DNA of 32,814 nucleotides from assembly GCA_016844605.1 (NCBI GenBank), contig JAENJD010000007.1, positions 761 through 33,574 of the forward strand, in the 5' to 3' direction. The stretch's first letter is position 1. Each line of letters starts with the position of its first letter. The stretch is from Steroidobacteraceae bacterium. GTDB taxonomy: Bacteria > Pseudomonadota > Gammaproteobacteria > Steroidobacterales > Steroidobacteraceae. Positions 1 through 32,814 of the stretch are shown in pieces. The notes below the pieces were generated by a model that saw only the letters and a list, made by a program, of their open reading frames with translations, had not been told where the DNA came from and made no database searches. The position numbers were made by a program, and so were the translations under genes.

Positions 1-1
1 G

Positions 2-478
2 ACCACGATGCTGCTGGGCGGTTTGTGGCACGGCGCGAACTGGACCTTCGTCGCCTGGGGCGGCCTGCACGGCGTTTATCTTGCGGTCGAGCGCTGGATC
101 CGGGATCGCACGGGTATTCGCGGCGAGCCTGTGCGCTGGATAAACCGGCTGGTGCTGGGGCTCCTGACCTACGCGCTGGTCAACGTGACCTGGGTGTTTT
201 TCCGCGCCCACACATTCGGCGGCGCTGCGCGGATTCTGCAGGGCATGTTCGGCTTTGCCACCGATGCCGAACCGGTGCTGGCGACGATCTACATGATCAA
301 GGTCGGCGTGTTGATCGCATCCATCGTCGCGACGCAATGGCTGATGCGCGACCGCGAACTCGAGCAAGTCGTGTCGCGCGCGCCCTGGTGGCTCACGGGT
401 CTCGTCTGTGCGGCGATGCTGTTTGCGGTAATCGTCACGCAGGGTTCGGGCACAGCGTTCATCTACTTCCAGTTCTAG
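2..478 (+). CDS. MBOAT family O-acyltransferase, C-terminal part (truncated by window edge)
   Basis: This is the C-terminal end of a membrane-bound O-acyltransferase of the AlgI/DltB type; the reading frame is open to the left edge, so the start lies outside the window. The MBOAT signature TTMLLGGLWHGANWTF is at the left edge, and its His is the family's proposed catalytic residue. Several hydrophobic segments follow (LVLGLLTYALVNVTWVFF, IKVGVLIASIVATQWLM, WLTGLVCAAMLFAVIVTQ), as expected for a polytopic inner-membrane enzyme. MBOAT proteins of this group move acyl groups onto extracytoplasmic polysaccharides or other acceptors. The next gene, 9 nt downstream, encodes an SGNH-like protein, the usual companion of such acyltransferases. 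The acceptor cannot be deduced from this fragment. Confidence 0.9.
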   Translation, partial: TTMLLGGLWHGANWTFVAWGGLHGVYLAVERWIRDRTGIRGEPVRWINRLVLGLLTYALVNVTWVFFRAHTFGGAARILQGMFGFATDAEPVLATIYMIKVGVLIASIVATQWLMRDRELEQVVSRAPWWLTGLVCAAMLFAVIVTQGSGTAFIYFQF

Positions 479-487
479 GCGAAGGTC

Positions 488-1570
488 ATGAGCAATTCGG
501 GCAAGTGGAGCGAGGACGTCACCGTACGGGAAATCCCGAAGGCGCGCCTTGTCGCGATGGGCTGGCTGGTGTTCCTGCTGGTGACGGCGGGCGTGATCGC
601 CTGGGAATTGCAGATGCGGTCAATCGGCCTCGTCGCCGGGGACCTGGACGACAGCAAGGCGCATTGGGCGGTCGAGCGCCGCAAGATCGCTGCGGGTGAT
701 TACGACGATGTCGTGGTCATCCGCTCCTCGCGGATCCTGTTCGACACGAATCTCAATGTCTGGAAGGAGATGACGGGCCGGCGGCCAATTCAGCTCGCGC
801 TGGCGGGCACGAACCCCAGGCCCTTCCTGACGGATTTCGCCGCCAACCCGGATTTCAAGGGCCTGCTCGTGGTCGGCGTCACGCCCGACATCTTCTTCGG
901 CGACTGGCTGGGCATTGGACTGTTCGCCGGCGTGCTCGACTACTGGAAGGACCAGTCGCCATCCGAGCGCTTCGGCCACCAGGCGGGACTTTTTCTGTCG
1001 CGCCACCTGGCGTTCCTGGACAGCTCGTACACCCTGACGGCGCTGGTTGACCAGGTGAACCTGCCGAATCGTGGAGAGATCGTGCGCCCCTACCTGGATG
1101 TCTGGAAAGTTTGGGAGACCACCGACGATCGCCAGACTTTCCTGTGGAGGGGTATTGAAGACAATGAGCATCTGCGCGAGCACGCGCGCTTGGCCTGGGG
1201 GCCATTCGCTGGCAAGCCGATGGACGAGGCGGCGATCGCGAGGGCCTGCAAGGAAGCCGCGGACGCCGTGAAGAAGATCCGCGCGCGTGGCGGTGAAGTG
1301 GTATTCGTCCGCTCCCCATCCGCGGGCCTTTATTACGAAAACGAGCTGCACAGCGCGCCGCGCGCCAGGACCTGGGACCGCTTGCTGAAGGAGACCGGGG
1401 CGTTTGGCATCAATTTCGAGGACTATCCGGGGATGCGGGGGCTCGATGTGCCGGAGTGGTCGCATTTGTCGCGTGAATCTGCGGTGAAATTCACGCGCGC
1501 CTATGTCGGTGTGCTGGCACAGGACGTGCCCTGGCTGAGCTCACGCCTGCGCGCGAAGGATGGAGCATGA
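488..1570 (+). CDS. MBOAT-associated SGNH/GDSL-like hydrolase-fold protein
   Basis: A 360-residue protein with one N-terminal membrane anchor (about residues 21-40) and an extracytoplasmic domain. The stretch DDVVVIRSSRIL (residues 73-84) resembles the SGNH block I strand-and-serine motif, and WSHLS near the C-terminus (His326) is where the catalytic His block V would lie. AlgJ/AlgX/DltD-like proteins with this fold are commonly encoded next to MBOAT acyltransferases and complete acyl transfer outside the membrane; the adjacency here (9 nt) supports that pairing. The short motifs are the only direct evidence, so the enzymatic role is inferred. The stop overlaps the start of the next gene by 4 nt (ATGA), implying translational coupling. 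Confidence 0.7.
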   Translation: MSNSGKWSEDVTVREIPKARLVAMGWLVFLLVTAGVIAWELQMRSIGLVAGDLDDSKAHWAVERRKIAAGDYDDVVVIRSSRILFDTNLNVWKEMTGRRPIQLALAGTNPRPFLTDFAANPDFKGLLVVGVTPDIFFGDWLGIGLFAGVLDYWKDQSPSERFGHQAGLFLSRHLAFLDSSYTLTALVDQVNLPNRGEIVRPYLDVWKVWETTDDRQTFLWRGIEDNEHLREHARLAWGPFAGKPMDEAAIARACKEAADAVKKIRARGGEVVFVRSPSAGLYYENELHSAPRARTWDRLLKETGAFGINFEDYPGMRGLDVPEWSHLSRESAVKFTRAYVGVLAQDVPWLSSRLRAKDGA

Positions 1571-2007
1571 ACATCATTGCAGCGGTCGATTTTTCGCCGG
1601 TGACCGGGGCGGTGCTCGATGCGCTGGAGCAGTTCGCCGCCAGCATCGCGGCGCGGGTCTGGCTGATCCACGTGGTCGCGCCGGATCCCGCCTTCGTCGG
1701 CTATGAAACCGGCCCCGGAGGGGTTCGCAACCAGGTCGCCGCCGAACACCGCAAGCACCACCAGGATCTGCAGCATCTCGCCGAGCGCCTGCGCACCGCG
1801 GGCATCGAAACCACGGCGCTGCTGCTGCAGGGACCGACCGTCGAGACGATCATCAGTGAGGCAGACCGGCTCCCGGCTTCATTGATCGTACTCGGAAGCC
1901 ATGGTCACGGCCGCGTCTATGACGTGCTGGTCGGCAGCGTGTCGGAAGGCATCGTGCGCGCGTCGAAAGTACCGGTGCTGCTGGTGCCTGCACAACGCGG
2001 CACTTGA
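1567..2007 (+). CDS. universal stress protein (UspA family)
   Basis: A 146-residue single-domain universal stress protein. It starts with the usual first strand and Asp (IIAAVDFSPV) and carries the ATP-binding signature G-x2-G-x9-G-S at residues 110-124 (GSHGHGRVYDVLVGS), followed by the final strand VPVLLVP. The intact glycine motif suggests an ATP-binding member rather than a non-binding UspA-type one. Such proteins act in the cytoplasm in stress survival; no specific partner can be named. It is the last gene of the MBOAT cluster, overlapping the preceding stop codon by 4 nt. A strong inverted repeat begins 2 nt after its stop and could terminate the transcript. Confidence 0.93.
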   Translation: MNIIAAVDFSPVTGAVLDALEQFAASIAARVWLIHVVAPDPAFVGYETGPGGVRNQVAAEHRKHHQDLQHLAERLRTAGIETTALLLQGPTVETIISEADRLPASLIVLGSHGHGRVYDVLVGSVSEGIVRASKVPVLLVPAQRGT

Positions 2008-2008
2008 A

Positions 2009-2069
2009 TTTGAAAAAGGGGACGCTACCCTTTTTCCCGAAAAAAAAGGGTAGCGTCCCCTTTTTCAAA
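2009..2069. repeat. perfect 27-bp inverted repeat with 7-nt loop (REP-like, possible terminator)
   Basis: Positions 2009-2035 and 2043-2069 are exact reverse complements of 27 nt, separated by a 7-nt loop. The core is GGGGACGCTACCC flanked by A5/T5 runs. It begins 2 nt after the universal stress protein stop. The A/T runs lie inside the stem, so the element could work as a bidirectional terminator, but its perfect symmetry also fits a dispersed palindromic element of the REP/RAYT type. No transposase is nearby. Confidence 0.85.
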
Positions 2070-2174
2070 CGGGCATTGTTAGCAAGGCCCGCCGCGCCAC
2101 GGTCGGGTGAATCCATACCCACAGCGGGTTAGTCCAGCACACTATCGCGGCGCGGCGGCCTCTCTCCGGGGTAT
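2070..2174. other. intergenic stretch without recognised feature
   Basis: About 105 bp between the perfect inverted repeat and the MITE-like element. It holds no credible coding frame. A loose GC-rich inverted similarity (about 2086-2098 against 2149-2160) is the only structure seen and is weak. Confidence 0.5.
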
Positions 2175-2443
2175 GGAACCTCTGATTTACTCCCGAATGG
2201 GCGCGACCGTGCGCGATTTTCGTTCCTGGCAAGAAGCGGGGAGCGAAGTGTATCGTGATACATGAGCGACAAGCGACGCCGCCAGGGACGAAAATCGCCC
2301 GGTCCCTGCGGGTTACGCGCGGGCGGCGGCGCGACTGCGTTGCTCGCCTTGTCCATAGTCCTTGCTATAGGACTTCGGCTCGCGCCTTGTCGCACCACCG
2401 CGCGCGCGTAACGCGCCTCATGCGGGAGTAAATCAGAGGTTCC
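2175..2443. mobile_element. MITE-like non-autonomous element with 21-bp terminal inverted repeats
   Basis: Positions 2175-2195 and 2423-2443 are perfect 21-bp inverted repeats (outer end GGAACCTCTG, inner end CTCCCG), bounding a 269-bp element without a credible gene. Inside are two foldback units. The first pairs GCGATTTTCGTTCCTGGC (2213-2230) with 2281-2298 (17 of 18) and has a second palindrome, TGTATC-GT-GATACA (2249-2262), on exactly the same centre. The second pairs TTACGCGCG (2313-2321) with 2403-2411 around AGTCCT/AGGACT (2358-2363/2370-2375). Terminal repeats of this length resemble insertion-sequence ends, so a transposase-mobilised derivative is likely. No clear target-site duplication is seen at the borders (GTAT against CAAT). 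Confidence 0.65.
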
Positions 2444-2445
2444 CA

Positions 2446-3153
2446 ATGACCAGTCGCTCGCTGCAGCGCCGCCAGTTGAGCCGCTCGAAGATCGATCTCT
2501 TCGTCGAGTGCCCGCGCTGTCTTTACCTCGATGTGGCACTTGGCATCCCCCGGCCCAGCGGTCCGCCATTTACGCTCAATAATGCGGTCGATACGCTGCT
2601 GAAATCGGAATTTGACCGTTATCGCGCGACCGGGGAGCCGCACCCGCTGTTCGACGAGGCGGGGCTCGATGCCGTGCCATTTGCGCACCCGGAACTCGAC
2701 AAATGGCGCCAGAACTTCACCGGCGTGCGCTGGATCGACGAACAGACCGGCTGGACGCTATTTGGCGCGATCGACGACCTCTGGCAGGCGGCGACCGGCG
2801 AACTGATTGTCGCGGATTACAAGGCGACCGCCCGCAAGGAGACACCAACGACCGCGGGGCTCTATCCGTCGTACCAGCGGCAGATGGAGGTTTACCAGTT
2901 CCTGGTGCGCCGCCAGGGATTCCAGGTCAGCAATCGCGGCTGGTTCGTCTATGCGAATGGAGACTCCAGGGTCGGCGAGTTCCGCGGCACGCTCCGATTC
3001 TCGACGCACATGATTCCCTACGATGGCGACGATGCCTGGGTGCTCGACGCGTTCCGGCGCACGGTTGCGACCGTCGGCGGGGGCAGCGTCCCGGAAGCCG
3101 GCGAAGACTGCAAATGGTGCAGCTATGTCGTCAAGGCCCGGGCGGCCGACTAA
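2446..3153 (+). CDS. PD-(D/E)XK superfamily nuclease, Cas4/RecB-like, with four cysteines
   Basis: A 235-residue predicted nuclease. The N-terminus SKIDLFVECPRCLYLD is typical of RecB/Cas4-like PD-(D/E)XK proteins, with Cys22 and Cys25. The catalytic core is visible as GAIDDLW followed by ELIVADYKAT (the D-x-K of the motif) and a later RRQMEVYQFLV, where Gln/Tyr of motif IV would sit. The C-terminal CKWC (Cys222, Cys225) completes a four-cysteine set that in Cas4/AddB-type nucleases holds an iron-sulphur cluster. No cas, rec or helicase gene is adjacent, so the substrate is unknown. The AGAGG ribosome-binding site (2435-2439) lies inside the right terminal repeat of the MITE-like element, 6 nt before the ATG. 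The 3' end overlaps the convergent LCAT-like gene by 4 nt. Confidence 0.8.
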   Translation: MTSRSLQRRQLSRSKIDLFVECPRCLYLDVALGIPRPSGPPFTLNNAVDTLLKSEFDRYRATGEPHPLFDEAGLDAVPFAHPELDKWRQNFTGVRWIDEQTGWTLFGAIDDLWQAATGELIVADYKATARKETPTTAGLYPSYQRQMEVYQFLVRRQGFQVSNRGWFVYANGDSRVGEFRGTLRFSTHMIPYDGDDAWVLDAFRRTVATVGGGSVPEAGEDCKWCSYVVKARAAD

Positions 3154-4538
3154 TGAGCCGCAGGCGCTGGCCGGTCAACACTCAGCAGGTAGTGCAGGAG
3201 ATTGTCGATCAAGTGCACATTGCCGGTTAATAGATCGTGCGACTCACAGAAAAAGATGGGGTGATCGAACTCTGCGTTTTCGTATTCATTGCGCTGGGTC
3301 GTGACATCCGCCTCCTGCCGGCCAAGCAGGGATGATTTCGTGACCTTGCCGTCGCCAGGATCGTACATCAGTTTTTCGTAATCAATCCCGGGCACGGGAT
3401 GCTGGATCTGCTCGGGTCGCAGCCGCGCCACCGAATCACGATCCACCACTTCAAGAACCAGCCGCGCGGGCGTCGGAACGCAATCGCTGCCGAACAGGAG
3501 TGGTTCAATGAGTTCCACGTCCCCGGCCGGCGCGCTGAGCGACCACACAAACCGCTGCGCGCGCTCGAGACGCTTCTTGAAGTAGCGCTCGAAAACATTC
3601 TGGGCCGGCCAGACGCCAGGCTGGGCCGCCATCTTGCGCTGCACATTGTGTCCGAACACGGACCACCCGAAATTCCGCCAGGTCCCGACATCGAACAAAT
3701 CGAGTTTCAGAGGCACGCCATGTGTGTCCGCAATCCAGTTCACATGCGGATGCGGGAAGAACTGGTACATGGCCGGCATCGTCGCGACGCCCTCGGTCGG
3801 AAGCCGCGACAGCGCGACGCGGTAGCCATTCAGGAAGTAATGGATTGCGCTCGCCGTGCCCTGATTCGGCGTGCCGAGCAGCACGACGCGGCGCAGCTTG
3901 TGCGCGCCGGCGCCGGTGATCTGGAAGTAATTTCCGTCCAGCACATCATTGACGCCATAACGCCCGTAGTAGCCCACGATCAAACCACCCATGCTGTGGG
4001 CGATGATGTCGACGCGCAGCTCCGGATCTGCGTAATCGCGGCGAATCTGCTCGATCAGTTCATCGAGCTTGCGCGCCGACGCGACCATGTCCTGGCGCCA
4101 GTCATAGGTGAAGGTGTACATCAGCGCATCGCCACGGGTGGCCCGCTGCCCGGGCCTGGCTTGCCGGTAGCCACCGACTTCCTGCAGGGCGTCAAGGATC
4201 CGGCCGTAGAAATTCCGTCCGACTGCGCTGTCAAAAATGCCGCCAGGAATCAGCCCGTCGTCCAGTGGCTCGAGTGTGTCGGGATCGATTTGAAGCGCGA
4301 GTTCCAGATAGCCGCTGGTGAGGAGTTTCCGGGTGCTTCCGGGCCAGGCCTCTACGCCGGTTTCGCGATCGACCAGACGCGAGCCGAGCAACCCCGGGAT
4401 GATGATCACCGGCACCTGTTGGCGGTCGGCGGCGCGCTCCCGGGAAAGGCGTACGAGGTCATGCGCCGGGTAGGTCGCGCAGCCGCCCAGGGCCAGCGCG
4501 AACAGCAGGATCGCAGCAGTTACAGTTTGCGCACGCAT
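3150..4538 (-). CDS. LCAT-like alpha/beta-hydrolase lipoprotein (lipase/acyltransferase family)
   Basis: I chose the internal ATG at 4538 because it yields a clean lipoprotein signal peptide (MRAQTVTAAILLFALALGGC, lipobox Cys20); the upstream ATG at 4580 would add 14 charged and aromatic residues before it. The 462-residue product has an oxyanion-region motif VIIIPGLLGSRL (about 44-55), the nucleophile elbow AHSMGG (Ser182), GDGKV (Asp396) and ESHDLL (His434). Together these form the Ser-Asp-His triad of lecithin:cholesterol acyltransferase-like hydrolases. It is predicted to act on phospholipids or other acyl lipids in the envelope. It is the last gene of the tetR-tolC-MFP-RND operon, 43 nt after the pump gene, suggesting a link between efflux and membrane lipid repair or modification. 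Confidence 0.8.
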   Translation of the reverse strand: MRAQTVTAAILLFALALGGCATYPAHDLVRLSRERAADRQQVPVIIIPGLLGSRLVDRETGVEAWPGSTRKLLTSGYLELALQIDPDTLEPLDDGLIPGGIFDSAVGRNFYGRILDALQEVGGYRQARPGQRATRGDALMYTFTYDWRQDMVASARKLDELIEQIRRDYADPELRVDIIAHSMGGLIVGYYGRYGVNDVLDGNYFQITGAGAHKLRRVVLLGTPNQGTASAIHYFLNGYRVALSRLPTEGVATMPAMYQFFPHPHVNWIADTHGVPLKLDLFDVGTWRNFGWSVFGHNVQRKMAAQPGVWPAQNVFERYFKKRLERAQRFVWSLSAPAGDVELIEPLLFGSDCVPTPARLVLEVVDRDSVARLRPEQIQHPVPGIDYEKLMYDPGDGKVTKSSLLGRQEADVTTQRNEYENAEFDHPIFFCESHDLLTGNVHLIDNLLHYLLSVDRPAPAAH

Positions 4539-4581
4539 TATCGAAGACCACCAATGGGGTCGGCAGGCACGCGCCGGCACC

Positions 4582-7500
4582 TCAGGCGGATTGTAAGACG
4601 TCCTCAGTTGCGAACGCCGCGGCCTTGCGCGGTTCGATGACGGGTGGCAACAGCTTGTACATTACGGGCGTCACCAGCCGGGCCAGCAATGTCGAACTGA
4701 TGAGCCCGCCGATGATAACGATCGCGAGCGGCGAATAGAGGCCGGAGCCCTGGATTGCGAGCGGCGTGAGCCCACCGATCGCCGTCAGCGACGTGAGCAG
4801 GATCGGCAGGAAGCGCACTTCGCCGGCCTCGGCGATGGCGTCGTCGAGCGCCTTGCCTCCCGCGCGCAGCTGGTTCGTAAAATCCACCAGCAGGATCGAG
4901 TTCTTTATTTCGATGCCGACCAGCGCAATCATGCCGATCATCGACGTGAATGACAGCGTGTAGCCGCTCAGGAACAGCGCGACGAGGCCGCCGGTGATCC
5001 CGAGCGGCACGACGCCGAACACGATCAGCATCGAGCGGAAGCTGCCGAACTCAAGCACGAGCACCGCGAGAATCCCGAACACCGCGACCAGCATGGCGAC
5101 GCCGAGGCCGGCAAAGCTTTCCTCGCGCGCCTCGATCTCACCAGCGGCGACATAGCGGTAGCCCGGCGGCCAGGCCATCGCCCCGAGCTTCGCTATCACC
5201 TGGCTTGTCAACTCGTCGGTCGCGTAGCCGGTGGCCGGATGCGCGGTAACCGCAACGGCGCGCTCGCGGTTGTAGCGCTTGATAATGCTGGCTGCGCTGC
5301 GAAATTGCGGGTCGATGATCTGGGCCAGCGGCACCTGCCGGCCGGTGAGCGACGAGACCTGGATCGACTGCAGCAGGTCGAGCGTCGGGCGCGCCCCAAT
5401 CGGCAGTCGCAGCGTGATGTTGTACTCGTCGCCGTCCGGCTCGCGATACTGTCCCGCCGTGAGTCCTGCGACCGCGAGCCTGACGGTCCGGTCGGCCTCG
5501 ATCGCCGGGATGCCGAACAGCGCGGCCTTTTCCGAATCCACGCGCAAGTCGATGTCGGTGCGCGACAGGCGCAGCGGATTGACGACGTCGCGTGTGCCAG
5601 GAACTTCCTTGATGAGCTTCTCGACATCTGCTGCGAGCGCCCGCAGCGTCTCCATGTCCGGCCCGAATACACGGATCTCGATCGGCGCGGCGATCGGCGG
5701 GCCATTCTCGAACTGGTGGATGGAAATGCGCGCGGCCGGATACTCGGCGAATGCGACCCGCAGTCCGTCGAGCAGGCTCGCCGTCCTGACAGGATCGTCG
5801 CGATCGAGTTCCGCAAACACTTCGGCAAGGTTTGCGGAAGCAACGCGTGAGAGCACGTTGTAGTAGATGCGCGGGTTCTCCTGCCCGAGATTGGAGAACC
5901 ACCAGCGGACACCTGGAGTTTCCGCGAGCGTCTGCTCGACGAAGCGCAGTGCGCGATCGGTCTCCGCGAGACTCGCGCCATTCGCGGTCTCGATGCGCAC
6001 GCGAAACTGGGGGATATCCGCCGTCGGAAACAGGCTGAAGCCGATCCACGGCACCAGCAGGAGCGACAGCGCGAACACGCTGAGTGCGGCGGTGAGGGTT
6101 TTCCGAGGACGTGCGAGCCCCCAGCGGAGCGCCGGGCCGTAGATCCGGTGGATGCCGCTCATCAGCGCAGAGAGCACGCGATCGGCGACATGGTCAGCGC
6201 GGTCGAGCAAGCCGCGCACGTTCGCAAGCGGGGCAGCCAACCAGGGCTGGCGCGGCGGCCGGCGTTCGTCGCCGCGCAGCAGGCGGCTCGCGAGGAACGG
6301 AATGATGGTCAGGGCGATGAAGAACGAGGCCAGGATCGTGAACAGCACGGCGGCCGGCAGCGAACGGATGAAGTCCCCGGCGCCCTCCGGCAGGAACAGG
6401 AGCGGCACGAAAGCGAGCAGCAGTGTTGCCGTGCAGCCGAGCACCGCGAGCCATATCTGGTCGGTCGCGGCGATCGCGGCCTGGCGCCTCGGTACGCCCT
6501 TGCGGACATTGCGCGCGATGTTTTCGACGACGACGATCGAGTCATCCACCAGCAGGCCGAGCGCCACGACGAAACCGGCGATCGAGAGCTGATTCAGGGA
6601 AAAGCCGGCCAAATAGAGCGCGGCCAGCCCGATCGCGAGCGACAGCGGGATCGAGATCATCACGATGCCGGCGGCGCGCAGCCCGAGTGGCAGCAGCGTC
6701 AGGATCACAAGCCCGATCGCGATCGTGAAGTCGACCTGCAGCCGGGACAGACGGTGATCCACATTGGACGATTGGTCAAAACCGTTCTCAAGGCGGATCC
6801 CGGAAGGCAGGCCAGCCCGGAACTGGGGCAGACGCGCGTAGATTGCGTCGCGCACCGCAAAGACATTCTGGTTGTCCTTCATGCTGGCGGTGACGAACAC
6901 TGCGCGCGTGCCGTTGTAGCGGCCGATGTAGCGTTCTTCCTCGGCACTCCAGGACACCTCGGCGATATCGCGGACATGCACGGCGCGACCGGCCCTTGCG
7001 CTTACGACCGTGTCGCCTATCTCCGCAAGGGATTCGTAGCTGCCCGAAGTCTTCAGGTTGTAACGGCGCATCCCGACATCGACCGCGCCACCCGGGATAC
7101 TCGCGTTCTCGCCCTGGACTGCAGCAATCACCTGCCCCAGCGTGACATTCGCGCCGGCAAGGCGCTCGAGATCGATCGCGACCCGCACTTCCGGCGCCGG
7201 ATAGGCCCAGGTCTCGGCGCGACGCACGCCGGGAACCGTCTCGATGAGTTCTTCGAGATTCTCGGCGTGCTTCTTCAGCTCGCGCCAGTCGGCATCCGTG
7301 CTGACCAGCGCGAACTGCACGATATTGACGGTGCCGGGCGTGAATTGCCGCAAGTCGATCGAGAACACATCGCGTGGCAGCGATGGCCTCACCACATTGA
7401 CCTCGCGTATGACCTCGTCGTGCTTGCGGTCCGGATCGGTGCCGTAAACGAACTCGATTTCGATCAGTGCAAGCCCATCGATCGCCGTGCTGGTCAGCTT

Positions 7501-7734
7501 CTTGACGTCATCCAGCTCGGCCAGCGCGTCCTCGATCGGGTCGACGACCAGGCGCTCGACATCCTCCGGATCTGCGCCGGGGTAATTCACGGCGATCAGC
7601 GAACCCGGAAATTTCAGCGACGGATCCTCGGCGCGCGGAATGGCGCCGAGCGCCCAGAGCCCGGTGGCGACCAGCAGCGCAAACACGACCAGCGTGAATT
7701 GCCAGCGGCGAACCGAGAATGACCAGAGGCTCAT
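4582..7734 (-). CDS. RND efflux pump, inner-membrane permease (AcrB/HAE1-like)
   Basis: A 1050-residue resistance-nodulation-division transporter of normal length. It opens with the typical cytoplasmic helix and first membrane segment, has a large periplasmic domain (about 40-335), and then the central membrane bundle. The TM4 proton-relay motif GLLVDDSIVVVENI (Asp397-Asp398) is intact. The repeat half starts near residue 550, and the last bundle contains SMIGMIALVGIEIKNSILLVDF and AIGGLTPLAIQGSG, family hallmarks. It exports toxic compounds using the proton gradient together with the membrane fusion protein (9 nt upstream) and the TolC-like channel. The double Asp in TM4 fits the drug/HAE1 type better than metal exporters, but the substrate is not known. 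Confidence 0.95.
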   Translation of the reverse strand: MSLWSFSVRRWQFTLVVFALLVATGLWALGAIPRAEDPSLKFPGSLIAVNYPGADPEDVERLVVDPIEDALAELDDVKKLTSTAIDGLALIEIEFVYGTDPDRKHDEVIREVNVVRPSLPRDVFSIDLRQFTPGTVNIVQFALVSTDADWRELKKHAENLEELIETVPGVRRAETWAYPAPEVRVAIDLERLAGANVTLGQVIAAVQGENASIPGGAVDVGMRRYNLKTSGSYESLAEIGDTVVSARAGRAVHVRDIAEVSWSAEEERYIGRYNGTRAVFVTASMKDNQNVFAVRDAIYARLPQFRAGLPSGIRLENGFDQSSNVDHRLSRLQVDFTIAIGLVILTLLPLGLRAAGIVMISIPLSLAIGLAALYLAGFSLNQLSIAGFVVALGLLVDDSIVVVENIARNVRKGVPRRQAAIAATDQIWLAVLGCTATLLLAFVPLLFLPEGAGDFIRSLPAAVLFTILASFFIALTIIPFLASRLLRGDERRPPRQPWLAAPLANVRGLLDRADHVADRVLSALMSGIHRIYGPALRWGLARPRKTLTAALSVFALSLLLVPWIGFSLFPTADIPQFRVRIETANGASLAETDRALRFVEQTLAETPGVRWWFSNLGQENPRIYYNVLSRVASANLAEVFAELDRDDPVRTASLLDGLRVAFAEYPAARISIHQFENGPPIAAPIEIRVFGPDMETLRALAADVEKLIKEVPGTRDVVNPLRLSRTDIDLRVDSEKAALFGIPAIEADRTVRLAVAGLTAGQYREPDGDEYNITLRLPIGARPTLDLLQSIQVSSLTGRQVPLAQIIDPQFRSAASIIKRYNRERAVAVTAHPATGYATDELTSQVIAKLGAMAWPPGYRYVAAGEIEAREESFAGLGVAMLVAVFGILAVLVLEFGSFRSMLIVFGVVPLGITGGLVALFLSGYTLSFTSMIGMIALVGIEIKNSILLVDFTNQLRAGGKALDDAIAEAGEVRFLPILLTSLTAIGGLTPLAIQGSGLYSPLAIVIIGGLISSTLLARLVTPVMYKLLPPVIEPRKAAAFATEDVLQSA

Positions 7735-7743
7735 GCGCCTGCC

Positions 7744-8778
7744 TCAGCCGCCGTCGAGTACGCGAACGGCGTCGTTGTCATTGAGCCAGGCAGCGCCTTC
7801 CGTGACGACGCGATCGCCGGGCGAAAGGCCCGTGACGATCTCGATGCGGTCGCCCAGTAACCGGCCCGTCTGCACCGGGACGCGCATTGCATGATCGCCT
7901 TCCGCAACCACGAACACGAGGGCGGCGCGGCCATCGGCCTCAAGGAGCGCGGTCACCGGTACGACCGACACGCCCCTGGCGTCCTGGTCCGCGATCACGA
8001 CCTTGGCAACCAGGCCCTGCACGAAGCGCTCGCCCTGTGGATCGATGGCGAGCTTCAACTCGTAGGTGCCAGTCTGCGGATCGGCTGCCGCCGCGATCTC
8101 GGTGACAGTCGCGGTGAATTTCCGGCCGGGGAAGGCATCCAGCGTCACTTCGGCAGGAGTGCCGGCCTTCACGCGCACGACATCGCGGTCAGATAGGGCC
8201 GCCCGCACGATCCAGCCGCCGCCCGTGTTGCCGACCACGAGCACGGGCTGGCCCGCGGCGACCAGTTCATCCGGCTCTGCGAGACGTCTTTGCACGACGC
8301 CATCGCGCGGCGCCTCGATGCGCGCGTGGCGGGCGTTGAAGAGCGCCGAGCGCAATGCGGCCGCCGCGACCGAGTGTGCGGTCTCGAGGTCCTCGACCTG
8401 CTCCTGGGTCGCGACCTCATCGGCAAGCAGGGCCCTGCCGCGTTCGAGGTCGCGCGCGGATTTGCCGGCGATCGCCTGGGCCTGCGCGACGACGGCCGCG
8501 ACCTCGTCGTCGGCCAATGTCGCAAGCAGTTGGCCGCGCCGCACGCGATCGCTCTGCTCGACGTGGATCGCCTGGATCATGCCGCCGGTCTTGAACGCAA
8601 GGCGCACTTCGTCGGCCGGCGTGACGACGCCAATCGCGCGAAGCGTCTCCGCCGCGGAGGCCGTCTCGACCGTGGTAACGCGCACTGGCGCGGCATCCGC
8701 GGCATCCGTGGTATCTGTTCCAGTGCCGCAGGCGGCAAGGCCAAGCATGGCGACGAGCGCCAGGATCCTGATATTCAT
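7744..8778 (-). CDS. RND efflux periplasmic adaptor (membrane fusion protein), lipoprotein
   Basis: A 344-residue adaptor with a lipoprotein signal (lipobox LAAC, Cys17). The biotinyl-lipoyl half-motif RLAFKTGGMIQAIHVEQSDRV and its partner ARIEAPRDGVVQRRLAEPDELV flank an alpha-helical hairpin (about residues 90-145), followed by beta-barrel and membrane-proximal domains (VTLDAFPGRKFTATVTEI; VVPVTALLEADGRAALVFVV). It bridges the RND pump and the outer-membrane channel. The start codon overlaps the stop of the tolC-like gene by 4 nt (ATGA), and the gene ends 9 nt before the pump gene, so the three are translated from one message. At 344 residues it is at the short end for the family. Confidence 0.94.
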   Translation of the reverse strand: MNIRILALVAMLGLAACGTGTDTTDAADAAPVRVTTVETASAAETLRAIGVVTPADEVRLAFKTGGMIQAIHVEQSDRVRRGQLLATLADDEVAAVVAQAQAIAGKSARDLERGRALLADEVATQEQVEDLETAHSVAAAALRSALFNARHARIEAPRDGVVQRRLAEPDELVAAGQPVLVVGNTGGGWIVRAALSDRDVVRVKAGTPAEVTLDAFPGRKFTATVTEIAAAADPQTGTYELKLAIDPQGERFVQGLVAKVVIADQDARGVSVVPVTALLEADGRAALVFVVAEGDHAMRVPVQTGRLLGDRIEIVTGLSPGDRVVTEGAAWLNDNDAVRVLDGG

Positions 8779-10205
8779 GGTTGCTCCACGCCGCCGATCG
8801 CGTATTCCACCTGCGCAAGAGCGGCCAGCGCCTCATAGCGCGTGACATTTCCGTTCAGGCGCGCCTCGGTCAGCGCGCGCTGTGCGTCGAGGTATTCGGC
8901 CGGTGATACCTGGCCGAGGTCGCGCTTCTTCGCGATGATCGTGAATGCCGCGGCCGCCGCATCCGCGCGCCGGCTCGCGGTTGCGAGCGAGGCCTCGGCG
9001 ACCTCGAGATCCGAGAGCGCCTCGTGCACCTGGATGCGTATCTGCTGCTCGACCAGTGCGTGGCCTGCCTGCAGCTCAGCGCTTCTGGCCCGGGCGGCAC
9101 GCACAGATGCACGGTCAGCACCACCACTGAAGAGGTTGAACCGCACGATCACGGAAGCCATCACATACGGATCCTGGTCGCTGTAATCCCAGTCGGAGCC
9201 CTGGGTGCCGGCATCGACGGCGAGCGCGACCTGCGGCTTGAAGGCCGCCCTGGCAATGCGCTCGGATTCACCGGCCGCTGCGACGCCTGCCTCGAGCTGG
9301 CGTAATTCCGCCCGGTGCGCGACGGCACTGTCCTCGAGGGAAACTGCAGCGCGTGGCACACGGGCGGCTAACCGCGGCAGGTCCGCATCGGTCAACTTGG
9401 CTGATTCGAGTTCGCGCGTCAGCGGCGCGTTGCAGAGCAGGTTGACGTAGCGGAGCGCGAGCGACTCGGTGGACCGCGCCCCGGCCAGTTGCTGGTCGAT
9501 CTTCAGCCGGTCCGCCTCGGCGCGCAGCACCAGGTCGCGCGTGACCTTGCCATTGCGGTACAGGCTGTCGTTGACGCGCTCATTCTCCTCTGCGAGTTCG
9601 AGCGTGGCAGCCAGGATCTCGATCGACTCGCGCGATGCGAGCCAGCGGTAATAGGCCTGGCGCACGTCGCGCTCGAGTTGCAGGCGGTAACTCTCGAGGC
9701 CGTAACGCGCTGCGTCATAACCGTAGGAAGCCTGGCGTCGTGCCGCGGAGATTCTCGCGTCGTATAGCGGTTGCGAAAGCCGCAGCACGGAATCCTGCTC
9801 GCGCTCGCGCAGGAAACTGAAGGACTGGTTGGCGATTGGCGTGAATGGCGCGGGCTGGCCGCTGGCTGCGAGCAGCGCATTCAGCGAGGAGTAGACGGGA
9901 TTCAGCAGGTCGCCGACGGGCAGCTCGATCTGGCGTCCGCCGTCTGCTTCCGAATAACGGAGTTGCAGGTCGAGTGTGGGCAAAAATCGCGCGCGCGCCA
10001 CATCGAGTGCCGCGAGTCGTTGATCCACCCCAGCCTGGACAGCGGTCAGACCGAGATTCGATTCGAGCGCCTCGACGACGAGCGCATCCGCCACCCGCTC
10101 GACCGCGGGCGCATCAGCGGGCGTTGCCGCGACCGGATTCGCAAGCAACAGCGCGAGCAGGAAGCTCGCGAAGCCTATTTGTGCAGCCTTCGAATCCTTG
10201 GACAT
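8775..10205 (-). CDS. TolC-family outer-membrane efflux channel
   Basis: A 476-residue outer-membrane efflux protein. It has a Sec signal peptide (about 1-27, ending NPVAATPA) and the internal duplication typical of the family: two long helical-barrel regions (about 50-250 and 280-470), each with an extramembrane beta segment (DLQLRYSEADGG; VALAVDAGTQGSDWDYSD). The C-terminal repeat contains VIVRFNLFSGG, a signature of TolC proteins. It would form the trimeric exit duct for the pump encoded downstream. It lies 24 nt after tetR and overlaps the adaptor gene by 4 nt. Confidence 0.94.
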   Translation of the reverse strand: MSKDSKAAQIGFASFLLALLLANPVAATPADAPAVERVADALVVEALESNLGLTAVQAGVDQRLAALDVARARFLPTLDLQLRYSEADGGRQIELPVGDLLNPVYSSLNALLAASGQPAPFTPIANQSFSFLREREQDSVLRLSQPLYDARISAARRQASYGYDAARYGLESYRLQLERDVRQAYYRWLASRESIEILAATLELAEENERVNDSLYRNGKVTRDLVLRAEADRLKIDQQLAGARSTESLALRYVNLLCNAPLTRELESAKLTDADLPRLAARVPRAAVSLEDSAVAHRAELRQLEAGVAAAGESERIARAAFKPQVALAVDAGTQGSDWDYSDQDPYVMASVIVRFNLFSGGADRASVRAARARSAELQAGHALVEQQIRIQVHEALSDLEVAEASLATASRRADAAAAAFTIIAKKRDLGQVSPAEYLDAQRALTEARLNGNVTRYEALAALAQVEYAIGGVEQP

Positions 10206-10229
10206 CTGTCAATCCCTGACCCAAAAAAA

Positions 10230-10871
10230 TCAGCCCGCCGGCTTCGCTGCCAGCATGTAGCGCAACATCGCGAAGGAACCGTCCATCAACTGAGGGACCT
10301 CGATGCCGAGGCGCGCGATCTCCTGGGTCTTGTTCGTGCCAATCTGGATAAGGCCGTGCGTGAATGCCCACAACATCACGCAGACCTGCGCAGGATTGCC
10401 GATGTCCTTGCGGATCGAATCGTCTGCCTGCCCCCGCATCAACGCCTCAACAATGACCGCGATCACGGCATCGCCTGCGGCAGCGCAGGCGTCATCGGTC
10501 GGCTGGCCCGCGGCCTGGTGTGCGTGGAAGCGGCTGCAGGCATCGAAGCGGTAGGGCGTTTCCTGCTGGAACAGCACATAGGCACGGCCGATGGCCTGGA
10601 CCTTGTCGAGACCGGAGATTTGCGCCGCCGCCGCGGCGATAAAGCTCTCGCGCAATTCGGCGAGCGCGCGCTCTGCAATTGCAAGCAGCAGGTCGTTCTT
10701 GTCCTGGAAGTAGACGTAGATCAGGGCGCGCGAGAGGCGCGCGCACTTTGCGACGCTATCCATCGTGACGGCATCCCAGCCGACTTCGGCGTAGAGCTGC
10801 TCGGCCGCGTCGACGATCTCGGCCCGGCGGCGCTCTTTCTCTTCTTCGCGGCGTTCGGCGACATGGGACAT
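10230..10871 (-). CDS. TetR-family repressor of the efflux operon
   Basis: A 213-residue regulator with the TetR/AcrR N-terminal DNA-binding domain (about 16-63). RRAEIVDAAEQLYAEVGWDAVTMDSVAKCARLSRALIYVYF shows the three-helix HTH ending in the characteristic Y-x-Y-F segment. The C-terminal two-thirds is the variable ligand-binding part. As first gene of the tetR-tolC-MFP-RND-lipase operon it probably represses its own promoter and is released by a pump substrate. The start at 10871 has no good Shine-Dalgarno. The predicted transcription start falls at about the ATG, so the message may be leaderless. A perfect 15-bp palindrome covers the -35 box upstream. Confidence 0.92.
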   Translation of the reverse strand: MSHVAERREEEKERRRAEIVDAAEQLYAEVGWDAVTMDSVAKCARLSRALIYVYFQDKNDLLLAIAERALAELRESFIAAAAAQISGLDKVQAIGRAYVLFQQETPYRFDACSRFHAHQAAGQPTDDACAAAGDAVIAVIVEALMRGQADDSIRKDIGNPAQVCVMLWAFTHGLIQIGTNKTQEIARLGIEVPQLMDGSFAMLRYMLAAKPAG

Positions 10872-10877
10872 GGGGCC

Positions 10878-10906
10878 AGTTTAGGCATGCGTTGACACAG
10901 TGTCAA
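10878..10906 (-). promoter_or_regulatory. promoter of the tetR-efflux operon
   Basis: On the minus strand TTGACA (10906-10901) is followed by a 17-nt spacer and TAAACT (10883-10878), a near-consensus -35/-10 pair. The predicted start point lies at about 10871, coinciding with the tetR ATG. Read from sequence only. Confidence 0.55.
10892..10906. promoter_or_regulatory. 15-bp palindromic operator, probable TetR binding site
   Basis: TTGACACAGTGTCAA is a perfect palindrome with a single central base, the form expected for a TetR dimer. It covers the -35 hexamer of the tetR promoter, and by symmetry offers a TTGACA hexamer toward the divergent receptor gene as well. An outer inverted pair, TTAGGCAT (10881-10888) and ATGCCTAA (10918-10925), surrounds it with a slightly shifted centre and may be a second site. 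Confidence 0.65.
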
Positions 10907-11027
10907 TGAATAAACATATGCCTAATTCGAATAGATGGCGTTGGAAAATCGAGTTGTTTGAAAGACTTATGGAACTCGTCGGGTCAGGGCCAGTCTGCAC
11001 AATCGACTTCCCACAGGTAGCAGCAGA

Positions 11028-13208
11028 TTGGCCATCCGGATTCATACCCGCCGCTTCGGCCGTGCGCTATGCCTCGCGGCCTGCCTGGTCCTGGTGCCCG
11101 CAACTGACGCGATGGCTGAAGAGGAGCCAGGCCGCATTATCGTTCGTGTTCTTCACGAAACAGCGCCTGTTCGCGGCGCGATCGTTGAAGCGGAGGCGAC
11201 GCGGGCCGTGACCAATGTGCGGGGCGAAGCGCAACTGGTGCTCGCAATGGGCAGCCACACGATTCGTATTGAACGGCTGGGCTTTGTCACCGAGTCGCTG
11301 GCAGTCAATGTCCTGCCGGCGGGCAACCGGCCGATCGTGGTCCGGCTTCACGATGAATCGCTGGAATCCCAGGTGGTCGTGGTGACCGCCACCCGCTCCG
11401 GAACCGTGGTCGGCGACCAGCCTGTCCGGGTGGAGGCGGTGCCGGAAGAAGAGATCGAGGAAAACCTTACGATCCAGCCCGGGAATCTCAGCACGCTGCT
11501 GAATGAACTGGCTGGAGTACGCATGGAGTCCACGGCGCCGGGCCTTGGCGGTGCGACTCTGCAGATCCGCGGGCTTCCCGGGCGACTGACACAAGTGCTC
11601 ACCGACGGTCTGCCGCTGATGGGTTCGGAGCCGGCCGGATTTGGCTTGCTGCAGACGCCACCGCTCGACCTGCAAAGAGTCGAGGTGATCAAGGGAGTCG
11701 CTTCGGCGCTTTATGGGGGGTCAGCGCTCGGTGGCGTGCTGAATCTGATTTCGCACAGGCCGGGCGGGGAACCGGAACTGCTGATCAATCGCACATCACG
11801 TGACGGAACCGATGTCGTGGGGTTTGCGTCGGGAACGTTGACGCCTTCGTGGGGATACACGCTGACAGGCGGCGCACATGATCAGCAGCGCAAAGACCTG
11901 GACGGGGACGCCTGGGCGGACTTGGTGGACTACCGGCGATATACATTTCGGCCGCGGCTCTTCTTCAATGACGAGTCCGGGCGTTCACTGTTCATCACCG
12001 CGGGCTTGGTCGATGAAGATCGCGCCGGCGGATCCATGCCGGGCCGCACGCTTCCCGATGGCACGGTGTTCATCGAAGCCCTGCACACGACGCGCGTCGA
12101 CGGTGGCGCCGTCGGGCAGATCCCGCTGGATGACGGGCGAATATTGAGCGGCCGCTTGTCTGCGACGGTGGCGGATCACGATCGCACATTCGGTGATCAG
12201 CGCGTCCAGGATACGCAAACGACGCTCTCTGGCGAGACGACGCTCAGTGGGCGCGGTCAGGGGCACTCCTGGGTGCTCGGAGCGGCGATTGGGCAGGACC
12301 AGTTGCAGGTCGGCGATGTTCCGGGTGTCGGCCACACGTACACCGTGCCGTCAGTTTTTGCGCAGGATGAGTTTGCATTGGCCGACTGGATGATTCTGGC
12401 GGCGAGCGGGCGCGTTGATGTACACAGCGACTACGGGACATTCTTCAGCCCGCGGCTTTCCGCTGTTTTCCTGCCGGCGGAGCGCTGGACGATCCGTGCG
12501 TCGATCGGGACCGGGTTCGCGGCTCCGACGCCATTCGTCGATGAGATCGAGTCCACCGGGCTCGGCGTGCTCGATCCGCTGACAGGGCTGCAGGCGGAAC
12601 GCGCTGCCAGCGCTTCGTTGGACGCGCAGTGGGTCGCGAATGGATGGGAAGCCAATGTCAGCATCTTCGGATCCGAGATACGCCAGCCGCTCGAAGTCCG
12701 TCCCGGATCAGAAGCCGGCCGCCTCATGCTGGTCAACGGCGACGGACCGCAGCGCGCAATCGGTGGCGAGGCTTTCCTGCGCTATGTCACGGGCCCCTTG
12801 AACGTGATCGCCAGTTACACCTATCTGGATGTCACCGAAGCGGCAGATGGTGGCGGGCGACACGCGGCCGACCGGATCCCGCGTCACACGGCGGAGCTGG
12901 CAGCGCTGCTCGAGGACGAGGATCGCGGCCGGATCGGAATCGAGATTTCCTACACCGGCCAGCAGACTCTCCTGGACAATCCATACCGCACGTCGAGTCC
13001 GTCCTACGTGGAGTTGAACGCTCTGGCCGAGATCAGGTTCGGCGAGACGGCCATATTCCTGAATGCCATCAATCTCACCAATGTTCGCCAGAACCAATAC
13101 GATCCCTTGCTGCGTCAGGTCCCCGGTGCGGGTGGCCAGATAATTACCGACCTGTGGGCACCGGTCGCGGGCCGCGTATTCAATCTGGGAGTGCGACTGG
13201 AGTTCTGA
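11028..13208 (+). CDS. TonB-dependent receptor with N-terminal carboxypeptidase-regulatory-like domain
   Basis: The start is a TTG at 11028, the only usual start codon in the open frame (which opens at 10962) that precedes a full signal peptide (about 1-30, ending TDAMA). An AGGT at 11015-11018 can serve as ribosome-binding site. The 726-residue product has a small carboxypeptidase-regulatory-like beta-sandwich (about 36-110), then a TonB-box-like VVVVTATRSG and the plug (about 120-240, including LQIRGLPGRLTQVLTDGLPLMG and RVEVIKGVASALYGGSALGGVLNLI). A 22-strand barrel follows and ends in Phe (LGVRLEF). It takes up a large or scarce ligand across the outer membrane; the ligand is not identifiable. 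It diverges from tetR with 156 bp between them. Confidence 0.9.
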   Translation: MAIRIHTRRFGRALCLAACLVLVPATDAMAEEEPGRIIVRVLHETAPVRGAIVEAEATRAVTNVRGEAQLVLAMGSHTIRIERLGFVTESLAVNVLPAGNRPIVVRLHDESLESQVVVVTATRSGTVVGDQPVRVEAVPEEEIEENLTIQPGNLSTLLNELAGVRMESTAPGLGGATLQIRGLPGRLTQVLTDGLPLMGSEPAGFGLLQTPPLDLQRVEVIKGVASALYGGSALGGVLNLISHRPGGEPELLINRTSRDGTDVVGFASGTLTPSWGYTLTGGAHDQQRKDLDGDAWADLVDYRRYTFRPRLFFNDESGRSLFITAGLVDEDRAGGSMPGRTLPDGTVFIEALHTTRVDGGAVGQIPLDDGRILSGRLSATVADHDRTFGDQRVQDTQTTLSGETTLSGRGQGHSWVLGAAIGQDQLQVGDVPGVGHTYTVPSVFAQDEFALADWMILAASGRVDVHSDYGTFFSPRLSAVFLPAERWTIRASIGTGFAAPTPFVDEIESTGLGVLDPLTGLQAERAASASLDAQWVANGWEANVSIFGSEIRQPLEVRPGSEAGRLMLVNGDGPQRAIGGEAFLRYVTGPLNVIASYTYLDVTEAADGGGRHAADRIPRHTAELAALLEDEDRGRIGIEISYTGQQTLLDNPYRTSSPSYVELNALAEIRFGETAIFLNAINLTNVRQNQYDPLLRQVPGAGGQIITDLWAPVAGRVFNLGVRLEF

Positions 13209-13218
13209 GATCCGCGTG

Positions 13219-14172
13219 CTAGCAGACCCGGTTGCGCCGGCGGCCCGCCAGAAAATCGACGACATTCAGCGCAAGCTCGTCCAGGCAACGTTGCCTGGCC
13301 TCGCGCGCGGCCCAGGCGACATGCGGCGTCAGGATCAGGTTGGGCACGGAAGGGTCCAGCAGCGGGTGGCCGGGCGGCGGCGGCTCACGCTCCAGCACGT
13401 CGATGCCGGCACCGCCGAGGCGGCCTGCCTTGAGGGCTGCGGCCAGTGCGCTTGCGTCCACCAGCGCGCCACGTGCCGTGTTGATCAATACCGCGTCGGG
13501 TTTCATGCACGCGAGGCGGGAGGCTCCCATCAGTCCATGCGTTGCATCGGTCAGCGGGCAGTGGAGCGACAGGACATCGGCGCGTGGCAGCAACTCGTCG
13601 AGATCCACGCGGCCATCGAGCCGCGGGCCTCCGGGGCGATTCGCAATCTCGACCTGCATGCCGAACGCCCTTGCGGCGTGCCCGACGGCGCGTCCGAGGG
13701 TTCCATGGCCGACGATGCCGAACACACGGCCGTGAAGTTCGCGGATCGCGAAGGGAAAGGTCGAGAACTGTCCCGCCTGCTGCCAGCCGCCGGCGCGCAC
13801 CAGGGAATCGTAATTCTTCAGACGATGCGTCAGGGCGAGCAGCATCGCGAATACGTGCTGGACGACGGACTGGGTGCAATAGTCGCGCAGATTGCAGACC
13901 GCGATACCTGACTCGCGCGCAGCGTCAATATCCACATTGTCGACACCGGTCGCCGTCAACGCGATCAGCCGGAGCTGGGGATTGGCCGTGATTGTCGTGC
14001 GATCGATGATCGCCTTGTTGGCGAACACGACCTCGAAGCCGGCGACGCGTTCCGCAACCTCCGCGATCGACGTCTGCTGATGAATCACGAGGCCGGGGAC
14101 CACGCGCTCGAGCGGAGCGGTGTCGAGGTCGCCATTGCTGACCGTGCCGAAATCCAGGAACACCGCGCGCAT
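13219..14172 (-). CDS. D-2-hydroxyacid dehydrogenase (glycerate/hydroxypyruvate reductase-like)
   Basis: A 317-residue two-domain dehydrogenase. The nucleotide fold carries GIVGHGTLGRAVG (152-164), and the catalytic set is complete: Arg234 in NTARGALVD, Glu263 in EREPPPPGHPLL, and His284 in LTPHVAWA. It interconverts a 2-oxoacid and the D-2-hydroxyacid in the cytoplasm. The residues after the second strand (EIANRPGG) lack the acidic residue that usually selects NAD, so NADP use is possible; this is inference. It lies 25 nt downstream of the FecA-like receptor gene on the same strand and is probably cotranscribed. It converges with the other receptor gene, 10 bp away. Confidence 0.92.
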   Translation of the reverse strand: MRAVFLDFGTVSNGDLDTAPLERVVPGLVIHQQTSIAEVAERVAGFEVVFANKAIIDRTTITANPQLRLIALTATGVDNVDIDAARESGIAVCNLRDYCTQSVVQHVFAMLLALTHRLKNYDSLVRAGGWQQAGQFSTFPFAIRELHGRVFGIVGHGTLGRAVGHAARAFGMQVEIANRPGGPRLDGRVDLDELLPRADVLSLHCPLTDATHGLMGASRLACMKPDAVLINTARGALVDASALAAALKAGRLGGAGIDVLEREPPPPGHPLLDPSVPNLILTPHVAWAAREARQRCLDELALNVVDFLAGRRRNRVC

Positions 14173-14197
14173 AGGCGCGCAGTATCGCCCAAGGGCC

Positions 14198-16450
14198 CTA
14201 GAACCTCATCTTCACGCCGGCCAGCAGCGTGAGCGGCGCGCCGGGCCGCGCGCCCGCGGGTCGCAGCGCCACGTTGTAGACCTCGTCGCCAAGATTCTCG
14301 ATCGCGGCAAACAACGAAAGCGCCTTCGAGACGTCGTACTCGCCGGAAAGATCGACGAGCGTCCTGCTCTCGATACGCTGCGCGACGGGAATCGGGCCGG
14401 AGCCCGCAATGGCGCGGGCTTCGCCCACGTAGTTCACAGTCAGGAACACCCGCCAGGACCGTCCTTCAAGCCCGGCGTTCAGCGTGAGCTGATGCTCCGG
14501 CGCGTAGGGAAGTTCGTCACCGGCCGCGACATTCGCCCATTCCGCGAAGCCGCTCTGGAAGCTCGTGCGGAATTCGCCCTGGGTCCAGGTGTAGACTGCC
14601 GACACCGGCAAAGACAGGCTGAGTCCGAGTAAGCGGCCGAGGTCGTGGCTGGCGACGAGTTCGAGGCCGTGCACGCGCGCGCGGCCGCCATCGTACTGGT
14701 CGCCGATGTTGCAGCCACCGCCGGTCGAAGCCGTGCAGGTGCCGACGAGGTTGTCGTATTCGACGAGGAAACCCATGGCCTCGAGGGCAGCGTCGCCGCG
14801 CTCGAAGCGCAGGCCGGCCTCGTAATTCCACGATTGCTCCGGATCCGCGCTTGAGCCCGGCGCAGGATTGACGAAACCGCGATGCAGGCCGGCGATGAGC
14901 CGGAGTGATTCACCGATTGCGCGTGTCACGCCGAGCCCGGGCATCGTCGCGTCGACGTTGTTTCTGATCATGGCGGGGCTTGTGCTTCTGGCAGGGTCGG
15001 CCGTGCCCCAGTTACGCTGCGTCAGCGAGATGCTCTCGTAACGCAGGCCCGGCGTGAGGACCCAGTCCCCGGCAGTGATCGTGTCCCGAATGAAGAAGGC
15101 CCAGGCCTCGGCCGAGCCGACGCGATTGTCCTGCGTGCCCGGTGCTCCGGCCGTGGTCAGCACCATCGCGCCGTCCATCATCTGGTAGCGATCGTCCTGC
15201 TGGAAACGATCCTCGCCGTCCTGGTGATAGCGCACAGAGAATTCCAGTTCGTGTGCGGCCCCACCCGTTTCGAAGGTCATGCCCAGCACCGACTGGATGC
15301 CCTCGGCGTAGTATTCGCGGTCGTTGTTGCGCATTCGCAGCGCGCCAGCTGCGCTTGTCGTTCCGGGCGTACCGATGAGCGCTGCGTATTCGACCGGGAA
15401 TGCCGCCGGGTCCGCAAGCACACTCGAGAGGCTCACGAAGGCCGTGTTCGCGGCATTCCGCACGTCGTTCAGTTTGTACCAGGCCCGGGCCGTATCTGTG
15501 CGGTAGACGATCGTCGTCAGGTCGATATGCTCGCTGAAGTCGATCCGATGGGTCGCCTGAAGAGTTTCGTGGGTCACGTCCATGTTGTCGAGCTGGCTCG
15601 CGCGATAGCGGCGATACGGATCGCCGCGAAAATCGTCGAGCGTGAGGCCGAGATAGGTCTCGTCGGAGTCCTCCTCGGAATGCTGGAACTTCAGCTCCAG
15701 CGATTGCGCAATCGCGGCCTCGGCCGTCGAGCGCAATGCGAGCTTCGCGACGTAGTCCTGGATGCGATAACCGGTGTCGCCGCCGGAATCAAGGCGCTTA
15801 AAGCCATCGGATTTTTCCTGCAGCGTCTCCAGGCTCCAGCCGAGATCGTGCACGCCGGCATCGGTCCAGCCGCCCGCGAGCGCGTGGCCGCGGAGGCTTC
15901 CGTACGCGCCGCCGATGAGGTCCGCCTTGCCGTTCAGGCCGATGCCGGACGCGCCTGGAATCGCGGACGAGAATAGGCCGATGGCACCGGCAACGGTCTG
16001 CGGTCCGTATTTGATCGCGGCCGGCCCCTTGCTAACCTCGATGGCGCTCATGCGTTGCAGGCGCGGGAAGTAATACGCGGAGGGTGCCGAGTAGGGCGCG
16101 GGCGCGATCGGCACGCCATCCTCCAGAACGGCGATCTTCGAATTCCGGTCCGTGCCGGATCCGCGGATGCCGATGTTGGGGCGGATTCCGAACCCTTCCT
16201 CCTCCACGATATTGAGGCCGGGCACCTGGCGCAGGATGCGGTTGATGTCGCCGTAGGCGTGCTGCTCGAGGATCGACGCGTCGAGAAAATGCACGGAGCC
16301 TGCGACGGCGCCGGCTTCCTTGCGCGATGCCGTGACGATGACGCGATCGAGCAGCGCCGGCTCCGTCGTCGGCGCCATTTCCGCGTGTGCGCCGCCGGCC
16401 AGGATGCTGCCGATGGCAGCGTAGATCAGGCGGGTCGTCTGGTGGTTCAT
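14198..16450 (-). CDS. FecA-like TonB-dependent siderophore/iron receptor
   Basis: A 750-residue outer-membrane receptor. A signal peptide (about 1-23, ending GGAHA) is followed by a TonB-box-like DRVIVTASR and the plug domain (about 40-170) containing VLEDGVPIAPAPYSAPSAYYFPR and MSAIEVSKGPAAIKYGPQTVAGAIGL. Those stretches are characteristic of ferric-citrate-type receptors. The beta-barrel ends in the required terminal Phe (GVKMRF). It would import ferric citrate or a related ferric siderophore with TonB-ExbBD energy. A Fur box lies 31-49 bp upstream of the start, in line with iron control. No fecIR-like sigma or anti-sigma pair is nearby, and no N-terminal signalling extension is seen, so it is not a transducer of the E. 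coli FecA kind. Confidence 0.9.
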   Translation of the reverse strand: MNHQTTRLIYAAIGSILAGGAHAEMAPTTEPALLDRVIVTASRKEAGAVAGSVHFLDASILEQHAYGDINRILRQVPGLNIVEEEGFGIRPNIGIRGSGTDRNSKIAVLEDGVPIAPAPYSAPSAYYFPRLQRMSAIEVSKGPAAIKYGPQTVAGAIGLFSSAIPGASGIGLNGKADLIGGAYGSLRGHALAGGWTDAGVHDLGWSLETLQEKSDGFKRLDSGGDTGYRIQDYVAKLALRSTAEAAIAQSLELKFQHSEEDSDETYLGLTLDDFRGDPYRRYRASQLDNMDVTHETLQATHRIDFSEHIDLTTIVYRTDTARAWYKLNDVRNAANTAFVSLSSVLADPAAFPVEYAALIGTPGTTSAAGALRMRNNDREYYAEGIQSVLGMTFETGGAAHELEFSVRYHQDGEDRFQQDDRYQMMDGAMVLTTAGAPGTQDNRVGSAEAWAFFIRDTITAGDWVLTPGLRYESISLTQRNWGTADPARSTSPAMIRNNVDATMPGLGVTRAIGESLRLIAGLHRGFVNPAPGSSADPEQSWNYEAGLRFERGDAALEAMGFLVEYDNLVGTCTASTGGGCNIGDQYDGGRARVHGLELVASHDLGRLLGLSLSLPVSAVYTWTQGEFRTSFQSGFAEWANVAAGDELPYAPEHQLTLNAGLEGRSWRVFLTVNYVGEARAIAGSGPIPVAQRIESRTLVDLSGEYDVSKALSLFAAIENLGDEVYNVALRPAGARPGAPLTLLAGVKMRF

Positions 16451-16480
16451 GGGCGAAATTTATGCGAACCACATGCAGAT

Positions 16481-16499
16481 AGCAATGAGAATCATTCGC
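16481..16499. promoter_or_regulatory. Fur box upstream of the FecA-like receptor
   Basis: AGCAATGAGAATCATTCGC matches the 19-bp Fur consensus GATAATGATAATCATTATC at 13 positions, including the central AATGA-AATCATT core. It lies between yajQ and the receptor start and would repress the receptor gene when iron is plentiful. Confidence 0.75.
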
Positions 16500-16544
16500 A
16501 TTACATAAACAACATGATCCATCCACGCCGATCAGCGGAAGCTA

Positions 16545-17027
16545 CTAGTCGCGGAAGTTCTTGAATTGTAAGGGCCTGTCGAGGCCCGCTTTCCGTATCA
16601 GGGCCATCCCAGCCTGCAGATCGTCGCGCTGCTTGCCGGTCACGCGCAACTGATCGCCCTGGATCGAGGCCTGCAGCTTGAGCTTCGAATCCTTGATCAG
16701 CCGCTGGAGCTTGCGGCCGCTGTCCGCGTCGATGCCGTGGCGCAGCACGAGTTGCTGGGTGGCCGCATTCAGCGCGATTTCCGGCTCGCCCGGTTCGAGG
16801 CAGACGATGTCGATGCCGCGCTTGGTGAGCTTCAACCTCAGGACATCGAGCATCTGCTTCAACTGGAAGTCTAGCTGCGCGTGCAGCGTGATCAGATGGT
16901 CCCCAAGCTCGAAATTTGCGCCCGTGTCCTTGAAATCGAAACGCTGGGAGACCTCGCGATTCGCCTGGTCGACGGCATTCGCGAGTTCGTGGGTGTCGAT
17001 CTCCGAGACGACGTCAAAGGATGGCAT
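16545..17027 (-). CDS. yajQ: YajQ family nucleotide-binding protein
   Basis: A 160-residue protein matching YajQ end to end. It starts MPSFDVVSEID, continues with the conserved ANREVSQRFDFKDT, has the middle LRLKLTKRGID segment, and ends with GLDRPLQFKNFRD. The family has two ferredoxin-like domains and includes proteins reported to bind cyclic di-GMP and act with LysR-type regulators; which applies here is unknown. The gene lies 1 nt after the TlpA-like gene and appears to be the last gene of the cysB-herA-tlpA-yajQ series. Start and length are those usual for the family. Confidence 0.96.
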   Translation of the reverse strand: MPSFDVVSEIDTHELANAVDQANREVSQRFDFKDTGANFELGDHLITLHAQLDFQLKQMLDVLRLKLTKRGIDIVCLEPGEPEIALNAATQQLVLRHGIDADSGRKLQRLIKDSKLKLQASIQGDQLRVTGKQRDDLQAGMALIRKAGLDRPLQFKNFRD

Positions 17028-17028
17028 G

Positions 17029-18273
17029 CTAGCCTGGCTCCTTCAGCAGCAGGTCGACGAAAGCCGTCAGTTCCCTGTTCAGTTCCTGGTAGTGGGCGCC
17101 GGTCGCGGGGCCGCTGAAGCCGGCGTGCGTGCGGCGCAAGCTTCCCTTGCGATCGAAGACGAACAACGTCGGATAGGCGCCGAACGCTTGCAGTTGCGGC
17201 AGCTTCTTCAGCACGTCGTTATCGCTCGTCGTTCCGGCGATCAGCACCGGATAGTCGATCGAAAACTTCTCTGCGAATGCGCGTGCGCTAGCTGCGGCAC
17301 TGGCGAAATCCGGCGTGTGCTCAAACATCAGCTGGATCACCTCAATGCCCTGGGCTCGGCGGCTTGCGAGCAGTTCGCGCAGGAACACCGCCTCGTCATG
17401 GCAGTTCGGGCACCAGCTGCCGCCGATCGTGATCAGCACGACTTTTCCGGCGAATTGCGCGCCCGGAAATGTGATCGGGCTGCCGCCCAGATCCGGGAAT
17501 GTGAACTCGAGACTGCTGGCGCCGGGCTTGAGGGCAGTCATCTGCGCCGGGTCCTCGAGCCTGGCTTCGGGATCGCGGCGGCCGGACCAGGTCTCGTGTG
17601 CGCCACCGCCTGAATGGAAGTCCCCGGCCAGCGTGCCGTCCGGGCCCAGGCGGCCGAGATAAAGATAGGCGCTGCCACCGTCAAAGCGCGACAGGAACAG
17701 CGTATCGCCGCGCGCTTCGCCGGCGATGTAGCGGTCATCGCCGCTCGCGCGCAATACGGTGCCGGTGACCACGTGCCCAGCTTGCGTCAATTCGGCGATG
17801 GCCGCGCTTTCGGTACCTTCTTCGTCGCGGAAGGTCAGGGCCCAGCGGCCGGAGAAATCCATCGGCTCGGCATCCGGCTTCGGAAAGAAGCGCCAGGCCT
17901 GGCCGGGCATTGCGACGACGCGGATACTCTTAATCACGCCACGGGGACGCAATAGCTCCACGGCACCCTCGAATCTTGCATCGACGAAGCGCGCCTCGAG
18001 CCGGTGCGGATAGCCAGGCATGTGCATCGTCAGGCGATCACCGTCGAGCTGGACATCCGGCACGCGCACGCGTTCCGGCCCGTTGATCAACCAGGCGACC
18101 AGCACGCCATTCTCGCGCGTCAGTTCGAGCCCGAAAGGCAGGTCGCCGCCCGCGACCGACAGCACGGCGCGGTATTGACCAAGCGGCGCGGCGTCCGCGG
18201 ATGCGGGTGCTTCGCCACGTCCGCAGGCGGCCAGGCAGGCCATTGCGAACAGTGCGAGCCAATGTCGTGACAC
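17029..18273 (-). CDS. TlpA-like thioredoxin-fold lipoprotein
   Basis: A 414-residue lipoprotein (lipobox LAAC, Cys17) with two parts. Residues about 30-240 are beta-rich, with repeated DFSGRWALTF/GTVLRASGDDRYIAGEARGDTLFLSRFDG-type strands that resemble a lipocalin-like or lipid-binding barrel. Residues about 255-410 are a TlpA/AhpC-type thioredoxin domain with the redox motif WCPNC (Cys288, Cys291) and the cis-proline in AYPTLFVFD (Pro368). It probably acts as a periplasmic thiol-disulphide reductase or oxidase. It lies 14 nt downstream of the HerA-like gene and 1 nt upstream of yajQ, so it is cotranscribed with cytoplasmic proteins. Confidence 0.88.
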   Translation of the reverse strand: MSRHWLALFAMACLAACGRGEAPASADAAPLGQYRAVLSVAGGDLPFGLELTRENGVLVAWLINGPERVRVPDVQLDGDRLTMHMPGYPHRLEARFVDARFEGAVELLRPRGVIKSIRVVAMPGQAWRFFPKPDAEPMDFSGRWALTFRDEEGTESAAIAELTQAGHVVTGTVLRASGDDRYIAGEARGDTLFLSRFDGGSAYLYLGRLGPDGTLAGDFHSGGGAHETWSGRRDPEARLEDPAQMTALKPGASSLEFTFPDLGGSPITFPGAQFAGKVVLITIGGSWCPNCHDEAVFLRELLASRRAQGIEVIQLMFEHTPDFASAAASARAFAEKFSIDYPVLIAGTTSDNDVLKKLPQLQAFGAYPTLFVFDRKGSLRRTHAGFSGPATGAHYQELNRELTAFVDLLLKEPG

Positions 18274-18287
18274 GTCTTTCCTTCCGT

Positions 18288-20678
18288 TTACAGGGTCGAA
18301 GCCGAACGCGGAAAGCCATCAGCCGCTGTCCGCCAGGGCTCCCATGCGATTGCGATGCGGCCGATGCCGATGTCCGACTTGCGCGGCGCGATGCTGATGC
18401 GCGTGAGCTCGATGCGGGCCGGATCGAGGGATTCCGTGAGTTCCCCGGCCTCCTGCTCGATCTGGCGCAGCTGCGCGTCGCGTCCGGCCGTCAGCGCCTC
18501 CAGGCTTTCGTCGGCGCGCGCAACATCGCCGCGCTCGCCGAATACGCGGCCCGCGGAGCGTGCGGCTGACCCTGCGCGGGTCGTCGCCACGCTCCTGCCG
18601 CCGAATATCGCACCGAGCACCGAGGTCCCGATATTGATCACCGTATCCAGCTTGCGCTGCGAGTACTGGGACTGCTCGCGCGCGACACGGTTCTGGGCGC
18701 TCCGCAGCCGATCATCCAGCGACCTGAGCTTTGCGGCATGGCGTTCGCGGAGTTTTGCGACCTGCTCATCCCGGTATTCCCGCAGGGCGTGGGCAAGCCG
18801 CGTGCGGAAATCGCCCTCGCTCTCGCCGGGATTCGACGTGAGCTTCGGGGTCCTGCATGCAAGCAATTCGACGGCGCCACTCTGGTACAGGTGTGCGGCG
18901 AGCGAGCGGCCCCAATCGGCATGACTCTTCGCATTCAGGGCCGCGGCCGGCAATTCGCCGAATCCCGCGCCATCCACGGGTCCCGCGGCGACAACGGAAT
19001 CCAGATTCGGGACTGCGGCCGCCTCGGACCAGGCGGGTGCGCCATCAGTATCGCCAAGCGGCGCAAGCAGCGCGACCTTGGTCCAGGAATCAACGCCCGC
19101 GGGCTTGTCGGCGTAATGCAGCTCGGCCGTCGCGACGAGCCGCGGCCGGTAAACGAGTTCGCCCGCGCCGGGCTTGGCAGCCAGGAAGACCTCCTGGACA
19201 CCAGCCGGCAGTACGGGTCGCGTGGCCGGGGCTTGCGTCTGCGTTGCGGCGGGCGCAGCCGTTGCGGGCGCATCACCCTTGCGCCCCTCCATCAGCCGCT
19301 TGATCTCGGGCAGTGTCAGCGGCCCGCGCAGGTAGCTGAGTGCCCAGCGCGTGCGAAACAGCAGCGGCTGGTCCTCGCTGGCCCTGCGCATCAGGAATAC
19401 GCGCGGGCTGATGCCGGCCATCAGCTTCTCGAGCATCGCGCGGTCGAAATCCGCGCCAGCAAGCGCACTCGAAAGACCGTCGATCACGCGCTGCTGATCC
19501 CTCTCGGTCTGTAGCCGCCCGATGAACCAGGTGCCGGCATTGGACAGGCCCTTATAGTCGAGATCCACGGGATTCTGGGTCGCGAGCAGGATGCCGAGCC
19601 CGAAGGCGCGTGCCTGCTTCATCAGGGTCAGCATCGGAAGCTTCGACGAGGGCATCGCGCTTGGCGGGAAATAACCGAAGATCTCGTCCATGTAGAACAG
19701 GGCGCGCAGCGCCGACGTGCCGGATTGCCTGCGCATCCAGGCGACCAGCTCGTTCAACAACAGCGTGACGACGAACATGCGCTCAGCGTCGGTCAGGTGC
19801 GCGATCGAGACGATCGAAATGCGTGGCTTGCCTTCCGCCGTGAACAGCAGGCGCTGGATGTCGAGGGCCTCGCCCTCGAGCCACACGCCGAAGCCGGGTG
19901 AGGCAAGCAGGTTGTTGATCGCCATTGCGAGTTCGAGCCGGTCTTTCGCGGGATAGAAGGTCTCGACGTCGAATACGCCGACCTTTTCGAATGGAGGCTT
20001 CTGGATCGCGCCGATGAGGCCGGCGAGATCGAGCGCATTGCCCTTGCTCCAGGCGGCATCGACGACGGCCGACAGGAGAATGTGCTCGCGGCTCTTCAAC
20101 GGATCCGCAGCGATGCCGACGAGACCCAGGAGGCCGGACACTGCAGCCGAAATGCGATCACGCGTTCCGGCCGGATCGCTGCCGGCGGGTGGTGGCGCGA
20201 AGGAACGCAGTATCGACAGCGGCAGGCCGGCCGTGCTGCCAGGCGTGTAGATCGCGATGTCCACGGACTCGCGGAATTTCCGGATGCGTTCACCGTCCTC
20301 GCCCCATTCGGCGAGGCCCTTCTGCCAGGTTTCGGCGGTCTTTGCGGCCAGTTCATCCGGTGAAATACCCTTGCGCGCCGCTTCACCGCTATCGATCCAG
20401 GGCCGAAACTCGGACGGTGTCAGGTCGGGAAACGTCAACATCAAATTTGCGATGTCGCCCTTGGGGTCGACCACGAGCGCAGGGATGCCGTCGAGCGCCG
20501 CTTCTTCCAGCATGCTGATGCAAAGACCTGTCTTGCCGCTGCCGGTCATGCCGACACAGACCGCATGCGTGGTCAGGTCGCGTGAGTCGTACATCAGGGG
20601 CTCTGCGGCGAGCGCATCTGCCTTCGGGTCGTACTCGCGGCCGATGTAGAACGCGCCCAGTTTCTCGAAGTCGCTCAT
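18288..20678 (-). CDS. HerA-like ATPase (DUF87/DUF853-type) with C-terminal coiled coil
   Basis: A 796-residue P-loop ATPase of the HerA/FtsK superfamily. Walker A is GMTGSGKT (43-50), followed by ALVVDPKGDIANLML; Walker B is ALFYMDEIFGYFPP (Asp331, Glu332), and LLATQNPVDLDYKGLSNAGTWFIGRLQ matches the sensor and arginine-finger region. After about residue 480 an Ala/Pro linker leads to a separate domain. A coiled-coil stretch (about 630-680) and a short hydrophobic glycine-rich segment (INIGTSVLGAIFGG) follow. HerA-like proteins pump or remodel DNA, often with NurA; no NurA gene is nearby. The start has a GGAG ribosome-binding site. It lies 17 nt after cysB and 14 nt before the TlpA-like gene. 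Confidence 0.82.
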   Translation of the reverse strand: MSDFEKLGAFYIGREYDPKADALAAEPLMYDSRDLTTHAVCVGMTGSGKTGLCISMLEEAALDGIPALVVDPKGDIANLMLTFPDLTPSEFRPWIDSGEAARKGISPDELAAKTAETWQKGLAEWGEDGERIRKFRESVDIAIYTPGSTAGLPLSILRSFAPPPAGSDPAGTRDRISAAVSGLLGLVGIAADPLKSREHILLSAVVDAAWSKGNALDLAGLIGAIQKPPFEKVGVFDVETFYPAKDRLELAMAINNLLASPGFGVWLEGEALDIQRLLFTAEGKPRISIVSIAHLTDAERMFVVTLLLNELVAWMRRQSGTSALRALFYMDEIFGYFPPSAMPSSKLPMLTLMKQARAFGLGILLATQNPVDLDYKGLSNAGTWFIGRLQTERDQQRVIDGLSSALAGADFDRAMLEKLMAGISPRVFLMRRASEDQPLLFRTRWALSYLRGPLTLPEIKRLMEGRKGDAPATAAPAATQTQAPATRPVLPAGVQEVFLAAKPGAGELVYRPRLVATAELHYADKPAGVDSWTKVALLAPLGDTDGAPAWSEAAAVPNLDSVVAAGPVDGAGFGELPAAALNAKSHADWGRSLAAHLYQSGAVELLACRTPKLTSNPGESEGDFRTRLAHALREYRDEQVAKLRERHAAKLRSLDDRLRSAQNRVAREQSQYSQRKLDTVINIGTSVLGAIFGGRSVATTRAGSAARSAGRVFGERGDVARADESLEALTAGRDAQLRQIEQEAGELTESLDPARIELTRISIAPRKSDIGIGRIAIAWEPWRTAADGFPRSASTL

Positions 20679-20695
20679 TGATTTCTCCGTCGCGA

Positions 20696-21670
20696 TCAGT
20701 AGCGCGGCAGCCGCACGCTCTTGAATGCCGCCTCGACCGCCGCAGCGTCCGATGCGCGCAGCGCCTGGTCAACCAGTTTGCGTGTCAGGTGCGGCGCAAA
20801 CAATTTCATGAAGTCGTACATGTAGCCGCGCAGCAGGCGGCCGCGGCGCACGCCGATCCAGGTGAGGTGCTCAGGGAACAGGTGCGATCCATCGATCGCG
20901 ACCAGGTCCGGATCCTCGTTCTCGTTGAGCGACATGCAGGCGACGATGCCGACGCCGAGCCCGAGCCGCACATAGGTCTTGATGACGTCCGAATCCCGCG
21001 CGGTCAGCGCCACATTCAGCGGCAGTCCGGCGTGATCGAATAGTTCGGGCAGCGACGAGTGTCCTGCGAAGCTGAACACATAAGTGACGACCGGGTGCTC
21101 GCTGACCTGACGCAGTGTCGGATGCTCGACGGCAGCGAGTGGATGGCCGCGCGGCACGACGATATCGCGATGCCAGCGATAGCAGGGCATCAATGCAAGA
21201 CCGGCGAACAGCTCCTGGGATCCGGTCGCGATCGCAAAGTCAACGCGGTCCGCGGCGGCGAGATCGGCGATCTGCTCGGAGGTGCCCTGGTGCAGATGCA
21301 GCTTGACCTCCGGATACTGCTCGCGGAAGCGCTTGATGATGGACGGCAGCACGTAGCGAGCCTGGGTGTGGGTCGTCGCAATGGACATCGCGCCGCGCTT
21401 GTCGTCCTGGAAATCGGCCGACAGGCGCCGGATATTCTCGGTCTCCTCGAGGATTCGGATCGCGCGCTCGACGACTTTCTCGCCGGCCGGCGTGATGCGC
21501 GTGAGATTCCGCCCTTCGCGCTCGAATACCTGAAAGCCCAGCTCGTCCTCAAACAGCTTGATCTGCTTGCTGACGCCCGGTTGCGAGGTATGCAATGCAC
21601 GTGCGGCTGCGGTGATGTTCATGCCGTTCTGCACGACTGCGGTCAGGTAGCGGAGCTGGTGTAATTTCAT
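20696..21670 (-). CDS. cysB: CysB-family LysR-type transcriptional regulator
   Basis: At 324 residues it has the length of CysB. The N-terminal winged HTH (MKLHQLRYLTAVVQNGMNITAAARALHTSQPGVSKQIK) is followed by an effector domain. ATTHTQARYVLPSIIKRF, LHLHQGTSEQIADL, DVIKTYVRLGLGVGIVA and YMYDFMKLFAPHLTR are all diagnostic of CysB/Cbl rather than general LysR proteins. CysB regulators activate cysteine and sulphur-assimilation genes in response to acetylserine. Here it diverges from a DUF885 peptidase gene and a persulfide-dioxygenase-like gene and precedes the HerA-like ATPase. A TATAAT -10 and an inverted repeat lie just upstream, suggesting autoregulation. Confidence 0.92.
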   Translation of the reverse strand: MKLHQLRYLTAVVQNGMNITAAARALHTSQPGVSKQIKLFEDELGFQVFEREGRNLTRITPAGEKVVERAIRILEETENIRRLSADFQDDKRGAMSIATTHTQARYVLPSIIKRFREQYPEVKLHLHQGTSEQIADLAAADRVDFAIATGSQELFAGLALMPCYRWHRDIVVPRGHPLAAVEHPTLRQVSEHPVVTYVFSFAGHSSLPELFDHAGLPLNVALTARDSDVIKTYVRLGLGVGIVACMSLNENEDPDLVAIDGSHLFPEHLTWIGVRRGRLLRGYMYDFMKLFAPHLTRKLVDQALRASDAAAVEAAFKSVRLPRY

Positions 21671-21688
21671 GCGGGATGTTCCGGCCCG

Positions 21689-21712
21689 ATTATACGCACG
21701 GCAGAACCGTGC
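21689..21712 (-). promoter_or_regulatory. cysB: cysB promoter -10 box with overlapping inverted repeat
   Basis: On the minus strand TATAAT (21694-21689) lies 18 nt before the cysB start. Immediately upstream is the inverted repeat GCACGG-CAGAA-CCGTGC (21696-21712), inside the -10/-35 spacer, a position where a bound regulator would block transcription. No good -35 is visible, which fits an activator- or regulator-controlled promoter. Confidence 0.5.
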
Positions 21713-21756
21713 TACCTTGGCTGCGCGGGGCGGGCGGCAGGGCAGGGGAGCGCGAA

Positions 21757-23559
21757 ATGCGGATTGTCAGGGCAATGGCATTGACGGTAATCGGCAGCCT
21801 GGGCCTCATGGCGCCCGTCGCCCGCGGCGCGACACCGGATCCCAATGCCACGGCGAACGCCTTCTTCGAGCGTGCCTTCCAGGAACGGCTGGCATTGGAT
21901 CCCGCGTTCGCAACCTCGCTGGGTCTGCGGCTGCGCTACGGCGAATGGCCGGATCCGAGCGAGAAGGGCGACCTGGAACGCTTTGAGCTCGCAAAGCGCG
22001 AGCTTGCCGAGCTGCACACGGGCATCGATCTGGCCAGGCTCGACGATGCGACGCGGCTTTCTTACCGGGTATTCGAGTCGGGCGAGGAGCGCCGCATCGC
22101 CCGGTATCGCTGGCGCAATCACAGCTATGCGATCGACAAGGACGGTCCGCAGGTCCAGGCGCCGGCCTTCCTGATCAATTCGCACCGCATCGACACGGAG
22201 TCGGATGCGCTCGCCTACATCCAGCGCCTCACAGGACTGAGGACCTATATGGAGCAGGTGCTGGAGCGCGCGGAACAGTCTGCGCGTGCGGGCGTATTGC
22301 CGCCGAAATTCGTGTTCGCCTATGTGATCGAAGATGCCGGCAATGTCATTAATGGCCGGCCATTCGACGACGGACCCACGGACAGCCCGCTATTTGCCGA
22401 TTTCAAGACGAAGATCGCAGCGATCACGCTCCCCGACAAGCGGCGTGAAGAACTCACAGCCCAGGCCGCTCAGGCGCTGTTGACGTCGGTGAAGCCCGCC
22501 TGGGAATCGGTCATCGCATGGGCGAAGACGGCGGAGCCGCGCGCCACGACTGATGACGGTGCCTGGAAGCTGCCCGACGGTGGCGCCTACTACGACTTCC
22601 TGCTCGAGAACTTCACGACCACGAAGTTGACTGCCACCGAGATCCACGCGATCGGCCTGCGTGAGGTCGCGCGCCTGCAGGACGAAATGCGCCGGGTCAT
22701 GCGCGACGTCGGGTTCGAAGGAAACCTGCAGGCATTCTTCGACTTCATGCGCACGGATGATCGCTTCTACTACCCGGACACGCCGGAAGGCCGCGCGGCA
22801 TGGCTTGCCGATGCGACGCGCGACCTCGGCGCAATGCGCGCGCGCCTGCCGCAGATGTTCGTGACGCTGCCAAAGGCCGAGCTCGTCGTGCGGGCGGTCG
22901 AGCCATTCCGCGAAAAATCGGCGGGCAAGGCCTTCTATCAGCGGCCGGCGCAGGATGGCAGCCGGCCCGGCGTGTTCTACGCGAATTTGTATCGCATGCG
23001 CGAGATGCCGAAGTACGAAATGGAGGCGCTGGCCTTTCACGAGGGCATCCCGGGTCATCACATGCAGAATGCGGTCGCCGCTGAGCAGGAGGCATTGCCG
23101 CAGTTTCGCCGCAGTGGCGGGTATTCGGCCTACTCTGAGGGCTGGGGTCTCTATAGCGAGCGGCTGGGGAAGGAACTCGGTTTCTATAAGGATCCTTACT
23201 CCGAATTCGGGCGCCTCGCGCTCGAACTGCATCGCGCTGTGCGCCTCGTGGTGGATACCGGCCTGCACGCCATGCACTGGTCGCGCGAACAGACGATCCG
23301 CTATCACGTCGAGAACAGCCCGACCGGCGAGGACGCCGCGATCAAGGCGACCGAGCGCTACATCCTGAATCCCGGCCAGGCAACCGCCTATATGATCGGC
23401 ATGCTGAAGATCGTCGAGCTGCGCGAGCGCGCGGCTGCGGCGCTCGGCAAGGAATTCGACATCCGTGAGTTTCACGATTTCGTGCTGCGCACCGGCGGCG
23501 TGCCGCTCACGGTGCTGGAGTCGGAAGTGCAGCGCTGGATCGAAACCAGGCGCAGTTGA
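21757..23559 (+). CDS. DUF885 family zinc metallopeptidase, exported
   Basis: I start at the ATG at 21757, which has a GGGGAG ribosome-binding site 6 nt upstream and gives a clean signal peptide (MRIVRAMALTVIGSLGLMAPVARG); the upstream ATG at 21676 would bury it. The 600-residue protein is of the DUF885 type. It carries the metallopeptidase motif AFHEGIPGHHMQ (His428, Glu429, His434, His435), the downstream SEGWGLYSERLGKELGFYKDP, and a C-terminal GQATAYMIGMLKI region. Family members are poorly characterised periplasmic or lipoprotein peptidases. It is followed 9 nt later by a metallo-hydrolase gene and diverges from cysB. Confidence 0.9.
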   Translation: MRIVRAMALTVIGSLGLMAPVARGATPDPNATANAFFERAFQERLALDPAFATSLGLRLRYGEWPDPSEKGDLERFELAKRELAELHTGIDLARLDDATRLSYRVFESGEERRIARYRWRNHSYAIDKDGPQVQAPAFLINSHRIDTESDALAYIQRLTGLRTYMEQVLERAEQSARAGVLPPKFVFAYVIEDAGNVINGRPFDDGPTDSPLFADFKTKIAAITLPDKRREELTAQAAQALLTSVKPAWESVIAWAKTAEPRATTDDGAWKLPDGGAYYDFLLENFTTTKLTATEIHAIGLREVARLQDEMRRVMRDVGFEGNLQAFFDFMRTDDRFYYPDTPEGRAAWLADATRDLGAMRARLPQMFVTLPKAELVVRAVEPFREKSAGKAFYQRPAQDGSRPGVFYANLYRMREMPKYEMEALAFHEGIPGHHMQNAVAAEQEALPQFRRSGGYSAYSEGWGLYSERLGKELGFYKDPYSEFGRLALELHRAVRLVVDTGLHAMHWSREQTIRYHVENSPTGEDAAIKATERYILNPGQATAYMIGMLKIVELRERAAAALGKEFDIREFHDFVLRTGGVPLTVLESEVQRWIETRRS

Positions 23560-23568
23560 GGGCTGGCA

Positions 23569-24435
23569 ATGCACGCCGATGTCCATCCGTTCTTACATGC
23601 GCCGACCTCGACCTGGAGCTATGTCGTCAGCGACCGCGATTCGCGTGCCGCAGCGGTCATCGACCCGGTGCTGGATTTCGACATCCATTCGGGACTCTGC
23701 TGGACAGGGGCGGCGGATGAAATCGTCGCGCATGTGCGGCGCGAGCGGCTCACCGTCGAATGGATTCTCGAGACCCATGCCCACGCGGATCACCTGAGCG
23801 CGGCGCCGCATATCAAGGCGAGCGTAGGCGGGCGCATGGCGATCGGCGAAGGAATCTGCCAGGTGCAGCGCACATTTCGCGAGTTGTTGAACCTCGGCTC
23901 CGCATTTCCGGTGGACGGCCGCCAGTTCGACCGGCTGTTCGCGGATGGCGAGGAATTCCGCATCGGGTCACTTATGCTTCGGGCGATCGCGACGCCGGGC
24001 CACACGAGCGACAGCCTGAGCTACCTGATCGGCGATGCCGTGTTCGTCGGCGATTCGATCTTCATGCCGGACGGCGGCACGGCGCGCTGCGACTTTCCGG
24101 GTGGCGACGCGACCGTGCTGCACGCGTCGATCCGCCGCCTTTACGAGTTGCCACCCGAGACCCGGGTCTTCGTCTGCCACGATTATTCGCCGGGCGGGCG
24201 GGAACCTCGTTGCGAGACGACGATCGCCGCCGAGCGCGCGGGCAACATTCACCTGCGCGATGGCGTGACCGAAGCGGAATTCGTCGCAATGCGGACGAAG
24301 CGCGACGCCGGGCTCACCGTGCCGAAGCTCCTGTACCCGTCCGTGCAGACCAATATCCGCGCCGGCCAGCTGCCGGAGCCGGAGGCAAATGGCCGCCGGT
24401 ACATGAAATTGCCCCTGACCTGCCCCGCGGCTTGA
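23569..24435 (+). CDS. MBL-fold metallo-hydrolase, persulfide dioxygenase (ETHE1)-like
   Basis: A 288-residue metallo-beta-lactamase-fold protein with the full metal-binding set: THAHADH (His70, His72, Asp74, His75), His145 in TPGHTSDS, Asp162 in GDSIF and His204 in VCHDY. The GTARCDFPGGD segment and PxxQTNIRAGQLPEPE near the end resemble the ETHE1/Blh subgroup that oxidises glutathione persulfide with one iron ion. A sulphur role fits the nearby CysB-type regulator, but the substrate is inferred. The last codons (LTCPAA) and stop lie in sequence resembling the 16-bp tandem repeat that follows, so the repeat may have formed by copying the end of this gene. Confidence 0.87.
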   Translation: MHADVHPFLHAPTSTWSYVVSDRDSRAAAVIDPVLDFDIHSGLCWTGAADEIVAHVRRERLTVEWILETHAHADHLSAAPHIKASVGGRMAIGEGICQVQRTFRELLNLGSAFPVDGRQFDRLFADGEEFRIGSLMLRAIATPGHTSDSLSYLIGDAVFVGDSIFMPDGGTARCDFPGGDATVLHASIRRLYELPPETRVFVCHDYSPGGREPRCETTIAAERAGNIHLRDGVTEAEFVAMRTKRDAGLTVPKLLYPSVQTNIRAGQLPEPEANGRRYMKLPLTCPAA

Positions 24436-24446
24436 CGCACCCCCCG

Positions 24447-24518
24447 GCTTGACCTGCCTCGCGCTTGACCTGCCTCGCGCTTGACCTGCCTCGCGCTTGA
24501 CCTGCCTCGCGCTTGACC
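24447..24518. repeat. tandem repeat, 4.5 copies of a 16-bp unit
   Basis: The unit GCTTGACCTGCCTCGC is repeated exactly four times (24447-24462, 24463-24478, 24479-24494, 24495-24510), followed by a half copy (24511-24518). A degenerate copy (TGACCTGCCCCGCGGCT) overlaps the end of the preceding gene. Each unit contains TTGACC, close to a -35 box; the last one is suitably placed for the trp promoter. Confidence 0.93.
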
Positions 24519-24542
24519 GCCGGACCGGCGCCAGCCGATACT
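24513..24542 (+). promoter_or_regulatory. trp operon promoter
   Basis: TTGACC (24513-24518), the last copy in the tandem repeat, is followed by an 18-nt spacer and GATACT (24537-24542, 4 of 6 to consensus). The predicted start point is about 24549, at the leader peptide GTG. No other -35/-10 pair of comparable quality is seen between the preceding gene and the leader. Confidence 0.5.
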
Positions 24543-24548
24543 GGCTTC

Positions 24549-24623
24549 GTGACTTACGCAAACCCTTTGGCCGCCGATCTTGGCTGGTGGCGCTACTCCA
24601 GGGAGTGGGCGCTGGTCGCGTAG
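24549..24623 (+). CDS. trpL: trp operon leader peptide with Trp-Trp and Trp codons
   Basis: A 24-codon frame starting with GTG at 24549 and ending at TAG 24621-24623. Its second half reads GWWRYSREWALVA. Tandem Trp codons stand at 24585-24590 and a third at 24606-24608, directly over the first arm of the attenuator. A ribosome starved for tryptophan would stall there. No clear Shine-Dalgarno precedes it; an in-frame TTG at 24513 is an alternative start. It is recognised by codon content and position before trpE, so confidence rests on the matching RNA structure. Confidence 0.8.
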   Translation: MTYANPLAADLGWWRYSREWALVA

Positions 24624-24663
24624 TCTCGATTTCGTTTTTTAGCATCAACCAGGACCCATCTCC
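24590..24663 (+). promoter_or_regulatory. trp attenuator: pause hairpin and antiterminator
   Basis: A pause hairpin can form from 24590-24598 (GCGCTACTC) and 24603-24612 (with one bulge). Alternatively 24601-24616 (GGGAGTGGG-CG-CTGGT) can pair with 24648-24663 (ACCAG-GA-CCCATCTCC). This antiterminator uses the same bases as the 5' arm of the terminator. Stalling at Trp codons 13-14 masks 24590-24598 and favours the antiterminator, the classical trp logic. Confidence 0.75.
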
Positions 24664-24685
24664 ATATACCGGGGGTGGGTTTTTT
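24654..24685 (+). terminator. trp attenuator terminator
   Basis: ACCCATCTCC (24654-24663) pairs along its whole length with GGGGGTGGGT (24671-24680), two pairs being G-U, around a 7-nt loop, followed by six T. This is a strong intrinsic terminator ending 2 nt before the trpE start. Its 3' arm includes GGGGGTG, the best available Shine-Dalgarno for trpE, so the hairpin may also hide the ribosome-binding site. Confidence 0.88.
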
Positions 24686-24687
24686 GC

Positions 24688-26076
24688 ATGCCCATGAGCT
24701 TGCCATTCGACATCGCCGCGGACCTCGACACGCCGGTTTCGGCTTACCTGAAGCTGCGGCCATTCCGTCCGCGCTTCCTGCTGGAGAGCGTCGAAGGCGG
24801 CGTGCGTCTAGCACGCTACTCATTCATCGGCTTCGGCGACTGCCTGGAGGTCAAGCTCGATGGCAAGGGCCTCGCCGTCAATGGCAACCGCCTGCCGCGG
24901 CCCGCGGGCCGGGACGAACTGCTCGCGGCATTGCGAGATGCGCTCGCGCGCGCACCGCGACCGCGGCCGGACCATCATGGCCTGCCGCTGGCCGGCGGGC
25001 TCGTCGGATTTTCGTCGTACGACCTCGTGCGGTATTTCGAGTCGTTGGCGCCTGCCCGCAATGGCGTGGCGGTGCCGGAAGCCTGCTACGTCGCGCCGAA
25101 ATCGCTCCTGGTCTTCGATCACCTGACGCGCGGCGTAACGCTCCTGCATGACGGCGATGAGGCCGAGCGGCAATCGCTCAAACGCGAAATCATCGCGGCG
25201 CTTTCAGGTCCACTGCCGAAGGCGGGCAGGAAATTTCATTACGCTCCGGCAGCCGCAAGCCTGGGCCGCGACGAATTCGTCAACGCGGTCGCGCGCACGC
25301 AGGAGCACATTGTCGCGGGCGACGTGTATCAGCTCGTGCTGTCCGTATGCTTTGGCGGTGAATGCGAGCTCGATCCCTTCGAAGCCTACCGCGCGCTCAG
25401 GCTGCTCAATCCATCGCCATACATGTATTACTGCGAGGCCGGCGGCGTGACCGTCGTCGGTTCATCGCCGGAAGCGCTCGTGCGCCTCAATGGCAGGCGC
25501 GCGCAATTGCGTCCCATTGCCGGCACGCTGCCGCGTGGCGCCGATGCGGCGGAAGACGATGCGTACGCGGCCCGGCTGCTCGCCGACCCGAAGGAGAATG
25601 CCGAGCACGTGATGCTCGTGGATCTCGCGCGCAATGACCTTGGGCGGGTCGCGTCTGCAGGCTCGGTCCGCGTCGATCCGTATCGGCTGATCGAGCGCTA
25701 CAGTCACGTTATGCACATCGTGAGCGGCGTCTCCGGGGAGCTTGCGTCAGGGCGCGACGCCTTCGACCTGTTTGCGGCGGCGTTCCCGGCCGGTACGCTG
25801 GTCGGTGCCCCGAAGGTGCGCGCGATGCAGATCATCGACGAACTCGAACCGGTCGGCCGCGGGCTTTACGGTGGCACGGTCGGATACTTCGGCAAGGGCG
25901 GGGACATGGACCAGGCCATCACGATCCGCACGCTGGTTTTCACTGACGGGCGCTACAGTTACCAGGCCGGTGCCGGCATCGTCGCCGACAGCGTGCCGGA
26001 GCGCGAACACGAAGAAGTCATTGCAAAAAGTGCCGTGTTACGGCGGGCGCTCGAACTTGCGGAGGGCGGCCTGTGA
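24688..26076 (+). CDS. trpE: anthranilate synthase component I
   Basis: A 462-residue chorismate-using subunit that makes anthranilate with ammonia delivered by TrpG. The N-terminal tryptophan-binding motif FLLESVEGG (about 30-38) is intact, indicating feedback inhibition. The catalytic half contains [38 protein letters not shown] and [36 protein letters not shown]. It is somewhat shorter than many TrpE proteins because of a compact N-terminal domain. The ATG at 24688 is preferred: it lies 10 nt after GGGGGTG in the attenuator. An ATG at 24694 is possible. The stop overlaps the trpG GTG start by 4 nt. Confidence 0.96.
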
Positions 26077-26657
26077 AACCGCGGCTGTTGCTGATCGACA
26101 ATTACGACTCCTTCACCTACAACCTGGTGCAGGCATTCCTGGTGCTGGGCGCCGACGTGCTCGTGCACCGCAATGACCGGATCACGGTGGAGGAGGCGCT
26201 CGCAATCGCACCGACGCATCTTTGCGTTTCGCCGGGTCCGGGCACTCCCGCAGATGCGGGCGTATCGATGCGCATGATCGAGACCTTTGCGGATCGCGTG
26301 CCCGTGTTCGGCGTCTGCCTCGGTCACCAGGCACTCGTGGAGGTGTTTGGCGGGATGGTCGTGCGTGCCGGGCGCCTGATGCATGGCAAGACCTCGCCCG
26401 TGCTGCACGATGGCCGCGGGCTGTTCGAAGGTCTGCCGAATCCATTCGATGCAGGGCGTTATCACTCGCTGATCGCCGAGCGCGACCACATTCCAGCGGA
26501 ACTCGAAGTCACTGCCTGGACCGCGGAAGGCGAGGTCATGGGCGTGCGGCATCGGACACTGCCGGTTGAGGGCGTGCAATTCCACCCGGAGAGCATCCTG
26601 ACTCCCGACGGCCCGCGATTGATGGCGAGGTTCCTGCAAGCCGGGATTCAAGAATGA
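26073..26657 (+). CDS. trpG: anthranilate synthase component II (glutamine amidotransferase)
   Basis: A 194-residue class I glutamine amidotransferase that supplies ammonia to TrpE. The start is [15 protein letters not shown], the oxyanion segment is SPGPGTP, the nucleophile is in GVCLGHQ (Cys82), and the rest of the triad is in QFHPES (His171, Glu173). [17 protein letters not shown] and RYHSLI are typical of TrpG/PabA. It begins with GTG, overlapping the trpE stop by 4 nt, and its stop overlaps trpD by 4 nt. It may also serve PabB in folate synthesis, as many such proteins do, but this cannot be told from sequence. Confidence 0.96.
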
Positions 26658-27688
26658 ATCGTCCGGGCAAGGAAGCACTCGAAGCGCTGCTCGAGCGGAA
26701 GGATCTGGCCGAGGACGCCGCGTACAAACTGATGGTCGCGCTGACCGATCCTGAGATGGCGCCCGCGATGGCAGGCGCATTGCTCGCTGCGCTTCGGATC
26801 AAGGGCGTGACCGCAGATGAGGTGCGCGGCTTTGCGCGCGCAATGCGCTCGCTGGCTCGGCGGCCGCAGATCACGGCGGGGGCGCTGATCGCAGACGTCG
26901 TTGGAACGGGCGGTGATGGTTCCCACAGCCTCAATCTTTCGACCGGTGCGGCGCTCCTGGCCTCCGCCGCTGGTGTGCGCATCGTCAAGCATGGCAATCG
27001 CTCGGTTTCTTCGCGATCCGGCAGCGCCGACGTGCTGGAAGCGCTGGGCCTGCCGCTGCCGCTCGACGAGGCCGCGGCCGGGTTGTGCCTCGAGCGGACC
27101 GGATTCACTTTCTTGTTTGCCCCGCATTATCACCCGGCGATGAAGGCGATCGCGCCGGTGCGCGTGGCGCTCGGCGTACGCACGATTTTCAACCTGCTGG
27201 GGCCGCTCGCGAATCCCGCACAGGCGCCATTTGCAGTGATCGGAGCCTGGAGTCTCGAGGTCGCGAAGCTCATGGCGGACACACTGGCAGGCATGGAGAT
27301 CCGGCGCATGTTCGTCGTTCACAGTGACGGCGGTTGGGACGAACCGACACCTGCTTCGCCATTCACGATCTTCGATGTGCGGCCGGGATCCGTGAAGCAG
27401 GCGAAGAGGAGCGCCGCCGATTTTGGGTTGCCGGCCTGTGTCGAAGTGGATCTCAAGGGCAGTGACGCAGCACACAATGCAGGGCGCCTGTCCGCTGTTC
27501 TCCGTGGCGAGGAGCGCGGCGCTCACCGCGACGCGCTCGTCATGGGCGCGGCACTGGTCGCCGAGGTCACGGGTCTCGCGCCGGATGCCAACGAAGGTGT
27601 GAGACTCGCATCCGCCGCGATCGATGATGGCCGCGCCGCGAAACTGCTCGATAGCATCATCGCCTTCGGCAGGGAACGCGCCGCATGA
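26654..27688 (+). CDS. trpD: anthranilate phosphoribosyltransferase
   Basis: A 344-residue enzyme joining anthranilate to phosphoribosyl pyrophosphate. The PRPP-binding signatures are intact: [15 protein letters not shown] (83-97) and [22 protein letters not shown] (111-132). [36 protein letters not shown], the anthranilate-site region, is also present. It is a stand-alone TrpD, not fused to TrpG. It overlaps trpG and trpC by 4 nt (ATGA) on either side. Confidence 0.97.
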
Positions 27689-28557
27689 GTGGCTTCCTTG
27701 ATCACATGGCTGCAGCAAGCCGATTGCGCCTCGAAGAAGCGCGCACACGCGAGCCACTCACGGCGCTGCGCACGCGAGTGCTTGCAACGCCTCAACCACC
27801 ACCGTTGATTCTGCGGAATCGATTCAATCTCATCGCCGAGTTCAAGCGCCGCTCGCCGGCACTCGGCCGCCTTGGCGACGCCGACCTCGAAAGTCGCGTA
27901 ACCGCCTACGCTGAAGGCGGCGCTGCGACGGTCTCCGTCGTGACTGAACCCACGCAGTTCCATGGCAACCTCGACCATCTCGCCGCTGCTGCGGAGCTCC
28001 TGACGCCCCTTGGCATTCCAGTGATGCGCAAGGACTTTCTAGTTGACCCGTACCAACTTCACGAAGCACGCGCAGCCGGCGCCGGCGGTGTGTTGCTGAT
28101 TATCCGGATGTTGTCCGGAGCTTCCCTTGCTGAAATGCTCGACTGCGCTCGTGAGCTGACGCTTTTCGTATTGCTCGAGTGCTTCGATGGCGAGGACATT
28201 GCGCGCGCCACGGCCGAGGTGGCCGTGGGTGTCCCCGAGCGAAGCATAAAGTTCCCGCGGAGCGAGGGGACACCCCGGCCGGATCCCGGCCGTGGCGCGC
28301 CCGCAGTCCTTTTCGGCGTTAACTGCCGCGACCTGCAAACTCTTGCAGTCACACCTGGCCGATTCCACGAAATGGCACCGTTGCTGCCGGGTGGTGTCGT
28401 TCATGTAGCTGAAAGCGGGATCACTACGCCAGATGACTGCGCCGACGTTGCGCGCGATGGCTACGAGTTGGCATTGGTCGGCAGCGCGCTGATGACGGCG
28501 TCCGATCCCGCCGCCGTGATTCGGACAATGCTCGCCGCTGGCAGGGCCGCCGCATGA
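27685..28557 (+). CDS. trpC: indole-3-glycerol phosphate synthase with in-frame insertion
   Basis: A 290-residue TIM-barrel enzyme closing the indole ring. The active-site set is complete: Glu52 and Lys54 (AEFKRRSPAL), Lys116 (MRKDFLVDPYQ), Glu165 (LLECFDG), Asn213 (GVNCRDL), and Glu243-Ser244 (AESGI). Spacings Lys116-Glu165 (49) and Asn213-Glu243 (30) equal those recalled for the Sulfolobus enzyme (Lys110-Glu159, Asn180-Glu210). Glu165-Asn213 is 48 instead of 21. The roughly 27 extra residues (about 181-207, rich in Pro, Arg and Gly) are encoded by a palindromic DNA element without breaking the frame. They precede a barrel strand, on the face opposite the active site, so the enzyme is probably functional. 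trpC is not fused to trpF. Confidence 0.95.
   Translation: MSGFLDHMAAASRLRLEEARTREPLTALRTRVLATPQPPPLILRNRFNLIAEFKRRSPALGRLGDADLESRVTAYAEGGAATVSVVTEPTQFHGNLDHLAAAAELLTPLGIPVMRKDFLVDPYQLHEARAAGAGGVLLIIRMLSGASLAEMLDCARELTLFVLLECFDGEDIARATAEVAVGVPERSIKFPRSEGTPRPDPGRGAPAVLFGVNCRDLQTLAVTPGRFHEMAPLLPGGVVHVAESGITTPDDCADVARDGYELALVGSALMTASDPAAVIRTMLAAGRAAA
28221..28292. repeat. palindromic element inserted in frame within trpC
   Basis: Two adjoining foldbacks. The larger pairs 28221-28236 with 28266-28280 (GGGTGTCCCC against GGGGACACCC, extended by GGCCG/CGGCC with one bulged T), with a GAGCGA direct repeat just inside each arm. The smaller pairs CGGCCGG (28276-28282) with CCGGCCG (28286-28292). The span coincides with the extra 27 codons of trpC, so it looks like a REP/BIME-like or Rickettsia-type palindromic element carried inside a gene. 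Confidence 0.75.
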
Positions 28558-29162
28558 GCCTGCTGATCAAGATCTGCGGACAGACAGGCGAGGATGGAAT
28601 CACCGCGGCCGTCGAAGCCGGCGCCGACGCGATCGGGTTTGTCTTCCACGCGCCGTCGCTGCGCAACATCGAACCAGTGCGTGCCGCAATACTTGCGTCG
28701 GCGTTCATGCCGGCGAACGTATTGCGGGTGGCAGTGACACTTCATCCTTCGCGGGCGCTGGTCGATGAGGTGCTCGCCGAATTCACGCCCGATGTCTGGC
28801 AGACGGATGCCGCGGACTTCGACTCATTGCAACTGCCGGCGACGATCGCGCGCTGGCCGGTGTGGCGCTCGGGCAGCACGCTGCCGGTTGAACCGCCGTC
28901 GCTCCTGCTGTTTGAAGCTGTTTCGAGCGGTGCGGGTATCCAGGCGGACTGGACGATGGCCGCTAGTCTCGCAAGGCGTTGCGGGTTGATCCTGGGTGGC
29001 GGTCTCCTTGCCGAAAATGTCGGTGCGGCGATCGCGATGGTGCGGCCCTACGGTGTGGATGTGTCGAGTGGCGTTGAGCGTGAGCCGGGCGTCAAGGATC
29101 CGGTTCTGATTCGCAGGTTTATTGACGCGGCGAGGGCCGCGGAGCGGAGATTGACAGCATGA
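28554..29162 (+). CDS. trpF: phosphoribosylanthranilate isomerase, divergent
   Basis: A 202-residue TIM-barrel isomerase between TrpD and TrpC in the pathway. [26 protein letters not shown] supplies the catalytic Cys, and [17 protein letters not shown] with [12 protein letters not shown] is the conserved phosphate-binding end. It departs from the family elsewhere. The usual Q-L-H-G reads QTDA, and the strand that normally ends in the catalytic Asp (LLD) reads LLFE, followed by a shortened SSGAG loop instead of GGTG/GGSG. Its place between trpC and trpB, with 4-nt overlaps, makes the identification safe. Whether Glu replaces the Asp needs testing. Confidence 0.92.
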
Positions 29163-30403
29163 CTTCACTGCTCGCTGCCGATGAGGCCGGGCGCCTGCTC
29201 GCGGAAGAGCTGGCCGGACGGTTGCCGGATGCGCGCGGCCGCTTTGGTCCTTTCGGAGGCCGTTACGTGCCGGAGACGCTGGTGCCGGCGCTCGACCGGC
29301 TGCAGGAAGGGGTCGAGCGGTGGCTGCATGCCGAAGACTTCCAGCGCGACTACGCGCGCGAACTTGCTGGCTGGGCGGGGCGGCCGACGGCGCTCACGCG
29401 CGCGAATGGCTTGTCGCGGGAGTGGGGCGCCGAGGTCTGGCTGAAGCGCGAAGACCTGGCGCACACCGGCGCACATAAGATCAATAATGCTGTCGGTCAG
29501 GCACTGCTCGCGAAGCGCCTCGGCGCGAAGCGCATCGTCGCCGAGACAGGTGCAGGCCAGCATGGCGTCGCGAGCGCCGCGGCCTGCGCGCGGCTCGGCC
29601 TGCCCTGCGTCGTCTACATGGGCGCAGTGGACATGGAGCGCCAGGCTCCGAATGTCGGCCGGATGAAACTGCTCGGTGCAGAAGTCATTCCGGTCACGAG
29701 CGGAGACCAGACACTTCGCGCCGCGATCGACGAGGCCTTGCGCGACTGGGTCGCCGACCCGATGGGTACCTACTATCTGCTCGGCTCGGCGGTCGGGCCG
29801 CATCCGTATCCGTACTTGGTGCGTGAACTGCAGTCCGTGATCGGCCGCGAAGCGCGCGCGCAGATGCTTACGGCCGCGGGCGGGCTGCCGGATGTTGCGA
29901 TAGCCTGTGTCGGTGGCGGCTCGAATGCGATCGGCCTGTTCCATCCATTCCTGAATGACGGCAGCGTCATGCTGCTCGGCATCGAGGCAGGTGGACGCGG
30001 TTCGGGGCTGGGCGACAATGCGGCCACGCTCGCATTCGGGCGGCCGGGCGTACTGCATGGAAGCTTTACGATGCTGCTGCAGGACGCGCATGGCCAGATC
30101 CAGGAAACGCACTCCGTGTCGGCGGGCCTCGACTATTCCGGTGTCGGGCCGGAGCACGCATTGCTGCAGGCAATCGGGCGTGTGCGCTACGAGGTCGCGA
30201 GTGACGACGAGGCGCTGGCGGCGGTCGACTTGTGCAGTCGCCTCGAAGGTATCCTGCCCGCGCTCGAAAGCGCACATGCGCTGGCTGGCGCGCGTCGCCA
30301 TGCCATGGAACATCCGGGCAGCCGGATCCTGGTCGGACTGTCGGGGCGCGGAGACAAGGACATGTCCACGCTGCAGGCGACGCTCCTCGCGGAACGCGGC
30401 TGA
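29159..30403 (+). CDS. trpB: tryptophan synthase beta chain
   Basis: A 414-residue PLP enzyme that condenses indole with serine. The start region [20 protein letters not shown] is typical. The PLP lysine is in [10 protein letters not shown], the catalytic Glu in [11 protein letters not shown], and the phosphate-binding loop is [26 protein letters not shown] and the end segment [13 protein letters not shown] are also intact. It is of the common TrpB1 type that pairs with TrpA. The start overlaps trpF by 4 nt, and its last base is shared with the trpA start codon. The N-terminus carries about 17 residues more than E. coli TrpB. Confidence 0.97.
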
Positions 30404-31176
30404 TGCTGCCGCGGGATTCAATCAGCGAAGCGATACGCAATGCGTCCGCGGGTGGCAAGCCGGCACTTGTCGCATTCATGACGGCGGGCTTCCCCAGTCG
30501 CGAGCGATTCGCGGCAGATCTCCTGAAAGTGGGCGAAGCCGCGGACTTGATCGAGATCGGCTTGCCCTTCTCGGATCCGATGGCGGACGGCATGACGATA
30601 CAACGCTCGAGCCGCGTGGCCCTTGCCAATGGCGTGACGCTCGACTGGATGCTCGCGGAGCTCATGACACTTGCAAATCGGCCGCGGGCGCCGCTGTTGC
30701 TGATGAGTTACCTCAATCCGCTGCTCGCTCATGGCATCGGGCGCCTGGCAGCGGATGCGTGCGCGGCAGGGATCGCGGGTTTCATCGTGCCCGACCTGCC
30801 ATTCGAGGAATGCGCGGAACTCCGTGCGGCACTGGCCGCGGAGGGCATTGCGCTCGTGCAGATGGTGACGCCCGTGACGCCAGCGGCGCGGCTCGCGATG
30901 CTCGCGCGCGAGTCGGAAGGATTTGTCTATGCGGTCACGATGACCGGGACGACCGGCCGTGATGTGGCGGTGCCGGATGCCGTGCTCGATTACCTCGATC
31001 GTGTGGGTTCAACCGCAGCGGTGCCGGTTTGCGCGGGCTTTGGAATCCGCCATGCGGCCCAGGTCGCGCGTCTCGCGGGGCACGCAGACGGCGTGATCGT
31101 GGGCTCGGCGCTCGTCGAAGTGCTCGAGCGCGATGGGGATCCGGCGGAATTCCTGCGCAGCCTGCGCAGCATCTGA
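30403..31176 (+). CDS. trpA: tryptophan synthase alpha chain
   Basis: A 257-residue TIM-barrel subunit that cleaves indole-3-glycerol phosphate and channels indole to TrpB. The catalytic Glu and Asp are in LIEIGLPFSDPMADG; MSYLNPLLAHG, GFIVPDLPFEE, TGTTGRD and the phosphate-site VCAGFGIRHAAQV are present. The start is the ATG at 30403, overlapping the trpB TGA by 1 nt (TGATG). The frame is open further upstream to 30232, but that part only shadows trpB. This completes a seven-gene trpEGDCFBA operon. Confidence 0.97.
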   Translation: MLPRDSISEAIRNASAGGKPALVAFMTAGFPSRERFAADLLKVGEAADLIEIGLPFSDPMADGMTIQRSSRVALANGVTLDWMLAELMTLANRPRAPLLLMSYLNPLLAHGIGRLAADACAAGIAGFIVPDLPFEECAELRAALAAEGIALVQMVTPVTPAARLAMLARESEGFVYAVTMTGTTGRDVAVPDAVLDYLDRVGSTAAVPVCAGFGIRHAAQVARLAGHADGVIVGSALVEVLERDGDPAEFLRSLRSI

Positions 31177-31179
31177 GAG

Positions 31180-31199
31180 CGCGCGGACTGAACCGCGCG
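31180..31199. terminator. GC-rich hairpin between convergent trpA and the next gene
   Basis: CGCGCGG (31180-31186) and CCGCGCG (31193-31199) form a 7-bp stem with a 6-nt loop, in the 27-bp gap between two convergent genes. There is no T-run, so intrinsic termination is only a possibility. Confidence 0.4.
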
Positions 31200-31203
31200 G
31201 ACC

Positions 31204-31959
31204 TCAGCGCTTGCGATACAGGTGCGTGAAGCGATCCGTCTTGCCGCGCACGGCGGGATCGAAGACGAGCTTTGTCAGTTCGTCACCGGAATTCCGGTAT
31301 CCATCCCAGGTCTTCTCGAGCGTGAAGCCGTGGCTCGAGATGTCCTTCTTTGCGAATGCTTCATCCATGCGATGCAGATTCTGGGCAACCGTATTGCCGG
31401 ATCCCGCGGCAGCCGCGTGATCCACGATCAACAGGTGGCCACCCGGCTTCAGTGCGGCGTGCAGCTGGTCGAGAAAGCCGCTGGCGTCGATCGCGGGCCA
31501 GCCATCCTTCTCGTCCACGTAGTACAGGTCGTGATAGGACATGAAGATCACGATCATGTCGTAGGTCTTGCTGCCGAGCTTCAGGTTGCAGGTTTCGACG
31601 GTGATCTGATCGGCGTTCGACAGGCGGTTGCCTTCAAATCGCGACTTGAGGTCCTTGCCGGCGAAAGCGAAGTAGGGCGAGTTGTTCACGAGCCGGACAT
31701 GGCCCTCGGGGCCGACAGTCCGCGCCATCAGTTCAGTCCAGTAGCCGCCACCGCCGAACACGTCGGCGATCTTCATGCCTGGCATGATGCCGGCGAAAGC
31801 CAGGAGTTCTGCGGGCCGATCGCCCACGTCGCGCTCGCGATCCTTGTCGCTGCGCTCGGCGGCGGCCACCGCTGCCGTGATGCTGGCCGATAGGTCGGCA
31901 GCCTGCAGTGGTGCTGATACCAGGAACATCAGGGCGGCGGCGAACAGGTGGCGGCGCAT
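31204..31959 (-). CDS. exported SAM-methyltransferase-fold protein (COG4798-like)
   Basis: A 251-residue protein with a clear Sec signal peptide (MRRHLFAAALMFLVSAPLQA) followed by a class I methyltransferase fold. Motif I is KIADVFGGGGYWTELMA, the acidic strand region is MIVIFMSYHDLYY, and the motif III-like part is LHAALKPGGHLLIVDHAA. The family is annotated as predicted methyltransferases of unknown substrate. Export is odd because S-adenosylmethionine is not known in the periplasm, so it may bind another ligand. The ribosome-binding site GGGAG lies within an 11-bp palindrome (31960-31970). It converges with trpA and lies 111 bp downstream of the amidohydrolase gene on the same strand. Confidence 0.85.
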   Translation of the reverse strand: MRRHLFAAALMFLVSAPLQAADLSASITAAVAAAERSDKDRERDVGDRPAELLAFAGIMPGMKIADVFGGGGYWTELMARTVGPEGHVRLVNNSPYFAFAGKDLKSRFEGNRLSNADQITVETCNLKLGSKTYDMIVIFMSYHDLYYVDEKDGWPAIDASGFLDQLHAALKPGGHLLIVDHAAAAGSGNTVAQNLHRMDEAFAKKDISSHGFTLEKTWDGYRNSGDELTKLVFDPAVRGKTDRFTHLYRKR

Positions 31960-32070
31960 GGGAGTCTCCCGTTACAAGGCAATCGGCATGAGAGGCGTCG
32001 AACTATAGATCGCGGTGACCGGGCGCAATCGAGGCATGCGCCGACCGGTTATCGGGCTGCGATGAGGCGT

Positions 32071-32814
32071 TTACTCGCCACCACCCGGCACGCCGCGGCG
32101 GTAGTCGAGGGGTGGGGCACGGTCGCCCAGCATCGGCTTGTACTGGAAGCGCGGGCCGCGGCGTTGCTCGAACTCCGCACGGGCCTTTGCGATCAGCTCA
32201 GGATGCGCAAAGAGCTCCTGGCCCATTAACGCAAGGACCTGCGATGCGTTTTCCATTCCCTTGTAACCAATGCTCATGCCGCCGGCGGCGACGGCCTGCC
32301 AGCTATGCGCCGAGGTACCCGGCACCCAGGTGGCAACCCGCAGGCCGACGGTCGGCACATTCCAGCTGACATCGGCGACATCGGTGGAGCCGATGCCCGG
32401 ACGCTCGAACCCGAATGCCTGGACGTCGGCCTCGGAACCCAGCGGCATGTTCGGTTGCACCAGGCTCGAATACAGCTGCTCGGCAAATGCCCGCTCTTCA
32501 GGCGTGTAACTGATGCCGCCCACTTCCTGGAGCTTTGCGAACATCACGCGCGCGAGTGCTTCGTTCGGCAGGATGTTGTGCACGCCGCCGATAACTTCAT
32601 AGTCCATCGTGGTTCCGGTGCCGAGTGCTGCGCCTTCGGCGGCCTTGACGATGCGATCGAATATTTCCTCGACGATGCGCGTGTCCGCATGGCGAACGTA
32701 GAGATAGGATTCCGCGAAGTCGGGCACGACGTTGGGGGCGGACCCGCCGCTCGTGATCACATAGTGAATGCGTGCGTCGGATGGCACGTGCTCGCGCATC
32801 ATGTTGACCATGTA
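32071..32814 (-). CDS. M20 family amidohydrolase (AbgB-like), N-terminus cut by window edge
   Basis: The C-terminal part of an M20 peptidase/amidohydrolase; the frame is open to the right edge, so the first part, with most metal ligands, lies outside. Visible are the dimerisation domain start (HYVITSGGSAPNVVPDFAESYLYVRH), the return to the catalytic domain (PGIGSTDVADVSWNVPTVGLRVATW) and the terminal metal-ligand region VPGTSAHSWQAVAAGGMSIGYKGM. The last two resemble aminobenzoyl-glutamate hydrolase subunit B. It probably hydrolyses an amide or peptide bond; the substrate is uncertain. Whether an export signal is present cannot be seen. The 111 bp to the next gene (31960-32070) hold no recognised feature beyond the palindrome at the methyltransferase start. 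Confidence 0.88.
   Translation of the reverse strand, partial: YMVNMMREHVPSDARIHYVITSGGSAPNVVPDFAESYLYVRHADTRIVEEIFDRIVKAAEGAALGTGTTMDYEVIGGVHNILPNEALARVMFAKLQEVGGISYTPEERAFAEQLYSSLVQPNMPLGSEADVQAFGFERPGIGSTDVADVSWNVPTVGLRVATWVPGTSAHSWQAVAAGGMSIGYKGMENASQVLALMGQELFAHPELIAKARAEFEQRRGPRFQYKPMLGDRAPPLDYRRGVPGGGE

Follow-up and report, generated by a model that had tools for sequence, protein, structure and literature searches.

The trp locus and its trpC gene

The window, i.e., the whole stretch of 32,814 nucleotides analysed here (Steroidobacteraceae bacterium, assembly GCA_016844605.1, contig JAENJD010000007.1, positions 761 to 33,574), carries a run of genes which we take to be trpE, trpG, trpD, trpC, trpF, trpB and trpA, the names other than trpC being based on recognition of the ORFs. 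A 16-bp tandem repeat of six copies (24416-24518) is located just upstream of the trpE-like ORF (24688). The trpC ORF is intact and carries a palindromic element in frame (Table 1). Its product matches Pfam IGPS with an E-value of 9.6e-50, and the structural model matches IGPS chains of the PDB with Z up to 37.6. Relatives of this TrpC in named records are at most 56% identical. In an alignment of 32 sequences, Lys116, Glu165 and Asn213 are invariant columns.

Table 1. Features of trpC and of the palindromic element within it (window coordinates).
Feature	Position	Strand	Evidence
trpC, indole-3-glycerol phosphate synthase, 290 aa, carries the element	27685..28557	+	ORF, Pfam IGPS, PDB IGPS chains
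Whole palindromic element, nested hairpin, 98 bases	28203..28300	+	fold z -8.6; covariance model match 28201-28303, 88.6 bits
5' outer arm of 12 bp, sequence varying by locus	28205..28216	+	in the profile of 68 copies, pairing declines beyond position 12
Box A, AGGTGGCC, with bulged A	28217..28224	+	AGGTG unchanged in all 20 copies of the alignment
Apical motif, ATAAAGTTCC-GCGG type	28246..28260	+	alignment of copies; in many, not all, subfamilies
Box C, CGGATCC	28280..28286	+	CGGATCCCG unchanged in all 20 copies of the alignment
3' outer arm, complement of 28205-28216	28287..28298	+	fold; arm-pairing test

The spacings of the key residues are 49 (Lys116-Glu165), 48 (Glu165-Asn213) and 30 (Asn213-Glu243), in agreement with an earlier sequence-only reading of this DNA. 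In the Sulfolobus enzyme, the spacing equivalent to Glu165-Asn213 is 21 residues, and the earlier reading thus counted 27 extra codons. Compared with relatives, the excess is smaller. Among 40 TrpCs parsed from the taxonomic family and order of the host, four contain the element (spacings 48, 48, 59 and 129), while the 36 others, which show that long linkers are not the rule among relatives, range from 20 to 37; the low end of this range is too low, because the search pattern anchored 8 of the 36 on a later Glu. TrpC of G003 and G006, for which no match was obtained, and trpC of G002, which is split across contigs exactly at the insert site, are not part of this set.

The element comprises about 33 codons, part of helix alpha5 included. 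In the AlphaFold2 model (mean pLDDT 91.7), the insert lies between helix 169-182 and strand 208-213, and residues 189-202 within it are the sole stretch of TrpC with pLDDT below 50. The proposed in-frame position is thus borne out, in a loop that is modelled as disordered. Since the 5' arm encodes part of helix 169-182, the element replaced native sequence besides lengthening it. It follows from the TIM-barrel topology that the loop would be on the face opposite the active site. The length of the alpha5-beta6 loop varies among the TrpCs of relatives, which fits a tolerance of the insert, and the protein carrying it is presumably an active enzyme.

The element is a single nested hairpin

Two adjoining foldbacks starting at 28221, one of them CGGCCGG/CCGGCCG, and a GAGCGA direct repeat had been described from the letters alone. 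All are present and the element is indeed palindromic, but the fold yields one nested hairpin. It begins at 28203, so a start at 28221 misses the 5' outer arm; the foldbacks described correspond to the inner stem and to a local alternative at the 3' foot. Folded as RNA, 28203-28300 reaches -78.4 kcal/mol (z -8.6), and folded as DNA z -7.9; in both cases none of 200 shuffled sequences was as stable. Pairing of the outer stem extends 2 bp beyond the 12-bp arm in this copy. The covariance model described below detects a single copy in the whole window, the one in trpC. No Rfam match at gathering score was obtained for the window and 10 loci.

A dispersed family in two genera

By BLAST, the trpC element recurs at three places in the host genome, and a covariance model built from 20 copies finds 10 copies there, the window copy included. 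The element is therefore not unique, in good agreement with its earlier interpretation as a dispersed palindromic element. The model matches in G000 to G006 and G029 amount to 10, 4, 22, 22, 10, 3, 3 and 56, respectively, some of them being one palindrome counted on both strands. When 200 genomes were drawn from the taxonomic family, 9 proved to harbour the repeat (2 of 25 genera, under stricter filters), seven from the host genus and two from a second genus. All genomes are drafts with 74-98% completeness. In G029, contigs C9, C45, C64, C75, C87 and C105 start within or at a unit; the assembly thus breaks at the repeat, and copy numbers are probably underestimates.

For the following tests, 119 of 135 model matches were kept; 14 lay at the same place on the opposite strand, one was partial and one was cut at a contig end. 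From a second set, 21 of 22 matches were kept. Together with the window copy this gives 141 copies, 68 of which have both boxes in register and were used for the arm and frame tests.

Architecture and covariation

Units are about 80-125 bases long. In the 68 strict copies, AGGTG and GGATC form the two facing sides of an internal loop that contains a bulged A. Further model matches carry other boxes or longer perfect arms, and hence the family is broader than this strict form. Watson-Crick pairing of the outer stem in the 68 copies is 0.85-1.00 over 12 positions and drops to 0.32 at position 13; the model used to find copies contains the outer stem and is thus biased towards paired arms, but it does not set the edge at 12.

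The sequence of the outer stem differs by locus, with 8 distinct stems in 8 copies of G000 and 14 in 41 copies of G029. Nevertheless, arms pair with their own partner at 12.28 of 14 positions versus 8.25 with partners from other loci, a difference reached in none of 2000 permutations. In the alignment of 20 copies, 95.5% of the cells are paired compared with 79.5% after shuffling, and the covariation score is 0.419 versus 0.140; none of 500 shuffles reaches either value. Base changes on both sides occur in 15 of 26 pairs. Four of five covariation measures beat all 500 shuffles; the fifth, further pair types, does not go beyond them (113 of 500).

Because the arms vary from locus to locus and stop abruptly after 12 bp, we considered that the stems may be copied from the target site. 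The arms are, however, rich in GC and loosely alike in pattern, some of them recur, as in G029, and no clean empty site was found with which they could be compared. With respect to the criteria for MITEs, the terminal arms are 12 bp long but locus-specific, and no close empty site was available for judging a target-site duplication.

Copies are located mainly behind genes, with trpC as the exception

Judged with a codon model, 40 of the 105 clusters of copies lie between convergent genes, 31 between genes on the same strand (23, and another 8 within one frame that is interrupted by stops) and only 2 between divergent genes. Two are open through, namely trpC of G001 and G005, while 15 are at contig ends and 15 have one side uncalled, trpC of G029 among the latter. 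Almost all clusters of two units (33 of 35) are in -/+ orientation, i.e., head to head, where the notation -/+ is used as the 'head' end of a unit is not fixed. Ten orthologous junctions (28 of the 105 clusters) carry units in at least two species, and five of these, including trpC, span both genera; many sites may therefore be old.

We scanned with Pfam the 94 frames that run without a stop across a cluster and at least 40 aa beyond it in both directions (62 of the 105 clusters). Three have a Pfam domain on both sides, all of them trpC, and five further frames have a match on one side only. Within these 94 frames, the scan revealed no gene other than trpC that has a copy inside it, but it is blind to genes without a Pfam domain. 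Hence trpC is the exception, and the family otherwise behaves like the REP/BIME repeats found at gene ends. A role as intrinsic terminator was rejected: TTTT occurs near the hairpin foot in 1 and 0 of 135, so there are no T runs.

Several loci deserve a separate description. A methylmalonyl-CoA-mutase-like gene of G029 (L178 3523-5082, unit 4061-4183), one of the five frames with a one-sided Pfam match, has lost the usual C-terminus together with the stop codon and reads on into the unit, remaining open for more than 200 codons; its G000 relative ends normally, shortly past the same residues. At one orthologous junction of G000 and G001 (L103 305-405 and L109 4059-4159), the unit has opposite orientation and about 60 bp of flank are inverted along with it, bounded by short inverted repeats of GCTGACCGCCA type, as if the segment had been flipped; in their arms, the two loci are distinguished by a single compensated pair. 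At two other orthologous junctions (L104 4160-4440 versus L111, and L106 versus L117), the loci are one whole unit of a head-to-head pair apart, which suggests that single units are gained or lost.

trpC copies across species

The trpC genes of G000, G005 and G001 have one sense unit in common; in G001, part of the 3' arm is present a second time, which adds 11 codons. Between these three species the element DNA is identical at 92/98, 92/98 and 90/98 positions (92-94%), compared with 527/742, 554/742 and 536/742 (about 70-75%) in the flanking trpC sequence. Fourfold sites show the same contrast: 3/21, 3/22 and 2/20 differ in the element versus 71/122, 62/126 and 64/124 in the flanks (Fisher p 0.0002-0.002). 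At the DNA level, the trpC hairpin has thus changed less between species than the surrounding gene, and it seems to be under constraint as a nucleic acid. Such conservation, the least expected of the findings, could mean that the hairpin has a role in the mRNA of the operon, or that other copies convert it.

The cores of these three trpC units show a mutual identity of 0.91-0.93 versus 0.87-0.91 to the best paralog of their own genome, the best of many paralogs being a generous measure. This is expected if one insertion was inherited by the three species. A different situation is found in the second genus. The trpC gene of G029 is open over 412 codons and contains two units in opposite orientation, placed differently in the loop than the unit of the host genus; their cores have an identity of 0.99 to the best G029 paralog and of 0.63-0.75 to the trpC units of the host genus. 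The insert is absent from trpC of G109, which belongs to the genus of G029, and of G004 from the host genus. Most likely, the inserts in the two genera go back to two events in the same permissive loop. Cores specific to one genome are evident in G029 and G109, with an identity to the best paralog of 0.94-0.99, and less pronounced elsewhere, e.g., in G000 (0.69-0.99) and G003 (0.73-0.92).

Comparison with known palindromic repeats

Intragenic REPs are already known. Di Nocera 2013 (PMC3733652) describes REPs inside ORFs of several species; many of the genes concerned serve replication and repair, and the inserts comprise 20-30 residues, in some cases up to 82. The GTAG and CGTC families treated there are biased towards convergent and same-strand locations. 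The family described here resembles REP/BIME repeats, as portrayed there, in its palindromic nature, its convergent or same-strand and rarely divergent location, the predominance of inverted (HH) dimers and the existence of some intragenic copies. It differs in the size of the unit, which is 20-40 bp for REPs and severalfold larger here, in its two conserved internal boxes and locus-variable 12-bp stem, and in that neither a GTAG/CGTC tag nor a neighbouring transposase was found. Within 16 nt outside the arms of the 68 copies, the left and right counts of GTAG are 2/1 (shuffled expectation 1.7/2.2), of CGTC 4/4 (5.5/5.2), of CTAC 5/1 (3.4/3.0) and of GACG 4/0 (4.7/5.9).

REPs that travel with a RAYT transposase flank its gene. 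By covariance model, no unit was found near RAYT-like genes at 9 loci of these incomplete genomes, and a pattern scan gave only scattered one-mismatch motifs. A search for Y1_Tnp in 12 incomplete draft genomes, a set without G109, produced matches in five and none in the unit-bearing genomes G001, G005, G006 and G029. One Y1_Tnp/RAYT-like gene of G000 (L119, contig C119, about 3450-4330) is located between inverted repeats of GGGGACGCTACCCTTTT type and occupies the junction where G029 (L178) has a palindromic unit.

The likeness to Rickettsia palindromic elements (RPEs), which had been proposed for the trpC insert, turns out to be loose. As with the RPEs described in PMC10969869, the trpC copy is a palindromic repeat in frame inside an enzyme gene. 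A large share of RPE copies, however, is located in frame inside ORFs and retains an open frame and peptide, while here the clusters are nearly all intergenic and follow genes, internal copies are exceptional (3 of the 94 open frames), the lineage is another one, and the frame in which trpC reads the unit is free of stops in only 38 of 68 copies, fewer than any other of the six frames. The family thus works like REP repeats, yet differs from them in tag, size and RAYT association, and from RPEs in the frame, so we do not class it as a REP.

Two further systems share single aspects. Coding palindromes of nematomorph mitochondria combine a stringent hairpin and a working protein in one sequence, like the trpC copy, but their arms encode conserved protein regions according to PMC6649704, whereas the trpC hairpin gives rise to an additional loop. 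In enterobacteria, small repeats (RU; PMC2759123) of 103-168 bp are dispersed and found inside some genes; the likeness is one of description only. Our literature search returned no report of palindromic repeats in Woeseiaceae and, among the titles listed, no relevant report of palindromic repeats inserted in trpC.

Origin and role of the trpC hairpin

We consider it likely that the trpC feature is one copy of a lineage-specific, dispersed, REP/BIME-like family of palindromic repeats. Its unit is a hairpin of the described length that has a 12-bp outer stem and the bulged-A internal loop; many subfamilies conserve the apical loop as well. As a rule, units reside just 3' of genes, probably in transcribed space, singly or as head-to-head pairs, and their position together with the covariation suggests that they probably act there as hairpins of RNA or of cruciform DNA. 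Near-identical cores at separate loci in G029 and G109, with lower values in several other genomes, point to a spread of genome-specific subfamilies by a non-autonomous route. Carriage by phage, plasmid or virus was checked and gave no match. In an ancestor of the three host-genus species, one unit would have entered trpC at the alpha5-beta6 loop without disturbing the frame, to be translated as a disordered peptide that leaves the key residues of the enzyme intact; the inverted pair in the same loop of the second genus would most likely be a separate event. A clean empty site between close strains was not found among the genomes compared, so that the insertion itself is unseen.

Somewhat doubtful, in our judgement, is a single insertion into trpC before the genera split, followed by losses and by homogenisation of the cores through gene conversion (concerted evolution). 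Such a history would account for the five junctions with units in both genera, for cores at shared junctions that are often nearer to paralogs of their own genome than to orthologs, and for one trpC arm of G029 that is identical to the window arm at 10 of 12 positions, although this arm also occurs in 10 G029 copies. It is at odds with the trpC units of G029 and G000, which are unlike each other in number, order and orientation and in how far they lie from helix and strand, and with the absence of the insert in G109 and G004. These two genomes and the 34 other parsed TrpCs without the insert likewise weaken the idea that the trpC copy is a selected functional RNA element of the trp operon, serving, e.g., pausing, processing or the balance of trpC and downstream expression. 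We regard this as unlikely, even though conservation of nucleotides and fourfold sites above the flanks in three species, the very stable hairpin, and the finding of internal copies in trpC alone, and there in two genera, are in its favour; no Rfam family matches, and conversion by other copies could conserve the core just as well.

Mobilisation of a true GTAG/CGTC REP by a RAYT transposase is very improbable. The position after genes, the inverted pairs and the RAYT-like genes in G000, G002, G003, G004 and G030 would suit it, but units are too long at about 80-125 bases, lie beside none of the nine RAYT-like genes and show tags near shuffled expectation. That ordinary variation of a TrpC loop, which is indeed variable in length among relatives, coincided with a chance palindrome deserves practically no credence given the fold z of -8.6, and is refuted by the copies elsewhere in the genome.

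Returning to the dispersed REP/BIME-like family as the preferred reading, the earlier notion of a selfish repeat that makes a tolerated peptide may hold, but nucleotide conservation in trpC and covarying stems suggest that the hairpin itself is maintained. Only tentatively do we go further and propose a new class of hairpin, whose 12-bp stem would be rewritten at each locus yet always re-paired, whose genome-specific forms would time and again repopulate identical gene ends and the one trpC loop in two genera, and which in trpC would simultaneously be under selection for its signal as nucleic acid and be tolerated at the peptide level.

The finding adds the case of a metabolic enzyme to the palindromic repeats living inside working genes, and trpC brings with it conservation at the DNA level across species as well as a second occurrence in another genus. 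The sharply bounded, locus-specific and complementary 12-bp stem provides a handle on how such hairpins get copied or repaired, and the trpC copy allows a direct test of whether the hairpin, the peptide or neither matters.
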